Below, piece by piece: positions 1 through 64,000 of a stretch of 64,000 nt of DNA (positions within the stretch are counted from its first letter, which is position 1; every line of letters starts with the position of its first letter). A program made the translations under genes and the position numbers. Under the pieces are notes generated by a model, which was given only the letters and a program-made list of their open reading frames with translations, made no database searches and was not told the DNA's origin. The DNA is from a virus. The stretch lies in IMG/VR virus record IMGVR_UViG_3300034691_000049, positions 1 to 64,000 of that record, one strand, 5' to 3'.

Positions 1-336
1 CACCATGGTGTAGGCATCGTTCCGCAGGTTGGGGTCAATCAGGTTGGTGGCCAGGCAGCCGGCCAGGCACCGAGTGACCACGGACATGATGGACATGCCC
101 GAGCAGGTGGCATCAAGGCCAACCATGTGACCAATTGCTTCACCGCGGCAAGCGCGGTACAGGGCATTGACAGCTTTCAAGTACAGCGGACGTTCTTTCT
201 TACTGGTTTCGAGGTACGGCAGACGGTTGAAGTTATCCTTTACCCATTGAACGCGTTGTTCGAACAGTTTCTTGTCCATGTCAGCTTGGTTAGCAATATC
301 AACACAGATCCACTCAAAGCTTGTATATTCACGCAT
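1..336 (-). CDS. N4-type RNA polymerase II, catalytic (C-terminal) subunit RNAP2, partial
   Basis: Catalytic half of the two-subunit phage RNA polymerase that transcribes middle genes in N4-like phages (N4 gp16 type). 112 residues are visible and the frame is open at the window edge, so the 3' end is missing. Residues 74-86 (VGLDATCSGMSIM) match palm motif A of T7-type RNA polymerases, the conserved Asp followed by a CSG turn. The start is the ATG at 334-336, preceded by GGAGAG at normal spacing. The partner subunit lies at 1146-2075, but two small genes separate them here. Motifs B and C should lie to the left of base 1. Confidence 0.85.
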   Translation of the reverse strand, partial: MREYTSFEWICVDIANQADMDKKLFEQRVQWVKDNFNRLPYLETSKKERPLYLKAVNALYRACRGEAIGHMVGLDATCSGMSIMSVVTRCLAGCLATNLIDPNLRNDAYTMV

Positions 337-357
337 GGATTACTCTCCAGTTAGGAA

Positions 358-630
358 TTAATTTAGAATCATGTCGGCAAAAATCATTTCTTGCCCTGAT
401 GGATTATCATTGAACGGGACACAGCTAATGGCAACACTTGTGCTGCCATTGGACTGGAACATTTTTCTTGCTGCCCAACAACGACCTTTATCTACAAAGC
501 AGATGTAACACAGGTCTAACCCCTCGACATGATGTTTAGATAGGTGAAATTGGGAACTGTCAGCGTTATTGCTGATGTTGGGGATAACATCAGCATCCGT
601 AGGCTTATGCCTGATGAACAGGCGAGCCAT
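358..630 (-). CDS. hypothetical 90-aa protein between the RNAP subunit genes
   Basis: Not recognised. It starts with an ATG overlapping the upstream stop (TAATG), which suggests translational coupling. It contains a Cys-rich patch (CYICFVDKGRCW). Its last residues, QEMIFADMILN, look like a decayed form of the C-terminal motif shared by the small proteins at 2086-5473, but that link is weak. It is co-transcribed with RNAP1 and RNAP2. Confidence 0.7.
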   Translation of the reverse strand: MARLFIRHKPTDADVIPNISNNADSSQFHLSKHHVEGLDLCYICFVDKGRCWAARKMFQSNGSTSVAISCVPFNDNPSGQEMIFADMILN

Positions 631-1046
631 TACATAGGTTCTTCTGGTTCGATGTAATCGTCACGCTGGCGCTTACGTTTGATGTAACCTTCCTCGTTGA
701 GAACGAAGTCGCCGATTTCGTAGATATTCAACAGTTCTTCACGCGAAAGCGCCGAAGTATTACCCATATCGGTAATAACTCCATAAACTTTCCCGGAAGT
801 GCCAATGTCATAAATCATGCCATTGCCACGCTGACGCCCGTTCTTGGTGTACAACTGCGCAAAGAGCACAGGCTCTTGTGCAATGTTCCATGCCGAAGCC
901 CAATCAGGGAGCGGTCCCATTTCAGTCTCGTACTGATCCAACGCTTTGCGTGCCAAATCAACGACTTCATCTTGTTTTGCGTTCTGCGGGCTGACCATGT
1001 CAGCCAACGAGCGTAAGGCAAGGTACAACATACGATCAGTTTGCAT
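630..1046 (-). CDS. hypothetical 138-aa protein between the RNAP subunit genes
   Basis: Not recognised. The frame is open further upstream, but the ATG at 1044-1046 is preceded by GAGGA at 7 nt and is the better start. The C-terminus is strongly charged (KRKRQRDDYIEPEEPM). It separates the two RNA polymerase subunit genes, which are adjacent in N4, and its stop overlaps the next start. Confidence 0.7.
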   Translation of the reverse strand: MQTDRMLYLALRSLADMVSPQNAKQDEVVDLARKALDQYETEMGPLPDWASAWNIAQEPVLFAQLYTKNGRQRGNGMIYDIGTSGKVYGVITDMGNTSALSREELLNIYEIGDFVLNEEGYIKRKRQRDDYIEPEEPM

Positions 1047-1145
1047 AATTGAATCCTCGGAAGGTGCCGCACTTAGTGAACCGCATGTTTCCCACACGGC
1101 GAGGTGTCTTGACCTCTTTTACATCTGGTTTAGCAGGTTTCTGTT

Positions 1146-2075
1146 TCACAACTGGAACTCAGCAGGAATGTCGGTAACGACTTGTTTATGCGCAAACTCA
1201 AGCATGGCCTTCTTATAAGGCGCACCCTGAGTCGATATGTGATAACCGTTGGCGTAGATACGCCCTCTTTTATCGTACTTGTGATGCAAGTAGAACTTGT
1301 TGCCTTGACCTGCCATAAGCAGGTAGAACTCATGCGATTGGCGCTTCTGATTCAACCACATGGTTTGTTTCTCAGGAGAATCCAGCTCACTGTTGGGCAT
1401 TTCCTCAACTGTGCTCAGGAACTCCAGATCCAGCGATAGTGCGACTGAATTCTTCGAATCCAGTACATCAAGGCACACGTCGTCGTTGTGGTGACCTTTA
1501 TTCAAGATCACCGAGTCCTGTCCAATAGTCAGGTACGGCGTGTCCTTGTTGTGACGCAGCTTCTTCGGTGGATGCACCAGAGGCGGCAGATAGGCGCAGT
1601 TGGCGATGTACTCTTCCAACTGAAGGGACAGGGTGATGTTGCTGATGATGTTCCAGCTACCGAATCGGTTGGCCTGGGTCAGGTCAAACAGATCGGTATC
1701 ACACAGTACTGCGGTGATTTCCGCAATGGTGGTGATGCTGGACTTCTTGTCGTCCCAGCCGAGGGTGCCGGCCATGCGGGCTGTGAAGCTGGTGAACAGT
1801 TCTTCATGCTGGCAGTAGGCCGAAGCCACAACGATATCAATGACCAGCTCACGCAGGTCCATGCCGCGCAAGCCAGAGATGCGAATGTTCTTCGACTCGT
1901 AGCTGAAGGTCTGGCCGACCCACTCAGTGAGCAGGTCAACGCCCTTATCCAGCAGTGGAATCACGTCTGCATCCGCAAGGACGTAGTCACGCATGTACTT
2001 GTCGATATGGTGACGGGCAAAACGGTATTCGTTTGCACGTTGTATATCGTCGGTAAGCATAAGGGTAGGTTTCAC
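1146..2075 (-). CDS. N4-type RNA polymerase II, N-terminal subunit RNAP1
   Basis: First subunit of the heterodimeric T7-like RNA polymerase of N4-like phages (N4 gp15 type); it needs RNAP2 (1-336) for the catalytic palm. 309 aa. Near residues 270-295, DKRGRIYANGYHISTQG matches the DxxGR element of single-subunit RNA polymerases (D-x-x-G-R, then N/S-x-Q-G), which contacts the template near the active site. So the break in the polymerase falls between DxxGR and motif A. Start is GTG at 2073-2075 with AGGAG 7 nt upstream. It is followed by two small genes and then RNAP2. Confidence 0.85.
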   Translation of the reverse strand: MKPTLMLTDDIQRANEYRFARHHIDKYMRDYVLADADVIPLLDKGVDLLTEWVGQTFSYESKNIRISGLRGMDLRELVIDIVVASAYCQHEELFTSFTARMAGTLGWDDKKSSITTIAEITAVLCDTDLFDLTQANRFGSWNIISNITLSLQLEEYIANCAYLPPLVHPPKKLRHNKDTPYLTIGQDSVILNKGHHNDDVCLDVLDSKNSVALSLDLEFLSTVEEMPNSELDSPEKQTMWLNQKRQSHEFYLLMAGQGNKFYLHHKYDKRGRIYANGYHISTQGAPYKKAMLEFAHKQVVTDIPAEFQL

Positions 2076-2085
2076 GGATAAACTC

Positions 2086-2322
2086 CTAGTTTACAAGCAT
2101 TGCAGCAAGTTTGATCTCTTCCGGTGTATCTTTAGGGTCAGCTTGGCATCTAAGCCCGTTACCCCCCAAATAGTACAGATCGCCGTTTGGCTCTAACGTG
2201 TAGATAACTGAAGCAGTGCAACCACTTAGTTGAGTCATACGCTGTAACGTAACCCAACGACCTGCTTGCTCAATTTCTAACTTTCCGCGGAACATATATA
2301 GGATGGTGCGCATCTCTTCCAT
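2086..2322 (-). CDS. small protein with shared C-terminal PExxKLAxML motif (array member)
   Basis: 78 aa, function unknown. It ends in TPEEIKLAAMLVN, matching the C-terminal signature (V/I)P(E/D)xV(K/R)LAxM(L/M) carried by about eleven other small proteins here. The rest is short beta-like segments rich in aromatic and Gly residues (YTLEPNGDLYYLGGNG). It is the last array gene before RNAP1. Start ATG 2320-2322 follows AGGTGA; an in-frame ATG nine bases later is an alternative. Confidence 0.7.
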   Translation of the reverse strand: MEEMRTILYMFRGKLEIEQAGRWVTLQRMTQLSGCTASVIYTLEPNGDLYYLGGNGLRCQADPKDTPEEIKLAAMLVN

Positions 2323-2329
2323 AATTCAC

Positions 2330-2590
2330 CTATTCTGTGCAGAGATGCACGACTTGAACACATTCAGGAAGACTATCTACCGAAATTGGCAGTAACTGGT
2401 TAAAGTAACTGATTCTAGAGTTGTCACGAGTACCTCTTTGAAGCATACGCCATTGAACCCCTTGAGGTTCGACAAAGCGGACATAAACCTCGCCCATGGG
2501 AAATCTGCTGCCTAAATGCATAGCAGTTGAGTCTTCAGCCTCCAAAATCATACGAATGTTGTCGTTTATTACGTTAACGGTGAGTGCCAT
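2330..2590 (-). CDS. small protein, divergent member of the C-terminal-motif array
   Basis: 86 aa, function unknown. C-terminus LPECVQVVHLCTE keeps the P-E-x-V core of the family motif but has lost the KLA part. The ATG at 2588-2590 has CGAGG six bases upstream; a GTG just before it also overlaps the upstream stop. Tandem position and length support membership. Confidence 0.65.
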   Translation of the reverse strand: MALTVNVINDNIRMILEAEDSTAMHLGSRFPMGEVYVRFVEPQGVQWRMLQRGTRDNSRISYFNQLLPISVDSLPECVQVVHLCTE

Positions 2591-2592
2591 CA

Positions 2593-2901
2593 CTAACCTC
2601 GCACAAATTCCAGCATTTTGATCGGCTCAGGTAGGGTCATGGCAGCAGACCATGCAATACCGTTTGGACTATCCAAACCCCAACGGGATTGATCGTCCCA
2701 GTAGAAATAGTTGTAGTACCAGTCCAACCCGGGATCTATAGTCTTTTTGTAGGGGTTCATTCTAACACGCCCGCAAAACACGCAACCTGGGCGGTACTGG
2801 TAAAACTTACCCCAATGAGGCTTCGAGTCTGCTTCCACAGTCTCGAAAACCTCAAGGATTACATCTTTGGTTTCGTTGAGGATCACCCAAACGGTCTTCA
2901 T
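2593..2901 (-). CDS. small protein, divergent member of the C-terminal-motif array
   Basis: 102 aa, unknown function. N-terminal half reads as a beta strand pair (KTVWVILNETKDVILEVFE), the same opening style as other members. It has a CVFC pair and a Tyr/Trp-rich centre. C-terminus LPEPIKMLEFVRG is a diverged form of the motif. It overlaps the upstream gene by ATGA. Confidence 0.7.
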   Translation of the reverse strand: MKTVWVILNETKDVILEVFETVEADSKPHWGKFYQYRPGCVFCGRVRMNPYKKTIDPGLDWYYNYFYWDDQSRWGLDSPNGIAWSAAMTLPEPIKMLEFVRG

Positions 2902-3191
2902 GGCGCCACCATCTGCATCATGAGGATTACGTCAGGAACTGATGCCAAACCCACGTCATTGAACTTATACCGCTGGTTTGAGTAACAATATTCACCCTTG
3001 TACCAACTGCCGAAATCATCTTGTAGATAAACCACACAGAATGGATCATCTTTTCGTGCTCCTTCGCATACTTGCAGAATCTCGCTAGAGAGAAGCCTTG
3101 TAGTCACACAAGGCACTGTATTTACTATGTAATACACAACACCAACCGTTAACCCGGAAATTCCCGGGGCTTGGAAGTTCCAGTTTTTCAT
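2898..3191 (-). CDS. small protein, member of the C-terminal-motif array
   Basis: 97 aa, unknown function. Ends VPDVILMMQMVAP, matching the shared signature (V-P-D-x-x then hydrophobic helix). Central region is aromatic-rich (DDFGSWYKGEYCYSNQRY). Its start and stop overlap its neighbours by ATGA, as expected for one translationally coupled operon. Confidence 0.7.
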   Translation of the reverse strand: MKNWNFQAPGISGLTVGVVYYIVNTVPCVTTRLLSSEILQVCEGARKDDPFCVVYLQDDFGSWYKGEYCYSNQRYKFNDVGLASVPDVILMMQMVAP

Positions 3192-3442
3192 TCGAGCATC
3201 ATCCTCGTAAGTTTTACTATGTCAGGCACAAAATCAGGCTTTAACCACTCTTTGATCTGCACACGCCAGTACAGCCACACTTCCCGGTTATCTGTTGTCA
3301 TGTACCAGTGATACAGCGTGATTTCTGGATTCACTTCAGCCGTTGCAAACATGTGAAGTCCAATACCTAAAAGTATGTCGGACTCATCCGTCATAATCAC
3401 AGAATCTTGCACTTTGTTATAAGCAAAGGTAAATAGGCTCAT
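3188..3442 (-). CDS. small protein, member of the C-terminal-motif array
   Basis: 84 aa, unknown function. Ends FVPDIVKLTRMMLE, a clear copy of the shared motif. N-terminus FTFAYNKVQDSVIMTDESD resembles the opening of the 3654-3881 protein (FAVYDTVDKEVVLIADTF), so similarity extends beyond the tail. It overlaps both neighbours by ATGA. Confidence 0.75.
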   Translation of the reverse strand: MSLFTFAYNKVQDSVIMTDESDILLGIGLHMFATAEVNPEITLYHWYMTTDNREVWLYWRVQIKEWLKPDFVPDIVKLTRMMLE

Positions 3443-3657
3443 AACAGCATCATCATGGCTAGTTTTACCACTTCAGGTATGTCTTCATCCTTTATTGGGT
3501 GATACCCCTGAGTTTCTGGGGTCCAGCAGGACCACCAAACGCTGTTGTTGTATGCATAAACGTCCATATCGTCACGAAGGTACGGAATGTTCAATATCTG
3601 AACATCCAGCACCAGTTCTTCAGTGTTACGGCACCAACCTACTTTCTTTGTGCTCAT
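3439..3657 (-). CDS. small protein, member of the C-terminal-motif array
   Basis: 72 aa, unknown function. Ends DIPEVVKLAMMMLL, among the best matches to the consensus. The middle is Trp-rich (NNSVWWSCWTPET). The N-terminal NTEELVLDVQ fits the family pattern of a strand pair. ATGA overlaps on both sides. Confidence 0.75.
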   Translation of the reverse strand: MSTKKVGWCRNTEELVLDVQILNIPYLRDDMDVYAYNNSVWWSCWTPETQGYHPIKDEDIPEVVKLAMMMLL

Positions 3658-3881
3658 GTCAGTAACATGTGCGCAAGACGCACAGCCTCCGGCACTTCAG
3701 TTGTGGTTATAGGACTGCCAATGAGAATATCAATGTCAGTACCGAGGCGGTATGCGTACCAGCGATCCGGCACTTTGATGCCGTACACTGGACGGTATAC
3801 CGACCGTGTTTCAATGAACGTGTCCGCGATGAGGACCACCTCTTTATCGACGGTGTCGTAGACCGCGAAGAACACGGTCAT
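3654..3881 (-). CDS. small protein, member of the C-terminal-motif array
   Basis: 75 aa, unknown function. Ends EVPEAVRLAHMLLT, a near-consensus motif. A plausible layout is strand pair (FAVYDTVDKEVVLIAD), aromatic loop (RWYAYRLG), acidic linker, C-terminal helix. It is coupled to both neighbours through ATGA overlaps. Confidence 0.75.
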   Translation of the reverse strand: MTVFFAVYDTVDKEVVLIADTFIETRSVYRPVYGIKVPDRWYAYRLGTDIDILIGSPITTTEVPEAVRLAHMLLT

Positions 3882-4150
3882 TCGGACACCATGACAGCCA
3901 GCCGCACCATTTCAGGTACGTCAGCTTCCTGTTTATACAGACATTCCCCCGGGCACCGGGTCAACGACCATTGCAGGGAAGTGCGCCAAGGGTAGAAGGT
4001 GTAGACCCAGAACGTGTCAAACAAACCACAGCTCACCTTACCGCCATCGACCACCTGCCCAGTTGAGTAGTCCCACAGGATTTTGACAGGTACTGCGGGC
4101 GCCTGATCCGGGACATTAAATGGATCATCCCAAGGCATGGACGCCTTCAT
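3878..4150 (-). CDS. small protein, member of the C-terminal-motif array
   Basis: 90 aa, unknown function. Ends DVPEMVRLAVMVSE. It has an unusual Pro/Asp-rich N-terminus (PWDDPFNVPDQAPAVP) before the strand VKILWDYSTGQVVDGG, suggesting an N-terminal addition to the basic unit. It follows the macro-domain-like gene with an ATGA overlap. Confidence 0.75.
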   Translation of the reverse strand: MKASMPWDDPFNVPDQAPAVPVKILWDYSTGQVVDGGKVSCGLFDTFWVYTFYPWRTSLQWSLTRCPGECLYKQEADVPEMVRLAVMVSE

Positions 4151-4587
4151 GGTACTGGCTTCCAGACTTGGATGTTGCTCGGCAAGCGCTCGATAAGGCT
4201 ATTGAGCATCCATTCCGGTTGATCATACCCGGGCCACTCCAATGCAAAGACCTTGTCGGGGTTAGCCTGGGCCAACGTAGCCAATCGCAGCAGTGCCCCG
4301 GAGATCAAACCAAGGTTGATGCCGTTGCGGGGAGAGATCATGTGCTGTAAGATGCCAACCTTGCCAGAGCAACGCAGATAGAACTCGCCACCATCCCCGC
4401 ACGTCTCCTTGATCCACGCTCCCATCTTCGCCTTTAGGGTAGGGTATTTAAGACCCAACACCCCGGCGAGACCATTGAGCATAATAAGCTCTCCAGTCTC
4501 CACCCGAAGCTTACTTCCCACACAAATGATGAAATGATCGACTTGGTCGAAGACATCCATCATATCCCCATGTTTAATCACGTTCAT
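4147..4587 (-). CDS. macro-domain-like protein (possible ADP-ribose binding or hydrolysis)
   Basis: 146 aa. The pattern fits a single macro domain: N-terminal strand and GD (VIKHGDMMDVFDQVDHFIIC), a Gly/Ala loop with helix (NGLAGVLGLKYP), a Gly-rich second loop (RNGINLGLISGALLRLA), then strand (VFALEWPGYDQPEWM). Macro domains bind ADP-ribose and some remove it from proteins or nucleic acids. The usual VNAAN-like stretch is not clearly seen, so activity is uncertain. It sits inside the small-protein array with ATGA overlaps on both sides, so it is an early gene. A role against NAD-based host defence is inference only. Confidence 0.5.
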   Translation of the reverse strand: MNVIKHGDMMDVFDQVDHFIICVGSKLRVETGELIMLNGLAGVLGLKYPTLKAKMGAWIKETCGDGGEFYLRCSGKVGILQHMISPRNGINLGLISGALLRLATLAQANPDKVFALEWPGYDQPEWMLNSLIERLPSNIQVWKPVP

Positions 4588-4835
4588 CGCATAATCTCCG
4601 CAGTTCGTACGATTTCAGGAACACTATTGAGCAATTCAGGCTCCCAGCGTGCATAAGCAATGCCAGCGGTAGGGATTGAGTACCAATCCCCATCACGAGC
4701 ACGCCACCACAAGTGGCAACCTTCATATGTAGCAACAACCTTGTGCATATCAGCAATAGACCAATTGGCTTGGTCTACGAGGATGCCATCGACGTAATCA
4801 CCGTCTCGGGTGACGTGGTACATGAGCATTGCCAT
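4584..4835 (-). CDS. small protein, member of the C-terminal-motif array
   Basis: 83 aa, unknown function. Ends SVPEIVRTAEIMR, the shared motif with Thr in place of Leu. N-terminal strand pair MYHVTRDGDYVDGILVDQ and a Trp-rich centre (HLWWRARDGDWYSI) match the family layout. The start ATG follows a GGGGG tract. Confidence 0.7.
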   Translation of the reverse strand: MAMLMYHVTRDGDYVDGILVDQANWSIADMHKVVATYEGCHLWWRARDGDWYSIPTAGIAYARWEPELLNSVPEIVRTAEIMR

Positions 4836-4839
4836 AGTT

Positions 4840-5109
4840 TTAACCCCCTTGAATTAGATGAGCCATTATCACCACATCAGGTGGTATTGCAGGCTCCCAA
4901 ATGGCGCTGCGTATGGTATTGGTGTCCATATAGGCCCAACCAAACATAACGCGGCACCACACCCGACAATCAGGGTAATCTTTGGCAGCACTCCTATAAC
5001 TGTAGGTATCCGGCGAATCTAACTGGATAACTCCAACAATTTCCCCATTTTGCTCTACGAACCAGACGGGAGTTACGCCTTTCGGTAGGTGAGCAGAGTC
5101 AACTTGCAC
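4840..5109 (-). CDS. small protein, member of the C-terminal-motif array
   Basis: 89 aa, unknown function. GTG start (5107-5109) inside the end of the upstream gene. Begins with a strand pair (TPVWFVEQNGEIVGVIQLD) and ends IPPDVVIMAHLIQGG, a variant of the shared motif with PP in place of PE. Confidence 0.65.
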   Translation of the reverse strand: MQVDSAHLPKGVTPVWFVEQNGEIVGVIQLDSPDTYSYRSAAKDYPDCRVWCRVMFGWAYMDTNTIRSAIWEPAIPPDVVIMAHLIQGG

Positions 5110-5473
5110 ACATCATTGCCACCTGAGCTTCAGGTGGCACCTCATCGTGCTGCACCGTCATAAGCGACGGACGTTTGTACAAAGTGCCCACGTTGGCATT
5201 CTTCCAGCGAATTTCACGCCAAACACGGTCAACACTGGGACGATAGAACATCACCCGGCATTTACCATGAGTTTGGAATGCTTTCTTTGCGTAGTACGCA
5301 GCATCGAACTTGGTACGTTCTTCAATTTGCAGAACGTCGCCATCACGGAATACTGCGCACAGAACTGGCTCAGCAATGTGAGCACGCTTCACTACGTTGT
5401 TATTAATGTTCATTGGGTCTTCAACCTCACCGAAAGACAGCATGTTTGTATAGTTTCTAGGTTTTCGGCTCAT
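5099..5473 (-). CDS. small protein, probable member of the C-terminal-motif array
   Basis: 124 aa from the ATG at 5471-5473, which overlaps the upstream stop (ATGA) and has GGAGG four bases before it. Ends EVPPEAQVAMMCAS, a variant of the shared motif. The first 40 residues are basic and Asn-rich and absent from other members. Then comes a strand pair (EPVLCAVFRDGDVLQIEERT), matching the usual unit, so this looks like an extended family member. Confidence 0.65.
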   Translation of the reverse strand: MSRKPRNYTNMLSFGEVEDPMNINNNVVKRAHIAEPVLCAVFRDGDVLQIEERTKFDAAYYAKKAFQTHGKCRVMFYRPSVDRVWREIRWKNANVGTLYKRPSLMTVQHDEVPPEAQVAMMCAS

Positions 5474-5781
5474 ACAGCCTCCAAGATACCCAGAGTGTTC
5501 ATGACATGTGTCATTTTGCCCTCTTGCCACACACCAGCCCGATGAACACGGAACAACGCGAAGGCATTGAGAAATTCCTGCATCTCTTGCAAAGAATCAG
5601 CAACGTGAGTGACGCGCTGCATCCCTATACCGTTGGAATTCTTCAAATCCAACGAAAGCTGCATAAAGGAGATATCAGGTACAACTTCGCTGTGTTTCTG
5701 GCTTACACTCAGCTCATTCAGCACTAGCGAAATGAAGCCGAAGCACATCAACACAAAGAGCACATTAAGAGCTAACTGCAC
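5470..5781 (-). CDS. membrane-anchored hypothetical protein, 103 aa
   Basis: Not recognised. Residues 3-22 (LALNVLFVLMCFGFISLVL) form one membrane segment at the N-terminus; the rest is soluble and helical. Its stop overlaps the start of the 5099-5473 gene by ATGA, and its start lies two bases after the 5784-6428 stop. Two consecutive single-pass membrane proteins suggest a complex at the inner membrane, but nothing further can be said. Confidence 0.7.
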   Translation of the reverse strand: MQLALNVLFVLMCFGFISLVLNELSVSQKHSEVVPDISFMQLSLDLKNSNGIGMQRVTHVADSLQEMQEFLNAFALFRVHRAGVWQEGKMTHVMNTLGILEAV

Positions 5782-5783
5782 GA

Positions 5784-6428
5784 TCAGTTTCCTTTCTTAG
5801 CAGCAACGAGGTAAAGACGGCCAGTCTCTTCGATAATGGCCTGTTTGATTGACTTACGTACGCTTGGCAGCGCAACTTTGTCGTCCAGCACATTAAGCAC
5901 GGCTTCACGGTGAAGCTGACGCTTGCCGTTTGCGCGAAACAGCTCATGGCTCAGACCATCGATAGTTGCAGCCTGATTGTCGATAGACTTCTGCATCAGC
6001 TTCTGCATTTGCTTACGGCCCATCTTGGCGCCCTTGCGGACACCAGCCGTGTGCAGATTCTTAGCTTTCTGGTTTATGGTGGGGTCAATAGCTTGGTCTG
6101 CGACATGCAGCATCATGATTGCCAGCATCATGCCGGGATTGCCACCATGTTTGCTGAAGTCCCAGATACCAAGGGCAGACATGACCTTTACCAACGCATC
6201 ACGGTACTCATCAGAGAACTCCCAGCGATCTTTGTACAAAGTCGCCTGACTCTTCGCATCAGTCAGCAGTTCACGCCATTTAGCGTCACACGCTTGCAGA
6301 TGTTCACGTTGCAGCGCGTTACCCAGCAGTTGCTGACTTTCACAGCGGGCATAGCCCAACATTGCACCTACAATGAGGCACAACAGCGCACCAATGGTGC
6401 CGTAGATGAGTACAGTAGTCATTTCCAT
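5784..6428 (-). CDS. membrane-anchored coiled/helical hypothetical protein, 214 aa
   Basis: Not recognised. N-terminal membrane segment at about residues 6-25 (LIYGTIGALLCLIVGAMLG). A long helical soluble part follows, with a basic stretch (GVRKGAKMGRKQMQKLMQK) around residue 130. The start ATG 6426-6428 has GGAGC seven bases upstream. The upstream mini-ORF (6432-6527) also encodes a membrane segment. Confidence 0.75.
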   Translation of the reverse strand: MEMTTVLIYGTIGALLCLIVGAMLGYARCESQQLLGNALQREHLQACDAKWRELLTDAKSQATLYKDRWEFSDEYRDALVKVMSALGIWDFSKHGGNPGMMLAIMMLHVADQAIDPTINQKAKNLHTAGVRKGAKMGRKQMQKLMQKSIDNQAATIDGLSHELFRANGKRQLHREAVLNVLDDKVALPSVRKSIKQAIIEETGRLYLVAAKKGN

Positions 6429-6431
6429 GGT

Positions 6432-6527
6432 TTACGCTCCGTAAGTTACATAAATGTTCAGAAGAATGTAGGCAAATGCCAAGATGCAAGAATACTTGCA
6501 GAATTTTGCACAGATGTGCTTTACCAC
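6432..6527 (-). CDS. possible 31-aa membrane miniprotein
   Basis: A GTG-started frame that begins inside the stop region of the upstream gene and ends four bases before the next ATG, filling the gap exactly. The product has three Cys in its N-terminal half and one hydrophobic helix (CILAFAYILLNIYV). No good Shine-Dalgarno apart from coupling to the upstream gene. Confidence 0.4.
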   Translation of the reverse strand: MVKHICAKFCKYSCILAFAYILLNIYVTYGA

Positions 6528-6805
6528 GGGTTATTACTCCGAGGGCCACAGTTTGGTTGAGGTTTCGCCTTATGATGGCGCTTTAGCTGATTACGCGAAG
6601 GACGTATCTCTCTATAGGGCCAGCCATGCGTGACCATGTCCACCTTATCGTCATGCAAACGAATCTCGTACATGATGGTGCCGGTCAGCAAAGCGTTGGC
6701 CAAGGCCAGCTTCATACGCAGGTTTAGCTTAGGGGAGCCACGCAGTGACGGCCCCAAGCCTAGAATCGTGGCGTTATACATACCAGGCGGTAACTTATCT
6801 GTCAT
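6521..6805 (-). CDS. hypothetical protein, 94 aa
   Basis: Not recognised. Start taken at the ATG 6803-6805 with GAGAG seven bases upstream; a longer frame begins at 6835. Pattern: PPGMYNATILGLGPS, then a helix, a strand pair, and a basic, Pro-rich tail (RPSRNQLKRHHKAKPQP) that could bind nucleic acid. Confidence 0.65.
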   Translation of the reverse strand: MTDKLPPGMYNATILGLGPSLRGSPKLNLRMKLALANALLTGTIMYEIRLHDDKVDMVTHGWPYREIRPSRNQLKRHHKAKPQPNCGPRSNNPW

Positions 6806-6859
6806 GGTTTCGCTCTCAAAAATGAGGGCCACCACCCCAATGGGATGATGGCCGTCGGC

Positions 6860-7201
6860 TTACACCAGATCCAGCATCGATTCTTCGTCGGTGCGAGTTG
6901 GGTTGAAGCTGAATTCCAGCTTCTTGGTGAACTCACTGAGACGACGCGCTTTTTCAGCGACCAGTTCATCGGCGTTCAGCTTTTCATCGCCCGGGCGAGT
7001 GCAGCCGAGGTAAGCAGCGATCTGTTCGTGAGTCTTGTTGCCTTCCAGCAGGCGGACAGCGTCAACACGAATCGGATTGCCTTTGGCAGTCGGCAGATTC
7101 AGGTTGATGAAACCGAGGGTTTTCTTGGCAGCACCACCGCCTTCAGCACGAGCAGGAGCAGCAGAAGTGTTCGAGGTAGAGCCTTTACGTTCAACAGCCA
7201 T
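6860..7201 (-). CDS. hypothetical protein, 113 aa, Ala/Gly-rich N-terminus
   Basis: Not recognised. Start ATG 7199-7201 has GGAG eight bases upstream. The N-terminal 30 residues are low-complexity (STSNTSAAPARAEGGGAAKK), followed by a compact domain (GFINLNLPTAKGNPIRVDAV) and a helical segment (KTHEQIAAYLGCTR) resembling a DNA-binding or dimerisation helix pair. It lies directly downstream of the HTH gene. Confidence 0.65.
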   Translation of the reverse strand: MAVERKGSTSNTSAAPARAEGGGAAKKTLGFINLNLPTAKGNPIRVDAVRLLEGNKTHEQIAAYLGCTRPGDEKLNADELVAEKARRLSEFTKKLEFSFNPTRTDEESMLDLV

Positions 7202-7280
7202 GGGAAATACTCCAGAATAACGGATAAGTGAGATTGATTGGCAGACATTGCCTTTACAGGGCCGAAGGCCGCTTTTGATG

Positions 7281-7541
7281 TTACTTTGGTACATCCAACG
7301 ACACATTTACGGTAATGCCGGCATAAATTGCAGCAACGTACATGGTATCGAACGAAACACGCCATTCTTCGCCACGATTGATGAAACCGACGATGTTGGT
7401 GCTAACACCAAGAATCTCGCTCGCAACCTTCTGAGTCCACGCGTTTACCTTAATTTGCTTGCGCAACTCCTTGGCAATCAGTTCCTTCATGTGACCCAAG
7501 GATTGTTTCGCGAAGCAATTGGAGCTTTGAGCCTGTTTCAT
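7281..7541 (-). CDS. XRE-type helix-turn-helix protein, 86 aa
   Basis: Probable DNA-binding regulator. Residues about 34-80 (AWTQKVASEILGVSTNIVGF and the SFDTMYVAAIYAG segment) match the HigA-2/XRE pattern: TQ..AA..LGVS turn, recognition helix, then a helix with xxLDTL-like spacing. The ATG 7539-7541 has AGAGG five bases before it. A perfect 6-bp stem with a 3-nt loop (7569-7583) lies upstream. Target unknown; early phage repressors of this size often act on their own operon. Confidence 0.75.
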   Translation of the reverse strand: MKQAQSSNCFAKQSLGHMKELIAKELRKQIKVNAWTQKVASEILGVSTNIVGFINRGEEWRVSFDTMYVAAIYAGITVNVSLDVPK

Positions 7542-7568
7542 AGATACCTCTGGTTTAGGCTACCGCCG

Positions 7569-7583
7569 GCCCTCTATGAGGGC
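7569..7583 (-). repeat. GC hairpin with 3-nt loop upstream of the HTH gene
   Basis: GCCCTC-TAT-GAGGGC, a perfect 6-bp stem with a 3-base loop, in the gap between the HTH gene and the next gene upstream. N4 vRNAP promoters are 5-7 bp stems with 3-nt loops, so it is a promoter candidate, but an mRNA-stability hairpin is equally possible. Confidence 0.45.
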
Positions 7584-7644
7584 ACATAGCGGTATGGTTT
7601 TCATCGCCGAAAAGGGCAATTACTGCATTGTTGATATATCGGTT

Positions 7645-7938
7645 TCAGAACTCGAACAATTGCGACTTGATGCCGTTGGCCACGTACGCATTGTGGGAGT
7701 TCTCCGCTTCACGACGCATAGCGTCACGGCTGCCGCAACCACTGCGCACAAAGGCCGAGACCAGCTTAGGTTTCACGATCAACACGCTATTAATAGCGTT
7801 CTCCTGCAATTTAGCTGCAACCAGCTCACAGGATTCACCCTTACGAATGACCGCAGTCATATCGGTGTAAGAGTTGGTGCATTCAACACTGCCGGTGGCA
7901 GTGCTTATGACACAAGCAGTAAAGAATGCAAAGATCAT
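7645..7938 (-). CDS. probable secreted/periplasmic protein, 97 aa
   Basis: Residues 1-16 (MIFAFFTACVISTATG) read as a short signal peptide. The mature part has Cys residues that could form disulfides (VECTNSY, ESCELV, GCGSRD). The C-terminal helix (RDAMRREAENSHNAY) resembles that of the 8139-8447 protein (RDAVIERVMKTYSD), so the two are probably paralogues. Function unknown; envelope-directed early proteins often affect superinfection. Confidence 0.65.
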   Translation of the reverse strand: MIFAFFTACVISTATGSVECTNSYTDMTAVIRKGESCELVAAKLQENAINSVLIVKPKLVSAFVRSGCGSRDAMRREAENSHNAYVANGIKSQLFEF

Positions 7939-7950
7939 GGTTGTTTATCC

Positions 7951-8142
7951 TTATGAGTTAAGCATACGCAGCATCTTGCGGCGTTGCTGACGACGTTGTT
8001 TAGAGTTACCCACAAAAGATGGGTAATACACGACCGAGTCAGTACCATCTACAATAGCCCAATGGTTATGACGATTTACGTCCCGCAGTATCAGGAAAGG
8101 CGGGCACTTCTTACGTTGTATGTACTTGACGACGTAGTTCAT
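7951..8142 (-). CDS. small basic hypothetical protein, 63 aa
   Basis: Not recognised. Short strands followed by a very basic C-terminus (NSKQRRQQRRKMLRMLNS), suggesting nucleic-acid or acidic-protein binding. ATGA-type overlap with the upstream gene (8139). It lies between the two paralogous secreted-protein genes. Confidence 0.6.
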   Translation of the reverse strand: MNYVVKYIQRKKCPPFLILRDVNRHNHWAIVDGTDSVVYYPSFVGNSKQRRQQRRKMLRMLNS

Positions 8143-8447
8143 GGATATTTATCCAAATTACGGATGGCGTACATAACTCCACCATCACTGTAAGTTTTCA
8201 TGACTCGCTCGATGACAGCATCGCGGTGAGCCGCAGTTGAATAACAATTGTGCGAACCCTTCTCCAATCGGATTACACCGGCTTGTTTCTTGAGTTCGTT
8301 GTTGAGTTTGTATCGGACATTGTCCATGGCGACATAACAGTTGGCATCAGTGAACGCCATGAACTTGTCATAGGTGTTAACGATACAAACTGTACCGCCA
8401 TCGACAACAGTGGCACATACGAGCGCCACAGTTGCGAAGAAGGGCAT
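8139..8447 (-). CDS. probable secreted/periplasmic protein, 102 aa
   Basis: N-terminal hydrophobic signal-like segment (MPFFATVALVCATVVDGG) and three further Cys (VCIVN, ANCYV, HNCYS). Shares layout and C-terminal helix with 7645-7938, suggesting duplication. A good Shine-Dalgarno (AAGGAG) precedes the ATG. Function unknown. Confidence 0.65.
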   Translation of the reverse strand: MPFFATVALVCATVVDGGTVCIVNTYDKFMAFTDANCYVAMDNVRYKLNNELKKQAGVIRLEKGSHNCYSTAAHRDAVIERVMKTYSDGGVMYAIRNLDKYP

Positions 8448-8457
8448 GAGTTACTCC

Positions 8458-8586
8458 TTAAATGTCGTCTTCGGCTTGCGCATCGAAGTAACCTTGTTGC
8501 CAGTCGGCACACTTGGTTGGGTCGAACTCTTCGTCGAGTTCATATGCGTCGTAGCCTTCATCGTAAGCGAGAATGTTCTTTGGCAT
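8458..8586 (-). CDS. small acidic protein, 42 aa, Rmf-like pattern
   Basis: Complete 42-aa frame with GGAG eight bases before the ATG (8584-8586). Very acidic (EGYDAYELDEEFDP) with one Cys and a final WQQGYFDAQ helix. The spacing of G-Y and W-x-x-G-Y resembles ribosome-modulation-factor-like small phage proteins, but at this length the likeness could be chance. Confidence 0.55.
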   Translation of the reverse strand: MPKNILAYDEGYDAYELDEEFDPTKCADWQQGYFDAQAEDDI

Positions 8587-8615
8587 GGGATATAACTCCT
8601 AAAGTAAGTACGAGA

Positions 8616-8912
8616 TTACTGGCCTTCTTGTTCCCACTTCGCTGCCAGGGACAGCCAGAAGTCCATGCGCTGATCTGTAGTTGGGCGAGGCAGCTCAAGA
8701 TTATTAATGAAGTGATTGTTCAAGGTGCCCCAAGGTTGGGTCACCTCACTGATCATGTCACGCACGCGCTGAACTTGCTGAGGGTTGTTTGGGTACATGT
8801 GCTTGAGTGCAACACACAAGAACTCTGAGTGATTATCCCCGCATCGGCCATCATCAGGCGTGTAGTGCGCAGAGAGCGCAGTATCAATGATCATTTGACT
8901 TGGTTTAAGCAC
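8616..8912 (-). CDS. hypothetical protein, 98 aa
   Basis: Not recognised. Mostly helical, with His and Cys residues in the N-terminal half (HYTPDDGRCGDNHSEFLCVA) that could bind metal. A sequence like this, about 90 aa with a C-terminal Trp-rich helix (DFWLSLAAKWEQEG), is common in phage early regions without known function. Confidence 0.6.
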   Translation of the reverse strand: MLKPSQMIIDTALSAHYTPDDGRCGDNHSEFLCVALKHMYPNNPQQVQRVRDMISEVTQPWGTLNNHFINNLELPRPTTDQRMDFWLSLAAKWEQEGQ

Positions 8913-8922
8913 GGTGCAGCTC

Positions 8923-9264
8923 CTATTGTTCGAGAATGAATGTACGCACAGCGTTTACATCATCAAGGGTCACAACTTCCCAACCCTTGTCATGAATGAC
9001 AGCCAATATGGCATCTGGCTTGCTGCCGTATGGTGTGAGCATCATGGTAACTTTAGCTAGGGCACCCGCAGCAGTATCAGGGTCCAAGCGGTAATCAGGG
9101 GAATCACGTAGTTGAGTGAGCGCCTCGATAGCGTCAGTGCGAATGGTGGTATCCACCAAGGATTCTATGTGCTCTTTGATTAGGGAATACTGATCACCCG
9201 TAACAAGCCGCCTCAACGCAGCATTACGAAGGCAGGCTTGAAGTGCAATGATTAACTCTTTCAT
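8923..9264 (-). CDS. hypothetical helical protein, 113 aa
   Basis: Not recognised. Predominantly helical, no membrane segment, no catalytic motif. The ATG 9262-9264 follows AAGGAG at good spacing. Part of the early operon between a Cys-rich protein and the 98-aa protein. Confidence 0.65.
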   Translation of the reverse strand: MKELIIALQACLRNAALRRLVTGDQYSLIKEHIESLVDTTIRTDAIEALTQLRDSPDYRLDPDTAAGALAKVTMMLTPYGSKPDAILAVIHDKGWEVVTLDDVNAVRTFILEQ

Positions 9265-9275
9265 GGATGAACTCC

Positions 9276-9566
9276 TTACTTAGCTGGTTTGGGTGCAACA
9301 TAAACAGAGTGCATGACATTACGCGTGTTACCCGTAGTGTCAGACATAAGGAAGTCAATGTAGCTGTCGCACTGCGCTTGATCAGCACAATCATGCACCA
9401 AAGAACGATGCACACCTACATAAGGCACGACGGTGAACTTGATCTTGCAAGGGAACTGAATGACACGCTTGATGCACTGAGTGCACAGCAAATCATCATT
9501 CACCTTCTCAGCAGCCTCATTGGAACAACCAACAGTGGTGCAATACATAGTAGACAGGAAGCCCAC
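9276..9566 (-). CDS. Cys-rich hypothetical protein, 96 aa
   Basis: Not recognised. GTG start at 9564-9566 with AGGGG seven bases upstream; an ATG at 9546-9548 is an alternative. Cys pairs (TVGCSN, LCTQC, PCKIK, DCADQAQC) could form a small zinc site or disulfides. The N-terminus is only weakly hydrophobic, so secretion is uncertain. Confidence 0.6.
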   Translation of the reverse strand: MGFLSTMYCTTVGCSNEAAEKVNDDLLCTQCIKRVIQFPCKIKFTVVPYVGVHRSLVHDCADQAQCDSYIDFLMSDTTGNTRNVMHSVYVAPKPAK

Positions 9567-9619
9567 GGGAATACCCCTAAATGACGAATGGAAATACCTT
9601 AACAGGCCCGAATGGGCAG

Positions 9620-9847
9620 CTATTCAAGCATTGCAGCAAGTTTTATGACATCAGGGACATCATCTGCATTAAGGCGTTGAGCACTGCCAGTGAGATGGTC
9701 AAGTTTGATACAGTACCAGCCGTTTATTGGGTTATACCAATAATAAGCAAGCCCCTCGTGTAACCGCATCGCTTGAACCACATCCTCCTGCAAAGGCAGG
9801 GTCTCGAACGCTTTGACACCATTATCAGGGAGCAGCATGAATTCCAT
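9620..9847 (-). CDS. small protein, distant-locus member of the C-terminal-motif family
   Basis: 75 aa from ATG 9845-9847 (GAGG eight bases upstream); the frame stays open to 10231, but that extension looks non-coding. Ends DDVPDVIKLAAMLE, one of the best copies of the motif shared by the proteins at 2086-5473, although this gene is about 4 kb away. The aromatic centre (AYYWYNPINGWYCI) also fits the family. It shows the family is not limited to one tandem block. Confidence 0.7.
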   Translation of the reverse strand: MEFMLLPDNGVKAFETLPLQEDVVQAMRLHEGLAYYWYNPINGWYCIKLDHLTGSAQRLNADDVPDVIKLAAMLE

Positions 9848-10276
9848 AACGAAAGCCTCACATGAATACCGCCACAGCACCGATAGGTGACAGGTACACA
9901 TAGGTATGACGAAAGGGGATGAAAGGATATAGGAAAGGGGAAACCTTATCTCAACTGAACCCAAACTCACTGAGTTACCTCCTAAACCTCCCCTATTTCT
10001 CCCCCTATGGGGAATGGGTGGTGATATCCACTCTGACGAGTGGGAATCTGACTCATTGAAGGGGAAAGGACTCTTCCGAACCAACTGTCTAAAGGGGAAA
10101 GGGATGTGTGATGTTGATGTGTGCTTTGTGTGTGCTCTTGAAAAAAGATGCCTCACCTCCGAAGAGGTAAGGACTTGGTGAAGATGTTGTGCAAGTACCA
10201 GCCAATGACGATCAAAGACCAGACTAAGCACGAAGAGAGAGCAAGAGAGGTTTCAAAGGTCATGGATGGTTACCAG
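9848..10276. other. non-coding early leader region with repeated A/G-rich words
   Basis: About 430 bp without a convincing gene. The repeated word AAGGGGAAA(G/C) occurs near 9935, 10060 and 10090, with a variant near 9913. Hairpins are present: CCACTC-TGAC-GAGTGG near 10033-10048 and CCCC-TAT-GGGG near 10003. An early promoter region or part of a terminal repeat are both possible. Confidence 0.5.
10141..10168 (-). terminator. possible terminator after the first early gene
   Basis: Minus strand reads ACCTC-TTCG-GAGGT followed, eight bases later, by TTTTTT. The stem is only 5 bp and the T run is displaced, so it is a weak candidate. It lies downstream of the 10277-10570 gene. Confidence 0.35.
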
Positions 10277-10570
10277 TTAAGCAGCGACGGCGTCAGCCTC
10301 GACTTGCAGGGCTTTCAGCTTGGCATTGAGGTCAGAAGCAGACAGAGCAGACTCAGCAGCACGAATGCGTTGATTGATGTCGTATTTGCCACGGAGAGCG
10401 TCGAGTTTCTCGTTACGTTCCAGAGTAGCGATTTCATTGAAGCCTTCAGCAGCACCCTCAACCCAGGAGGCAGAGTGGACAGCGGCATTGGACAACTTGG
10501 TACCAGCAGTGAACAGGTTGGTCAACATCAGGAAGAACTGAGCAGCCATAGCAAAGAACTGAGCAAACAT
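10277..10570 (-). CDS. first early gene: small hydrophobic/helical protein, 97 aa
   Basis: Not recognised. N-terminal hydrophobic Phe/Met-rich segment (MFAQFFAMAAQFFLMLTNLF) that could be a membrane helix, then a long charged helix likely to form a coiled coil (LERNEKLDALRGKYDINQRI). A clear GGAG lies eight bases before the ATG. As the first minus-strand gene next to the early/late divergence it should be among the earliest expressed. Confidence 0.7.
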   Translation of the reverse strand: MFAQFFAMAAQFFLMLTNLFTAGTKLSNAAVHSASWVEGAAEGFNEIATLERNEKLDALRGKYDINQRIRAAESALSASDLNAKLKALQVEADAVAA

Positions 10571-10730
10571 GGTGTATCTCCAATCGATTGGTAAGGATGA
10601 GCACCGAAGTACCCATCACATAGCCGAAGGCTTAGAGTAGAACATCCTCTACGTAGTGAATGACAAGCAAGACACACATAGCTGAGATCATAGGTAAGGT
10701 CCATGAAAGGTACAGGATTGTACCGTAACA

Positions 10731-10743
10731 GGGCCGCAGGCCC
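10731..10743 (-). promoter_or_regulatory. candidate vRNAP early promoter hairpin
   Basis: Perfect 5-bp stem with 3-nt loop (GGGCC-GCA-GGCCC), upstream of the first early gene. This is the geometry of N4 vRNAP promoters, which extrude as small hairpins on the template strand. Position and shape are the only evidence; the N4 loop and downstream consensus were not verified. Confidence 0.4.
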
Positions 10744-10856
10744 GTATGCACACCCTAGGGTGGGTGGGTCATTGAGGAAAGTGGATTGTAATCAGACCCG
10801 GGGGGGTAGAAACGGAATAGGGGGTTGTTGTTACAAATGCCCTGAATCAACCTGTC

Positions 10857-10862
10857 TATAAT
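10857..10862 (+). promoter_or_regulatory. sigma70-like late promoter -10 (TATAAT)
   Basis: A perfect -10 hexamer TATAAT precedes the late operon, with no good -35 at 16-18 bp. N4 late promoters are used by host sigma70 RNA polymerase with phage SSB as activator and typically have poor -35 elements, so the pattern fits. The ATATTTTTT that follows makes the initial transcribed region AT-rich. Confidence 0.5.
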
Positions 10863-10940
10863 ATTTTTTCACCCTACTGCGTACTGCGACCAATGGTATC
10901 TATGCCATACTCCCCTATATCTCAACGATGGGTGGCTTCC

Positions 10941-11240
10941 ATGACTGTTCAGCGTTTCACTCGGCGGGATCGTCCCTTCCAGTACATAGCTGCACGTTTG
11001 GGCGGCCCATTCGATCCCTTGCCTTATTGGTTTCAGGTTTTGGAACGAAACGGTACACTAAGGTACGATAGCGAGTACAATGTCGAAGTTCGCGTGATAA
11101 CGGGTGCTTGGCAGACTGTCTCGCAGGGTGATTGGGTGGTTCTACAGCGCGGCGGTGAGTCTGACCTTGCTGGTTTCGATAAGGCCAACGTTTGGCTGGT
11201 AGAGCACGAAGACTTCATAAAATTATGGGAGAAGGTATGA
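10941..11240 (+). CDS. first late gene, hypothetical, 99 aa
   Basis: Not recognised. Start chosen at ATG 10941 (GGTGG seven bases upstream); in-frame starts at 10893 and 10902 have no visible ribosome site. Compact, basic N-terminus (MTVQRFTRRDRPFQ), then strands with Trp residues (PYWFQVLERNG, GDWVVLQRGG) suggesting a small beta domain. Ends in an ATGA overlap with the next gene. Confidence 0.6.
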   Translation: MTVQRFTRRDRPFQYIAARLGGPFDPLPYWFQVLERNGTLRYDSEYNVEVRVITGAWQTVSQGDWVVLQRGGESDLAGFDKANVWLVEHEDFIKLWEKV

Positions 11241-11482
11241 GCTTGCAGCGTAATGATCCAATGGACGAATTTAAGGACGTAACACCGGTGACTGTCCGCA
11301 ATGCTGCACTGTTGGTGCGCCAAGCCGCGCTTGTTGAAGCCTCTGCGGTGTTGGCCCTGGAAGACTTGAAGGGTCAAGTAAAGGCGGCTCAGGGTGTCGC
11401 AGAAGATGCTCACTATCTACATAAAGCTGCGCTGCACCGCTTGAGTATCTCGGCCATGCAGCCGAACGGTGGCGAAGCATGA
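11237..11482 (+). CDS. hypothetical helical protein, 81 aa
   Basis: Not recognised. ATG 11237-11239 overlaps the upstream stop and follows GGAGAAGG. Almost entirely helical and Ala-rich (NAALLVRQAALVEASAVLAL), a likely coiled-coil oligomer. Late operon position upstream of terminase genes. Confidence 0.65.
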   Translation: MSLQRNDPMDEFKDVTPVTVRNAALLVRQAALVEASAVLALEDLKGQVKAAQGVAEDAHYLHKAALHRLSISAMQPNGGEA

Positions 11483-11694
11483 ACCTCGAAGATCTGAAGG
11501 AAGGTGACGTAGTTGCTGCGGTATGTGCAGGATGTGCGCAAACGCACGCATGGGATATTGTTCGCCCAGTAAGTTCCTTGCATGTGACCATGCAGCGAGG
11601 CTGGCACCCTGGGTTTTGTACTTGTGCGCGACAGACCACGTCTGTGGATAATGTTGTCTGTGTGCTTGCTGAATTTGCAGGGTTGAAACTATGA
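11479..11694 (+). CDS. small Cys-containing protein, 71 aa
   Basis: Not recognised. CAGC and CTC pairs, spaced by about 30 residues with a His between, could bind one zinc. Four-base overlaps with genes on both sides indicate coupled translation in the terminase operon. Confidence 0.65.
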   Translation: MNLEDLKEGDVVAAVCAGCAQTHAWDIVRPVSSLHVTMQRGWHPGFCTCARQTTSVDNVVCVLAEFAGLKL

Positions 11695-12374
11695 CTGACT
11701 TGCTGACACCGGAAGAGTTCAAGATGGTGCTCCCGGCACAGTTCCGGGGTAATGTGACGCAAGAGGTGATGGACGGGGTCAATGCGTTGTTGGCTGACCC
11801 GAACCTGGCGGAAGCGTACCGTGAACGCATGATTGGGCACACGTCTGTGCTGCGCGAAGGGAAGTTCAAGCTTGAGAGTTATCTCGGTGCCGTGAAGTAC
11901 GTCACGCAGAAGATGATGAACAAGAGCAACCTGGATGCGTACATTGCTACGTTCCCGGCAAAATATCAGGACTTTGTTGCCCGGGGCGTGAGTCAGAAGG
12001 ACATCAGCTCTTACGTGTCGGCGTTCAACAAGTCGAAGCTGGTGAACCTGATCATGGAGCAGGCTTTGATCCCGGCGTGGGTTGGGAATCAGGACATGTA
12101 CCAGCAGGCGTTGAATGCACAGTTTGACCTGGGTATGAACGCGTCGAGTGAGAAGGTGCGCGTGGAGGCGCTTAACAGCGTGCTGGGGCAACTCAAGCAG
12201 CCGGAGAAGACCAAGATCACGCTGGATATCAGCGAGGAAGTAGGCGACACCATGGCGGCTGTGCGTAAGCAGATGCAAGACCTGGCGGATCAGCAACGCA
12301 ATCATATTGCGGGTGGGTTCGGTAATGCCAAAGAGGTCGCGGCTCAGCGGCTCCCGTTTGAGGTACAACAGTGA
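11691..12374 (+). CDS. putative small terminase subunit / N4 gp69-like protein
   Basis: 227 aa, mainly helical. It sits two genes upstream of the large terminase, matching in place and size the N4 gene just upstream of terL. Small terminases bind the packaging site and activate the large subunit. No classic HTH is obvious; NAALLADPNLAEAYRERMIG and the following helices could form the oligomeric core. The function is inferred from position. Confidence 0.5.
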   Translation: MTDLLTPEEFKMVLPAQFRGNVTQEVMDGVNALLADPNLAEAYRERMIGHTSVLREGKFKLESYLGAVKYVTQKMMNKSNLDAYIATFPAKYQDFVARGVSQKDISSYVSAFNKSKLVNLIMEQALIPAWVGNQDMYQQALNAQFDLGMNASSEKVRVEALNSVLGQLKQPEKTKITLDISEEVGDTMAAVRKQMQDLADQQRNHIAGGFGNAKEVAAQRLPFEVQQ

Positions 12375-12832
12375 TGGGCGTATTAGACAAGGCAGTGCCA
12401 GGGTTCTCCAGCATCTTCCCTGACCGCGAGGACCAAACGCCACAGCTTGGGATCTTGGGCCAATGGGGAACGCAGCAGGATAACGCGATCCGCAACTTTG
12501 GGACGCAGATCCAGAGCCCGGGTGTGTCGCCAGACACGAAGCTGAACTTCGAGAAGCGCATCCTCAAGCCGGGTTCGTACCCGACGATTGATAATGGTGA
12601 CGGTTCCGTGTCCACGCACCGCATGGCCTACGGCGGTGTCGATAATGGGTTTGTGGCGTACCCAACTATCGTGCAGAAGCCCGACGGTAAGCTGGTGCAG
12701 TTGGGTGACGATGAAGCTTTCAACTTCGCCATGAAGAACCGTGAGTACCGGATGTTCGACAAGGAAAGCGATGCAGCTTCCTACGCCGAGGGTGGGTACA
12801 AGAAGTTCTGGGGCCTGGGTGAAAAGAAATGA
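12371..12832 (+). CDS. hypothetical virion-associated protein, 153 aa
   Basis: GTG 12371 overlaps the previous stop; an ATG follows immediately. N-terminal third is disordered and Gln/Gly-rich. The C-terminal domain (GSYPTIDNGDGSVSTHRMAY ... AYPTIV ... DEAFNFAMKNREYRMF) looks like a small module I associate with phage virion and ejected proteins, without known function. It overlaps terL by four bases. Confidence 0.6.
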   Translation: MMGVLDKAVPGFSSIFPDREDQTPQLGILGQWGTQQDNAIRNFGTQIQSPGVSPDTKLNFEKRILKPGSYPTIDNGDGSVSTHRMAYGGVDNGFVAYPTIVQKPDGKLVQLGDDEAFNFAMKNREYRMFDKESDAASYAEGGYKKFWGLGEKK

Positions 12833-14478
12833 TCCTGCCTGTTGATGAAGTGTACCAATCTGTTGATGGTTGGCTTGATGGGGTCGATTACACGATGGAC
12901 CCGGGCTATATCCCTTCACAGTTCGCACTTGAGTTCGTAACCTTCATCAAGCTGGTAAATGGTGGCGTTGGTGAAGAGAACGAGACGCCTGTGCTCCACT
13001 TGCACATGCTTGATGAGATTGAGTTCATCGAGTACGACGAGAAGGGTGAAGTCAACCGATTCCCCCGTATTGCCAACATGGTGTTCCGTGGTGCGGCAAA
13101 GACCACCCTGATGGGCGAGTACCTGTTCCTTTACATCGGTATGTACGGGGGCCTGCCAAACTTCGGGCGTATTGAGCTGGCGCTGTACGTTTCCGACTCC
13201 ATGGAGAACGGCGTGAAGAACATGCGCAAGAACTTGGAGTTCCGGTATGAGAACAGCGACTTCCTCAAGAAGTACATGCCAGCCAAGGGACCGGACAACC
13301 CGGTGGGCACTGAGTTCACGGATATCCGCTGGAAGTTTGTGAACCTCGACGGCAACGTGTTTATCGTCAAAGGTTACGGCGCCAAGACCGGTGTGCGGGG
13401 TTCCAAGGAAATGGGTAAGCGGCCGCGGCTTGCAGTGCTCGATGACTTGATTTCCGATGATGATGCACGTTCGCCGACGGTAATCGCCGCAGTAGAAGAC
13501 ACAATCTACAAAGCGGTCGATCACGCACTGCATCCACAACGAAACATGATCATCTGGTCGGGTACACCCTTCAACGCGAAAGATCCGCTGTATAAAGCGG
13601 TTGAGTCTGGCGCTTGGCGCGTCAACGTGTATCCGGTGTGCAATCAGTACCCGTGTGCAGAAGAAGACTTCGTTGGCGCCTGGCCTGACCGTTTCCCGTA
13701 CAGCTTTGTGAAGAAGAAGTTCGACACGGCCATGAAGGTGGGCAAGGTTGACACTTTCAACCAAGAGCTGATGCTTCGCATCATGTCCGACGAAGATCGC
13801 CTGATTCAGGATGGTGAGATCAGTTGGTATCGCAAAAAGAACGTGATGCAGTTCAAATCTAACTTCAACTTCTACATCACGACCGACTTCGCCACATCCG
13901 AGAAACAAGCGGCGGACTTCAGCGTGATCAGCGTGTGGGCGTACAACTACAACGGTGACTGGTACTGGGTGGATGGCATCTGCAAACGGCAGGACATGTC
14001 AGCCAACTTGATTGATCTTTTTGAACTGGTTTCGAAGTGGCGCCCTATGGGTGTTGGCATTGAAGTCTCTGGTCAGCAATCTGGTTTCATTCCTTGGATT
14101 CAGGACATGATGATCCAGAAGAACATCTTCTTTGTCATGACTTCGGAGAACAACAGCACTAAGCCGGGTATTCGGCCGAACACCAACAAGATGCAGCGAT
14201 TCAACACAGTTGTTCCATTGTTCAAGCTTCACAAGATCTATTTCCCGGAAGAGGATAAGACCGGGTCCGTTATGATGGAAATGGTCAACGAGTTGAGCCT
14301 TGCGTCGTCAAGCGGGTTCCGGTCGAAGAAGGATGACTTTATCGACACAATCTCGATGCTTTCTGTCATGCGGCCTGTTGCCCCAACCTCGCAAGAGGTA
14401 GAGCAGCGCGAAGGTGGTGGAATGTGGGATGATGACTACGCCCCGACTCCGGGGGCACTGGCCAACTACTTAGCGTGA
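12829..14478 (+). CDS. terL: terminase large subunit (N4 gp68-like)
   Basis: Packaging motor ATPase and DNA-cutting nuclease, 549 aa. Walker A at residues 86-94 (FRGAAKTTL, Lys91), Walker B near 202-206 (AVLDD, Asp205/Asp206), and a first RNase-H-fold nuclease Asp at about 353 (TTDFATSEKQAADFSV). The order ATPase then nuclease is standard for TerL. The packaging mode is probably fixed ends with direct repeats, as known for N4. It overlaps the upstream gene and is followed by the gp67-like gene after seven bases. Confidence 0.9.
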   Translation: MILPVDEVYQSVDGWLDGVDYTMDPGYIPSQFALEFVTFIKLVNGGVGEENETPVLHLHMLDEIEFIEYDEKGEVNRFPRIANMVFRGAAKTTLMGEYLFLYIGMYGGLPNFGRIELALYVSDSMENGVKNMRKNLEFRYENSDFLKKYMPAKGPDNPVGTEFTDIRWKFVNLDGNVFIVKGYGAKTGVRGSKEMGKRPRLAVLDDLISDDDARSPTVIAAVEDTIYKAVDHALHPQRNMIIWSGTPFNAKDPLYKAVESGAWRVNVYPVCNQYPCAEEDFVGAWPDRFPYSFVKKKFDTAMKVGKVDTFNQELMLRIMSDEDRLIQDGEISWYRKKNVMQFKSNFNFYITTDFATSEKQAADFSVISVWAYNYNGDWYWVDGICKRQDMSANLIDLFELVSKWRPMGVGIEVSGQQSGFIPWIQDMMIQKNIFFVMTSENNSTKPGIRPNTNKMQRFNTVVPLFKLHKIYFPEEDKTGSVMMEMVNELSLASSSGFRSKKDDFIDTISMLSVMRPVAPTSQEVEQREGGGMWDDDYAPTPGALANYLA

Positions 14479-14485
14479 GGCAACA

Positions 14486-15151
14486 ATGAAATTGAACTAC
14501 ATCTTCAGCCAACTGGAAACCAGTGAGCTGAAACAACTGAACTGCATCGACCCGGTCACGGGAAAGATCAAAGCTGATCAGCACCAGGGCATTGTCGATG
14601 TGATGAACCAAGGGATGGTTGATCTGCATACGCGCTTTGATCTGAAGATCGGCAAGGTCACAGTGCCTATCGATTCGGCCGTCGAGCTGTACGACATGAC
14701 CAAGTTCGATCCCCAGGTGCGTGGCCGCTTTCTGCAACTGCATAAAGTGACCGATGAGCGGGGGTGTGATCTGCGCGTCAACGACTTCAGCCAACGTGGC
14801 CTCAACTTCCGCAGCCAGTTCATCTTTGAGGTGCCTGAGCATTTGCGTACGGTGCACCCGTTGCGCCAAGCCGTTATCTTGTACCGGTCACTGCCGACAA
14901 AGATCGGGGACTGTTACGGTGATATCGACCCGGAAATGATCGAGGTTGAACTGCCGGTGGCCTATGTCTGGGCGCTGTGCCTGTATGTAGCCAGCCGCTT
15001 GCACACACCCGTCGGTTTGCAGGACGGAACCTACCGGGTGAATGCATTCCTTGGGCTGTTCCAGGCAGAATGCAAACGGTTGGAAGAAGTCGGTATGGAT
15101 ATGGACTTCCAGCAAGATGTAAACCATCTCCGAAAAGGGGGTTGGGCGTAA
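14486..15151 (+). CDS. N4 gp67-like structural protein
   Basis: 221 aa, no catalytic motif. It follows terL and precedes the portal region, the position of N4 gp67, a virion component. Mixed alpha/beta with a central strand-rich part (DLKIGKVTVPIDSAVELYDM) and C-terminal helices. A head-tail adaptor role is possible but not shown. A strong hairpin terminator follows at once, and the operon is interrupted by two minus-strand genes. Confidence 0.65.
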   Translation: MKLNYIFSQLETSELKQLNCIDPVTGKIKADQHQGIVDVMNQGMVDLHTRFDLKIGKVTVPIDSAVELYDMTKFDPQVRGRFLQLHKVTDERGCDLRVNDFSQRGLNFRSQFIFEVPEHLRTVHPLRQAVILYRSLPTKIGDCYGDIDPEMIEVELPVAYVWALCLYVASRLHTPVGLQDGTYRVNAFLGLFQAECKRLEEVGMDMDFQQDVNHLRKGGWA

Positions 15152-15154
15152 ATG

Positions 15155-15185
15155 AAAAAAGGAGCCGATTGGCTCCTTTCTTTTT
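15155..15185 (+). terminator. rho-independent terminator
   Basis: GGAGCC-GATT-GGCTCC flanked by A6 and followed by TTTCTTTTT. It ends the terminase operon just before the convergent Tad2/dut pair, and could also act on the minus strand. Confidence 0.85.
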
Positions 15186-15242
15186 GAATAGGTGGCGGGA
15201 TTGCTCTCCCGCCTGTTCGCACGCTTTAACAACGGCGCAGAA

Positions 15243-15722
15243 TTACAGAATTTGCCAATCTTCAGCAAGGCAGTCGTTGATGCTCGGCACCCAGGTGCTT
15301 ACGGTATCATTGACGTTCTTGATTGCAAAGTAAGCGTTGTACGGCACAGGAGCGTCAGCAAAATACTCAAGTGCCGCTCCAGTGCGGGCCGGGTAAGAAC
15401 CTGGCGGCACATAGTAAATAAACATGCCCTTCCCGTTCCAGCCTGCGCGAGCTACGCGGGAGCCCAGCTTCAATGCTTCGATAGCGATGCCAAAGGTTAG
15501 ACCTTCAGTTTTACGGTATGCATTGTCGAATTGTTCCTTTGGCGACCAACTAATGTAGCCGACATGGGCTGAATGGTTGGGGGCACCGCCGTCGGTGTAC
15601 TCGACAAGATAACCGGCGTCCTCGCCGTTCTCATCTGCCGGAAGCTCCCAACCACGGTACACATTGTAAGTGCCCCGGGTCATCGCGGATGCTTTAACGA
15701 CTTTCGTCCCGATATACATCAT
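15243..15722 (-). CDS. tad2: Tad2-like anti-Thoeris protein (DUF2829) with N-terminal extension
   Basis: 159 aa. Residues about 75-159 match the Tad2/DUF2829 domain: an initial F-x-x-A-xx-A-L-K-x-G helix, the signature RAGWNGKGMF, and the C-terminal W-x-P-S-x-x-D-x-L-A-E-D-W. Tad2 proteins bind and sequester the cyclic ADP-ribose signals made by Thoeris defence. Residues 1-70 form another domain (YRGWELPADENGEDAGYLVE ... GYISWSPKEQF), a known companion module in longer phage homologues. The ATG 15720-15722 overlaps the dut stop (AAATGATG). The pair is a minus-strand cassette inside the plus-strand late operon. Confidence 0.85.
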   Translation of the reverse strand: MMYIGTKVVKASAMTRGTYNVYRGWELPADENGEDAGYLVEYTDGGAPNHSAHVGYISWSPKEQFDNAYRKTEGLTFGIAIEALKLGSRVARAGWNGKGMFIYYVPPGSYPARTGAALEYFADAPVPYNAYFAIKNVNDTVSTWVPSINDCLAEDWQIL

Positions 15723-16144
15723 TTGCCGGTACTCCCGAAACCACCAGCACCGCGGGCGCTGGAATTGGTGAACTGATCCACGAACTGCAAAGCAGGCGTG
15801 GCAACTGGAACAACAATGAACTGAAACATGCGCTCGCCTGCCGCCCACTGAATAACATCACCCGGACGACCTTGAATGTTCACCTTCCATTCACCTTCGT
15901 AGTCGCTGTCGATTACGCCCACCGTATTGCCCAAACGAATGCCTTGTTTCACACCGGCACTCGAACGTGGCAGAATCAGCGCAACATGGCCGACCGGAAC
16001 CTTGGCGGCGAAGCCAAGACCGTGAAGTCCTGCGGAACCGCTCAAGTTGCTGCCACTTGCAGGCATGTACAGGTCATAACCTGCTGCACCTTCAGTTCCG
16101 CGGGTTGGTGCGATCAAATCCGGGTGTAGTTTAACGATTTCCAC
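15719..16144 (-). CDS. dut: dUTPase (dUTP diphosphatase)
   Basis: 141 aa, trimeric dUTPase family; hydrolyses dUTP to dUMP and pyrophosphate. Motifs are in order: AAGYDLYMP (I), PRSSAGVKQGI (II), NTVGVIDSDYEGEW (III, catalytic Asp), GERMFQFIVVPV (IV) and the Gly-rich tail GAGGFGSTGK (V). GTG start at 16142-16144 after AAGGAAG. It works with the dCTP deaminase at 55905-56426 to supply dUMP and limit uracil in DNA. The 30-bp gap to the portal gene must hold any divergent promoter. Confidence 0.93.
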   Translation of the reverse strand: MEIVKLHPDLIAPTRGTEGAAGYDLYMPASGSNLSGSAGLHGLGFAAKVPVGHVALILPRSSAGVKQGIRLGNTVGVIDSDYEGEWKVNIQGRPGDVIQWAAGERMFQFIVVPVATPALQFVDQFTNSSARGAGGFGSTGK

Positions 16145-16180
16145 TATGATGCTTCCTTTACTGGTTTAGGAGACGTGCCC

Positions 16181-18334
16181 ATGGCACAGGATGAACAACA
16201 ACCGCTCGTTACAAAGAACGAGCATAGCCTAACTGATTGGGCAAAAGAACCCACTCTTGCTGAGCTGAAGCTTGACGTTGATGGGTCGAAGAACTCCCAT
16301 GACGCACAAGTCCAGCAAATTGACTTGTGGCTGGACTATCTCCACACCAAAGGTAAAGGCGCAGCACCAAAAGTCGCAAACAAGTCCACTGTTCAGCCAA
16401 AGACGATCCGTCAACAGGCAGAATGGCGCTATGCCTCACTGTCTGAACCGTTCCTGTCCTCGCCTGACATCTTCGAACTGAAGCCGGTGACCTGGGAAGA
16501 TCGCGGTGCCGCTATTCAAAACGGGATCTTGCTGAATAACCAGCTCAATACCCGCATTGATAAGCAGCACCTGGTCGATACCATGGTGCGATGCGCCGTG
16601 GATACCGGTGTGGCCTTCCTGAAGGTGGGCTGGAAGCGCGAAACCAAGAAGAAAAAGCGCATGGTTCCGCAGTACGAGCTGACGCAGAATCCAGAATACC
16701 TGGAAATCATGCAGCAACTCGACCAACTCAAGCAGGAATCCCCTTCGCAATACTACGAAGTGGATGAAGGCTACCGTCTTGCCCATGAAGCGTACGAAAC
16801 GGACGGAATCCCATATGCCCCATACCAAAATGGCATGATTGAGGAAGAATACGAGGACGTTTTAGCGAACCATCCTACTTTGGAAGTGGTTTCGCACAAG
16901 AATGTCATCGTCGATCCTTCTTGCAACGGTGTGTTGGAGAATGCCGGGTTCGTGGTCCACAAATTCCTCTCCAGTCACTCGGAGTTGTTGAAGGACGGGC
17001 GCTACAAGAACCTCGACAAGATCAACGCCGACAAGTCGAACCCGCTATCCGAACCCGATTACTCGGTGAATGCGAAAGACAAGACGTTCAACTTCGCAGA
17101 CAAGGCGCGAACCAAGTTCGTCGTGTACGAATACTGGGGTTTCCGTGATGTTCATGGCAAAGGTGAGCTGACTGCCTTTGTTGCGGCCTGGGCCGGTGGT
17201 GTTCTGATCCGTATGGAAGAGAACCCGTTCCCGGATGGGCAGATTCCTTTCGTGGCGGTCCCGTACTTGCCCGTATTCGAGTCCGTTTACGGTGAAAGCG
17301 ACGGTTCGTTGCTGATCGAGAATCAGAAAACGATCGGTGCTGTACAGCGTGGGATGATTGACGTGCTCGCGAAGTCCGCCAACGGGCAGACCGGTATTGC
17401 AAAGGGCGCGCTCGATGCAGTGAACCAACGCAAATTCGAAGAAGGGCGGGACTACCAGTTCAACCCGGGCAACGATCCGCGTTCGGCAATCCACACCCAC
17501 ACTTTCCAAGAGCTGCCGACCTCTGCCTGGCAGATGGTGCAGAGTCAGAACCAACAAGCGGAGGCCATGACCGGGGTTCAGGCTTTCTCTGCTGGTTTGA
17601 CGGGGGCTTCGTTGGGCGATACCGCAACTGGTGTGCGTGGTGCACTGGATGCTGCGTCCAAACGGGAAATGGGCATCCTTCGTCGCATGGCTTCCGGTGT
17701 TGTGAAGGCCGGCCGCAAGATCATCGCAATGAACGCGGTGTTTCTGGATGACCGTGAGGTTATTCGGGTCACCAACGAAGCATTCGTTGAAATTCGCCGT
17801 GATGACCTACCCGGTAACTTCGATATCTCGCTGACGATCTCGACCGCAGAAGAAGACAACGCGAAAGCGTCTGAGCTGTCGTTTATGTTGCAAACCGTCG
17901 GCCCTAACGCCGGTTGGGAAGTAACAGCGATGATTCTTTCCGACATCGCACGTCTGCGCAAAATGCCAGATTTGGCGAAACGGATTAAGGATTACCAGCC
18001 GCAGCCCGATCCAATCGCGCAACAGAAAGCTCAACTGGAACTTGCCTTGCTGCAAGCGCAGATTGTTACCGAGCAAGCGCGTGCTGCACAGTTCGGCGCC
18101 AATGCTCAACTGCACCAGGTCAAACAAGGCACCGAGGTGGCTAAGTCCAACGCACTCAATGCGAGCGCAGACAAAACTAACCTCGACTTCTTGGAACAAG
18201 AGTCCGGTGTGCACCAAGAGCGCAACTTGCAGGCACTTGACCGTCAAGCTGAAGGTCAGGCACGATTGCAAGCAGTGCAGTCACTTATTCGGCAGCAAGA
18301 GCCGAGTCAGATGAATAAGCCTGGCGCTCAGTAA
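16181..18334 (+). CDS. portal protein (N4 gp59-like)
   Basis: 717 aa; forms the dodecameric DNA channel at the capsid vertex. Length and place fit N4 gp59 (somewhat longer in N4). Podovirus portal features: an N-terminal polar arm, a central body with PQYELTQNPEYLEI and long beta segments, the PFPDGQIPFVAVPYLPV loop and a C-terminal coiled coil (from about residue 610, QQKAQLELALLQAQIVTEQA) that would form the barrel. ATG 16181 is preferred over GTG 16175 because AGGAG lies eight bases before it. Confidence 0.85.
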   Translation: MAQDEQQPLVTKNEHSLTDWAKEPTLAELKLDVDGSKNSHDAQVQQIDLWLDYLHTKGKGAAPKVANKSTVQPKTIRQQAEWRYASLSEPFLSSPDIFELKPVTWEDRGAAIQNGILLNNQLNTRIDKQHLVDTMVRCAVDTGVAFLKVGWKRETKKKKRMVPQYELTQNPEYLEIMQQLDQLKQESPSQYYEVDEGYRLAHEAYETDGIPYAPYQNGMIEEEYEDVLANHPTLEVVSHKNVIVDPSCNGVLENAGFVVHKFLSSHSELLKDGRYKNLDKINADKSNPLSEPDYSVNAKDKTFNFADKARTKFVVYEYWGFRDVHGKGELTAFVAAWAGGVLIRMEENPFPDGQIPFVAVPYLPVFESVYGESDGSLLIENQKTIGAVQRGMIDVLAKSANGQTGIAKGALDAVNQRKFEEGRDYQFNPGNDPRSAIHTHTFQELPTSAWQMVQSQNQQAEAMTGVQAFSAGLTGASLGDTATGVRGALDAASKREMGILRRMASGVVKAGRKIIAMNAVFLDDREVIRVTNEAFVEIRRDDLPGNFDISLTISTAEEDNAKASELSFMLQTVGPNAGWEVTAMILSDIARLRKMPDLAKRIKDYQPQPDPIAQQKAQLELALLQAQIVTEQARAAQFGANAQLHQVKQGTEVAKSNALNASADKTNLDFLEQESGVHQERNLQALDRQAEGQARLQAVQSLIRQQEPSQMNKPGAQ

Positions 18335-18352
18335 AAACAATCAGTAATATGC

Positions 18353-18372
18353 GGGACTTCTCACGAAGTCCC
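18353..18372 (+). repeat. perfect 8-bp hairpin after the portal gene
   Basis: GGGACTTC-TCAC-GAAGTCCC with no T run, between portal and the gp58-like gene. It is more likely an mRNA processing or stability element than a full terminator. Confidence 0.6.
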
Positions 18373-18398
18373 CTCTAATACCCCAAGGAGCAACCCAA

Positions 18399-18740
18399 AT
18401 GGGCAATGCCATTAAAGAAATTGAAGTAACCATCGAACAGTGCAAAGAAGTCCTCGAACGAGGCAAAGCTCTCGACCGTCTGCTCGAACACCCCGACTTC
18501 ACCACCATCATCATGAAAGATTACATGGAGCGCGAAGCGCACCGTCTAACTCTGTTGCTGGCCGACCCTGCCTGTGAAACTCCACAGGGCCGCGAGAATG
18601 TAGTGCGTGACCTGTCTGCCATTGCACAGTTGAACGCTTACTTCCGCACTGTACGTAAAGCGGGCGAAATTGCTCAACGTACCCTGACCGAACATCAAGA
18701 GTTGCTGCAAGAAGAACTCGTTCGCGATCTGGAGGCGTAA
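18399..18740 (+). CDS. small helical structural-operon protein, 113 aa (N4 gp58-like position)
   Basis: Not recognised beyond position. Wholly helical and charged (IKEIEVTIEQCKEVLERGKA), likely an oligomeric coiled coil. Sits between portal and the scaffold-like gene, four bases before the latter. Good ribosome site (AAGGAG). Confidence 0.65.
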   Translation: MGNAIKEIEVTIEQCKEVLERGKALDRLLEHPDFTTIIMKDYMEREAHRLTLLLADPACETPQGRENVVRDLSAIAQLNAYFRTVRKAGEIAQRTLTEHQELLQEELVRDLEA

Positions 18741-18743
18741 GCC

Positions 18744-19925
18744 ATGTCTGACTTTCTGACGATGTCCGATGCTGACTTCATGGCGCAAGGCGCCAATAAG
18801 TTGGCCGAAGTACAAGCCACTGCGGCGGAAACTTCCACCGAAGTCAACGAGGAAACTTCCAATGCTGAAGCCCAGCTTGCCGCCGATGCACTTGCCGCGG
18901 GCGCAGAGACTGGAACTACTGCTACGGATGTTGCCGCGGAAACTGACGAAGAAGGCGAAACGGAGGGCACTGGGACTGAAGAAGAAGAAGGCGGCGCAAT
19001 CACTGACGCAGTTAACGAAACTGCTGAAGGCGAGCCAGAACTGGGGGCTGATGGCAAGCCTGTAACCAAGCCGGCTGCCCCGAAGGTAGAACCTGAAGCT
19101 TCCACTACTGGTTTGCCTGAAGGCACTGAACGCATCTTCGAAACCTTCCGTGCGAACGGCCGCGACATGAAAGTGAAGTCTGTTGACGAAGCAATTCGTC
19201 TTATGCAGATGGGCGCTAACTATTCGCAGAAACAAGCAGCCAACAAGAAGAACTTGGCGTATGTGAAAGTTCTTGAACAAAATGGCATGCTTGACCATGA
19301 AAAGTTGGCGTTTGCTGTTGACTTGATGGCCGGAAAGCCCGAAGCTATCGGCAAGTTGCTGAAAGACTCGAAGATTGACGTACACGACATCGACGAAGAC
19401 AAAGTTGCAGCTTACCGCGCAGAATCTCGCGCACCAAGCGAAGCAATTATGGACCTCGACGCAGTCGTCTCGGAAATCCAAGGTACTGAACACTTCGACC
19501 GACTTGTCGGTGAAATGAAAGGTTGGGATCAAAAGTCCCAAGCTTTGATCGGAAGCCACCCTGAGTCGCTGCGACAGCTCACTCAGCAAATGGAATCCGG
19601 CGTTTATGACAAAGTCATGGACGAAGTGAATCGGCAACAAGTTTTGGGCAGTCTGAATGGTGTACCCCTGATGCAGGCGTATAACCAGATTGGCCAGGAA
19701 ATGGCACAAGCCGGTGCGTTCAACGCTCCAGCCGTTGCACCGAAAGGCCCGGTTACCAAGCTGGTCACTCCGGGCAAGAAAGCTACTACAGCCACACAGG
19801 CTGATGATGCACGCCGTCGCGCTGCTGCCCCATCGAAGGGTGTAACGACAGCAACAGAAGAAACCAAGCAACCTGCGTTCCTCAGCATGAGTGACGCAGA
19901 ATTCTTGAAACAATCCAAGCCGTAA
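18744..19925 (+). CDS. putative capsid scaffolding protein (N4 gp57-like)
   Basis: 393 aa directly upstream of the coat gene, the usual scaffold position. Residues about 20-130 are very acidic and low-complexity (long Glu/Ala/Thr tracts), then a helical core, then a basic Ala/Lys-rich segment. The start FLTMSDADFMAQ and the end FLSMSDAEFLKQ are near copies, so the protein carries the same short motif at both termini. In N4 the homologous position encodes an assembly protein; the scaffold role is inferred. Confidence 0.65.
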   Translation: MSDFLTMSDADFMAQGANKLAEVQATAAETSTEVNEETSNAEAQLAADALAAGAETGTTATDVAAETDEEGETEGTGTEEEEGGAITDAVNETAEGEPELGADGKPVTKPAAPKVEPEASTTGLPEGTERIFETFRANGRDMKVKSVDEAIRLMQMGANYSQKQAANKKNLAYVKVLEQNGMLDHEKLAFAVDLMAGKPEAIGKLLKDSKIDVHDIDEDKVAAYRAESRAPSEAIMDLDAVVSEIQGTEHFDRLVGEMKGWDQKSQALIGSHPESLRQLTQQMESGVYDKVMDEVNRQQVLGSLNGVPLMQAYNQIGQEMAQAGAFNAPAVAPKGPVTKLVTPGKKATTATQADDARRRAAAPSKGVTTATEETKQPAFLSMSDAEFLKQSKP

Positions 19926-19940
19926 TAAGGAAACCCGACG

Positions 19941-21131
19941 ATGGCAGCTCCAAACACCTACAAGCCAGCTTCTTATAACGCCCCACCGGGCACTCCGTCT
20001 TCGATTGGTCCACAGGCCTACGAAGAGTACCACCAGAAGCAAGCGCTGATCGAAGCACGCCGTGAACAGTTCTTCACCCAACTGGCCGACGTTACCGTCA
20101 TGCCGAAGAACATGGGCAAGAAGATCACCAAGTTCCACTACATCCCGCTGCTCGACGACCGCAACATCAACGACCAGGGCATCGACGCCAATGGCGCGAC
20201 CATTGCCAACGGTAACCTGTACGGTTCCAGCAAAGACATCGGTGTTATCACCGGTAAGCTGCCAGCCCTGACCGAACACGGTGGCCGCGTTAACCGCGTC
20301 GGCTTCACCCGTATCGAGCTGGAAGGCACCCTGGAAAAGTTCGGTTTCTACGAAGAGTTCACCCAGGAATCCCTGGACTTCGACTCCGACGAAGAACTGG
20401 ACATGCACATCACCCGTGAAATGGTGAACGGCGCCCACCAGATGTCCGAAGCTGCATTGCAGATCGACATTCTGAACGCTGCCGGTGTGATCCGTTACGC
20501 TGGTGACGCAACCTCGAAAGCCACCATCGGCAAAGACGACCTGGTCAGCTACGACGACCTGCTGCGTCTGGGCATTCAACTCACCAACAACCGTACTCCG
20601 CGCACCATCACGCAGATCAACGGCACCCGCCTGACCGACACCCGCACCATCCCGGGCGCCCGTCCTCTGCACTGCGGCTCCGAGCTGATCCCGACGCTGA
20701 AAGGCATGAAGGACATGCATGGTAACCCGGCCTTCATCTCCGTCGAGAAGTACGCGGCTGGCGGTGAAACCCTGATCGGCGAGATCGGCCAGATCGATGA
20801 GTTCCGTATCATCATCGTGCCGGAAATGGTGAAGTGGGCTGGCGCCGGTGCAACTATCGAAGCTGGCGATGCTTCCAACCACGATAACGGCACCAAGTAC
20901 GACGTGTTCCCAATGCTCTGCATCGGCGATGGCTCCTTCACCACCATTGGTTTCCAAACCGATGGTAAATCGGTGAAGTTCAAGATCATCAAGAAAATGC
21001 CGGGTGTTGAAACCGCTGACCGCCTGGACCCGTACGGCGAGATGGGCTTCATGGCCATCAAGTGGTACTACGGCTTCATGACCCTGCGCTCTGAGCGTAT
21101 CGGTCTGATCCTGACCGTAGCCCGCCTGTAA
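19941..21131 (+). CDS. major capsid protein (N4 gp56-like)
   Basis: 396 aa, close to N4 gp56 in length, immediately after the scaffold-like gene. HK97-fold features are plausible: N-terminal arm, a long helix ([20 protein letters not shown]), an E-loop-like Gly/Asn-rich segment ([19 protein letters not shown]), P-domain helices and a strand-rich C-terminus. Codon use is strongly GC-ending, as for a highly expressed gene. A strong terminator follows. Confidence 0.88.
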
Positions 21132-21149
21132 CGGCAACGTAAACCACTA

Positions 21150-21171
21150 GGGGAGCTTCGGCTCCCCTTTT
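21150..21171 (+). terminator. rho-independent terminator after the coat gene
   Basis: GGGGAGC-TTCG-GCTCCCC followed by TTTT. The UUCG tetraloop gives a very stable hairpin. It may also protect the coat mRNA 3' end and set its level relative to downstream genes. Confidence 0.85.
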
Positions 21172-21206
21172 GGGTATAACCCACATCGTTTCATTGGAGA
21201 AACGCA

Positions 21207-21887
21207 ATGTCTGAAGTAAATCTGGAAAACGCCACCAAAGAACAATTGCTGACTGCTGCTGAAAAGCTCGGTCTGGCTATCGACGGTCGTCTGGGTGTGG
21301 ACAAGATCCGCGAAGAAATCGCTGCCGAACTGGAAGTCCGTAAAGAAGCGGACATTCGCGCAGCCGCAAATGCTCAACGTATCGCTGAAGAAGAAGCTGC
21401 CGCGAAAGAAGCGCCAGTCGAAGATGAAATCAAGTCTCCGGTCGAAGTCACCAAAATGCCTTCGCTCGCTGATGCGATGTTGACCAAAGAAGTGGCTGAT
21501 GCCGGCCCGGAAACCGAAGGCCAGAAAAAGAACCGTCTGCGTCGTGAAGCGATGGCCCTGGTCCGCGTTCGCGTCTCCTGCATGGACCCGCAGAAGAAAA
21601 ACCTGAAGGGCGAGCTGATCTGCGTATCGAACAAAAACTTCGGCACAGTCCAGCGCTTCATCCCTTTCAACCGTGAATGGCACATCGAGAAGGTGCTCTA
21701 CGACATCTTGCTCGACAAAGAGTACATGGTGTTCGACCGCGAGAAGACTGGCCGTGCTGGTATCGAAGTCGTCACCCCGCGCAACGTCCCGGCGTTCAAC
21801 ATCCAGGTTCTGCCACCGCTGAGCAAGGGCGAGTTGAAAGACCTGGCCCAGCGTCAAGCAATGGCCGACGGCACTCGCCAGGAGTAA
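21207..21887 (+). CDS. structural protein with HeH/LEM-like N-terminus (N4 gp55-like position)
   Basis: 226 aa. Residues 8-45 (ATKEQLLTAAEKLGLAIDGR ... VDKIREEIAAEL) fit a small helix-extended-helix (HeH/LEM) fold common at the start of phage virion proteins. An Ala/Glu coiled linker follows, and a globular C-terminal half (RVSCMDPQKKNLKGELICVS). Located between coat and tail-tube genes, so a connector or capsid-associated role is likely. Confidence 0.65.
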   Translation: MSEVNLENATKEQLLTAAEKLGLAIDGRLGVDKIREEIAAELEVRKEADIRAAANAQRIAEEEAAAKEAPVEDEIKSPVEVTKMPSLADAMLTKEVADAGPETEGQKKNRLRREAMALVRVRVSCMDPQKKNLKGELICVSNKNFGTVQRFIPFNREWHIEKVLYDILLDKEYMVFDREKTGRAGIEVVTPRNVPAFNIQVLPPLSKGELKDLAQRQAMADGTRQE

Positions 21888-21893
21888 TGGCAC

Positions 21894-22634
21894 ATGGCGA
21901 ATACCCCAACCACAATCACCCTTGCGGACCTGACACAGGCCAAGGTTGACGGTTCTGGGGCATTCGACACGTTGATGCGTTCCATGGTCAGTCACCTCGA
22001 ACTGGAGTTCAATAAAGGACGCCTTCGAGGGGCTGACTACGCACAGGTCTACCTGAATGCACTGACCCCGGTATTGCAAAATTCCGTGGTCTTTTTGCTT
22101 CAGAAGGACGAAGCGGCGAACAAAGCAGCATTGGTCGATGCCCAGGTACGTTTGACCGAAGTTCAGATCCTCTTGGCTGAAGCCGAGCTGGAACGTGAGC
22201 TGATCAACAAGGAACTGGTACAGGCCCAGGTCGATAAGCTTAAAGCTGAAACCATCAACGTTAAGCAGCAACTGAACAACCTGTTGGCTGAAGAATGCGT
22301 ACTCAAGTCGCAGTTCGACATCAACAAGTCGCAGAACCTGCAAGTCGTAGCTCAAACCAGCCTGGTTAACCAGAAGGTTGCAACCGAGAAGGCGCAGACC
22401 TCCGGCGTAGGCATTGAGCCAACTTCGGTCATTGGTAAGCAAATCTCGCTCTATGACGCTCAAGCTAAAGGCTTCGTGCGTGATGCAGAGCAGAAAGCTG
22501 CCAAGATCATGATCGACTCGTGGAACGTACGTCGAACCACAGACGTTGGCACCGTCGCAGATGCGACCAACCAACTTAGCGATCCAAACGTGGGTCGAGC
22601 AGTCACCGCGCTGCTTGCAGGCGTCGGTGTCTAA
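21894..22634 (+). CDS. N4 gp54-like tail tube/connector protein
   Basis: 246 aa, almost all helical, with a long central coiled coil (residues 75-165, ALVDAQVRLTEVQILLAEAE and repeats). It corresponds by place, length and composition to N4 gp54, a tail-tube component. A UUCG-loop terminator follows. Identification is by synteny and general character; no defined domain seen. Confidence 0.65.
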   Translation: MANTPTTITLADLTQAKVDGSGAFDTLMRSMVSHLELEFNKGRLRGADYAQVYLNALTPVLQNSVVFLLQKDEAANKAALVDAQVRLTEVQILLAEAELERELINKELVQAQVDKLKAETINVKQQLNNLLAEECVLKSQFDINKSQNLQVVAQTSLVNQKVATEKAQTSGVGIEPTSVIGKQISLYDAQAKGFVRDAEQKAAKIMIDSWNVRRTTDVGTVADATNQLSDPNVGRAVTALLAGVGV

Positions 22635-22651
22635 ACCGGCATGATAGGATA

Positions 22652-22678
22652 GGGGAACTTCGGTTCCCCTTTTCTTTT
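22652..22678 (+). terminator. rho-independent terminator
   Basis: GGGGAAC-TTCG-GTTCCCC followed by TTTTCTTTT. Separates tail-tube gene from the ejection-protein operon, of the same design as the terminator at 21150. Confidence 0.88.
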
Positions 22679-22688
22679 GGAGTAATTC

Positions 22689-24977
22689 ATGGGGCTTTTC
22701 AGCAGCAAGACCACTTACACAGTGAACGTCACAGTTCAGCCTGTGTTTGAGGAAGATCAGATCCCAACGAGCGCACTTAATGGGCTCATTAAAGGGATCA
22801 TGCAAGAACAGGACATTGTCCCGTCAATGCTCGATGAAATCTCGCAATGTATGGGCATTCGTGCCATTACTGCGATGTACAACACGCAGAAGAAAGGTTA
22901 CGACGTGGGCATCCCGTCGGCGCAGGTTGCGACCTACATTCAAGCAAAAGCTGAAGTAATTAGTGCGATTGAAGCCAACATTGGCCGTAAGATCAATGTT
23001 GAGTATTACTACATGGGGCCACTGAACTCCATGCACTTCGGCTGGCAGTATTGTCACGACGCCTTGGGCTATGTGCCCAGTACTAACGAACTGCCGGGGC
23101 TCACTGCCTCTACTGGTTTCAAGTGCTACCTCTCGGACATGAAGGCGACGTATCTGCGCGAAGACTTCGACTGGATGCTGAAGACGAACGATACCGGCAT
23201 GCTTACGCAACTGGGACCGTCTCCGCGCTCTGGCTATCGGCCGTCGGCCCCATTCAACACACTGAGTGGCATGGGCCAGTATGCGGAACAGCCGGCGTAC
23301 GAAGTCAGCGACGTTTCTACCGAGGACTATGTGACGATCCAATACGAGTTCCAAGATGCCAATGGCACCTTTGTAACCCGGGGCATCACTGCATCCATGG
23401 CGGCGTTCGACAACACCGCAGACTTCCACATGTGCCGGTACACCGACTCCATGGGGAAGACTGGGTTCTTCACCTATCTGCACGGTTCCGGTACTTACCC
23501 GGCAATCGACCAGGCATACGCCCTGGAGCACAGCCAGTTCGGTTCCTACTTCCCTTGGGCGTACTTCCGCTTGCAAGGTGAGGACGCCTATGAGGTCGAA
23601 ACCCAGCAAAGCATGGAGCAGATGCACGCATGGTGTGAGCAACTGGGGGTCAGTTACGACCAACTGCATGATGGGGTGCATTCGGACCCGGATGTAGACG
23701 ATGTAGAGCAAAGCCTGCTGCTTATGGCTATCTCGCCGGGGAATAAGCACCCAGCGTGCCGGGAATACCTATTCAAGCACTTTGGTGCACTGCACTCCAA
23801 CGCGTTGCCGCAAGTGCAGTTAGACCCGACTCTTGAGGGCAAACTCAACGCATTCACGTCGTCGCCGTCGCAAATGCAGCATATTCAGGACAATCGCTTT
23901 GCGATGTCGTTTCAATTCAGCGGTATCTCTCGGCGTCGTGTTCCTGGAAGCATCGGGCGCAAAGGCTCCTACGATTCGCACTTTGGTATCCTGAGTCAGG
24001 ACAGCCAGAACTACTTGACCCAAACGCCTATCGGCACCGGGGTAGATAACGCATTTCTGGAACAACCGGGTTGGATCTACCAACACCAGGTGACGGACAC
24101 GGTCTACGAAGAGATCATCGTCTACGGTCTGCGGGTGAACTATGAGGTCCACCGCAAGAAAGGGTTTGCCGCAGGCAATCAAGACCCTGAATTGCTGATC
24201 CCGCTCGACCGGGCCATCGTGGAAACAATGTCTGTGCCGGCCCGGGAACAACTGCTGTGCCGTGCACTGACAATGCTGGTCAACACGCTGATTGTGTACA
24301 AGGCGCCTTGGTATACCTCTACTGGTTTCAAGATCGTCTTGTTGGTAATTGCCGTGGTCGTCACGATCATTTCGGGGGGTACAGCGTGGCAAGCCATCGT
24401 TGCAGCTTACGGTGTAGGGATCGGGGCACTTGCCTTGGTGATCCTCACGATCATCGTTAAAGCTGTGGTTATCAGCTATGGCGTGAAGCTGTTCGCCAAA
24501 ATGGTGGGGCCTCGCCTCGCATTGGTGATTGCGGTAGTGGCCGTGATTTATGGCAACAGTTCTGCACTGCAATCTGCATCTGCTACCTGGGCACAGAACC
24601 TTATTGCCGTCGGCACCTCACTTGTAAAAGAAGCGGGGGCACTCAGCCAACAACAGATCGCAGCCGGCATCAAAGATCTTGTGGAGGACGCCGAAGCGTT
24701 TTCTACCTGGGCAGAAGACCAAATGGATGGGCTAAGTGATAAGATGCTGGCCTTGGGCTTAAAACCGGAAATTGTCGGGCTAAGCGCATTCGATGTGGTA
24801 AAAATGGGGCCTCAGCTTGTTCTTGGTGAGAGTCCGTCGAGTTACTTCGACCGAACTGTGCATTCTGGCAACATCGGCACACTGTCGTTTGATATGACAG
24901 AATCCTACGTTGCTATGCAAACTATGCTCCCAACATTCAATCAAACGCAGGAGAATTTCAACTATGGCGGGGACTAA
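22689..24977 (+). CDS. large virion protein with C-terminal membrane segments (putative ejection protein)
   Basis: 762 aa. Residues 1-520 are soluble with many aromatic residues. Around 545-640 are three hydrophobic segments (IVLLVIAVVVTIISGG, GIGALALVILTIIVKAVVIS, LALVIAVVAVIYG), then an amphipathic tail. A virion protein with internal membrane helices, upstream of vRNAP, fits an internal protein that is ejected to form a channel across the envelope. Position is similar to N4 gp53. It overlaps the next gene by 14 bases. Confidence 0.6.
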   Translation: MGLFSSKTTYTVNVTVQPVFEEDQIPTSALNGLIKGIMQEQDIVPSMLDEISQCMGIRAITAMYNTQKKGYDVGIPSAQVATYIQAKAEVISAIEANIGRKINVEYYYMGPLNSMHFGWQYCHDALGYVPSTNELPGLTASTGFKCYLSDMKATYLREDFDWMLKTNDTGMLTQLGPSPRSGYRPSAPFNTLSGMGQYAEQPAYEVSDVSTEDYVTIQYEFQDANGTFVTRGITASMAAFDNTADFHMCRYTDSMGKTGFFTYLHGSGTYPAIDQAYALEHSQFGSYFPWAYFRLQGEDAYEVETQQSMEQMHAWCEQLGVSYDQLHDGVHSDPDVDDVEQSLLLMAISPGNKHPACREYLFKHFGALHSNALPQVQLDPTLEGKLNAFTSSPSQMQHIQDNRFAMSFQFSGISRRRVPGSIGRKGSYDSHFGILSQDSQNYLTQTPIGTGVDNAFLEQPGWIYQHQVTDTVYEEIIVYGLRVNYEVHRKKGFAAGNQDPELLIPLDRAIVETMSVPAREQLLCRALTMLVNTLIVYKAPWYTSTGFKIVLLVIAVVVTIISGGTAWQAIVAAYGVGIGALALVILTIIVKAVVISYGVKLFAKMVGPRLALVIAVVAVIYGNSSALQSASATWAQNLIAVGTSLVKEAGALSQQQIAAGIKDLVEDAEAFSTWAEDQMDGLSDKMLALGLKPEIVGLSAFDVVKMGPQLVLGESPSSYFDRTVHSGNIGTLSFDMTESYVAMQTMLPTFNQTQENFNYGGD

Positions 24978-25440
24978 CTATTTGCCCTTCGACTTCGACC
25001 TGAGCAGCATCTTCGGAGGCACCACAGGCGCACCAAACAACGGGGCCAATACCAGCCTTGTGAACTTTCCTGGCTTCGGTGGTGGCGGTTCTGCTGGTGC
25101 TCCTGTTGCGGGTGCTGGCAATTCGGGTTTGCTGGGCAATCTCTTCAGCAAGCAGTCTATGTTTGGGGGCACTGACCCGAACAGCGGCATTTCTACCGGA
25201 GGCTGGGCACCGGTGGCACTTGGTGCAGGTCAGGCAATTTTCGGCGCGTTGCAGGGCAATAAAGCAATGGGCCTGGCCGAGAAGCAATTCAAGGAAGGCC
25301 AACGCCAGTTTGACCTGAACTTCGGGGCACAGCGTCAAACTATCAACACGCAGTTGGAAGATCGCCAACGTGCGCGGGTAGCTTCGAACGCCAACGCTTA
25401 CGAAAACACTGCCGACTACCTGAAGAAGAATAAGGTGTAA
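24964..25440 (+). CDS. small virion protein (N4 gp52-like position), 158 aa
   Basis: Start is the ATG 24964-24966 after AGGAG. N-terminal 70 residues are Gly/Asn/Ala-rich and likely disordered (FGGGGSAGAPVAGAGNSG). A Gly-rich helix (ALGAGQAIFGALQGNKAMGL) follows, then a long charged helix, the pattern often seen in podovirus internal proteins. Not recognised otherwise. Confidence 0.6.
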   Translation: MAGTNYLPFDFDLSSIFGGTTGAPNNGANTSLVNFPGFGGGGSAGAPVAGAGNSGLLGNLFSKQSMFGGTDPNSGISTGGWAPVALGAGQAIFGALQGNKAMGLAEKQFKEGQRQFDLNFGAQRQTINTQLEDRQRARVASNANAYENTADYLKKNKV

Positions 25441-25442
25441 TC

Positions 25443-26720
25443 ATGGCCGATCCGATTACTTGGCGTAACGTTGGCGGGGGTGGCGGGAGTAATCCCGCTG
25501 CTTTGCTCGCTCTCGGTCAAAATCAGGTAAACCAAGGGTTCAATGCCTTGGGCACCCTGTTTCAAAACGAATCCCGCTTGCAGCAGAAGAATGCACTGCA
25601 AGTGCGGGACAACAACACGGCTCAGTACCTTGATTCGGTCGCAGCCGCTGGAGGTGTGGATGCTCTGCAAGATCCCGCAAAGCGAGCTGAACTCGAAGCT
25701 ACTCGGGCCGGGTTCGGTGCTGCAATCGATCGCAACGCCACTCGGGATGCAATCGACAATCGAGTCAAAGGATTGCAACAGCAAACCTTGGTGGCGAACC
25801 AATATGCGGACCAGGCGACGGAGCGCGAACAACGAGGCGTAATCGACAAAGGTTTGGAACTGGCCCAAGCCGGCGATGCAGCAGGTGTGCAAAAACTGCT
25901 GGCCGATACTCAGTTTCTGGATGAAGGCAAGGTCGCCAACAACCTCATGGGGATCTTGGATGCCCGGACCCGCCGTCAGTATGCCGCCGAGGACCAAAGC
26001 CGTCAGAACCGCGCTGAAGGCCGTCAGATCGCCCAATTCCAGGAGAACATGGCAGCATCTACGGAAAACCGTCTGTATCAACGCGGAGCACGCCAGGACG
26101 CCGAGGATCAACGTACCTATCGTCAAGGTGCCAAGGTTCTCGACGATGCAGCCGAGCAAGCCAAAGGGATCTTGAATAGCAAGCTGTCTGGTAACGAATG
26201 GGCCAGCACTTCTACCGATCCAACGAAAGACACCCAGGTCATCTTGAAGGCTGCCGGTGGATTGGATAAATTTTCGTCTTGGCTTAACACAGACAAAACG
26301 GACTTCGCGCAGGTACAGAGCGGCATTACTGATTTGCTCACCACGGGTATCGATGTAGAAGGGGAGAACTACAAAGTTCCCCCTGCAATCCTGCAACAGG
26401 TATTGCTTTCGAACAGCAACCGCCTGAACGTCTCTGATAACCCTATGAACGATATCCGTAATGATCTGCGCAATAGCCTATCGGGTAATGCAGGTGCAGC
26501 AAACCGTGCAAAGGTCCGCGAAGCGCAGGATATTCGGGCTAAAGCGGGCAATGTGATGAACACACTTAAACGGGCGAAAACTCAACTCGGGTCTAGCTCT
26601 AAGCTCGATACTTCTGGTATTGTGCAGGCACTCGCTGAGTTGGCAGGAAAAGAACCGGTCAAGTCGTCAACGAGTGGCCCAGACCTCCTGCCTTCCGCAG
26701 ACGAGGATCTTAAATACTGA
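25443..26720 (+). CDS. internal virion protein (N4 gp51-like position), 425 aa
   Basis: Helical, Gln/Arg/Asp-rich throughout, with a long coiled coil around residues 120-240 (YAAEDQSRQNRAEGRQIAQF). Directly upstream of the vRNAP gene with a 14-base gap. In N4 the genes here encode internal proteins packaged with vRNAP. No enzymatic motif. Confidence 0.6.
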   Translation: MADPITWRNVGGGGGSNPAALLALGQNQVNQGFNALGTLFQNESRLQQKNALQVRDNNTAQYLDSVAAAGGVDALQDPAKRAELEATRAGFGAAIDRNATRDAIDNRVKGLQQQTLVANQYADQATEREQRGVIDKGLELAQAGDAAGVQKLLADTQFLDEGKVANNLMGILDARTRRQYAAEDQSRQNRAEGRQIAQFQENMAASTENRLYQRGARQDAEDQRTYRQGAKVLDDAAEQAKGILNSKLSGNEWASTSTDPTKDTQVILKAAGGLDKFSSWLNTDKTDFAQVQSGITDLLTTGIDVEGENYKVPPAILQQVLLSNSNRLNVSDNPMNDIRNDLRNSLSGNAGAANRAKVREAQDIRAKAGNVMNTLKRAKTQLGSSSKLDTSGIVQALAELAGKEPVKSSTSGPDLLPSADEDLKY

Positions 26721-26734
26721 TAGGAGAGACAATT

Positions 26735-29700
26735 ATGGCAAACGGCGACGAGAACAACGGTTTCGACCAACTGTTCCCTGCCGGCCTGCCTGCCGCAAAA
26801 ACAGGGGGCTTCCGCCCCCTTTTTGATTTGTCTGCAAAGGCTGATCAAGTTGCGGCAGCTTCTGTTGAAAAGAAGCAAGCTCTCGTCAATAAGCTGGGTT
26901 ACGACGTTGAAGATACCGTGGGCGCTGCGATTAACTTCGGTGCGTCCTTTGTGTCGGGGGCTAGCCGTTTGGCTGGCAACCTCACAACCCTGCCTATTGA
27001 TGCGATCTCTGGTTTGGCCCAAGGCTCTGTTCCTGAAGAACAGGTTCAAGCATACAACCGACTGCAAACTGGCCAAGCGTCTGACGCTGACCGGGCATTG
27101 CTCGATCAAACTGCACCGCTCGACGATGGCGTACCTCAAACTTACCTGCAACGCCTGCAAGGCACGCAAGGTCTGCAAGAAGTAGCGCAGAACGTCGATG
27201 ATTTCTTCAATATTGACAGCATCGTCGATCAAACCAACCGTGAGCGTCTGAGCCGGGATCTCAAAGAGAACACCGGTGATGGCGTCAACCGTCTGCGTTA
27301 TGCGGCGGAAGCGTTCAAGATTGGTCACTATAAAGACGCGCTGACTGAAGGCTTCGGTGGTCTCGATTCGACCTTGAGCGAGGCGTTGAAAACTGCGGCA
27401 AGCAGTCCAGTTGCTACCGCCGAATACGTGGTAGAGAACATTCCACAACTGCTGGCTGCGGCCTACAGCGCCCCCGTGATGGCTGCATCGAACGCCGGTT
27501 ACGGTTATGACGCCTACCGTGAAGGTGTGCGTCAATACTTCGACCAGAACAACGGCCAACTGCCGAACGCCAATGAGCGTGCGAAGATGGGCCTGTTTGC
27601 TGCATCCGCGGCCCTGGCTGAACAAGTTGGTGACGCCTCCATGCTGCGCGGCTTCCGTGCGGCGGGTACTGGCACTAGCTCCAAGGCCATGGCTGCGGCT
27701 GCGGGAATTGTTGGTGCAATGACACGCGAAGGCGTGACTGAGGGCTATCAAACCTACGCCGAATCCAAAGCCAAACTGGAAGACGCATCTTTGGAAGAAA
27801 TCGTCGAAGGCGCTACCATTGGTGCGCTTGTTGGCGGTAACTTCCACGGTGCTGTAGAACTGGGCCACCTTGGCGGTCCTAAACAAGATCCGGCCGCTCG
27901 TGCCGCATCTACTGAAGCATTTACCAATGCTGTTGAATCTGGTGACGTTTCGTCGCTGGCTGATGCAACCTCGCCGACTTACAACCCGGTTCGTGCTGTT
28001 GAAGCACTGCACCAGTTGAACTTGACGCCGGGTGCTGATGTTGACGCAAACCTTGCTAAAGCTGACGAAATTCAGCAAAACGTGACGGCTGATGTGTCGT
28101 CGATTCAGGCTCGCCTGGACAACACCTCCCCGGAGGCTGTTGCCCGTATTGGTGCCATTGTTGATCAGCTTGAGGCCGCTGGTGCAGACCAAGCCCAAAT
28201 CGCTGAAATGCGTGACATTCATGAGGCTGTATCGAGTTACACCCCAGCACAACGCAAAGCTGACCAAGCCCGCCTTACCGAACTGGAAAGCCAGTTGGGT
28301 CAGATTTATTCGGCATCCGAGCGCTTGCGCGTAGATTCCAGCCCTGAGCAGGCTGAAGTCGAGGCCATCGCTACCCAAGCACAGACAGGCGATACCCAGG
28401 CGGCTGACCGTCTGCTAACCCTGACCATGATCAACCCTGATTCCGTGGACACCCAGATTGCCGAGTCTCTTGCACAGAGCGAAGCACTGTCTGAGCCGCA
28501 ACGTACTGCCATGCGCCTTTTCAGCGAGGCTCAGGTGGCAACCAACGCCCTGAAAGGCCTTACTGGCGTACGTTCGGACATTGCCACTGGTGGCGACGGT
28601 TTCAAAGGTATCTCGCAATATCGCAATGCAATCCGCATGGCCCTGGCCAATGGCAACGAAGACGCAGCCCGCTCGCAAGTCGATGGCATCCGCGCATTCG
28701 CTGACAGTCGTGTGTCGAAACTGAACGCTATCACCACTGCCTTCAAGCAAGTGAAGGGCACTGATAATTCGATCAACATCGTGCGTAATGAGCAAGGCGA
28801 ATGGGGTCCAACTGACCTGAAGGGCTCTGCCCTGAAGAAAGCTGGTGGTCTGGTAGTTGACGCACGTTCTTTCAAGCTACGCGACGGTGTAGCTGCGGAA
28901 GCTGACGCTTTGACGAAAACTGCTGCTGCAATGGAAGCTCTGGTAAATGCTGCTCCATCTCCTGTTTCGGCGCCGGTTGTGCAACCGACTGCCGCAGTAC
29001 AGGGTGAAGTTACCCCGGCAACTCCTGAAGTTGCAGCCACGCCGACTGTTGACCCTGCACCGGTAGCTCCGGTAGCAGACAAGGCACCTACGTCCGCTGT
29101 AACTGAAGAAGCTGCGGTCACACCAGAAGAAGCCCCGAAAGCGGCCGAGTCGGCACCTGCAAATGTAGGGCAGCTCACTGTAATCGGCGAGCGAACTGGT
29201 GCGGCGGTAACTGCCGACAACTACCGTTCTGTCAATCTGGTTTCGGAGCTGTTTGAACAACAGGCCGGCAACGAGACTGATGCAAGCGTTCGCCCGCTGG
29301 TAGCTGTCAAAGACTTCGCTTCTGCGATCCGTGCAGGCGAAGTGCAGGCCAAGGACTTTATCGACCAGAAAGGTGACCTGACTGGCCCGCAAACCCAAGC
29401 CCTCAACGCTTTCTTTAACTTCGCGCAATTCTCTGCGCAAGCGATCCGCAACCAATTTAAGGTGACGGAATCTCGCGCTAAACGCCCGGACTTCTTCTAC
29501 CGGGACATGGCGCAGTTCCTCCAGAACGCGGATGGGCAAATTGATGAGAACGTGGCGACTGCCGTCTCTTTTGGCATGTTCTCTTGGGCTAACGAAAACG
29601 CAACTCAACTGCGTAACTCCGACGAGGCAATCAACGCTATTCTGTTGAACGAACTCGATTCTGAGATCTCGTCTGCTGCATACAAAGAACTGTCGCTGAT

Positions 29701-32700
29701 CGGTACGCGTGAATCCGTGGTTGCCTCGCAACTCGGTGGCCGTATCGTTCAAGCGATGGGTCTGCGTGTCACTCAGCAAGGCACTGCCGCTGAACTGAGC
29801 AAGCTGGAAGCTTCTATCGGTACGCGAGCAATCGCTGCCATGGAGAAGCTGGGCATCGTTGAGCGCGTACAGCTCTCGGACGTGAAACTCCAAGCGCTGA
29901 TGGACTCCAATGAAAAAGGCGATCCACGCGTCAAGCACACCTTCGTCCGGGTTAAATCGGAAGAGGTGAACGGTAAGCGTGAAGCCAGCCCAATCACCAA
30001 GCGTATCCGCGAGCGCAACGTCGGCTCACAGTCCGTGGTGAACAAGCTGATGTCGGTGCAAGCTGCTGGCATTGAGCCGAGCTACACCCCGATCAAATTC
30101 GACCAGGCATTCGCCAAACGCACCGGACAAGAAGTGCCTAAAGGCCTGGCCACGATCCTGAATAAAGAAGGCGCCAAACCCCACGTCGTTCGTCAGAACA
30201 TGTGGCACGTCTGGGGCAAGTTGAGCAAGCAGGCGTTGTACGAGATGGGCGGCGTGGTCTCCACGACTGACAACCCTACTCACGTTGAGAACCTGGATTC
30301 CCGCCGTGCAAAGAATGACGGTCTGATTCAGCAAGTCGATAACCTCGACACCTTCATCAACGCAATGTCGGCCGATCCAAGCACCAACGGCCTGGAACAG
30401 GAAATGTTCTTCGGGCGCTCGGTCTGGAAGCCTCAACGTGTTGGTTTGACCGCAAACGTGGTGAACCCGCAGACTTCGAAGATCCACCGTCACATGCTGG
30501 CCATGAAAAGCTGGAATGCGTCCATTGACTTAGCTGATGCTGCGTCGATGAACAACTTCAAGCTGCGTGTGCTGGAAGCGTTCGGCAAGAAGACCGAAGC
30601 GACCAATACCCCTGTTGTTCTGGCTGGCTACGATGCTGTTGTGTCGAACCCGGCAATTCAAGCAGGTGTTGACGCTTTGGTTGATGTGCTGCGCGATACT
30701 GGTGAAACCAATGAAAATGCAATCGTTGCTGCGGTAAAAGCTGGCGGCGAGAACTTCCATTCGTTCGACGCATTGGTAGCCCTGGCTGAGCAGCGCATTG
30801 CTGAACAAGACGGTAAGCCTGCGTTCGAAACCAGCATGATGGGTGAAGTCGATGGTGTGACCAACGGTCCTATGCTGTCCCTGCTGATGCTGGGCGCAAA
30901 AGGCTTTGAAACCATGAACCAAGGTGGGTTCTTCCAACTGGATAGCCCGTTCACTCAGTTCAATGACTTCCACGGAGTTGATGGCAACCTCGACCTCTAT
31001 GAGTCGAACATTGCTGGCGCTTTGAACCGTCTGCAAGGCCGTAACGTCAACATGCTGCAAGCAATGCAGACCATCACCGGTCAACTGCAAACTGCCGAAG
31101 GCAACGTGACCTCTAAAGGCCGTAACATCATCAAGAAGCCGCTGACTGCGTTGATGTTCGGGTCCAACCCGAAAACTGCGGTAGAAGGCATGGCTGACGG
31201 CTTCGTTGAAGCGATCTACAGCCGTATCGAAGATGCTGCTGCAAAGCGTGATGATGCTGCCATTACTGAGCTGTTCACCGCGGTCAATACCTTGCTTCGT
31301 TCGCCAAAGGCTGCACTGGATGCGAAGATGGGTTATGCCCGGGCACTTGAGACCAAACTGAATGATCAGCAAAAAGCGGCCCTGAAGAAGTCGTTCTATG
31401 AGCTGCTGGGCAAGCCGACTGAAGATGCACTGGCTGACAACTACGCGACCTTCATTGCTCGCCGTAACGTGATCAACCAGACCGCACAACTCTCGTTTGA
31501 CCTGTTCAACGCAGTGCGTGACGGTGTAACCGAGTTCGTTGAGCAGTCGAGCCCTGAAGTTGCACGTAACAATAGTGGTGAGGCGATTCGCACCTTGACC
31601 AAAGAGCAACTGGCACAAGTCCAGGAGCTGATGGGCGATATGGCGCCAATCCTGCAAACTGCTATGTCTCAGGCGGCAAAGCAACGCGAAGCTGGCATGT
31701 ACATGGCGAAGTCGCAGCGTAAGCTGGATTCCTCGCTGCCGTACGAGCAAGAAGTCGCATTCGGTGAATTGGTTAACACCATCGCACCGGACGGCCAAAT
31801 GCAGGGCATCGGTTCGTCTCGTGTCTCGTCTTCGCGTACCGAAGACATTGACCCGGGCGTAATGCCGTTCATTACCTCGATTCACTCCAGCGACTCCAAC
31901 ATATCGCACACTGCTATTGGTGATAATGATGTGTTGAACGTGCACGATGCTCACGGCGTTGGTTTGAATGACATCGCCACAGCGGGCCAGCGGCTGAACA
32001 AAGCCACCTTTGATACCCTGCTGAACTACTCCTCGCCGACGGCTATGGCCAACATGCTGGATGAAGTGCTGGCCGGTGTGTCCAAAGTGATGCAGAACCC
32101 GGAACTGGCAGCACTGATTCAGCCAAAGCTGCGCGAGAAGATGATTCAGCGCACTGAGAAGAAGCGCGGCGGCATTGCTGAGCAACTGACCGCTATCCGT
32201 GAAACTGCCAAGCAGGCAGACACTGACAAGCTGAAAATGATGGCCGAGTTGAAGGCTATTGGTCAGTACGCCACAGAAGGTGGTTCGTACCTGGTGAATG
32301 ACGCAGACCGTGAAGCTGCATCCAAGAAATTGGGTGAAGTGGGAAGTTCGTTCAACGAAGCTGCTGAATCGGTTGCTGAAATGCTGGACGTTGCCGCTGC
32401 TGTCGATCCTGCTGTGTATCAGCCAGGTCAAACAGCCGTGCTGTCCAACACCTCGGTTACCACACTGGCGCCGGCCACTTCCCTCAATACTCTGGCTTCG
32501 CTTGAGCAAACTGAGGCGGTGGCCAAGGTCATTGATTCCATGGTTTCGGGTAACCGGACTTTGGCTGATGCTGTGCAGGTTCTGCCTGAGCATCAAGCTG
32601 CCGAAGTGATCAACGCTGTCAATGGTGCATCTGAAGCGAAACTGTCGGTATGGGGCCAACTGGGCTCGCCGGTAGTGCAATCTGACGTGAATCTGGTGGA

Positions 32701-35700
32701 ACTGCTGGAAGGTAACAACCTGACCGCACACAACCTGATCGACTCGATGGTTGCCTACGTACAAGACCCGTTCCAACGCACTGTGTTGCAGATGGCCAAG
32801 AAAGGTATCCCGGCCAACCTGCCAGTGAACTATGTCACCTCCGAGACCGGCCCTGAAGGCGCGTTCGGTGAAGGCGTGGATAAATCCCGTGGTTGGTATG
32901 CACAGCGTAACAACACCGAAGCTTTGTTCGTGAAGTCGCCTGAATTCGTTGAATCGGGTATCACCCCGGAAATGCTGACCCACGAACTGGTTCATGCTGC
33001 CCTGGCGAACCTCGTTGATGCCCATGAAGGTAAGAACACTGCCGTCGGCCGTGCTGTTGCTGATCTGGAGGCCATCCGCACCAAAGCTGCCGAGTTCATC
33101 GACAACAACGGCGCACTGTCGGCCCAGTTCCGCAATGCCACTGCAAACGTGCATGAACTGCTGGCATGGGGCCTGACCAACAAGGCATTCCAACGTGACG
33201 TGCTGTCGCAGATTCAAGTTGAGCAGAAAAACGCCGGCTTGCTGTCTGGCCTGCGCAAGTTCATCAACAGCTTGACCACCATGCTGTTCGGCACCAATAA
33301 AGTGTCGGAAAACAATGGTATGGCCAACCTAGTGGCGAATGCTGCTGGCCTGTTCCAGGAAGCGGCCGCTGTACGCGACTCCCGCTCGGCAAGCACCCAC
33401 AAGTACGAAGATGCTGTGGATCACATCAATGCCATGACTGCTGAGCAAGTGTTTGATGCACTGGCTTCGGTGTCGGGCACCCAAACTGACCCACGCCACA
33501 CTGAGTACCTGAAGAACCTGCTGAACGAGACAGTTGACCCGATCTACGGCCCTTACGGTGCATTCAAAGAACAAGCAGCGGCTAACCGTGCATTCACCCC
33601 AATGGATGTATTCCTGAAGGCTGTACAGACCGGCAAACTGCCATTCAGCTCGGAAGCGACCACCAATGCATTCATCCTGTCGCAACAGGAAGCGTTTGTA
33701 CTGGAATCGGTTCAAGCTACTGTGGCTTTCGCCATGGACCAAAAGGAAACCTTGTTTGCACGCCAAGGGCTGGAAAACCTGTTCAAGGAAGCGCGAGCTA
33801 CCCTGAAACCGGCCAACTTCCACAAAGGTGTCTGGGCTACCGCAAGCCAGAATGAAAAGGATATCGCCCAAGCGAAGTTCGACTTCATCTTCCGTCCACA
33901 GGCTGCAATCACCAGCAAAAACGCATACCTGTCGCGCTTTGCTGCACTGGGCCTGGCATCGGCTGAAGTCCGCAACGTAATGGCGTTCTCGACTGCGAAC
34001 TTGGACGTTCCGTTGAAAAGCCTGCCATGGGCAAGCCGCCTGACTGAAATCTTCCGTCGGATCATGACTCGCCTGTCTTCGCTGGCGACTAAGACCACCC
34101 CGGGCCAAGCTGGCAACCAAGCGCTGAGCGCCCTGGTAGAGCAGATGGTGGACATCGAAGCCAAGCGTAAAGCTCGCTTCGGCCAAGACAAACTGGGATC
34201 CCTCGACCAAATCGAGACTGTCCTGTCGGCTGCCGGTGAAAAGGTTCGCGAGAAGGCGGATGCCTTCGGCCAATCGAAGTTCTTCCGTCAATCCCGTATC
34301 CCGGGTGTCCCATTCGTGGGTGCGGCGATCTCGACTGTTGCAGGCGACCGTCTGGATGCAGTACTGGACCGGATCACTGTGACCCGAGACCATTACTTCA
34401 AAACCCGTCAGGGCCTGATGATCGGTATCGTGAGCGAGTGGCGTGGTGTCTACGACTCCCGCCGTCTGGCTGCCGAACTGTTCAAAGGGGCCAAGGCCAT
34501 CGAGCAAGAACGCAAGGCTGTGATTGAAAACACTGCCAGCGCGGTCAACGGTGCCTTCGTAAACCAAGGCCAGGATCTGACCCAGGACCAGCGTGATGCG
34601 CTGACCAAAGTCTTCCTGCGTACCAACGCCCAAGCAATTGCTGCGGTGAAAGGTGTGTCGGGCCTGCGTGACCTGATGGAAGATCCGGCTCAGATGGCAG
34701 CGTACCGCGCCGATCTGGAAGCCCAGGTCAAAGCCATCACCGGCAACTCGCAGTACATGATCAGCCAGGCCAAAGACTTGGCTCACCACAAGGTAATTGG
34801 TGGCGCGACCTCGGCCAACCTGATGCTGTCCACCGGCAACATTGCGGCGATGTACGGCACCAAAAAGGCTGGGCAGGATGCTCATCTTGTTGCTGGTTTG
34901 ACGCCGTTGCTGGAGCAGTTGGTGGGTGTCTATGGCCTGCAATATTCGGGTGACGTGGATGTCAACAATGCCAAGCAGGTACTGCGCACCGAGATGAACC
35001 GTCAAGACGGTGGCAACGGTGTGGAATACATGCTGAAGCTGCACACAGGCCTCCAGGAGAAAGCCCGGAAGGATCTGTTCGCCGGTACTGAAGCACTACA
35101 ACAAACCGGTTACGTTGCCGAGATTCACGACAACAAGATCGAAGTGTTGCTGGTCTCTCAGGCAGACGTGGCAGCTCACCTGCGGGCCGGTTACGAGGTA
35201 GGCACCCGTCTGCAAATGGACCCTAACGTCAAGGCACTGCAAGGCGGTTCCCGTGTCCTGATGACCCGTCGAGGCTCTGGCCAGAACGCATTGCTGACTG
35301 GCGCCCTGTCGTTTACCGGGATGAACTCGAAAGGTTCCAGCCCGATCACCGAAGCGCTGAACATGATGCAAGGTACGCAGACCACGTCTGCCGCCGTGCG
35401 CCAGCAGATTGCGGCGGCCAAAGCCGGTGCGATTACCGACTTGTTCAACCGTGGCCCAAATTACGACCCACGGAATGCACAATCTGGGCACATGGCCCCC
35501 ACCCTGGCACCTGACGGCCGCATAGCTGACTACCGTCACCTGATGGTCGAACACAACCGCGATGTCCTACTGGACCGCGATAATTCGATGGATCAGGTGA
35601 TGGGAGTCATGGCCGGTCAGATTACTGACAAGGTGTCGTCTGCTTCGCAGAATGCTGATGTGGTTCGGTCGATGTACGACCAGTATCGTGCTGATTACAC

Positions 35701-36883
35701 CTCGCGGCCGGCTTCGTACCTGCGCGTGGCTGCTGATAGCAATGATGCAACCTTGGCTGAGGCATATCGCCTGCTGCCGGAGAGCACCAAGAAAGAAATC
35801 AAGAAAGTCTGGAAAGAAGAGGCGATGTACGTCCCTGCTGACCAAATCGACCTGATTTTTGGCTATCGGAAATTTAGCCTGACCAACGCATTCGCTGCGC
35901 TACCGACTGACCGTAACTTGTTCGAAAAGACCCTTGTTGGGATCACTTCGGCCATGTTCGGTGAGAAAGCTGCACTGCGGGTTGGTCAAGCTGAAGACAT
36001 CATCCAGGCGCTGGTCAAAGAGATGAAAGACATCCTCGTTGTGAAGAACGTGCTGACCTTGGCAGGCAACATCATGTCCAACATGACTTTGCTGGCTTGG
36101 GAAGGTGTTCCACTGCAAAAGGCTGTCGCTTCGCACGCAATCGCAATCAAAAGTGCTCTCGATTACCGTAAGGATTCGAAACGCTTGATGCAGTTGCAGC
36201 AATCGGTTGATATCGGTTATTACGCCGACGTTGCCGGTGCTGAAGCTGAAATGGTTGAGTTGCGGGATCGTTTGGCGCGTAACCCGATCAAACCGCTGAT
36301 TGATGCCGGCCTTATGCCGACAATCGTAGAAGACGTTGAAGTTGACGATGATCGTTACACCTACAAGGCTCAACTGGAGCGTAAGGTAGAACGGTTCACT
36401 TCTAAGGTGCCAGCATGGATGCGTACTGTCGGTCGTCAGGTCTACATGACTCACGATACCGCCACGTACAAATTCTTGAGCCAATCTACTCAATTGTCTG
36501 ACTTGGTTGCACGTTATGCGCTCTTTGAGCACGCAACTACTCGCAAGAAAGATCCTTTGAGCAAAGCTGACGCATTGCGTCTGGCTGAGGACAGTTTCGT
36601 AAACTACGACCTGCCTTCGCACCGTACCCTGCAATATCTGAACGATATGGGTATTGTGATGTTCACCAAGTATTACTTGCGAATCCAGAAGGTGATTATG
36701 CGCTTGGTGCGGGAACGCCCAGCACGCGGGCTGATCTTGGCCACACTGGAACATTTCATCTCTGGTTTGCAGTCTGTGATGGATTCTAGCTGGGTTGACA
36801 AGATCGGTAACAATCCACTGCAAGACAGCGCACTTGGTTACCTGGGTTCGTTGAAGGAGTTGCCTGCAATCAAACTTTTGTAA
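26735..36883 (+). CDS. giant virion-encapsidated RNA polymerase, vRNAP (N4 gp50-like)
   Basis: 3382 aa, near the 3500 of N4. Packaged in the capsid and injected, it transcribes early genes. Single-subunit RNAP motifs in the middle third: xxxGR with Arg1228 (FFGRSVW), motif A with Asp1373 (GEVDGVTNGP), motif B Arg1463/Lys1467 (RNIIKKPLTALMFG), motif C His1737-Asp1738 (VHDAHG). Their spacing is close to N4 mini-vRNAP. A HELVH zinc-peptidase-like motif lies at 2083-2087. Residues 770-840 are a Pro/Ala-rich linker. The C-terminal ~1200 residues are probably for encapsidation and ejection. A terminator-like hairpin lies in codons 23-30. Confidence 0.95.
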   Translation: MANGDENNGFDQLFPAGLPAAKTGGFRPLFDLSAKADQVAAASVEKKQALVNKLGYDVEDTVGAAINFGASFVSGASRLAGNLTTLPIDAISGLAQGSVPEEQVQAYNRLQTGQASDADRALLDQTAPLDDGVPQTYLQRLQGTQGLQEVAQNVDDFFNIDSIVDQTNRERLSRDLKENTGDGVNRLRYAAEAFKIGHYKDALTEGFGGLDSTLSEALKTAASSPVATAEYVVENIPQLLAAAYSAPVMAASNAGYGYDAYREGVRQYFDQNNGQLPNANERAKMGLFAASAALAEQVGDASMLRGFRAAGTGTSSKAMAAAAGIVGAMTREGVTEGYQTYAESKAKLEDASLEEIVEGATIGALVGGNFHGAVELGHLGGPKQDPAARAASTEAFTNAVESGDVSSLADATSPTYNPVRAVEALHQLNLTPGADVDANLAKADEIQQNVTADVSSIQARLDNTSPEAVARIGAIVDQLEAAGADQAQIAEMRDIHEAVSSYTPAQRKADQARLTELESQLGQIYSASERLRVDSSPEQAEVEAIATQAQTGDTQAADRLLTLTMINPDSVDTQIAESLAQSEALSEPQRTAMRLFSEAQVATNALKGLTGVRSDIATGGDGFKGISQYRNAIRMALANGNEDAARSQVDGIRAFADSRVSKLNAITTAFKQVKGTDNSINIVRNEQGEWGPTDLKGSALKKAGGLVVDARSFKLRDGVAAEADALTKTAAAMEALVNAAPSPVSAPVVQPTAAVQGEVTPATPEVAATPTVDPAPVAPVADKAPTSAVTEEAAVTPEEAPKAAESAPANVGQLTVIGERTGAAVTADNYRSVNLVSELFEQQAGNETDASVRPLVAVKDFASAIRAGEVQAKDFIDQKGDLTGPQTQALNAFFNFAQFSAQAIRNQFKVTESRAKRPDFFYRDMAQFLQNADGQIDENVATAVSFGMFSWANENATQLRNSDEAINAILLNELDSEISSAAYKELSLIGTRESVVASQLGGRIVQAMGLRVTQQGTAAELSKLEASIGTRAIAAMEKLGIVERVQLSDVKLQALMDSNEKGDPRVKHTFVRVKSEEVNGKREASPITKRIRERNVGSQSVVNKLMSVQAAGIEPSYTPIKFDQAFAKRTGQEVPKGLATILNKEGAKPHVVRQNMWHVWGKLSKQALYEMGGVVSTTDNPTHVENLDSRRAKNDGLIQQVDNLDTFINAMSADPSTNGLEQEMFFGRSVWKPQRVGLTANVVNPQTSKIHRHMLAMKSWNASIDLADAASMNNFKLRVLEAFGKKTEATNTPVVLAGYDAVVSNPAIQAGVDALVDVLRDTGETNENAIVAAVKAGGENFHSFDALVALAEQRIAEQDGKPAFETSMMGEVDGVTNGPMLSLLMLGAKGFETMNQGGFFQLDSPFTQFNDFHGVDGNLDLYESNIAGALNRLQGRNVNMLQAMQTITGQLQTAEGNVTSKGRNIIKKPLTALMFGSNPKTAVEGMADGFVEAIYSRIEDAAAKRDDAAITELFTAVNTLLRSPKAALDAKMGYARALETKLNDQQKAALKKSFYELLGKPTEDALADNYATFIARRNVINQTAQLSFDLFNAVRDGVTEFVEQSSPEVARNNSGEAIRTLTKEQLAQVQELMGDMAPILQTAMSQAAKQREAGMYMAKSQRKLDSSLPYEQEVAFGELVNTIAPDGQMQGIGSSRVSSSRTEDIDPGVMPFITSIHSSDSNISHTAIGDNDVLNVHDAHGVGLNDIATAGQRLNKATFDTLLNYSSPTAMANMLDEVLAGVSKVMQNPELAALIQPKLREKMIQRTEKKRGGIAEQLTAIRETAKQADTDKLKMMAELKAIGQYATEGGSYLVNDADREAASKKLGEVGSSFNEAAESVAEMLDVAAAVDPAVYQPGQTAVLSNTSVTTLAPATSLNTLASLEQTEAVAKVIDSMVSGNRTLADAVQVLPEHQAAEVINAVNGASEAKLSVWGQLGSPVVQSDVNLVELLEGNNLTAHNLIDSMVAYVQDPFQRTVLQMAKKGIPANLPVNYVTSETGPEGAFGEGVDKSRGWYAQRNNTEALFVKSPEFVESGITPEMLTHELVHAALANLVDAHEGKNTAVGRAVADLEAIRTKAAEFIDNNGALSAQFRNATANVHELLAWGLTNKAFQRDVLSQIQVEQKNAGLLSGLRKFINSLTTMLFGTNKVSENNGMANLVANAAGLFQEAAAVRDSRSASTHKYEDAVDHINAMTAEQVFDALASVSGTQTDPRHTEYLKNLLNETVDPIYGPYGAFKEQAAANRAFTPMDVFLKAVQTGKLPFSSEATTNAFILSQQEAFVLESVQATVAFAMDQKETLFARQGLENLFKEARATLKPANFHKGVWATASQNEKDIAQAKFDFIFRPQAAITSKNAYLSRFAALGLASAEVRNVMAFSTANLDVPLKSLPWASRLTEIFRRIMTRLSSLATKTTPGQAGNQALSALVEQMVDIEAKRKARFGQDKLGSLDQIETVLSAAGEKVREKADAFGQSKFFRQSRIPGVPFVGAAISTVAGDRLDAVLDRITVTRDHYFKTRQGLMIGIVSEWRGVYDSRRLAAELFKGAKAIEQERKAVIENTASAVNGAFVNQGQDLTQDQRDALTKVFLRTNAQAIAAVKGVSGLRDLMEDPAQMAAYRADLEAQVKAITGNSQYMISQAKDLAHHKVIGGATSANLMLSTGNIAAMYGTKKAGQDAHLVAGLTPLLEQLVGVYGLQYSGDVDVNNAKQVLRTEMNRQDGGNGVEYMLKLHTGLQEKARKDLFAGTEALQQTGYVAEIHDNKIEVLLVSQADVAAHLRAGYEVGTRLQMDPNVKALQGGSRVLMTRRGSGQNALLTGALSFTGMNSKGSSPITEALNMMQGTQTTSAAVRQQIAAAKAGAITDLFNRGPNYDPRNAQSGHMAPTLAPDGRIADYRHLMVEHNRDVLLDRDNSMDQVMGVMAGQITDKVSSASQNADVVRSMYDQYRADYTSRPASYLRVAADSNDATLAEAYRLLPESTKKEIKKVWKEEAMYVPADQIDLIFGYRKFSLTNAFAALPTDRNLFEKTLVGITSAMFGEKAALRVGQAEDIIQALVKEMKDILVVKNVLTLAGNIMSNMTLLAWEGVPLQKAVASHAIAIKSALDYRKDSKRLMQLQQSVDIGYYADVAGAEAEMVELRDRLARNPIKPLIDAGLMPTIVEDVEVDDDRYTYKAQLERKVERFTSKVPAWMRTVGRQVYMTHDTATYKFLSQSTQLSDLVARYALFEHATTRKKDPLSKADALRLAEDSFVNYDLPSHRTLQYLNDMGIVMFTKYYLRIQKVIMRLVRERPARGLILATLEHFISGLQSVMDSSWVDKIGNNPLQDSALGYLGSLKELPAIKLL
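26803..26824 (+). terminator. intragenic terminator-like hairpin at the start of vRNAP
   Basis: AGGGGGC-TTCC-GCCCCCT followed by T4, preceded by an A5 tract, at codons 23-30 of the vRNAP gene. It has all the parts of an intrinsic terminator inside the reading frame. It could limit vRNAP synthesis to the few copies needed per virion. Confidence 0.6.
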
Positions 36884-36888
36884 ATAGA

Positions 36889-36962
36889 TGGAACGCGGGG
36901 GGAGACGAACCCCCGTTCTCTCGCTTGTTAGCAAGGTGTCCTACCATTAGACGACGCATCCC
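36889..36962 (-). tRNA. tRNA-like gene with irregular anticodon arm
   Basis: Minus-strand cloverleaf-like sequence. The acceptor pairs 7-8 bp (GGGATGCG with CGCGTTCC). The D arm is normal (GTCT-AATGGTA-GGAC). The T arm is GGGGG-TTCGTCT-CCCCC, with an unusual T at position 58. By standard numbering the anticodon loop would be CTAACAA (anticodon AAC, Val), but the stem is then mismatched; a good stem (CTTGC/GCGAG) leaves only a 6-nt loop. CCA is not encoded. It may be decayed or specialised. Five bases after the vRNAP stop, convergent with it. Confidence 0.5.
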
Positions 36963-36970
36963 ATAACTGA

Positions 36971-37041
36971 TGGAGGTGGCAGGAATCGAACCTGCGTCAA
37001 ACGCTTAGAAGGCGCCTGCTCTACCATTGAGCTACACCCCC
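36971..37041 (-). tRNA. tRNA-Arg (TCT)
   Basis: Complete 71-nt cloverleaf: acceptor GGGGGTG/CACCTCC with A73, D arm GCTC-AATGGTA-GAGC, anticodon stem GGCGC/GCGTT with loop CTTCTAA (anticodon TCT, reads AGA/AGG), variable TGAC, T arm GCAGG-TTCGATT-CCTGC. CCA is not encoded. It would supplement a codon rare in GC-rich hosts. Confidence 0.92.
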
Positions 37042-37043
37042 AC

Positions 37044-37071
37044 AAAAAACCCCCTACTTTGGGGGTTTTTT
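37044..37071. terminator. bidirectional terminator
   Basis: AAAAAACCCCC-TACTTT-GGGGGTTTTTT. It works in both directions, between the minus-strand small genes and the tRNAs, and overlaps the last codons of the 37054-37263 gene. Confidence 0.85.
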
Positions 37072-37263
37072 ATTGCATGACTGCCAGAACTCTTTGATTC
37101 CGGCCCAAACCAGCACACCAATGAAGAAGATCACGCATAAGACGGCTAACAAGAAGCCAATGATCTTAATTGCGTAACCAAACACAATGAATGACGTGAT
37201 TAGGGCAAGCAGCGCGCCAATGCTGAAGCAAATCTTCAACAGGCGCAGACCTGCCCGGATCAA
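37054..37263 (-). CDS. small two-helix membrane protein, 69 aa
   Basis: Two membrane segments (residues about 9-28 and 32-55: ICFSIGALLALITSFIVFGY and IGFLLAVLCVIFFIGVLVWA) and a basic tail (CNKKPPK). Small size and topology resemble an antiholin, holin or superinfection protein, but no family is recognised. It overlaps the upstream gene by four bases, and its last codons form part of the terminator. Confidence 0.65.
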   Translation of the reverse strand: MIRAGLRLLKICFSIGALLALITSFIVFGYAIKIIGFLLAVLCVIFFIGVLVWAGIKEFWQSCNKKPPK

Positions 37264-37598
37264 TGCTTAGTCGGGCCAATTACAACAACCCGGCCAATAG
37301 CCGCACCATTGATGTACATGATGCCATCGTCGCTGATGGTGAAGCCCTGGGGCAGTTTAGAGCCAGATTTCTTTCCCGGTTCAGCTTTTTCAGGCTCAGC
37401 AGGGGTTTCGGCAGGTTCGGTGTTATACCTGCCGGACGGCACATCGCTCTTGACGCTACTGAACAGCTCAGCGGCGGCAACAGCCAATGTCTTCGATTCA
37501 TTGTGCTGGTTGATGTCGTAGAGGTCTTTTGCTGCACTCGCGAGCAAACTGGCTGCTTGTGCCGCTGCAAGCAGATCACGGTTACATTGTTCACACAT
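37260..37598 (-). CDS. hypothetical protein, 112 aa
   Basis: Start ATG 37596-37598 with AAGGA eight bases upstream. N-terminal CEQC pair, then an Ala-rich helix, a Pro/Glu/Lys-rich linker (TEPAETPAEPEKAEPGKKSG) and a short C-terminal beta segment (FTISDDGIMYINGAAIGRVV). No function assigned. Its leader holds a strong inverted repeat (37620-37697). Confidence 0.65.
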   Translation of the reverse strand: MCEQCNRDLLAAAQAASLLASAAKDLYDINQHNESKTLAVAAAELFSSVKSDVPSGRYNTEPAETPAEPEKAEPGKKSGSKLPQGFTISDDGIMYINGAAIGRVVVIGPTKH

Positions 37599-37619
37599 AA
37601 TGCATTCCTTCTGTTGGTG

Positions 37620-37697
37620 GGTGTTCTGGAAGTACATCTACCGCGGCTTCCCATGGCAACACTCACTACTGAGTGGCAGATGTACCACCAGAACACC
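37620..37697 (-). repeat. long imperfect inverted repeat in the leader of the 112-aa gene
   Basis: Two 20-nt arms (37620-37639 and 37678-37697) pair at 18 of 20 positions; inside is a second perfect hairpin CACTCA-CTAC-TGAGTG (37660-37675). It lies about ten bases upstream of the AAGGA ribosome site of the 37260-37598 gene. A structured leader controlling that gene or a small RNA are both possible. Confidence 0.65.
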
Positions 37698-38571
37698 ATC
37701 TAAGTGCAAACCTCTCTTACGAGTCAGCTTGCGGAGATAATGTTCCGGGCGAGTAACCATCTCACAACTTTATAGGTTATTAGCCACAAACTTGCTTGTT
37801 CGTGTACAACTGACTTCGGCTGAAGTTATGTTGAGATTTAAATTCATTATTCCCCTGCCCGTCAGGTCAGAGGTACGCTAATACGGCTAACTTGCACGCT
37901 CGCGTAACCACATTTCTGTTTTTACCAAATTCAGCACTTACTCGTACTGTTAGGTACAGCGGCGGATCTTTTTAATACCCTAGGGGGTATTGGGGAACAC
38001 ACCGGCGTAACAGACCACTTCCAGTTACAAATGGTCGTTATCCCTCCCGGTATGCTCCCCAATACCACCGTAAACGGCGATATTGGGTTCGATCTTATGT
38101 TCGAACAGACATACCGACTCTATGCTCGTCGGGTCAGCAGCCCCTGCCCGGGACAAGGGTTCAAATGAGATTGGTGATGTCGGTAGTCACGGTCGGTCAT
38201 CACAAGCGCGTGAACGCTCAGCTTTACCTTCAATCTCAACCTGGGTGGCAGCATGATCGGTGCTACACCTGATCAGCTTCAGCTCTCATCCCACAGTTAG
38301 GATGACTTTCGCACAGCGCTATGAGGCTGATGCCTTGCTGCCAAATTAGGTGGCACTTCAGCTTTGTTTCTGTACCTGCCGTCGCGACGGCGTTTCTGAT
38401 GTCCAGAAGAAGTGCCATAAATTTCGGCTCGTTGTTTTCCAAACAGTTTTCGCGGTAACAAACGTCGTTCTGTTCGCCAACTTCAGTTGGTTTTGCTGTT
38501 CAGTACCGATCACAGCATTATCCGATCTGTATTTACAGGAGCACGAATGACACAGGCCCCTCCTGCCTTTT
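37698..38571. ncRNA. 870-bp non-coding region dense in nested inverted repeats; possible structured RNA(s) or origin
   Basis: No reading frame with a ribosome site is convincing. Inverted repeats: an 11-bp outer stem 37986-37996/38056-38066 enclosing ACCGG/CCGGT and GACCA/TGGTC; an alternative stem AATACCC/GGGTATT (37974-37991) sharing bases with the outer stem; GAGATTG/CAATCTC (38167/38231); TGATC-GGTG-CTA-CACC-t-GATCA (38254-38275); GGCACTTC/GAAGTGCC (38352/38409) around the palindrome GCCGTCGCGACGGC (38378-38391). Such density suggests RNA structure or a replication origin. It lies in the minus transcription unit between replication genes and 37260-37598. Confidence 0.5.
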
Positions 38572-39042
38572 TTATACCGGTATATGGTCCGGGGTCGCAT
38601 TAACACCGATCTCGGGAGGCCGAGACGATGTTGCTACGATCTTGCTTCGCATTTCACGGCCACGGGCTGAGCCCTTATCCCATTCCATGCGATTGAAGTC
38701 GTCACCTTCAGGGAAGGCATTGACCAGTTGTTCTGGGTCCGGGACAGTCAGTGCCTGTTCCAAACCAAGGTTGTAAGCTGCCGTCGTGACCGACGGTACT
38801 GGGTCCGGCGAAGTGCCAGTCAGTTCGTACTGGGTCATGTACCCCACATAGGAGACATTGATCAGCACAGCCGCTTCGCCTAATTTGCGCTGCTCTTTCG
38901 CAGCATTCAAGATCGGGATCGACAGACTGCGCTTGTCAGACCAGACGTATGCACTGGCCGGCATGTAACTACCGACCTGTGCGACTGACCATACCGCAAG
39001 AAACCAGTGACGCTTGATGCTGCTGGGGTCTGCCTTGGCCAT
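38572..39042 (-). CDS. hypothetical protein, 156 aa, end of the replication block
   Basis: Not recognised. No membrane segment; Pro/Ser-rich C-terminal 30 residues (TSSRPPEIGVNATPDHIPV) look disordered. Contains SYVGYMTQYELTG and LNAAKEQRKLGEAAVLINVS segments. The ATG has AGAGG six bases before it. Last gene before the structured non-coding region. Confidence 0.7.
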   Translation of the reverse strand: MAKADPSSIKRHWFLAVWSVAQVGSYMPASAYVWSDKRSLSIPILNAAKEQRKLGEAAVLINVSYVGYMTQYELTGTSPDPVPSVTTAAYNLGLEQALTVPDPEQLVNAFPEGDDFNRMEWDKGSARGREMRSKIVATSSRPPEIGVNATPDHIPV

Positions 39043-39085
39043 GTTCTACCTCTGGTTTGCCCTGGTTGCCCAGGGCGTTGCCTGA

Positions 39086-39463
39086 TCAGTCGAACAGGTT
39101 GTCGTCTTCGCCAGCGGCAGCAGGGACTTCAGCCAGGGCTTCAGTCGTGGTAGTCACAGGGACTTCCGCCGCTGCTTCGGCAACCTGCGCAGCTTCGCTT
39201 ACAGCCCCGGCTGGTGCAGTGTCCGGGACTTCGGCAAGCGGTGCAGAGGTGGTCACGGTTTCGGTCGCGTCGGATTTCGACTTTGGGGCAACCGGCGCTT
39301 CCGGCTTCGGGTCGGTGTCCAGGGTGCAGATCAGCTCTTTGGTGCCGCGCTTGAAGCTGAAATCGACGGAAGCTTTGCCCGGTTCGAAGGCAGTCATGCC
39401 TTTATTGCGCAGGTCGTTGATCAGGGCAGTTTCGAGGTCAGCGTGGGTCAGAATCAGTTGCAT
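39086..39463 (-). CDS. acidic-tailed replication-block protein sharing the SSB C-terminal tip
   Basis: 125 aa. Residues 1-50 form a small alpha/beta domain (LILTHADLETALINDLRNKG ... KELICTLDT). Residues 52-118 are a disordered Ala/Pro/Glu/Val linker. The last six residues, DDNLFD, resemble the end of the SSB at 40620-41405 (VDSLFD). A shared acidic-hydrophobic tail suggests docking to the same partner, such as polymerase or helicase. It overlaps the RuvC-like gene by ten bases. Confidence 0.65.
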   Translation of the reverse strand: MQLILTHADLETALINDLRNKGMTAFEPGKASVDFSFKRGTKELICTLDTDPKPEAPVAPKSKSDATETVTTSAPLAEVPDTAPAGAVSEAAQVAEAAAEVPVTTTTEALAEVPAAAGEDDNLFD

Positions 39464-40023
39464 AATGCGGTTCCTTTATGGAATTGAATGAGTTGTTTGT
39501 ACTGGTCTGTGAGCAGACCCGCATAAATCGCGCCGATGGCGTCAGCCATGTGTTCGGCGTCACCGAGCAGGATTTCTCCTTTCGGTTTCCGGGGCCAGGG
39601 GGCTTCCGGGTGTTTTGCCACAGCCCAAGCGATCATTTGCTTTTTGGTTGCCGTTCGGCTGCCAACAGTCGCAAGTTTGACCTCATTGGGCGTTACTTCA
39701 AAAAATTGTGATTTGGCGCGTAGACCGCCCAAAACCCCAATGCAGATGCCAGAACAGAGCGAGGCGCGGGCGCTTTGACTACCTTGCGGAATCTCGGCGA
39801 AGTTTAAGCTCGCTGCCATGAAAGGAGCCACGCCCTCATATAACTGGTTTGCCGTGCGCAGATCTTGTGAATTCTGCCGCACCTGCTTTCCTTCGAGCGA
39901 TTCAGACCGCACAACCCGGAGAGTCTTGATGGTCACGATACCTGTGTCGGTATCTATCATACCGCCAGCTATGCCCCAATTCCGTGAGGAAGGGTCATGG
40001 CCGGCGACAGATAACCGAGCCAT
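39454..40023 (-). CDS. RuvC-like Holliday-junction resolvase
   Basis: 189 aa, RNase-H-fold nuclease. The first acidic residue is in GHDPSSRNWGIAGG (residues 8-21), the second in FAEIPQGSQSARA (Glu near 78), and a C-terminal acidic pair in GDAEHMADAIGAIYAG (near 150-165). TPNEVKLATVGSRTATKKQM matches the segment before the last motif in phage RuvC-like proteins. Probably resolves branched replication intermediates before packaging. Starts in a TAATG overlap with the previous gene. Confidence 0.8.
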   Translation of the reverse strand: MARLSVAGHDPSSRNWGIAGGMIDTDTGIVTIKTLRVVRSESLEGKQVRQNSQDLRTANQLYEGVAPFMAASLNFAEIPQGSQSARASLCSGICIGVLGGLRAKSQFFEVTPNEVKLATVGSRTATKKQMIAWAVAKHPEAPWPRKPKGEILLGDAEHMADAIGAIYAGLLTDQYKQLIQFHKGTALCN

Positions 40024-40574
40024 TACACACCAGCGCGAGCAAGGCGGCGTTGGAGCACTTCGACGTAGGACTTCATCAGCCCGTGTTGTTCGCGAAGGTC
40101 AGCAACCTCGTCATCTGACAGATTCAAGCTGGAAAGTTCGCCGCCGTCCAGTTTTGCTAGGAATTCAGACAAACCCATCAGACGAGCGGCAACCTGGAAC
40201 ATCTCGGTGATAACGCGCTGCACATGGTCAGGAAGTTCGCGCTGTTCCTGAGTCAGTGGGCGATTACCCCGGTGGATGTCCTCAGCCAGCATGAAGCCGG
40301 CCAGCGGCCACAGTTGGTCACGTGCATCGCGCATTGCCAGTTGTTTGCCCAGTGCTTCGTCGTAATTCTCCGGGCATACACTGCCCAGGTTCTTACCGAC
40401 GACGGTGAGGCCGTTGTGCAAGGTCAGGATGCAAAGCAGGATCGAAGGTTCGATCTTGATCAGCTCCGTGGACTTGATCATGGCGTCCAAAGCAGCCGGT
40501 GTAACACGCGGGGCATTGGTGAGGCCTTTGGCTTGAATCTGGGACTCAAGCGCTTGTTCGGCGGGTGAAGACAT
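40023..40574 (-). CDS. phage gp49_66-like domain protein, 183 aa
   Basis: Contains the pattern of the small Phage_gp49_66 domain: a strand pair with NG (LLCILTLHNGLTVVGKNLGS), then CPENYDEALGKQLAMRDARD and a WPLAGFMLAED helix. Flanks: N-terminal helix and a C-terminal helix-rich extension (DEVADLREQHGLMKSYVEVL). The domain is common in phages, function unknown. Located between SSB and RuvC-like genes. Confidence 0.65.
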   Translation of the reverse strand: MSSPAEQALESQIQAKGLTNAPRVTPAALDAMIKSTELIKIEPSILLCILTLHNGLTVVGKNLGSVCPENYDEALGKQLAMRDARDQLWPLAGFMLAEDIHRGNRPLTQEQRELPDHVQRVITEMFQVAARLMGLSEFLAKLDGGELSSLNLSDDEVADLREQHGLMKSYVEVLQRRLARAGV

Positions 40575-40619
40575 GGACAGCTCCTGAAATGGGGCCGGTT
40601 ACCCGACCCAGGGTGGTGT

Positions 40620-41405
40620 TCAGTCGAACAACGAATCAACTTCGGCGCCGGACGCGTCAGTTGGGGTGCCAGCAGGACCGGCGCCGCCAGCTTCAGGCAC
40701 GAGGCCTTCTTTCTTGACTTTGTCGATCACTTTGCCTTTGTTGGCTTCGACCCACTTGTCGTAGAAGTCGGCCGTCGGCGCGGCGCCGGACTGTTTGGCC
40801 TGGCGCAGTTCAGCGATGGTGCACTTGTTGTCGGCGAAGAAGATCTTGCCGATTTCGTTGCTGAAGCGGGTGATCGGGGCACCGGTTGCATCGCAGACCG
40901 GTACATAGTCGTTGCCGACTTTCTTCGTCTTGTTCTCTTCGACCTTCAGCAGGCCCAGGATGAACTGTTTACCGATCAGCTCGACCGCCATTGGCACTTC
41001 AGTCGGCACGTCGGTTTTGGTATCGAAGTTGCGCAACTTGACGATTTTGGTCTCGAAGTTCAGCGCGTTCAGTTCTTTCTTGGCGCAGAACATCGAGATG
41101 GCGTTCATGTTGTTGAAGCCGGGCAGGTAGGACTTCTTGCCGTCACGTTCGTAGTACGGCTTGTTGCCCTTGGCATCGCCGGAGGTGACCCACTCGGTGA
41201 ACTTGTGTTTACGTCCGTCGGCACCCTGGACTTCCAGAGTCATGGAACCGGCGCCGCCTTTGGACTTACCGGCGAAGGCCGACAGGATGGTCACCAGATA
41301 CGCATCGGTTTCCCAGGTGAAACTGCCGCCGAGGCGGTCACTGTCGGTTTCGATTTGTTCGTTGGTGGTGTTAGCGGTGTTGGCAAAAGGGTTGAGACTG
41401 CTCAT
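40620..41405 (-). CDS. single-stranded DNA-binding protein (N4 gp45-like)
   Basis: 261 aa, near N4 SSB in length. OB-like body (GSFTWETDAYLVTILSAFAG ... GSMTLEVQGADGRKHKF ... LPMAVELIG type strands), then a Gly/Pro linker and acidic-hydrophobic end EVDSLFD. N4 SSB is needed for replication and recombination, and activates host RNA polymerase at late promoters; its C-terminus is important for that. Good ribosome site (GGAGC). A GC hairpin with a 3-nt loop lies upstream (41450-41464). Confidence 0.85.
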   Translation of the reverse strand: MSSLNPFANTANTTNEQIETDSDRLGGSFTWETDAYLVTILSAFAGKSKGGAGSMTLEVQGADGRKHKFTEWVTSGDAKGNKPYYERDGKKSYLPGFNNMNAISMFCAKKELNALNFETKIVKLRNFDTKTDVPTEVPMAVELIGKQFILGLLKVEENKTKKVGNDYVPVCDATGAPITRFSNEIGKIFFADNKCTIAELRQAKQSGAAPTADFYDKWVEANKGKVIDKVKKEGLVPEAGGAGPAGTPTDASGAEVDSLFD

Positions 41406-41449
41406 CGTGTTGCTCCAAATTTAAGGGAAGGTGAATGAATATCGCAATA

Positions 41450-41464
41450 GCCCCCGGAGGGGGC
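41450..41464 (-). repeat. GC hairpin with 3-nt loop before SSB gene
   Basis: GCCCCC-GGA-GGGGGC, perfect 6-bp stem and 3-nt loop, in the short gap between the RecA-fold ATPase stop and the SSB start. The same loop (GGA) is found at 42210-42224 and 46333-46347. Confidence 0.55.
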
Positions 41465-41466
41465 CA

Positions 41467-42180
41467 CTAGACGTAATATTCGTCCATACGGTCAATGACA
41501 TTCTGGATGTCGTTATCGATGAAAACTTCGTTGTCGGCCCACATCAGCATAGGACCGCGGATGCGCGTATTAAGCGTATCCTTCGTGACCTCGGTCTGAT
41601 AGACGTGCTTGAAGCCAACGGCACGTTCTTTGTCGGTGATCTTCAGCAGCGGGCTGCCTTCGACCAGGTCGGAGATCTTCACCTTCTGGCACATGAGCAC
41701 CAGCGAGAAATAGGCTTCGATGCCTTGGTTCTTCAGCGAACCGGCGACCGGGATGGCAGTTTCCATCACCATCGCAGTTTCGTTGTAGGTATCGAGCGTG
41801 TGCGCGAGGAAGATAACTTTCTTGGTGGACTTGGCCACGTCAACCTGCATGGTTGACTTGAAGAACTCGGCAAAGTTGCCCCACGCAGCGCGACCATCGG
41901 CCGCAGGCTTGACGTACTGGCTGATGTACATATCGAGCCAGAAGGTCAACGTGTCAATGACGATGACTTTGATGTTGTCGTGTTTTTCAGCCCAGGCGAA
42001 AGCTTCTTTCACTTGGTTTGGGTTCGTCACGGTTCGCTGCACAAACTTCGCAGGGAACGGCAGACGCTTGCCAGCTTCGCAGTTCAAATACAGAACTGAT
42101 TCAGGGTCGCGCAGATTTCGCAGGGAAGCAGACTTGCCGCTGCCCGATTTGCCGCAAATGAGCGCCAAATGTTCATTCAT
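41467..42180 (-). CDS. RecA-fold/Sak4-like P-loop ATPase (N4 gp44-like)
   Basis: 237 aa. Walker A at residues 10-17 (GKSGSGKS), Walker B near 73-77 (VIVID), sensor-like AHTLDTYNE near 125. The layout fits the Sak4/RecA-like annealing or recombination ATPases that phages encode next to SSB, and N4 has the same order (gp43, gp44, gp45). Likely promotes strand annealing together with SSB. Start has GGAG eight bases upstream. Confidence 0.82.
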   Translation of the reverse strand: MNEHLALICGKSGSGKSASLRNLRDPESVLYLNCEAGKRLPFPAKFVQRTVTNPNQVKEAFAWAEKHDNIKVIVIDTLTFWLDMYISQYVKPAADGRAAWGNFAEFFKSTMQVDVAKSTKKVIFLAHTLDTYNETAMVMETAIPVAGSLKNQGIEAYFSLVLMCQKVKISDLVEGSPLLKITDKERAVGFKHVYQTEVTKDTLNTRIRGPMLMWADNEVFIDNDIQNVIDRMDEYYV

Positions 42181-42209
42181 GGGAATACTCCAGAAAAGAG
42201 ATCACAAAA

Positions 42210-42224
42210 GCCCCGGGACGGGGC
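42210..42224 (-). repeat. GC hairpin with 3-nt loop before the RecA-fold ATPase gene
   Basis: GCCCCG-GGA-CGGGGC, perfect 6-bp stem, 3-nt loop, between the primase stop and the ATPase start. No T run, so not a normal terminator. Confidence 0.55.
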
Positions 42225-42235
42225 CAGTGTGAAGG

Positions 42236-44392
42236 TTATGGGCGTGCCGCGAGTTCTTTGCCGACAGTGACCATGATTGAACCGAGAATCTCGGCTTCGG
42301 ATAACTTGTCTGCCAACTTATCGTTGAGAGACGTAACGTGGTCCTTGATTTCGGCCCAGTTCTTCCCGGCCTCGATCAACAGACGGGCATAGCGATGCAA
42401 CATGACGTTGCGGTTGCCATCGCCCGTGTTGTTGATGATCCAGCGTTCCAGATTGTCCATTTGCTGTTGGCTGCCCAACCGCTGAAGACGTTCTTCGTTT
42501 TTACTGGTTTTCGGGATGAAAGGCAGGACATCGAACAGCTCGCCATCAACTTGCTCGAAGTTGGCGTTATGCGACATCCATTTCTTGCTTCGGTGGGTAC
42601 ACGATTCATCCACTTCAAACGGCAGAGATTCCAGCACGTTCTTCATGAATTCCTTGTATTCCTTCGCATCCATCTGCAACACGTAGTTCGTGGGCAGAAC
42701 GATACGAAACCGGTTTGCATCTTCGGTGTGGCGCTTGGTCGTGTAGTAAATCGCGGCGTAGTCTTTCATGAGCATCTTGGCCGTAGCCAAGTTCATGGTT
42801 CCGTCGATATCCAGCACGATCATGTTGAAGCCGGGAATACAAGTGTCCTCGGTGCGGTGCCCGCCGTGAACGTGGTGGTTCAGCCAGTGCAGATCGGTTC
42901 CGGTAACCAGACGTTCCAATTGAGTCCACGGAGCTGTCTTGTTTGCGTAACCATGCGCCGGATGTTCACCGGCACCGCCGCGAGCATACGACACCACCAT
43001 TTTGGTCAGGTCAGTGACCTTCAGCTTCTCGCCACGCAGGAATTCAATCCCGTCGGTGAAAGCTTTCTTGATGATGACGTTGTTCTTGTAGCCCCAGGCG
43101 ATTGCCATCTTGACCATGTCCGAGCGCGCTGCCTGGCTGCCCTTGTAATAAGGCAAGTCCTGCATCAGGTCCGGTTCGGTCACTTCCGTGCCACAGTTCC
43201 CCAGATAATTCGCCAACTTAACGTAGGGGCGTTCACGAGACAGCAGAAGCTCGAAAGCCTTGCCGCTTTCTTCAGCAAGCTTTACTGCTTGGTAGAAATG
43301 CGTTTCCGTCAGCTCAGGCGAGCCGTCGATGAACGCATATGCACCAGCAGCCTTCAAAGCCTTGAAGTAGCGGTGAGAAATTTCCGCTTTGCGTTGTTCT
43401 TCGTGTTCTGGCAGGGAATCTGCAAAACGCTCGCAGTCGATCTTGTACTGGATCACCAGCAAGCTGGTTTCCTTGGTCATCGTCAACACGGTGCCCATGT
43501 TGTGCGAATCGGCCAAGTAGCCCAACTTTTCGCTGAAGGAATCGACAAACGTGGACGAAACTTTGTTCGTCATACGGTCATAGATCTCTTCGGCAGACAG
43601 CGTCAGATCGCGGGTGCTTTCTTTGCCGTAGCTGAAGAAACAGCGGCGAGCGTAGCCGGTATCGAGCAATGAAATCAGCTCGTCTTCCGTCTTGCCACCA
43701 TCGAGCAGTTTCGACGGTGTACCGAACATCATGAGGTTCGTCGGCGTGTTGCCGTCGATTTCCTCGTGACGTACGTTTTCGGCTGTCACTTTGGTGATCT
43801 TCTGACGAATGCCACCCATGTCGAACAGTTCCAGCAGTGTTGTGAGCACTTCGGCACTACCTGACAGGTTGGAACCAATTTCGTCGATGATCAAGTTCAC
43901 CGAGCCGCCGTCGGCGAGCAACAGCTTGTGACGCATCTGCTTTACAGCGGCAGGTGTGCCAGAGTCGAAGCTATAAACCAGAGGACCAAGGGAAGCGAAT
44001 TCCTTCTTGATCTTTTCCAGCTCAAAGTCGTAATCCGTCGAATCCCGACTGGATCGCTTGAGTGCGATCTTTGCAAGATTCGGTTCTGCGGTGAACGGAA
44101 AGTTTTCCAGGAAACGACTGCGGAATTGGTTGGTAATTTCCTTTTCCAGAATGTTCGTCGAGAAACCTTTACCGGCACCGGAGGTGGCGAGGTTCAGGGC
44201 GTACATGTTGACTGGAATGTCACCGCGATCATGAGTGCGGATCACTACCCGCATTTGTGAGGCGATCATGCACAAGTGGAACGTCGTCAGCACGCGGAAG
44301 AACAAATGGTTCGAACTCTGTGTCTTTTCACACAGAATCCGTACCACGTCTTCCACGTCGGGGTTATGCGACATGTCTTCGACAGCTTTCAT
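42236..44392 (-). CDS. primase with P-loop ATPase and AEP-like domains (N4 gp43-like)
   Basis: 718 aa, close to N4 primase. N-terminal P-loop ATPase/helicase-like domain: Walker A TSGAGKGFST at about residues 51-60, Walker B LIIDEIGS near 168. C-terminal part carries the archaeo-eukaryotic-primase-like pattern: VLDIDGT (metal-binding Asp pair) near 517-523, then RHTEDANRFRIVLPT near 545. It would make RNA primers at the fork. The domain order, ATPase before primase, is the reverse of many phage primase-helicases. Confidence 0.82.
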   Translation of the reverse strand: MKAVEDMSHNPDVEDVVRILCEKTQSSNHLFFRVLTTFHLCMIASQMRVVIRTHDRGDIPVNMYALNLATSGAGKGFSTNILEKEITNQFRSRFLENFPFTAEPNLAKIALKRSSRDSTDYDFELEKIKKEFASLGPLVYSFDSGTPAAVKQMRHKLLLADGGSVNLIIDEIGSNLSGSAEVLTTLLELFDMGGIRQKITKVTAENVRHEEIDGNTPTNLMMFGTPSKLLDGGKTEDELISLLDTGYARRCFFSYGKESTRDLTLSAEEIYDRMTNKVSSTFVDSFSEKLGYLADSHNMGTVLTMTKETSLLVIQYKIDCERFADSLPEHEEQRKAEISHRYFKALKAAGAYAFIDGSPELTETHFYQAVKLAEESGKAFELLLSRERPYVKLANYLGNCGTEVTEPDLMQDLPYYKGSQAARSDMVKMAIAWGYKNNVIIKKAFTDGIEFLRGEKLKVTDLTKMVVSYARGGAGEHPAHGYANKTAPWTQLERLVTGTDLHWLNHHVHGGHRTEDTCIPGFNMIVLDIDGTMNLATAKMLMKDYAAIYYTTKRHTEDANRFRIVLPTNYVLQMDAKEYKEFMKNVLESLPFEVDESCTHRSKKWMSHNANFEQVDGELFDVLPFIPKTSKNEERLQRLGSQQQMDNLERWIINNTGDGNRNVMLHRYARLLIEAGKNWAEIKDHVTSLNDKLADKLSEAEILGSIMVTVGKELAARP

Positions 44393-44410
44393 TGATATCT
44401 CCGTATTCGG

Positions 44411-45394
44411 CTACAGAACCAGATCGCCGCACGCAATGAGCGCGTCTTTCTGTTTGCACGCAAGGAATGCGTTGCAATATTTGCAGCCGGTGACACCGCC
44501 GCGTTTGGTGACTACTACGCCACCTTTTGTGGCGACCAGGAGATCAGCATCCGCTTTGTTGTCAAAGTTTTTGGTGGATCGGGCACCCGGCTCGCTTGCT
44601 TTCGCCGCTTTGGCAAAATAGCGATAGGTGTCCGGCTTGCGCCACAGTTCCTTGTCGGAGCAGGGTGGCATATCTTCTTCCGGCGCATGCTCAAGGTCAA
44701 TGAGCTGCTGCACTTTGCCTTCGACGTAGACCTGGGTCTCTTCGAGGGTCAAGAGCTGCAATTTGCGCGTATGCATGCGGGCTGGTGGGTAATTGTCCGG
44801 GTTCATGTTGCGATCCCGGCCATTCCAGTCAGTGAACTGAAAAGTGAGGTTCATCCACGGCTTCGTTACCTTTTCTGGATTCAGCCAGCGGTACATGCTG
44901 CCTTGCAGGATGTAGGCCTCGAAGTCAGCCATCAGGTACTTGTAGACCGAGGTATTTTTCAAATCCTCGACCGCGCCGTCACCGATGAAGTCAAACTTAC
45001 CGGAGACCTTGATGCCGAGAACAACTTTGCTGCTGCGGATTTCCGTGTAGACCGGAATGATGCCACCGGCCGCGACTTCTTCTTCGGACGGGTTGACCCG
45101 GACCTTACGGGCCACTCCAGGCGGATGACCCAGAGCAATCAGGGTGTCTGCCAGCTTGGGCGACTTCCATGCTGCCTCGAAGGCGTCATGGATGGCGGTG
45201 CCGTTACTGCTCGGGATCATGTCCGCAACGTCCGTAGACATCATCCCAGGCGGTACACGGCGGGCCAAGATCACTTGCTTCACTGGTTTCAGCAGTGTGG
45301 TGACCGACAGGCCGGCTTCTTCTCGGTCATACGTTTCATGTGCGAGGTAAACCTGCGCGAACAGCGACAAACCAGTGTTATTGGTGAACTTCAT
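44411..45394 (-). CDS. PD-(D/E)XK (Cas4/RecB-type) nuclease (N4 gp42-like position)
   Basis: 327 aa from ATG 45392-45394 (GGAGC upstream, ATGA overlap). Nuclease core: GKFDFIGDGAVEDLKNT near residues 129-145 (motif Asp, then E-x-K-like E-D-L-K), followed by the QGSMYRW helix. Four C-terminal Cys (CKYC ... AC ... AC), with CKYCNAFLAC and ALIAC, suggest a Cas4-like iron-sulfur cluster. Probably a 5'-3' exonuclease for recombination or host DNA breakdown, working with the ATPase and SSB. Confidence 0.75.
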   Translation of the reverse strand: MKFTNNTGLSLFAQVYLAHETYDREEAGLSVTTLLKPVKQVILARRVPPGMMSTDVADMIPSSNGTAIHDAFEAAWKSPKLADTLIALGHPPGVARKVRVNPSEEEVAAGGIIPVYTEIRSSKVVLGIKVSGKFDFIGDGAVEDLKNTSVYKYLMADFEAYILQGSMYRWLNPEKVTKPWMNLTFQFTDWNGRDRNMNPDNYPPARMHTRKLQLLTLEETQVYVEGKVQQLIDLEHAPEEDMPPCSDKELWRKPDTYRYFAKAAKASEPGARSTKNFDNKADADLLVATKGGVVVTKRGGVTGCKYCNAFLACKQKDALIACGDLVL

Positions 45395-45786
45395 GTTTGT
45401 TGCTCCGGTTGTTCGGCCAGCCACGCCCCGAGGGTGCGGTGAGCCTCCTTGAGGTCGTGGTAGACGGACTTGCCGCCAGTTCGTGTGCCAGGCACCAGAA
45501 GCTTCTTGCGTGCGTGATACAGGCGCGAGGAAGGCAATGGGAACAGGTCATCCACCCGATAGGTGTCGATGGCCCGCCAATGATCAGGCAAAGGTTTCCA
45601 GTAAGCCGGGAAATCCAGGGCCATTTGCTCAGCTTCAGTATCTTCACCGCGTACGGTGCCGTAATGAGGAACAAGTCGCCCCATGTTGTTCACAGTGTAA
45701 AGCTGCCCCCCTTTAATAGGGTCGCAATTTACGTCGTGGATGTATTGGTTGGGTTTAACAAGGGGAGTTCGCGTAGGAGTATTCAT
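45391..45786 (-). CDS. hypothetical protein, 131 aa
   Basis: Not recognised. Strand-rich N-terminal half with one Cys (DVNCDPIKGGQLYTV), then a helical C-terminus after a GTRTGGKSVYHD segment (the GGKS here lacks P-loop context). Overlaps the upstream gene by 32 bases and the nuclease gene by four. It lies where N4 has uncharacterised genes near its polymerase and primase. Confidence 0.65.
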   Translation of the reverse strand: MNTPTRTPLVKPNQYIHDVNCDPIKGGQLYTVNNMGRLVPHYGTVRGEDTEAEQMALDFPAYWKPLPDHWRAIDTYRVDDLFPLPSSRLYHARKKLLVPGTRTGGKSVYHDLKEAHRTLGAWLAEQPEQQT

Positions 45787-46234
45787 GCGTATTTATTGGC
45801 CTCTCAAGCCAGCCGTTGTCGATAATTTGATCAACCTCCATGCCATTGCCAAAACCGCAACGTGTCAGGTGGAAGATCGCCAGTTTGGCCGCAGCCATGT
45901 ACTTGCGGGCCTGACGGTCCTCAATATTCATGACGACCATGATCAGCTCAGTGCTGATTCGTTTATTGCGTGAGAGCAAACCATACAGCCGAGGGGCTGA
46001 TAGGTTCCTGTCACTGCCTTGATCTAACGCGGCGATACCAGTGATGACATCATCAACGGCGGCGTTGTAGTACATAGAGGGTAGCTGCGAGAGGGCGTCC
46101 TGATGTGGGTTGGCTACCCAGCGTGTGCGTGGACCCCCAATGGCCATTTTATCAGTTTGATAATCACGAATCTTGTCTGTCCGTGGTTTTCCCAGGCATC
46201 CCCACAGGGTAGGGAAGTCGTCAATGTGGGGCAT
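45755..46234 (-). CDS. hypothetical protein, 159 aa
   Basis: Not recognised. Mainly helical; includes RNKRISTELIMVVMNIEDRQARKYMAAAKLAI, split here as a helix pair that resembles an HTH-like unit (segment near residue 90-120). AAGGA seven bases before the ATG. First gene of this replication block next to the plus-strand tail island. Confidence 0.65.
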   Translation of the reverse strand: MPHIDDFPTLWGCLGKPRTDKIRDYQTDKMAIGGPRTRWVANPHQDALSQLPSMYYNAAVDDVITGIAALDQGSDRNLSAPRLYGLLSRNKRISTELIMVVMNIEDRQARKYMAAAKLAIFHLTRCGFGNGMEVDQIIDNGWLERPINTHEYSYANSPC

Positions 46235-46734
46235 GCAGCGTCCTTAAAAACTGGTGGTTAAAAAATGATCAGTAAACGGCCCCGTTATATAAGAGGGGGC
46301 TCACCTCCCCCGTCGGCGCCTAATGCGCAAGTGCTCCCGGAGGGAGCCCATCCCCTCAACACCCAACCCCACACCCGGGCACGACCTGACGCGTCCGCGC
46401 CCAATCGAGTGAGCGAAGCGAACGAGTGCCGGGATGCGGAAAGCGGAAGGGAGTGACCAGAAATTGAACAAAAAATAAACAGACAAAGAAAAACCCCCAG
46501 AAAATGGGGGTTTTGGTCTTGAGCACGAATTAACCAATAATTTGTGTGAGGTTCTGCTGACTGACCGGTTGCGATAGTAATTGTGAGATAGATCTACGTC
46601 AAGTGTCGCAAACCCCTGTCGTCTTTCCCATCGCTGTCCTCGTCCGCTGCGCGAACTCGGTTGCGTGGGACGACGACTGGTGTTTGCTAGGGAAAAGGGG
46701 TGTAGAATCGGCTGATTCATGATAAGGGGGCTTT
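46235..46734. other. divergent intergenic region between replication block and tail island
   Basis: 500 bp without a convincing gene; the minus-strand frame at 46301-46720 has low-complexity Arg-rich sequence. Holds a GC hairpin with 3-nt loop (46333-46347, GCTCCC-GGA-GGGAGC), a bidirectional terminator (46489-46514) and a possible -10 TAGAAT near 46704. A candidate point of insertion of the tail/lysis island. Confidence 0.55.
46489..46514. terminator. bidirectional terminator
   Basis: AAAACCCCCA-GAAAA-TGGGGGTTTT. Because the flanking genes diverge from here, it would insulate the island from read-through rather than end a local gene. Confidence 0.75.
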
Positions 46735-48018
46735 ATGAGCCAAGTTTGCTTGGTCACCGAGTCCGGTGACTATGTTTGCGGTACAGGGGACTGGACCGGG
46801 CCAAAGCCTGGAGATCCCAACACATCTGACCTATTGCTGCATGCAGTTCCTGCATTCGGCGGTGTGGATGTCACATGGACGTGGCCAGACACATTTCCCG
46901 AGGCTGTTGCGTACACCACGATTTATCGGGGTACAACTGAAGATTTCAACGCAGCTACGGTGCTTGTCGCAGCCGCTTCGGGCAACTTCTACTACGACCG
47001 TATCGAACGCACCGTTGTAACCCAGTTTTTCTACTGGATCATAGTTCACTCGATTTATGGCACACCATCTCGGCTTATCGGCCCTGCCTGGGCAAATGCG
47101 AAGCCCCGCATTGAAGAAATGATCGAGGATCTCACCGGACAGATCGATAATGGTGTTTTGGCGCCTGCGCTGAAAAATGAGATTGCGCGTATCGAGCTGA
47201 ACCATTTAAACATCACCCAGGAGATGTTGGATCGCCAAGGCGAAGATGACGCACTCGCGGCCCAAATCACTGTCGTAGGTGCACATTCCGATGGCACCCG
47301 GGCACTTCTCCAACAAGAGGTGCTGGCTCGTACCGATCAGGGCTCTGCTTTCGTTTCCACAGTGAACACGTTATGGGCTGAAGTGAACGGCAATATCGCC
47401 GCTATTCAGGTACAACAGACCGCACTGGTCAACGATTTACAGGCACTTGCGCAACAAGTCACCAATCTGGAAACCCAGGTCGGCGAGGATCTTGCACAAG
47501 TGCTTCAGACCATGCAGACCAAGATTGACATAGTGGACGGTAAAGTTGTCTCTATTGGGGCACTTTGGACCGCACAGGTAAACGTCAATGGTTTGATTGG
47601 CGGTTTTGGTGTTTACAACGATGGGCGCATTGTTGAGGCCGGTTTTGATGTCGATCGGTTCTGGGTAGGGCGCACTGGCACCAATAAGCGCAAACCCTTC
47701 ATCATCGAGAACGATGTGACGTACATCGACGATGCCGCGATCAATAAGCTCACTTTTAGCAAGCTTCGCGATGAGTCTGGCAGCTTCATTGTTGCCAATG
47801 GCAAAGTGAAGGCTCAGTACCTCGAAGTTGATACCCTGACCGTAAACCAGGCCATGTCGAACAACTTTGTGTGGAATACGTCGGGTTGGGCTTTCCTGCG
47901 AGACGGCACAGTTCAAATTAACGGGTCTGGTGGCCAAGGCCGCATGATCATGTCTCAGTCGCTGATCCAGATCTATGATCAGTACAATCGACTGCGCGTT
48001 CGCATGGGACTTTGGTAA
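46735..48018 (+). CDS. tail-tip protein with lambda-J-like C-terminal (DUF1983) region
   Basis: 427 aa. N-terminal fibronectin-like segment (DVTWTWPDTFPEAVAYTTIY, then FYYDRI and a W-IIVHSIYG strand), a central helical coiled coil (residues 125-265) and a C-terminal part (LWTAQVNVNGLIGGFGVYND, then GFDVDRFWVGRT, then DVTYIDDAAINKL) that matches the C-terminal domain of lambda J-type host-specificity proteins. It would be a central tip or fibre-anchoring protein. Unexpected in an N4-like podovirus, and encoded away from the late block. Confidence 0.75.
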   Translation: MSQVCLVTESGDYVCGTGDWTGPKPGDPNTSDLLLHAVPAFGGVDVTWTWPDTFPEAVAYTTIYRGTTEDFNAATVLVAAASGNFYYDRIERTVVTQFFYWIIVHSIYGTPSRLIGPAWANAKPRIEEMIEDLTGQIDNGVLAPALKNEIARIELNHLNITQEMLDRQGEDDALAAQITVVGAHSDGTRALLQQEVLARTDQGSAFVSTVNTLWAEVNGNIAAIQVQQTALVNDLQALAQQVTNLETQVGEDLAQVLQTMQTKIDIVDGKVVSIGALWTAQVNVNGLIGGFGVYNDGRIVEAGFDVDRFWVGRTGTNKRKPFIIENDVTYIDDAAINKLTFSKLRDESGSFIVANGKVKAQYLEVDTLTVNQAMSNNFVWNTSGWAFLRDGTVQINGSGGQGRMIMSQSLIQIYDQYNRLRVRMGLW

Positions 48019-48326
48019 TGTCTGCTGATCTTGAGTGTTACGACGAAAACGGCTTTGCTACCCTGACAGCTTCAACGCTGTTCGGGCGCACGCTGGGCAC
48101 ATTCAATACCGGCACCGCAAACGGTTCCCTTTACTTTGCTGGTTTGACTTCTGCCGGTGCCACGCCTTGGATGATGTCCATGCCTGTGAGCAGCGAGTTT
48201 GTTTCGTGCCTCCCAACCTTCACCATCGCCAATGACGTGGTGTCCTGGACGTTTACTGACTTTTACGGCCCGGGCAACGTACTTGCGGTTCGCCACGGCT
48301 GTTCTTGCATCGTAGGAACTAACTGA
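48018..48326 (+). CDS. small tail-associated protein, 102 aa
   Basis: Starts in a TAATG overlap with the tip gene. Strand-rich, Thr/Gly/Ser-rich (LFGRTLGTFNTGTANGSLYF) with a C-terminal HGCSCIVG. Position after a J-like gene and composition suggest a small tail-tip accessory protein. No family recognised. Confidence 0.6.
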   Translation: MSADLECYDENGFATLTASTLFGRTLGTFNTGTANGSLYFAGLTSAGATPWMMSMPVSSEFVSCLPTFTIANDVVSWTFTDFYGPGNVLAVRHGCSCIVGTN

Positions 48327-48982
48327 TGTTTGAACTGTGGAAAGATGACATGTCTCGCGTGCGTTTGGATGAAAATTCCCAAGCCGCGAGTTATTTGGGC
48401 GCTTACTGGATAGATCGCACTGCGTGGACCTTGTATCCCGACGTAACGTACCCATACGGGTATGGTTCGGTGGGTATTCACCCAAGCACCACTTTTGTGA
48501 TGTTCGGCACCACTGACGGACAAACTGTGGCAATTGAGTCCATGGGTGGAAGCGTCCTTAACTTGGTGGCAACTGGGCGTGCGGGAATGTGGGTTTACTG
48601 TTTCGGTGCCCGTAACGTTACCGGTTCCAACTCTGGTTTGCAGTTACTCGACGCCGCGGGCAATATCACTTTCGACGCGCAAGCCAAGTGGATGCGACTG
48701 TCCGGTGTGATCAACTCGCCGGCCTTTAATACCGACTATGGCTGGCCTGCGGGTGTAGCCACAGTTGCTGTAGGAATGTCCCACCGTGGTAACTGGATTC
48801 AGCAGAATCAGATCGGGCAGCAACGGGCGTTCCTGGTATTGAATTATGGGCTCCGGGTCAGTACCGGTTTAGCGGCAATCTCCGGCGTAGCTCGACAGGG
48901 GCCTCAAAGTGCCAGCCCACCGCCAACAACACCTCGACCGGCAATAGGGAACCTCATCTTTGCGGACGTAACACGCTATTGA
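48326..48982 (+). CDS. tail-associated protein, 218 aa
   Basis: Begins one base into the previous stop. Strand-rich, with a segment (QLLDAAGNITFDAQAKWMRL) typical of proteins downstream of J in lambda-like phages. The C-terminus is Pro/Thr-rich. A terminator follows. Together with the two genes upstream it forms a siphovirus-like tail-tip cassette. Confidence 0.65.
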   Translation: MFELWKDDMSRVRLDENSQAASYLGAYWIDRTAWTLYPDVTYPYGYGSVGIHPSTTFVMFGTTDGQTVAIESMGGSVLNLVATGRAGMWVYCFGARNVTGSNSGLQLLDAAGNITFDAQAKWMRLSGVINSPAFNTDYGWPAGVATVAVGMSHRGNWIQQNQIGQQRAFLVLNYGLRVSTGLAAISGVARQGPQSASPPPTTPRPAIGNLIFADVTRY

Positions 48983-48998
48983 TGATAAAGTTCGAACC

Positions 48999-49025
48999 AC
49001 CGCCCACGTTAGGGCGGTTTTTCTT
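48999..49025 (+). terminator. rho-independent terminator
   Basis: ACCGCCC-ACGTTA-GGGCGGT followed by TTTTTCTT. Separates the tip cassette from the fibre gene. Confidence 0.85.
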
Positions 49026-49037
49026 AGGAGACAGCCA

Positions 49038-51494
49038 ATGACTGCTGTTTTGTTCAAGTTTTCGCACCCTGACGGGACTCCGGTGGCTGATGCCCCGTTT
49101 CTTGTCACAACACGAAAACCGAGCTTCGATGAGACGCTTCGCAATGGCATTCAGGTGCCTGGCGACGTTGCAGGTGTAACTGACGCACAAGGCGAGGCAA
49201 CTCTCGAATTGATGGCAGGCTTCGCCACGTATTACCTGTTGATGGATAATCCCGGGGCTGTCCCGAGCGAAGATGGTTGCACTGCTGGTTTGCGCTACCG
49301 TTTCGTGGTCACCGAGTCGGATGTCCCGTTGCGGGTGGAAGACTTGATCGTCACCACACCAACGTTCTCCCGTCCGTGGGACGAAACGGCACTGCAAATC
49401 ATCATTGACGCCAAAACCTCTTCCCAGGCATCGGCTACTCATGCCAAAGCCTCTGAAGTGGCTGCTGCGGGTTCCGCTACTCAAGCAGGTCTGCATGAAC
49501 AGGCTGCCTCGGGCTTTGCTGACGCCTCCGAAGCCTCTTCGGTTGCCTCGGCTAACTCGGCCACGGCCGCTGGCCTGTCGCAGGTTGCTGCCAAGCTTTC
49601 CGAGGACAACTCGAAGCTGTCGGAAAATGCATCCCGTGCCAGTGAACTGTCGGCCGCAGCCTCGGCTGACTTCGCTGCCTCGGTGATCACTGACGCCCAG
49701 GCACAGGTTGACGAAGCCACTCGCCAAGCTGGTTTGGCTGGTGATGCGCGTGATGCGGCTGAACTGTCCGCTACCCATGCCAGCGACAGCGCTGCTGCTA
49801 CCGCGGCTGATGTGCTCACCACGGCTGCCAACGTTCAGACGACCCAGACCAACAAGCTGGCAACTGCTGCCGACGTGCAGGCTGTAACCACCCTGAAAGG
49901 CGAAACCTCTGACCTGAAAGATCAGGCCGGCATTGCCCGGGATGAGGCTGTAGCAGCGGCCCAGCAAGCTTCAGGCGCCTTTACCGATGGCGGTCTGGTC
50001 AACCTTTCGACTGGTGCGTACCCGGCCAAGCCGTCGGTCTCGACCATCTGGCGTGTATCGGTCGGCGGTACTGTGACCAGCACCCCGGAAGGCACGATCA
50101 AGTACGTCGCAGGTGACAACCTGGTCTACTCGAAAACGGCCAACGTCTTCTATAAGACGGACAACAGCCAGACAGTGACCTCGGTAGCCGGCCGCATCGG
50201 TGATGTGGTGGTGACGGCTGCTGACGTAGGCCTACCTAACGTCAACAACACTGCGGACATGGACAAGCCTGTGAGCAATGCTCAACGGACTGAGTTCAAT
50301 GCCCGGACTGTGACGACCAGTAACCTGGATACGACGGCAAACCGCTTGGTGAAAGTCGGCGACTACGGTGAAAACGGCGGTGTGCCAATCTCCCGCATCG
50401 TAACCGATGATGCCAACGCTTTGTCTGTGGCCGGTACTTATGCCTTCACCAATGGTGGTGTAAACGTCCCGGAAGCGGCTTACATCAAGCACATCACGGG
50501 AACGGCCACCGGCTACGCCAAACAACTGGCGTACGGCATTTTGACGGATAAACAGTATGTTCGAACGCAGAAAGCTGGCGTTTGGACTGCCTGGACTTCC
50601 TCGGTGGAGATTGTCGATGCATTGAACAGCACCGACCCAAATAAAGCACTGTCTGCCAAACAAGGCAAAGTGCTCTACGATTTGCTGCAAGCCAACAACG
50701 TCACGGCGGTTCGTTACACTTACAACCTCACTGCGGGCCAAACAGCTATCACCGGCGCCGACCTTGCAGGCAAAACTCTGGTGTATACACCGGGTGCCTT
50801 GCTGATGGTGGAACTGAATGGTTTCCCTATCTGGATTGCCAATGACTACACAGCCAGCAATGGTTCGCTGATTACCTTGTTGCAAGGTGTCGAAGCGGCC
50901 AGTGAAGTTGCCGTTACAGTCTTTGGTTCGTTTTCGGTAGCTGATCACTACACAAAGGCTGAGGACGATGCGCTGCTCGCGGTTAAAGCTTCCGCGGCCA
51001 CAGTGGCAACTATTCAGTCCACTTATAACAAATTAACGCTCGATATTACGCAAATCGCTACTAGTGGCGTAAATAAAGATTTTGTTATTCCTTCTAACGC
51101 GAAACGGGTAACATTATTTTTTAATGGTTTGAGCGGATCTGGCAGCGCAGCTATCATTGCACAACTGGGTGCTGGTAGTGTTCAAAGTACCGGGTATGTC
51201 TGCGCCAATACTGTTATTTTGAACAGTAGCTCGACAGTAACTCAAGGATCTACCGGGGTTATTTTTGGTGGTACAGCAGGGGCCAACACTGTTTATGGCA
51301 GCATAACTTTTACTCACATGGGGAATAATACGTGGGTGTGCACAGGCACTGTCAATTATAGTAACGTGGCAGCCACTGGCTTTATCTGTGGTGCAGTAAC
51401 TTTGACCGGCACTCTTGATCGCCTTCGTGTTACCACAGCTAACGGCACAGACACATTTGATGCCGGTGCTGTTAACGTACTCGTTGAAGTTTAA
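49038..51494 (+). CDS. tail fibre protein, 818 aa
   Basis: N-terminal globular anchor (residues 1-110), then a long Ala/Ser coiled shaft (120-300, ASGFADASEASSVASANSAT), a fibre repeat motif (VVVTAADVGLPNVNNTADMD) common in gp37/pyocin-type fibres, a PNKALSAKQGKVLYDLL segment and a C-terminal receptor domain from about 660 on. The C-terminal ~150 codons are clearly more AT-rich than the rest, suggesting recent exchange of the receptor-binding tip. Confidence 0.85.
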   Translation: MTAVLFKFSHPDGTPVADAPFLVTTRKPSFDETLRNGIQVPGDVAGVTDAQGEATLELMAGFATYYLLMDNPGAVPSEDGCTAGLRYRFVVTESDVPLRVEDLIVTTPTFSRPWDETALQIIIDAKTSSQASATHAKASEVAAAGSATQAGLHEQAASGFADASEASSVASANSATAAGLSQVAAKLSEDNSKLSENASRASELSAAASADFAASVITDAQAQVDEATRQAGLAGDARDAAELSATHASDSAAATAADVLTTAANVQTTQTNKLATAADVQAVTTLKGETSDLKDQAGIARDEAVAAAQQASGAFTDGGLVNLSTGAYPAKPSVSTIWRVSVGGTVTSTPEGTIKYVAGDNLVYSKTANVFYKTDNSQTVTSVAGRIGDVVVTAADVGLPNVNNTADMDKPVSNAQRTEFNARTVTTSNLDTTANRLVKVGDYGENGGVPISRIVTDDANALSVAGTYAFTNGGVNVPEAAYIKHITGTATGYAKQLAYGILTDKQYVRTQKAGVWTAWTSSVEIVDALNSTDPNKALSAKQGKVLYDLLQANNVTAVRYTYNLTAGQTAITGADLAGKTLVYTPGALLMVELNGFPIWIANDYTASNGSLITLLQGVEAASEVAVTVFGSFSVADHYTKAEDDALLAVKASAATVATIQSTYNKLTLDITQIATSGVNKDFVIPSNAKRVTLFFNGLSGSGSAAIIAQLGAGSVQSTGYVCANTVILNSSSTVTQGSTGVIFGGTAGANTVYGSITFTHMGNNTWVCTGTVNYSNVAATGFICGAVTLTGTLDRLRVTTANGTDTFDAGAVNVLVEV

Positions 51495-51532
51495 TTAATA
51501 GCTGCCCGAGAAGGGCAGCCAGGGGGTTTCAA

Positions 51533-52024
51533 ATGGCTTCAACAATTTCGCGGATTCTCTCGCAATTGCGCTTTCCGCTTCCGGTAAGCTTAGGGGGTAC
51601 AGGCAAGACTTCTATGGGTGCGGGGGCTGTAGGTACTGTTTCGCAGGCCGCAGGAATAGCCACTGGGGCTATCTTGCAAAGTGTCACCACGGTTGTTGGT
51701 AGCCAAACTAACAGCTATACCAAGTATGCAGACGGACGTCTTATTTGCACTAGTGTCATTAACTATAACGGTTTAGGTACAACCGTAGCTTGGGGGTCAT
51801 TATTTATTGGTGGTTTGGCCGCAGCTCAGGATTATCCTGTACCGTTTATTACAGTACCGGCTGTAACGCAAACCTTCCAATCTAACGGGGTGAGTCTCAT
51901 GGCGTCACCCCTATTGAGTACTGCTACACAATGGGGTGGTTGCTACCCTGTAGGTGCTTATAGTACAGGTGGTAGTACTTACACGGCTGAGCTTCATCGA
52001 ACCGCTATTGGCCGTTGGTACTAA
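51533..52024 (+). CDS. second fibre/tip protein, 163 aa
   Basis: Contains PVSLGGTGKTSMG (a turn motif common at fibre-domain junctions) and YTKYADGRLICTSVINYN, typical of fibre tip domains with a strand-rich C-terminus ending GRWY. AT-richer than upstream genes, like the end of the 818-aa fibre. Probably a separate tip or an alternative receptor module. Confidence 0.7.
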   Translation: MASTISRILSQLRFPLPVSLGGTGKTSMGAGAVGTVSQAAGIATGAILQSVTTVVGSQTNSYTKYADGRLICTSVINYNGLGTTVAWGSLFIGGLAAAQDYPVPFITVPAVTQTFQSNGVSLMASPLLSTATQWGGCYPVGAYSTGGSTYTAELHRTAIGRWY

Positions 52025-52039
52025 TTCAAGGAATAACAC

Positions 52040-52111
52040 ATGAAACTCAGTGAAGTCCGTAACAAGTTTAAATACCGAGTGTATGTCCGCGGTTATTACT
52101 TCAAACGATAA
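52040..52111 (+). CDS. possible 23-aa leader peptide resembling the endolysin N-terminus
   Basis: Short frame with AAGGA eight bases before ATG 52040. Product MKLSEVRNKFKYRVYVRGYY(FKR) begins like the endolysin at 52123 (MMLTEVRNK), eleven bases downstream of its stop. Either a partial duplication or a coupled leader peptide. Function unknown. Confidence 0.45.
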   Translation: MKLSEVRNKFKYRVYVRGYYFKR

Positions 52112-52122
52112 GGAGCGATACC

Positions 52123-52620
52123 ATGATGCTGACCGAAGTGCGCAACAAGATCTTTCCGAAAGCGTTTAAATTGCTTCCGGCTTCCATGAACTCGCCGGCT
52201 GCCCAGGTGATCCTTCTCACTATTGGTTTGCAGGAATCGCGGTTCGAGTTCCGGCGCCAATTGGGCAATGGGCCGGCCCGGGGCTTCTGGCAATTCGAGA
52301 AAGGCAATGCCACTTCTCGCGGCGGTGTTTGGGGTGTGGCCAACCACGCCAAGACGGCCGAGACCCTGAAATTTGTGTGTCAGGCTCAGGGCGTGCCCTT
52401 TGATGTTGACGCCATCTGGGCTGCGCTGGAGACCGATGATGTGCTGGCCTGCTGTGTGGCCCGTCTGCTGATGTACACCGACGCAGCCAAGCTGCCTGCG
52501 GTAACGGACGCCGACGGTGCCTGGGAGATGTACGCAAAACGTACCTGGCGCCCGGGCAAACCACATCCTGAGACCTGGGCCGCATTTCATGCACAAGCCC
52601 GTACAGAAGTGGGGGTTTAA
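52123..52620 (+). CDS. endolysin, lysozyme/transglycosylase-like
   Basis: 165 aa, peptidoglycan-cutting lysis enzyme. Catalytic-Glu region LTIGLQESRFEFRRQLGNG (Glu near residue 37), followed by ARGFWQFE and a GGVWGV turn, matches the compact phage lysozyme-like fold. No signal peptide or SAR helix, so it needs a holin. AGGAG seven bases before ATG 52123. Followed immediately by Rz. Confidence 0.8.
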   Translation: MMLTEVRNKIFPKAFKLLPASMNSPAAQVILLTIGLQESRFEFRRQLGNGPARGFWQFEKGNATSRGGVWGVANHAKTAETLKFVCQAQGVPFDVDAIWAALETDDVLACCVARLLMYTDAAKLPAVTDADGAWEMYAKRTWRPGKPHPETWAAFHAQARTEVGV

Positions 52621-53127
52621 ATGATCAAGGCCTTCCTCGGCGAGCACTGGATTGCTATAGTGCTCGTCGTCGGGGCCTTGGGTGTTGGATTCGCCCAAGG
52701 CACCAGTTACAGCGAAAAGGGCTGGCTAGTCCGTTGGGAATCACGCAATGCGGAAGAATCGACGGCCAAGGCAGCATTCGAACTCAAGCAACGTGAAACA
52801 GAACGAGGTTTACGCGATGATCTCGCAACTCAACTTGAAGTCAACGATAGACAACGTATTGAAAGCCAGCGCAATAAACTTGACGCTGATGTTGCTCTTA
52901 ACAGCATGCACGGCGAACTCGGCGCCCTACAGCTACGTCTTCAGCGAGCCAGTAACGCTTCCGGCAATTCCAGCGCAGTTTCGTCAGTTACCCGCGCCGC
53001 AATGGTGCTCTCCGACTTGTTTGCAGGCTGTAGCACAGAGCGACAAGAACTCGCGGGAGCGTTTGACGAATCTCGCAACCGAGCCTTAAAAGTTGAACAA
53101 ATGTACAACAAAGCACGGGGCCAATAG
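52621..53127 (+). CDS. Rz: Rz inner-membrane spanin subunit
   Basis: 168 aa. N-terminal membrane segment (residues 11-26, IAIVLVVGALGVGFAQ), then a long periplasmic coiled coil (residues 40-115). Disrupts the outer membrane with Rz1 after endolysin action. Rz1 is embedded in another frame (52817-53089). The stop lies in the loop of the terminator hairpin. Confidence 0.85.
   Translation: MIKAFLGEHWIAIVLVVGALGVGFAQGTSYSEKGWLVRWESRNAEESTAKAAFELKQRETERGLRDDLATQLEVNDRQRIESQRNKLDADVALNSMHGELGALQLRLQRASNASGNSSAVSSVTRAAMVLSDLFAGCSTERQELAGAFDESRNRALKVEQMYNKARGQ
52817..53089 (+). CDS. Rz1: Rz1 outer-membrane lipoprotein spanin, embedded in Rz
   Basis: 90 aa in the +1 frame inside Rz. Hydrophobic segment and lipobox LLLTAC (Cys near residue 31), then a Pro-rich mature part (SEPVTLPAIPAQFRQLPAPQ) as in other o-spanins. 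ATG 52817 has GAGG eight bases upstream; a later start may be used. The fully nested arrangement is like lambda Rz/Rz1. Confidence 0.85.
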   Translation: MISQLNLKSTIDNVLKASAINLTLMLLLTACTANSAPYSYVFSEPVTLPAIPAQFRQLPAPQWCSPTCLQAVAQSDKNSRERLTNLATEP

Positions 53128-53143
53128 GCCCCGCTTCTTTTTC
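53115..53143 (+). terminator. rho-independent terminator at the end of the lysis genes
   Basis: CGGGGCC-AATA-GGCCCCG then CTTCTTTTT. Includes the Rz stop codon. Ends the plus-strand island facing the convergent minus-strand genes. Confidence 0.88.
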
Positions 53144-53423
53144 AGCCGATAACGTTATCAGCGTCAAGTTCGTTCTCTTCGCAGTATTCCCGTACGATCC
53201 CGTCCGGGTCATGCCCCAACTCCAGAGCCAGATCGTGAAGCGCAACGTAAGCAGTCATGGTGTCACCACGCCCGCACGATACGACCTTCACACCTTCAAT
53301 GATGTCCGACTCGTCTGCCAGGGATTTGGTGAAGGGGCCGGCAAACATCCCGGTGAAGTTCTCTTCGTTGGTGATCTCAAAGACCACAGTGAAGTATTTC
53401 TTTACTGGTTTGTCGTTACTCAC
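53142..53423 (-). CDS. hypothetical protein, 93 aa
   Basis: Not recognised. GTG start at 53421-53423 overlapping the upstream stop, with a GGGGG tract before it. Mixed alpha/beta with an acidic C-terminus (GHDPDGIVREYCEENELDAD). The frame extends further upstream, but that part is antisense-like to the next gene. Confidence 0.6.
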   Translation of the reverse strand: MSNDKPVKKYFTVVFEITNEENFTGMFAGPFTKSLADESDIIEGVKVVSCGRGDTMTAYVALHDLALELGHDPDGIVREYCEENELDADNVIG

Positions 53424-53667
53424 CGTAACCCCCAACTTTCGCTTCTTTTGCCAATTGAGTGGCCAGAATCGCCTGATTCTGGAGTTCTTCGTGGTCAGTG
53501 TTGCCATGGGCAACCATATCGACTAATTCTTGCAGTACATCGCACTGCGCGGGAATATGGCCATCGGCCGAGGTCACAACTTCGTACGTCTTACCATTAA
53601 TGGTTACTTCACGCGGGTGAACCTGAAGGCCGTCGGTTAGGATTACCAATGTCTGAAATGTGGTCAT
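53416..53667 (-). CDS. hypothetical protein, 83 aa
   Basis: Not recognised. ATG 53665-53667 in an ATGA overlap, AAGGTG five bases before it. Starts with strands (TFQTLVILTDGLQVHPREVT, NGKTYEVVTSADG), then a helical acidic half. Member of a run of tiny coupled genes. Confidence 0.65.
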   Translation of the reverse strand: MTTFQTLVILTDGLQVHPREVTINGKTYEVVTSADGHIPAQCDVLQELVDMVAHGNTDHEELQNQAILATQLAKEAKVGGYGE

Positions 53668-54047
53668 GCAAACACCTTGATGAGGTACATGGCAACTCCG
53701 CAGGCTGCTGCGAGCTGAACGCCGAAGTTGAGATTGTAGAGCGCACGCACTGCGCGTTCTGGCTGATAACGGTCCCACTCTTGTACCGTCATGACGTAAT
53801 GTTTGTCTGAAGGCTTGGCCAAGCGGTAAGTGCCCGCATTCAAACCATTACCCAGGCCACGGACGGCAGGCATAAGACTACAGCCTTGAACGTAACCGTC
53901 AGCGTGTGGGTTATTCACCAACAGGATGTCACCGACGGCTTGAGACTGTTTACCTTCAGCGCCCTTGTGGGTGTAGTAGGCAATCTCGGTGGCGATAACG
54001 ATATCACCATGAAGCAAACCCAGCGGGTTCTTACGGTCTCGTGCCAT
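53664..54047 (-). CDS. hypothetical protein with C-terminal membrane segment, 127 aa
   Basis: Not recognised. Strand-rich body with GDIVIATEIAYY and GDILLVNNPHADGYVQGCSL, ending in a hydrophobic helix (FGVQLAAACGVAMYLIKVF) likely to anchor it in the membrane (tail-anchor topology). Preceded, on the minus strand, by a GC hairpin near 54067-54083. Confidence 0.65.
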   Translation of the reverse strand: MARDRKNPLGLLHGDIVIATEIAYYTHKGAEGKQSQAVGDILLVNNPHADGYVQGCSLMPAVRGLGNGLNAGTYRLAKPSDKHYVMTVQEWDRYQPERAVRALYNLNFGVQLAAACGVAMYLIKVFA

Positions 54048-54095
54048 GGGAATATGCTCGTAAAAAAGCCCCGCAGAGCGAGGCTTGGTGGTTGA

Positions 54096-54419
54096 TTATT
54101 CAGAGGCCGGATTATCGACCCCCCATCGTTTGCCTAGCACTCCCTCGACAATCGAGAAGAGTTTACCGCCGTAGTGCGCGGCGATGGACGTTGCGATTGG
54201 TTGGGTGAACCAAACGGGCACACCGTCGGCAATGAGTGGGTACATGTCCCAAACAAGCCAGCCAGCCAACACCGCACCGGTTAATTGTGCCGAGAGCCAC
54301 AACAGCGAGAATTTCTGGCCCTTTGCCAAGGCAGAAGCCACGGACAGGAAGCCAGAAAGAAGGCTGAGGACTACAGCGAAAATCGTGCCGGTGACGGCAG
54401 GATCTTGTTTCCATGGCAT
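54096..54419 (-). CDS. putative holin (LydA/class-I-like), 107 aa
   Basis: Start ATG 54417-54419 with GGAG seven bases upstream. Three hydrophobic segments: residues 8-30 (TGTIFAVVLSLLSGFLSVAS), 38-55 (LLWLSAQLTGAVLAGWLV) and 63-85 (weaker). Short hydrophilic ends and a Gly-rich C-terminal part (GGKLFSIVEGVLGK) fit a phage holin of the LydA type. It is the only holin candidate near endolysin, but lies on the opposite strand, in the middle-gene block. Could be an antiholin. Confidence 0.5.
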   Translation of the reverse strand: MPWKQDPAVTGTIFAVVLSLLSGFLSVASALAKGQKFSLLWLSAQLTGAVLAGWLVWDMYPLIADGVPVWFTQPIATSIAAHYGGKLFSIVEGVLGKRWGVDNPASE

Positions 54420-54492
54420 AGCAAATCTCCGGTCAAATAGCCTTAATCTGGCCAGGGCACATAATAGTGGCAATTTGACCGGAGAGATATAC

Positions 54493-55014
54493 TCAGCCCA
54501 GGAGAACCTGACGAATTACAGCGATGCGGTTAAACAGCACGGTGTATAGCGGATGCTGTCCAAGGAAACGTTCATTTACTTGGTTTACCCACATCGGGCC
54601 GTAGATTGCGTTCATCAAGTCGTTATTCAACGCCTGAAGACCATTTACGTCGGAGATAGGGTCGAACTCTTTGGTTCGTGCCATCAGCAACACTTTTTGA
54701 TCAGCGTCGAGGTGGTCCATTTTCTCGATGTCACCGATCACGGTAAACGTGAGGGTTTTCGGGTCAACCTTACGGAACAAGGTTCCGAAGGGGTCGAGAC
54801 AACCGACAATGTAATGATCGCTCGCAGCAAGGAAGAATTCCCGCGTACTCAGCGATCCCATGCTGTTCCAGTAGCAGGTAGAAGTTTGGCCGTGCCCAAT
54901 GACAACAAGGCGGCCTTTGCCAGGCGCTTCATCGACCAACGACACAGTAATAACGTCACCAGTGGTTTCGTCTTCAATACGCATGTCTTCGGTCTTGCGG
55001 GAAGTTACTTTCAT
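54493..55014 (-). CDS. hypothetical protein, 173 aa
   Basis: Not recognised. Strand-rich first half (TGDVITVSLVDEAPGKGRLV), a helical C-terminal third (LNDLMNAIYGPMWV type segments). No catalytic signature. Strong ribosome site (GGAGC). The C-terminus is hydrophobic (VLFNRIAVIRQVLLG). Confidence 0.7.
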   Translation of the reverse strand: MKVTSRKTEDMRIEDETTGDVITVSLVDEAPGKGRLVVIGHGQTSTCYWNSMGSLSTREFFLAASDHYIVGCLDPFGTLFRKVDPKTLTFTVIGDIEKMDHLDADQKVLLMARTKEFDPISDVNGLQALNNDLMNAIYGPMWVNQVNERFLGQHPLYTVLFNRIAVIRQVLLG

Positions 55015-55017
55015 GGT

Positions 55018-55179
55018 TTACAGCTCCAACAGGGCGTCGGCCACCGCCTGGATGATAGTGATGCTCTCTTCGGGCATCTGGCCGGTAGCAATGCTAACAG
55101 CCTGTGCCCGGGAAGTGAGCGGGAAGAACTCCGGGTGCTGCTCTTTAATGGCGGCAGCGACCTCTTCTGGCTCGCTCAT
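55018..55179 (-). CDS. hypothetical helical protein, 53 aa
   Basis: Not recognised. ATG 55177-55179 overlaps the stop of the 55176-55397 gene (ATGA) and follows the stop of the 55181-55633 frame by one base. Acidic and helical (EPEEVAAAIKEQHPEFFPLT). Complete with TAA. Confidence 0.6.
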   Translation of the reverse strand: MSEPEEVAAAIKEQHPEFFPLTSRAQAVSIATGQMPEESITIIQAVADALLEL

Positions 55180-55397
55180 TTCACTTCTTCGAACGACGAC
55201 GTGACGCTTTGGGCTCGGACTTGGTCGAAGACAACGGCGTTGCTGTGAGCTGCTTTGATATCTTCGCAGGTGTCTTCGCTGTCGCTTTGGTCGTTGAAAC
55301 GTCCGAAGATTTCACCCTTGGCTTCTTCGTAGCTAGGGTTGTTTTCCGGGTCGATGTCGATGATGGTTTCGATGGTGGTGATGAGGCGGACTTGCAT
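55176..55397 (-). CDS. acidic hypothetical protein, 73 aa, nested in another frame
   Basis: Not recognised. Very good AGGAGG before the ATG and strong C-ending codon preference show this is a real frame. Strand then acidic helix (ETIIDIDPENNPSYEEAKGE). It lies wholly inside the 3' half of the 55181-55633 frame on the same strand. Confidence 0.7.
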   Translation of the reverse strand: MQVRLITTIETIIDIDPENNPSYEEAKGEIFGRFNDQSDSEDTCEDIKAAHSNAVVFDQVRAQSVTSSFEEVK

Positions 55398-55633
55398 AGA
55401 ACCTCCTGGTACAACAATTTGTGAAGCGCTTTGCGCTTCTTGAGCGGGATCTCCAGCGTGTCCTTACGGAACGCTGTCCATTCTTCGAGGGAAACCTGTT
55501 CCCAGTTGCCCGGGACCGGCAGGGAATCCATGTCCCAGCTCCGCACGCAGCGGCTGGCACGATGAACGAAGAAATACCGGCCGTTGACCGGTGCGTTACC
55601 GAACTTGCCGGGTGAGTGCAGAGACTTGGCCAT
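55181..55633 (-). CDS. hypothetical protein, 150 aa, with overprinted basic tail
   Basis: Residues 1-78 are in a frame with normal codon use (FGNAPVNGRYFFVHRASRCV, LEEWTAFRKDTLEIPLKKRK). Residues 79-150 overlap the 73-aa gene in another frame and read as a Ser/Thr/Lys/Pro-rich basic tail. The tail may be functional (nucleic-acid binding) or simply read-through without selection. AAGGA before the ATG 55631-55633. Confidence 0.6.
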   Translation of the reverse strand: MAKSLHSPGKFGNAPVNGRYFFVHRASRCVRSWDMDSLPVPGNWEQVSLEEWTAFRKDTLEIPLKKRKALHKLLYQEVLCKSASSPPSKPSSTSTRKTTLATKKPRVKSSDVSTTKATAKTPAKISKQLTATPLSSTKSEPKASRRRSKK

Positions 55634-55647
55634 GTTGTTTCCTTGGT

Positions 55648-55902
55648 TTAGAAGGCTATGCTTTTCAGCGCAGCCAGTTTCTTTTCGGTGGACGCGATCT
55701 TGCGTTTCACCATGTCGTTTGCCCGCTCTTTGGCGGCCTCTTCAGTGAGGTGCCAGTCGTTACCGTGGGCATATTGGTCGTAAAAAGTACCGGGCCGACG
55801 GTAGGAGACAAAAGACCCATCTTTGGAGAGGGTGCCGGTCACCGTCATGATGCCTTTAGTGAGCGCGTAGCGCGTCACCCAAACTATTTGCTGTTCTGCC
55901 AT
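55648..55902 (-). CDS. hypothetical protein, 84 aa
   Basis: Not recognised by function. N-terminal strands (QQIVWVTRYALTKGIMTVTG), an aromatic segment (YRRPGTFYDQYAHGNDWHLT) and a C-terminal basic helix (RANDMVKRKIASTEKKLAAL). Proteins of this design are frequent in phages next to nucleotide-metabolism genes. Located between dCTP deaminase and the 150-aa gene. Confidence 0.65.
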   Translation of the reverse strand: MAEQQIVWVTRYALTKGIMTVTGTLSKDGSFVSYRRPGTFYDQYAHGNDWHLTEEAAKERANDMVKRKIASTEKKLAALKSIAF

Positions 55903-55904
55903 GG

Positions 55905-56426
55905 TTACTCCGAATCGATGGCGCCGACGGGTTCGTCGGCTTGGGATTGATATTTACCTTTATAAAAGGCAGGTTCTTGGACCTCGTGGAACATCACCTG
56001 CGCGATGCCCGCGCCGGCCGGGATGATCAGCTCACTTTCGCCGTGGTAGACCAGCTCAAGCGTCAGGAAGCCCTTCCAACCCGGTTCGATGACTGTGTTG
56101 AACACCGACAGCCCACGGCGAGCCCAAGTGGACTTGTCATGGACAATCCCTGTGAGGAAGGGGGGCATGTTGAACTCTTCCATGGCCGAGGCCAGGGCGA
56201 AGCGTCCCGGTTCGTAGATTTCACCGTCAACTGAGACAAAAGGCACCTTTAGGTAGCCATACTGGGGCTTGTCTACATGTTTGAAGTGGATATCCTGCTT
56301 GATGCGGATGTCATAACCCGCTTCACCCAGCCCGTAGGACGTACCGCCCGGGCCGGTGAGCTTCTTGCCGTGCATATCAACGATAGGTCGGGCTGTCAGC
56401 AGGTAACTGCGATTGACGACCGTCAT
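55905..56426 (-). CDS. dcd: dCTP deaminase
   Basis: 173 aa, dUTPase-superfamily enzyme converting dCTP to dUTP. Motifs: GLGEAGYDIRIKQDI near residue 33, HDKSTWARRGLSV (nucleotide-binding S-x-x-A-R-x-G) near 96-108, NTVIEPGWKGFLTLEL with the catalytic Glu near 114, and PAGAGIAQVMFHE, then YKGKYQSQ at the C-terminus. With dUTPase (15719-16144) it would raise dUMP for thymidylate synthesis. Overlaps the upstream gene by ATGA. Confidence 0.88.
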   Translation of the reverse strand: MTVVNRSYLLTARPIVDMHGKKLTGPGGTSYGLGEAGYDIRIKQDIHFKHVDKPQYGYLKVPFVSVDGEIYEPGRFALASAMEEFNMPPFLTGIVHDKSTWARRGLSVFNTVIEPGWKGFLTLELVYHGESELIIPAGAGIAQVMFHEVQEPAFYKGKYQSQADEPVGAIDSE

Positions 56427-56581
56427 ACCACGTCCTCGAACGTGATAACGATTTCGCGGTTGGGAATAGCCGCTGCCAGGGCAGTTTCCATTGCAACACG
56501 CAAATCGGTGTCGGTGTCTTCAGTTTGCTCGTCATTGGGGACGGCAACTGTCACAACGTAAACATAGGTGCTATTACTCAC
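56423..56581 (-). CDS. hypothetical protein, 52 aa
   Basis: GTG start (56579-56581) overlapping the upstream stop (GTGA) and stop overlapping the dcd start (ATGA). Product: a strand pair (TYVYVVTVAVPND ... REIVITFEDVV) separated by an acidic, Thr-rich segment and helix. Not recognised. Confidence 0.6.
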   Translation of the reverse strand: MSNSTYVYVVTVAVPNDEQTEDTDTDLRVAMETALAAAIPNREIVITFEDVV

Positions 56582-56757
56582 TTGGTTTGCTCCTTTTCAA
56601 AGCAAGGGACGCACTTAGCGCCGTACATGGGACCACCGTGGCCACGAATACCGTGACCGCACTGCGAACACGAGACAACACACGCAGTGGCGATTGTTCC
56701 GGGTTTCAGGTGGTGAATTGGTTTGCCTTCTTTGGTATAGCCGAGAATTTCGCTCAT
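56578..56757 (-). CDS. small zinc-ribbon-like protein, 59 aa
   Basis: Cys pairs CSQCGHG and CVPCF about 20 residues apart form a plausible four-Cys zinc site; Gly-rich linker (HGIRGHGGPMYG) between them. GAGG lies before the ATG 56755-56757. Such small zinc ribbons often bind nucleic acids or RNA polymerase, but there is no direct evidence here. Confidence 0.6.
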   Translation of the reverse strand: MSEILGYTKEGKPIHHLKPGTIATACVVSCSQCGHGIRGHGGPMYGAKCVPCFEKEQTK

Positions 56758-56800
56758 ACGAACGGCCTCACGTAGACGTAATAAAACCAGACAGATGCGA

Positions 56801-56974
56801 TCACGGAATGTCGTGCTCCGCTTCGCATTCGATTTGCGCTACTGCTGGGAAGCCGTGCTGCTGAAGTTTGTCGTTAAGACAGCCTTCGACCAGCTCAGCG
56901 TACTCATATTCCAGCAACTCGTCGATTTGCCCTTCAGGGATGTACAAAGTACACATGACGATGACTTGTTTCAT
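56801..56974 (-). CDS. hypothetical protein, 57 aa, coupled to DNA polymerase
   Basis: ATG 56972-56974 overlaps the DNA polymerase stop (ATGA). Layout strand-helix-strand: KQVIVMCTLYIPEG, then DELLEYEYAELVEGC, then FPAVAQIECEAE. Possibly a small ferredoxin-like fold. Not recognised. Confidence 0.6.
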   Translation of the reverse strand: MKQVIVMCTLYIPEGQIDELLEYEYAELVEGCLNDKLQQHGFPAVAQIECEAEHDIP

Positions 56975-59604
56975 GCAGCCTCCTTTTTACGAATTTTGAC
57001 CATATGTGCTTTGCACACGGCCTTAATGGTAGGAATGTCGGCATTAACCGGCAATGTCACTGGGGTAGCCCAGTTCGGATAAAACAAGTCGAGTGCAGCG
57101 CCGATCTTGACCTTGTCGTGGTGCAACTCGGGCAGATCCTGCCAAGACATTTCTTCGATCAACGCATTGTTCGCAAACTCCACCACAGCCGGATCATTTC
57201 GGATCAGGAGGTAGATGGCGTCGTGAATCAACGCAACTGGTTTGATGTCGTAGCGGAATGGGCTTGCATGCACACGTTTCATGAACGCAGCCGCCGCACG
57301 GTTGTTCAACAAGCCATACGACTGACCCATTGCGTTGCCCGCGGTACGACCTTCGGCTGCCACCTCTTTCGGGGTACAGTCCAGGCCCAGGTACGACCGG
57401 CCGAGCATTGGAGTGCGCAGACGCAAGCCAAATGCCACAGTGACGTAGCCGTCACGGGTCGCTTGAACCAAACGGTCCATGATGTACTCGGTCGAGGCCT
57501 TGTACAGATCGTGGAAGTTCGCTTCGATCCGTTTCGCTTTCTCTTCTGACCAACCAAGGTTTTTCATCAGAGTGGCGAACGTTCCCTGATAAGTCAGGGC
57601 GAAAGTTGGTGCTTTCGACTCTTGACGCAGGTCCGGGTACTTCTTGGCGATGCTGTTGATCGAATCAACCGAAGTTGGGTCAATGTCTGGCATTTGGTCC
57701 ATGAAGTATGCATAGGCACGCAGACAGTGACCATCGTAGCCGTCGAGGTAAACCTTCAGCTTGTTTGGGTCTTTCGTCGTCAGTGCAGAGATGTAATCCT
57801 CCAGACTGTTGAAGTCAGCACCCGCGAAGATCCAACCCAACGGACCCATGAACATTTCTTTAATCAGCTTGCCGTAAGCGGAGCCAGCCGGCAGGTTTTG
57901 CATGTTTGGGTCGGATGAAGACAGCCGGCCTGATACAGTGCCGCCGATGTTGAACACGCCGTGCAGATAACGCATGCCGTCGGCTTTGAGGATGCCATTC
58001 TCGAAAGCAGGCATAAACGCCTGGAGAATCTTGGTCACTGCTGAATAGTCGATTAACGCTTGCAGCAGAACCTTATACGGTGCTGCCTTTTCATGCTCGA
58101 TCAACTGGGCAATGATTTTGCCGCCACTGGCCGGTGCCTTGGTAGGCGTGCGGGCAATGATCGGCAAACCCATCAAGTCATACAGGAGCTTCTGCAATTG
58201 CAGCGGGGAACCTGGGTTGAACACCGTATCTGCAAACTTCTCCAGCGGGTGCTGTTTCGTCTTCAGTTTAGCGTTCGCCGTCTCCATCGCCGCAGTTTGC
58301 AGGATGAAGTTTAGCTTCGAGGTCAGAGGATCATCTTGGATGATGCGCAGATAACCTTCTTGCAGCTTCTCCAGTTTTTCTTTGGTTTCGATGATCTTCT
58401 TCGGGTCCATCGGCAGTCCCACCAACTCAACGTTGATGATCAGCTTCATGGAGTCCTTCATCAGGCCGTTGTACAGATCAAGCTGCTGATCACGCACCAC
58501 GACAGGCATGTGCTTGTCATAGGTGTAATTCGTGGCCATGCAGTCTACGCCGTTGTACCGGAGTAGATTCGGCAACGGGATTTTACGGATGTCCTTGATG
58601 TCGTCCTCGGCATAGTTGCCGGTGAACTCTTGCGACTGGTATTTCAGGCCCAGGGTGTTACCCGAGCACGAGTTGACCGACAGGTAACTCAGGATCTTTG
58701 TGCAATCGAGATTGCTGCACATGATGTCCAAACCTTCCAGGCAGCTCTTGTAATCCAGAGGATCACGCATCCAGAGGTTGTAAATCAGGTGCTTTACGTC
58801 AAACGTTGCACTGTGGAACCGTTTTGCGCCTATGTACTTCTTGAGGAAGTCCTTGAGTATTTGACGTACCTCTTCGTTGTCCCGACGGTAGTGGTAGTTA
58901 CCATCATCATCCTTTTCCCCTAAATCGTTGAGATCTACAGGGAAAGCAATGAAGTCGTGGTGGGTCCAGGCCAAAGCAAACGTGGCAATACCACATTCGT
59001 CCAATCGAAGGCTGTAGCCCTCAATGTCCATCGCCAGATGCGGGAACTTGTGCAGTTCCATCAAAGCGTTACGGATTTGGTCCGGGGTCTTCGGGTAGAA
59101 CTCCGAATGGATGATTTGATCGCCTGGCGGGACGTAGTTGCCTTTATAGACGCTGCATAGCGCATCAAGGCCCTGATCCAGGTGGGCTTTCTTATCCGGG
59201 GCAAACACCAGCACCTGGTAGTTCACGCCCAACACAACTTGCATGTGTTCGTACCCGGGCACCGCACAGGGCAGCGAATAACCGAGGTGAACCTCTGCCT
59301 TTTTCTGTCCGGTCAGGTACTTAAAATACGTACCGTCGGTGCAGTAGATGTATTTGACGTGGGCCTTCTCCAATACTTTCAGCAAATTGGCTGAATAGGA
59401 CTTCACTTGCGCCGCTGACACCTTTTTTGCACTTTCGTACGAAAGGGTGAAGGCGATGCAGTCTTCCTGCGGAATGCCCCGGTCTTTGAGCGGTTGAATG
59501 TAGTTCTTGTGAATCAGTGCCTGATCAAACGTGTATTGTTTCATCAGGACGGCCACTGGGTAGTGACCGCTTTCGTTCTTCTGAAAGAAGAGATGATGGC
59601 GCAC
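56971..59604 (-). CDS. family A DNA polymerase with 3'-5' exonuclease (N4 gp39-like)
   Basis: 877 aa replicative polymerase. Exonuclease motifs: ExoI AMDIEGYS (Asp193, Glu195), ExoII ATFDVKHL near 270, ExoIII YNGVDCMAT near 350. Polymerase motifs: A GADFNSLE (Asp597), B RQESKAPTFALTYQG near 660-675, C LIHDAIY (His794-Asp795). The first ~170 residues are an N4-type extension. GTG start (59602-59604) overlaps the previous stop, with GGAG seven bases upstream. No 5'-nuclease domain, as expected for phage enzymes. Confidence 0.93.
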   Translation of the reverse strand: MRHHLFFQKNESGHYPVAVLMKQYTFDQALIHKNYIQPLKDRGIPQEDCIAFTLSYESAKKVSAAQVKSYSANLLKVLEKAHVKYIYCTDGTYFKYLTGQKKAEVHLGYSLPCAVPGYEHMQVVLGVNYQVLVFAPDKKAHLDQGLDALCSVYKGNYVPPGDQIIHSEFYPKTPDQIRNALMELHKFPHLAMDIEGYSLRLDECGIATFALAWTHHDFIAFPVDLNDLGEKDDDGNYHYRRDNEEVRQILKDFLKKYIGAKRFHSATFDVKHLIYNLWMRDPLDYKSCLEGLDIMCSNLDCTKILSYLSVNSCSGNTLGLKYQSQEFTGNYAEDDIKDIRKIPLPNLLRYNGVDCMATNYTYDKHMPVVVRDQQLDLYNGLMKDSMKLIINVELVGLPMDPKKIIETKEKLEKLQEGYLRIIQDDPLTSKLNFILQTAAMETANAKLKTKQHPLEKFADTVFNPGSPLQLQKLLYDLMGLPIIARTPTKAPASGGKIIAQLIEHEKAAPYKVLLQALIDYSAVTKILQAFMPAFENGILKADGMRYLHGVFNIGGTVSGRLSSSDPNMQNLPAGSAYGKLIKEMFMGPLGWIFAGADFNSLEDYISALTTKDPNKLKVYLDGYDGHCLRAYAYFMDQMPDIDPTSVDSINSIAKKYPDLRQESKAPTFALTYQGTFATLMKNLGWSEEKAKRIEANFHDLYKASTEYIMDRLVQATRDGYVTVAFGLRLRTPMLGRSYLGLDCTPKEVAAEGRTAGNAMGQSYGLLNNRAAAAFMKRVHASPFRYDIKPVALIHDAIYLLIRNDPAVVEFANNALIEEMSWQDLPELHHDKVKIGAALDLFYPNWATPVTLPVNADIPTIKAVCKAHMVKIRKKEAA

Positions 59605-60128
59605 TAGCTATCTCCTTGGATTAGATTTGTCATTAAGCGCACTTTGAGCGCGTCCAATGATCGCTCGCCGATGCCCATTTCGTGCGCGGCGTCGTCCATG
59701 TCAACATCGGCCAAATTAATGCCTTCTATTGCCAGAACTTGCTGGAACGGGTAACGCAATGCCGTCGGCAAGCGCTGAAAGAGAACTTCAGCATCATCCG
59801 AGGAGTTCAGCCACTTTTGAATGTAGCCGGCCACCAATGGACGTTCTTCTCGTTCGATCAGAAACTGTTCGTCGATAATCTTGTCCATTGCCGGCTGAAG
59901 GCTTTCAAACAGCCTAGGGATGTTCTGTGGGGGCTTTGCATACCTGGATTGCGTGTGGAACTTGTTGCGGTACATAAAGCCCCAATACTGGACACCAACC
60001 AAAGCGTCGTTCTCCGCGATAAGCTCGGTGAGCTTCCGTTTGTGGCGTTCCTCTACCGGGCCATACACATACGCAAGCAAGGCCTCACGCACTTTCAGTT
60101 TGAACGTCGCTTGTGCTCGGCGGTCCAT
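59604..60128 (-). CDS. hypothetical protein between helicase and DNA polymerase, 174 aa
   Basis: Start at ATG 60126-60128, overlapping the helicase stop (TAATG), with GGAG five bases before. Mostly helical and charged, no catalytic motif; Lys/Arg-rich N-terminal third (DRRAQATFKLKVREALLAYV). N4 also has an uncharacterised gene between gp37 and gp39, so this is its positional equivalent. A replisome accessory role is inference. Confidence 0.7.
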   Translation of the reverse strand: MDRRAQATFKLKVREALLAYVYGPVEERHKRKLTELIAENDALVGVQYWGFMYRNKFHTQSRYAKPPQNIPRLFESLQPAMDKIIDEQFLIEREERPLVAGYIQKWLNSSDDAEVLFQRLPTALRYPFQQVLAIEGINLADVDMDDAAHEMGIGERSLDALKVRLMTNLIQGDS

Positions 60129-61384
60129 TATTTTCTCCGTAAATCTCCGGTCAGAATGATTCGGCTCCGGCCCCGGCTCAGTGCCACATACAAGATGCGG
60201 GCAAGCTGTTCCAGTGTCCGGCATTTGGAACAAATGTCGTTGAGGTCGATCATGACAATGTCATAGGTCGAGCCCTGGGACTTGTTGACGGTCTGTGCGA
60301 ACGAAGGACGCAGATCGATCCAAGTGTCGAGGATGATCTTCATCGCGTGGTAGTCGTCCTCACGGACAGCCTCAGCATGGGCCTTGTCCTTCTGCCCGCG
60401 GTGCTTGGGCATGAAGTAGTAGCTGCCTTTGCCGCGCAATAGCAGTTGGTAACCCTCCACGAAGTATTCCTTGGTCAGTTCCACTTCTTCAAGCGTGACC
60501 TCTTCGTTGGCGTTGCATTTACTGCCGTTGTTTTGCACGGCTTCGTTGACCAGCATACGCTGACCTACTTGCGGCACAGTGGTGCCCAGCACCTTCTTCG
60601 ACAAGAAGTTGTTGTAGCGGGTGACGCAGTCGTTGGTGTAGGCGAGAATCTTCACCTGCTTGTCACGTTCCTCGGTAAACAAGCGATACGCTTCGGCATT
60701 GAACTCTTCCTGGGACAACCGATCGATTACGCCCGGGGTGAGCGGAAACTTCGACCAACTGCCTTCCATTACGGCAGCACGTAGGTTGCCCATCAGTGTT
60801 TGCAACACACCGCCTTCGAAGCGGACCAAATCGGTCAGTTCGATCTCGCACGCGTTCAAATTGAACGCAGGCATGACATCGCTTTCGATAGGCGTGAGTT
60901 GCGCCGGATCGCCGATAAACACCAGCTTGCAGCGCTTGGTTTGTTGAAGGATCTTGCGCAGCAATACATCATCGATAAAGCTGGCTTCGTCTATGAACAC
61001 CAGTGAGTTTTCCAGGCCATCGCCGTACTCGACCAAGGTTTTCTTCTTGGTCTTGTAGTCGGTGGACAAGCGCAGCTCACAGGCACTGTGAATGGTCTTG
61101 ACCTCTTGGGCGTAACCAACAGCCAGAGCAAAGGCCTCGGCTGCTTGGTTGGTCGTTGCGGTCAACACGATTTCTGGCGGACGGTATTCGGGCGCACATA
61201 GCTTGGCCATGGCATCCATTTGCGGAAGATCTTCCAACAACCGGCGCACGAGCGTCGTTTTGCCGGTGCCGCTGTATCCCTTGAGCACCATCACCGTCTG
61301 GGCCGGGTCCAGGTAAAAGCTCAGGAATTTATCGTAACCACGCTCCTGACTCGGAGTTAAATCAAAATGGTTCATCATCGACAT
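60128..61384 (-). CDS. SF1 DNA helicase, Dda/RecD-like (N4 gp37-like)
   Basis: About 418 aa. Motif I GYSGTGKTT near residue 34-42, motif II VFIDEAS near 143, motif III FIGDPAQLTPI near 165, motif V QTVNKSQGSTYDIVMIDL near 370 and motif VI LYVALSRGRSRIILTG near 400. Unwinds DNA 5'-3' in relatives such as Dda. The start codon is ambiguous: three in-frame ATGs (61384, 61378, 61375) lie inside the end of the VWA gene without a good ribosome site, implying coupling. Confidence 0.87.
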   Translation of the reverse strand: MSMMNHFDLTPSQERGYDKFLSFYLDPAQTVMVLKGYSGTGKTTLVRRLLEDLPQMDAMAKLCAPEYRPPEIVLTATTNQAAEAFALAVGYAQEVKTIHSACELRLSTDYKTKKKTLVEYGDGLENSLVFIDEASFIDDVLLRKILQQTKRCKLVFIGDPAQLTPIESDVMPAFNLNACEIELTDLVRFEGGVLQTLMGNLRAAVMEGSWSKFPLTPGVIDRLSQEEFNAEAYRLFTEERDKQVKILAYTNDCVTRYNNFLSKKVLGTTVPQVGQRMLVNEAVQNNGSKCNANEEVTLEEVELTKEYFVEGYQLLLRGKGSYYFMPKHRGQKDKAHAEAVREDDYHAMKIILDTWIDLRPSFAQTVNKSQGSTYDIVMIDLNDICSKCRTLEQLARILYVALSRGRSRIILTGDLRRK

Positions 61385-62555
61385 CAAACCGAATTGTGGT
61401 GCCGAAGTCGCAGTGGAACATGTCCTTGGAATATCCATGGATCATCCACATGACCGGGCACCCGGGGTTGAAGGAAGGATGGCTATATTCACCATCCGTG
61501 AAGACGCAAAGCGCCGTCGGCTTGTTGAGCTTCGCCCACTCCATCAGCGGCTCGATGCAAGTACCGCCACGACCACGCAGCTCAAGATTGGCCATGTCGC
61601 GGACAGTCTTCAACCGGTGCACCGATTTGATCTCGCAGGTGAACTGCACCAACGTTATCCGTTCTGGTTTAAGGTTGCGAATCACAGCCATCAGCTCACT
61701 GACGTAGCGCTTGATGTCTTTATCGCTGACCGAACTCGACATGTCGAATGCGAACGCGATGTGTCCCAGCTTTTTGCCTTGCAGCCCGGGCATCAACATC
61801 GGGTAGAACCGGCGATTGAGCTTCTGCCAACTGTAATTGGACTTGTCGATGGCGTTGAAGAACTTACGCAAATGCGCAGCCATCGGCAGTTTCGGTTTCA
61901 GCAGGCTATCCAGAAAGACCTGCACGTCGGCCGGGACCGAGCCAGCAGCCTGACCACCTTTCATTTGGGCAGCAACAGCCGCCGAAGTGATGTTGGCTTT
62001 GACTGCCTGCTTGACTTGATTGGGGTCCAGCCCGGGTTCAGACATGCCTGGCTGACGCAGATCGTTCATCGGCGTACCGTCACCAGGTTTGCTGCCACTG
62101 CCGCCACCATCAGGCTCTGGGTTTTCCTGCAACAGCCGGTAGACCTGAAGCGTGTTCATGCCCCGGTACTGCACGTCGTAGCACCAGTTGACCAAAGGCT
62201 CAAAGCCGGCCTGTACCAGGAAGTCGTTGATGACGTAGTCAGCCGCCCGGTTAAAGCGCATGTGGTTCTCTGGGGAGATCCCGTGAACCTTGGCCAGCTC
62301 CATGTGATCGAGCGCCGCGTGCATCGCCTCGTGGGCAATCAGCGTGGGTCGTTGCTTACGCGTCAGCCCCAGGAAGAAGCCAGTGTTATAGAAGATGGCC
62401 AGCCCGTCAGTAGCCGCGGTCTGATTGTCCGGGCCGTCATCCACGATCTGTTTCATCATCAGGGCCAGGGTGGTCACAAAAGTGGCCGCGGGCATTTGCA
62501 TCAGGTCCAGTCGTGCCTTGGTGACAGCCTTCCAAAACTCAGTATTTTGTTCCAT
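61362..62555 (-). CDS. VWA-domain protein with N-terminal metallopeptidase-like domain (N4 gp25-like)
   Basis: 397 aa. N-terminal domain has HEAMHAALDHM (HExxH zinc motif, near residue 74-84). The middle is Gly/Pro-rich linker. The C-terminal von Willebrand A domain has MIDAS DMSSS near 275, and the GRGGTC and FTDGEYS segments near 335-360. Such proteins pair with MoxR-type AAA+ ATPases; the AAA+ gene is at 63040-64000. In N4 the same pair exists (gp24/gp25), function unclear. GGAGG precedes ATG 62555. Confidence 0.85.
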   Translation of the reverse strand: MEQNTEFWKAVTKARLDLMQMPAATFVTTLALMMKQIVDDGPDNQTAATDGLAIFYNTGFFLGLTRKQRPTLIAHEAMHAALDHMELAKVHGISPENHMRFNRAADYVINDFLVQAGFEPLVNWCYDVQYRGMNTLQVYRLLQENPEPDGGGSGSKPGDGTPMNDLRQPGMSEPGLDPNQVKQAVKANITSAAVAAQMKGGQAAGSVPADVQVFLDSLLKPKLPMAAHLRKFFNAIDKSNYSWQKLNRRFYPMLMPGLQGKKLGHIAFAFDMSSSVSDKDIKRYVSELMAVIRNLKPERITLVQFTCEIKSVHRLKTVRDMANLELRGRGGTCIEPLMEWAKLNKPTALCVFTDGEYSHPSFNPGCPVMWMIHGYSKDMFHCDFGTTIRFDVDDEPF

Positions 62556-62579
62556 TGGTTTGCCTCCAAGGCAGAATGG

Positions 62580-63011
62580 TTATTGAGAGAGCAGATTGCG
62601 CAGTTTGTGCATTTGCCCGTTTGCTTCGCGATCATCCCACGATTCCTGTCCGCAGCAGACGTGACAGATGCGATATCGTGTTACATCGTCCATATCACGG
62701 GGAAGGTAACGTTCATAGACTGCGGCTAGCCCTGGGTCAGGCACCAAATTGCTGTGCATAATGGTGCCATCATGCCCATATCGGAATTGTCCGCGCTGGT
62801 TAGCAGACAATGAGCCCTTTACCGGGAAACATGCGTAATTAAACGAGATTCCTGCTGCCCATAAGGCATCCCTCACAGGACCGCCTTGCACAGAAACTAG
62901 AAGCACCATCATGTCGCCACATGACCAGATTCTGGGCATTTTGCGAATGTTGAGTGCTTCCAGCACGGCCACGCAGTCATCCGGTTTGAAACCAATAGCT
63001 GTAGTGGCCAT
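62580..63011 (-). CDS. hypothetical protein between AAA+ and VWA genes, 143 aa
   Basis: Not recognised. Start at ATG 63009-63011, after GTGGGG; an upstream in-frame ATG at 63060 overlaps the AAA+ gene and is less likely. Contains Cys residues at the C-terminus (RICHVCCGQESWDD), a possible metal site. Inserted between two genes that normally act as a pair, so possibly an accessory subunit. Confidence 0.65.
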   Translation of the reverse strand: MATTAIGFKPDDCVAVLEALNIRKMPRIWSCGDMMVLLVSVQGGPVRDALWAAGISFNYACFPVKGSLSANQRGQFRYGHDGTIMHSNLVPDPGLAAVYERYLPRDMDDVTRYRICHVCCGQESWDDREANGQMHKLRNLLSQ

Positions 63012-63039
63012 GTTGTAACCCCACTTTATATTGAAGGGA

Positions 63040-64000
63040 TCAGCCGACGAAGTCTTTGGCATTGGCCTTCATCCAAGCGGAAACCGCAGGATCGCCCAAT
63101 ACCGCCATGCCTTGACGGCGAGTGATGTTGCGCATGGTCACGATTTGGAACTCGGACGGAATCCGTTCGATGTATTCCATCATCACCTTGGCGTTGTCCT
63201 TGTCGAACCAGTCGCCCAGGGCGCCGGTCAATGCGTACAGCGGACCCGGCTCGTGAGAGCCCGGGACCAGCGCAGTTTTCGGGTTGACCAGGATGTCGGA
63301 TTTCTTCGGCAGACCTGCACGCATGCTGGCGAAGGCTACGAACTCGGTAGCAATTGCGTTGATGCAGCCGGCAATCGGTACTTGTTTGTTCAATGGGTTG
63401 CCTTTCCAGACATCCAGCAGCTTGTTCACGAAAGTCCACGAACGTGGGCACGCAAACGGTTGATCCGGGTTTTGGCTGTCGAAGGTGTAGAACGCCGCTG
63501 GGCGCCATTCCAGGTACGAAGTGATCAGGGAACGGACGTTGTTGCCTTTTTGCGCCCACTTCATCCAGTGATTCATGTCGGCAGTGACCGATAGGTTGAT
63601 CAGCCGGGAGATCAGTGCCGTGGACATTGGGACTGTCACAGCCTGGTCGTCGTCGTGGTTACCGGCCGCACAGATGTGCGCCAGCGGATGAAGATCGCGC
63701 TGCCCAACCTTCCGGTCGAGGAAGAACTTGTAACTGGCCGCTTGGACCATTTCCGGCGCCGAAGTCAACTCGTCGCAGAACACCAGCCAGCCAGAATACT
63801 GCTGACCGGTTTTTGGGTTGATTGGCAGCTCGTCGGTGTCGAGCGGGAAGTTTTCCAGCGGGTAGTAGCGAGCCACACCTTTGACCATGTCCAGGCCGGG
63901 GAAACCGTTCATATCGGTCGGGTCGAAGCCGGCGAAGCGGTTGTCGATCAGTAGCAGGTTCATTTCGTCAGCAATTTCACTGATGACGGCGGATTTGGTA
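63040..64000 (-). CDS. MoxR-type AAA+ ATPase (N4 gp24-like), 5' end missing
   Basis: About 320 residues visible; the frame is open at the window edge. The first visible residues TKSAVISEIADEM are the end of a Walker A (G-x-x-x-x-T-K-S) and its helix. Walker B LVFCDELTSA, sensor-1 ICAAGNHDDD and an Arg near SRLINLS follow, as in MoxR-family ATPases. Acts with a VWA protein (61362-62555) as a chaperone-like remodelling pair; the target is unknown. Confidence 0.85.
   Translation of the reverse strand, partial: TKSAVISEIADEMNLLLIDNRFAGFDPTDMNGFPGLDMVKGVARYYPLENFPLDTDELPINPKTGQQYSGWLVFCDELTSAPEMVQAASYKFFLDRKVGQRDLHPLAHICAAGNHDDDQAVTVPMSTALISRLINLSVTADMNHWMKWAQKGNNVRSLITSYLEWRPAAFYTFDSQNPDQPFACPRSWTFVNKLLDVWKGNPLNKQVPIAGCINAIATEFVAFASMRAGLPKKSDILVNPKTALVPGSHEPGPLYALTGALGDWFDKDNAKVMMEYIERIPSEFQIVTMRNITRRQGMAVLGDPAVSAWMKANAKDFVG

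Follow-up and report, generated by a model that had tools for sequence, protein, structure and literature searches.

Why do about a dozen small genes in the early region of an N4-like phage, most of them packed in tandem, encode proteins that end alike? To address this question, we analysed a window of 64,000 nt from a virus record of 72,809 bases. The gene content of the window is N4-like, with a virion RNA polymerase of 3382 aa, RNAP1 and the N4-type gene order. The nearest named phage is Pseudomonas phage phCDa (Schitoviridae, Shizishanvirus), to which RNAP1 is 87% identical. The array lies in the early region between two recognizable genes on the minus strand. Directly downstream is the gene for RNAP1, the small subunit of the N4-type middle RNA polymerase (1146-2075), and upstream is a homologue of LIT1 gp13 and LUZ7 gp14 (6860-7195; phrog_6271, 'toxin', host takeover). 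Two perfect hairpins on the same strand are candidate early promoters: the intergenic GCCCTC-ATA-GAGGGC at 7569-7583, which may serve the virion RNA polymerase, and GGGCC-TGC-GGCCC at 10731-10743, upstream of the early gene 10277-10570. For regions of this kind in N4-like phages, transcription by the virion polymerase is predicted to start at hairpin promoters (PMC3715699). Both hairpins resemble the predicted virion-polymerase promoters of LIT1 and LUZ7, and at the position matching 7569-7583, a different stem occurs in two relatives of the phage (L007 and L011). The position of the array beside the phrog_6271 homologue and RNAP1, together with the promoter-like hairpins, makes it likely that the array genes are expressed early.

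The family has twelve small genes, all on the minus strand: eleven at 2086-5473 and a further one at 9620-9847. Numbered from the RNAP1 side, the first eight encode proteins of 78 aa (2086-2322, tail TPEEIKLAAMLVN), 86 aa (2330-2590, tail LPECVQVVHLCTE), 102 aa (2593-2901, tail LPEPIKMLEFVRG), 97 aa (2898-3191, tail VPDVILMMQMVAP), 84 aa (3188-3442, tail VPDIVKLTRMMLE), 72 aa (3439-3657, tail IPEVVKLAMMMLL), 75 aa (3654-3881, tail VPEAVRLAHMLLT) and 90 aa (3878-4150, tail VPEMVRLAVMVSE). The array is then split by a non-member, a phosphatase-like gene (4147-4587, minus strand; phrog_335) that has a similar neighbourhood in Littlefix, LIT1 and LUZ7. Beyond it lie genes for proteins of 83 aa (4584-4835, tail VPEIVRTAEIMR), 89 aa (4840-5109, tail PPDVVIMAHLIQGG), whose body is related to that of the 4584 protein, and 124 aa (5099-5473, tail VPPEAQVAMMCAS), which carries an N-terminal extension. 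The twelfth gene (9620-9847) encodes a protein of 75 aa with the tail VPDVIKLAAMLE. These genes and coordinates agree with the original prediction except for two starts, which we corrected. Translation of the 2330 gene more likely starts at ATG 2590 than at GTG 2593 because its orthologues start MALIV, and the best start of the 5099 gene is ATG 5473. The mostly overlapping arrangement was also borne out: between 2086 and 5781, eight of the 12 junctions are 4-bp ATGA overlaps, the remainder being gaps of 2-7 nt or an overlap of 11 nt. A further window gene, 358-630 (MARLFIRH...FADMILN), was considered as a thirteenth member; its tail matched that of the 2086 group with a probability of 43%, and its full-length profile with less than 2%.

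The C-terminal motif common to the twelve proteins is [VIL]-P-[ED]-x-[VI]-[KR]-[LM]-A-x-[ML]-[LMV], its proline lying ~39 nt ahead of the stop codon. The looser motif that denotes membership, P-x-x-[VIL]-[KR]-[LM]-x-x-[ML]-[LIV], was found about three residues or fewer from the stop. A C-terminal pattern recovered nine of the 12 window genes as well as seven phCDa proteins, orthologues among them. To evaluate the significance of the common end, we scored the C-termini, N-termini and middles of all pairs of small early proteins from 16 phages, with no prior selection. Seventeen C-terminal pairs from the window exceeded the 99.9% null score (0.33 expected), as compared to no N-terminal and no mid-protein pairs. 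We also compared profiles of the last 18 residues among 13 orthologue groups of the family. The median probability was 72%, and 64% of the pairs reached at least 50%; against 19 other gene groups of these phages, the family had a median of 0.1%, with 0.4% of pairs reaching at least 50%, and the non-family groups scored 0.1% among themselves. The profile comparison is partly circular because the groups were collected using the motif, a circularity from which the unselected pair test is free. Overall, these data establish that the shared end is significant, as had been proposed. The weaker copies (2330, 2593, 2898, 4840 and 5099) are backed by orthologues from other genomes.

The tails are alike as protein rather than as DNA. 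Tail DNA is only ~50% identical between members, which indicates that the protein is conserved and that the genes are not recent DNA copies. Moreover, tails were no more alike within a genome (0.309) than between genomes (0.310). Together, these values indicate that the tails were kept by protein-level selection or by descent.

To determine how the tail relates to the remainder of each protein, two of the twelve members were modelled using AlphaFold2: the 9620-9847 protein (pLDDT 89.7) and the 4584-4835 protein (pLDDT 94.2). Both models are a single compact domain of the order beta-beta-alpha-beta-beta-beta-alpha, in which the shared tail forms the final helix. The orthologue groups of the two proteins have little sequence in common outside the tail, yet have one fold. 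A structure search of a viral model library using the 4584 model yielded five phCDa proteins with probabilities of 0.99-1.00 and TM-scores of 0.60-0.91. Going by length, four correspond to the orthologues of the 4584, 5099 and 9620 proteins and the member phCDa_48; the fifth, of 96 aa, is ambiguous in that phCDa encodes more than one protein of this length. The search also matched an 85-aa Littlefix protein, equal in length to gp49 and gp52 of the Littlefix array, with a probability of 0.72 and a TM-score of 0.59. When profiles were compared without the tail, body homology was undetectable for most pairs of orthologue groups; the pairs that matched included 9620 with group 9754 (74%), 2330 with 9754 (59%) and 4840 with 4584 (58%). 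Between paralogues, the last helix is far better conserved than the remainder of the fold.

These data allow the relationship between the end and the bodies to be restated. The original prediction of differing bodies behind a common end holds inasmuch as the bodies have drifted far. By contrast, the two models have one fold and some bodies are detectably homologous; as far as tested, the models and the structure matches indicate that the differing bodies are one diverged fold. A separable docking tail on bodies of different fold was therefore not supported, the tail being the last helix of a single domain in both models. A single family of small-domain proteins of ~70-125 aa, with the twelve genes as paralogues, is well supported, as is the common fold. 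This corresponds to the predicted scheme, in which genes of the early region were duplicated and diverged while the C-terminal helix was conserved.

The domain is previously undescribed, and its fold was absent from PDB searches: no structure matched at a Foldseek E-value of 0.001 or lower, and a PDB sequence search found no match to the family. T4 Dmd was considered as a fold relative and rejected, as its match was too weak (E 2.7). Profile searches of Pfam, PHROGs, NCBIfam and PADLOC gave isolated chance-level matches only, and a scan of bacterial genomes using the 5099 protein as query recovered no relative. No stretch of the family is conserved enough for alignment-based scans of sequence collections. 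We found no description of the array in the open-access literature.

To investigate the evolution of the block, we gathered relatives by scanning for RNAP1 and sorted their early-region proteins into orthologue groups. Nine related genomes contained ~110 members in the 13 groups. The 72-aa gene at 3439 was found in all nine genomes. The 4840 and 3188 genes are absent from several relatives, where the presence table omits identical copies such that a zero for L007 or L010 does not always mean absence. Group 9754 is absent from the window, and the 9620 gene is multiplied in other genomes, with at least two tandem copies in some. The amino acid identity of members to their relatives is mostly 35-75%, as compared to 86-95% for RNAP1, and dN/dS is ~0.1-0.55. 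These values point to fast divergence with retention of function under purifying selection. Neighbouring accessory genes of the early region have diverged at a similar pace to the members, and the rate alone is thus no proof of an arms race. Along the block, identity to L007 climbs from ~0.6-0.7 to 0.85-0.97 at ~4840-4361, and identity to L028 climbs likewise at 5380-5141 and 4180-3600. Such sharp, short-range rises in identity to single relatives indicate that parts of the block were exchanged. Judged from these sequence comparisons, the block evolves by duplication, loss and patchy exchange, with each gene under purifying selection.

What might such a family do? We propose, with about even confidence, that it is a lineage-expanded scaffold providing a changeable repertoire of binders for early host takeover or counter-defence. 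Once the DNA has entered the cell, the block would be transcribed by the virion RNA polymerase, and its proteins would be produced together. The conserved helix and a tryptophan-bearing central hairpin would hold the scaffold, and the diverged loops and strands would allow every copy to engage a host protein of its own. Together, the proteins would act as a changeable stock of host-takeover or counter-defence inhibitors. That these small early genes are individually dispensable fits a host-directed repertoire, and a host-takeover or anti-defence function of the members can reasonably be inferred. Against the repertoire, database searches give no member a characterised relative, and the fold was modelled for two members, with homology undetectable for most body pairs. 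With the family defined, about a dozen seemingly unrelated genes per phage become one family in at least two phage genera. From Pseudomonas phages, the family supplies ready candidates for host-takeover or counter-defence proteins, and it provides an experimental handle: one scaffold, many natural variants and a conserved helix to mutate.

The much better conservation of the last helix between paralogues, relative to the rest of the same fold, gives rise to the main alternative, in which the helix docks all members onto one shared partner and the bodies are delivered effectors. The partner could be RNAP1/RNAP2 of the phage, the phosphatase-like protein or one host protein. The helix also keeps residues that burial does not require, such as E/D after the proline and K/R at position 5. 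Furthermore, the arrays of Shizishanvirus-type and Littlefix-type phages come together with the phosphatase-like gene, and in L019, whose RNAP1 is 57% identical, array and phosphatase-like gene are both missing near RNAP1. However, the helix is integral to the domain in the models, which have no free tail; tails are no closer within than between genomes; and the phosphatase-like gene is retained in LIT1 and LUZ7, where no array member is supported. We consider docking on a shared partner, with delivered effectors, a tentative explanation at best.

Two further alternatives are each improbable. The hydrophobic-rich nature of the shared helix and the tight coupling of the genes would favour co-assembly of the members into one mixed oligomer through that helix, but single members have been lost or multiplied from one relative to another, unlike the parts of a fixed assembly. 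Equally, the array adjoins RNAP1 in all Shizishanvirus-type relatives, as might be expected if its products were accessory factors of RNAP1/RNAP2 or the virion polymerase that serve the phage's own transcription switch and do not act on the host; against this, gene content varies while RNAP1 is conserved, and L019 has RNAP1 and RNAP2 with no array nearby. Finally, a DNA-level origin of the shared end (gene conversion, a recombination linker or a ribosome-binding site embedded for the next gene) is highly improbable and largely refuted: the ends of the 2086 and 9620 genes share one exact 19-nt word and identical residues are encoded by the same codon slightly more often than expected (42% versus 32%), but the low tail DNA identity and the equal likeness within and between genomes reject gene conversion or within-genome homogenisation as the main cause, no consistent Shine-Dalgarno word was found, and the motif is retained in 9620 and 2086, neither of which has an overlapping gene next.

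By position and size, the window array is like the host-takeover module of SPO1, a cluster of small early genes, although that module is not known as one paralogous fold family. The SPO1 module is described as a cluster of 26 genes with which the phage remodels host processes (PMC6873191, PMC10531801). Litunavirus LIT1 has small genes beside RNAP1 (gp20-gp22), including the paralogous pair gp21 and gp22 (85%), and some of the products end in helices of the type P-x-x-L-x-A-L. We rejected the LIT1 and LUZ7 candidates as members, as they match by pattern only, with no significant profile match to the family.

Littlefix-type phages carry an array homologous to the window family. Littlefix and 98PfluR60PP (Littlefixvirus) each have seven small tandem genes (gp49-52 and gp54-56), two of which are unannotated in 98PfluR60PP; as in the window, they surround the phosphatase-like gene before RNAP1. 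Their tail, P-x-x-[VIL]-[KRQ]-M-x-x-L-[IV]-G, is in register with that of the window family, which it matches with a profile probability of 93.7%. Across 84 columns, Littlefix gp50 aligns with the 5099 group (73%), and it is a likely full-length relative of the 5099 gene. The Littlefixvirus proteins differ in having Met at tail position 6 and a G-A-[IV] extension, and most of their bodies are unmatched by sequence.

Vibrio phage phi50-12 likewise has many tandem small early genes that flank RNAP1 and share one C-terminus, with 14 C-terminal pairs over the threshold (0.26 expected). This C-terminus differs, however: it reads [FLY]-[DNTE]-[IVL]-I-[LMI]-x-K and is probably a strand, not a helix, and by eye the array is apparently unrelated to the window family. 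A broader view would join these observations: the helix may be a lineage-specific adaptor on one partner, with diverged faces on different host targets, and common-end arrays may have evolved repeatedly in N4-like phages, with unrelated ends in phi50-12. We consider this combination rather unlikely as a whole. Nevertheless, the separate common-end array of the Vibrio phage suggests that the building of arrays from one small early gene recurs in N4-like phages.

Three members of the family of small early proteins are not annotated in the deposited records: one in phage phCDa (37659-37889, corresponding to 13660-13890 of the compared sequence L003) and two in phage 98PfluR60PP (L029:14549-14806 and L029:15738-15995). 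Two short or frame-overlapping ORFs in related phages, L009:7340-7471 and L012:7308-7517, encode just the C-terminal part of a member and are possibly decay remnants. The window gene at 358-630, which lies downstream of RNAP1 and ends in FADMILN, vaguely resembles a family member; profile comparison provided no support for its membership.

Within the family, the ends of genes 2086-2322 and 9620-9847, separated by more than 7 kb, share an exact 19-nt word spanning KLAAML. For every other pair of family gene ends compared, the exact words were at most 11 nt. Orthologues of gene 4584 in three related phages carry an open N-terminal extension (L010:7171-7263, L012:7118-7210 and L028:7169-7267), exemplified by FELRDANGVVRVSIG, which we take to resemble a motif of tail-fibre or host-specificity proteins.

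At the position equivalent to the window hairpin at 7569-7583 (GCCCTC-ATA-GAGGGC), a candidate early promoter, L007 and L011 possess GCCCC-TTTT-GGGGC. The stem sequence thus differs from that of the window, indicating that pairing is maintained while the stem changes.

A common-end array was also observed in one Vibrio phage, and a possible further one in another. Phage phi50-12 (L034) contains an array of small early proteins, apparently distinct from the window family, that surrounds RNAP2 and RNAP1 (5-2882, 4183-4956 and 7948-8163) and has the common end [FLY][DNTE][IVL]I[LMI]xK(E). According to C-terminal pair scoring, phage VBP32 (L038) had eight pairs over the threshold versus 0.46 expected. 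The similar C-termini, encoded at 2269-2487 and 7692-8816, are leucine-rich and acidic; this set could represent a third array or else low-complexity helices.
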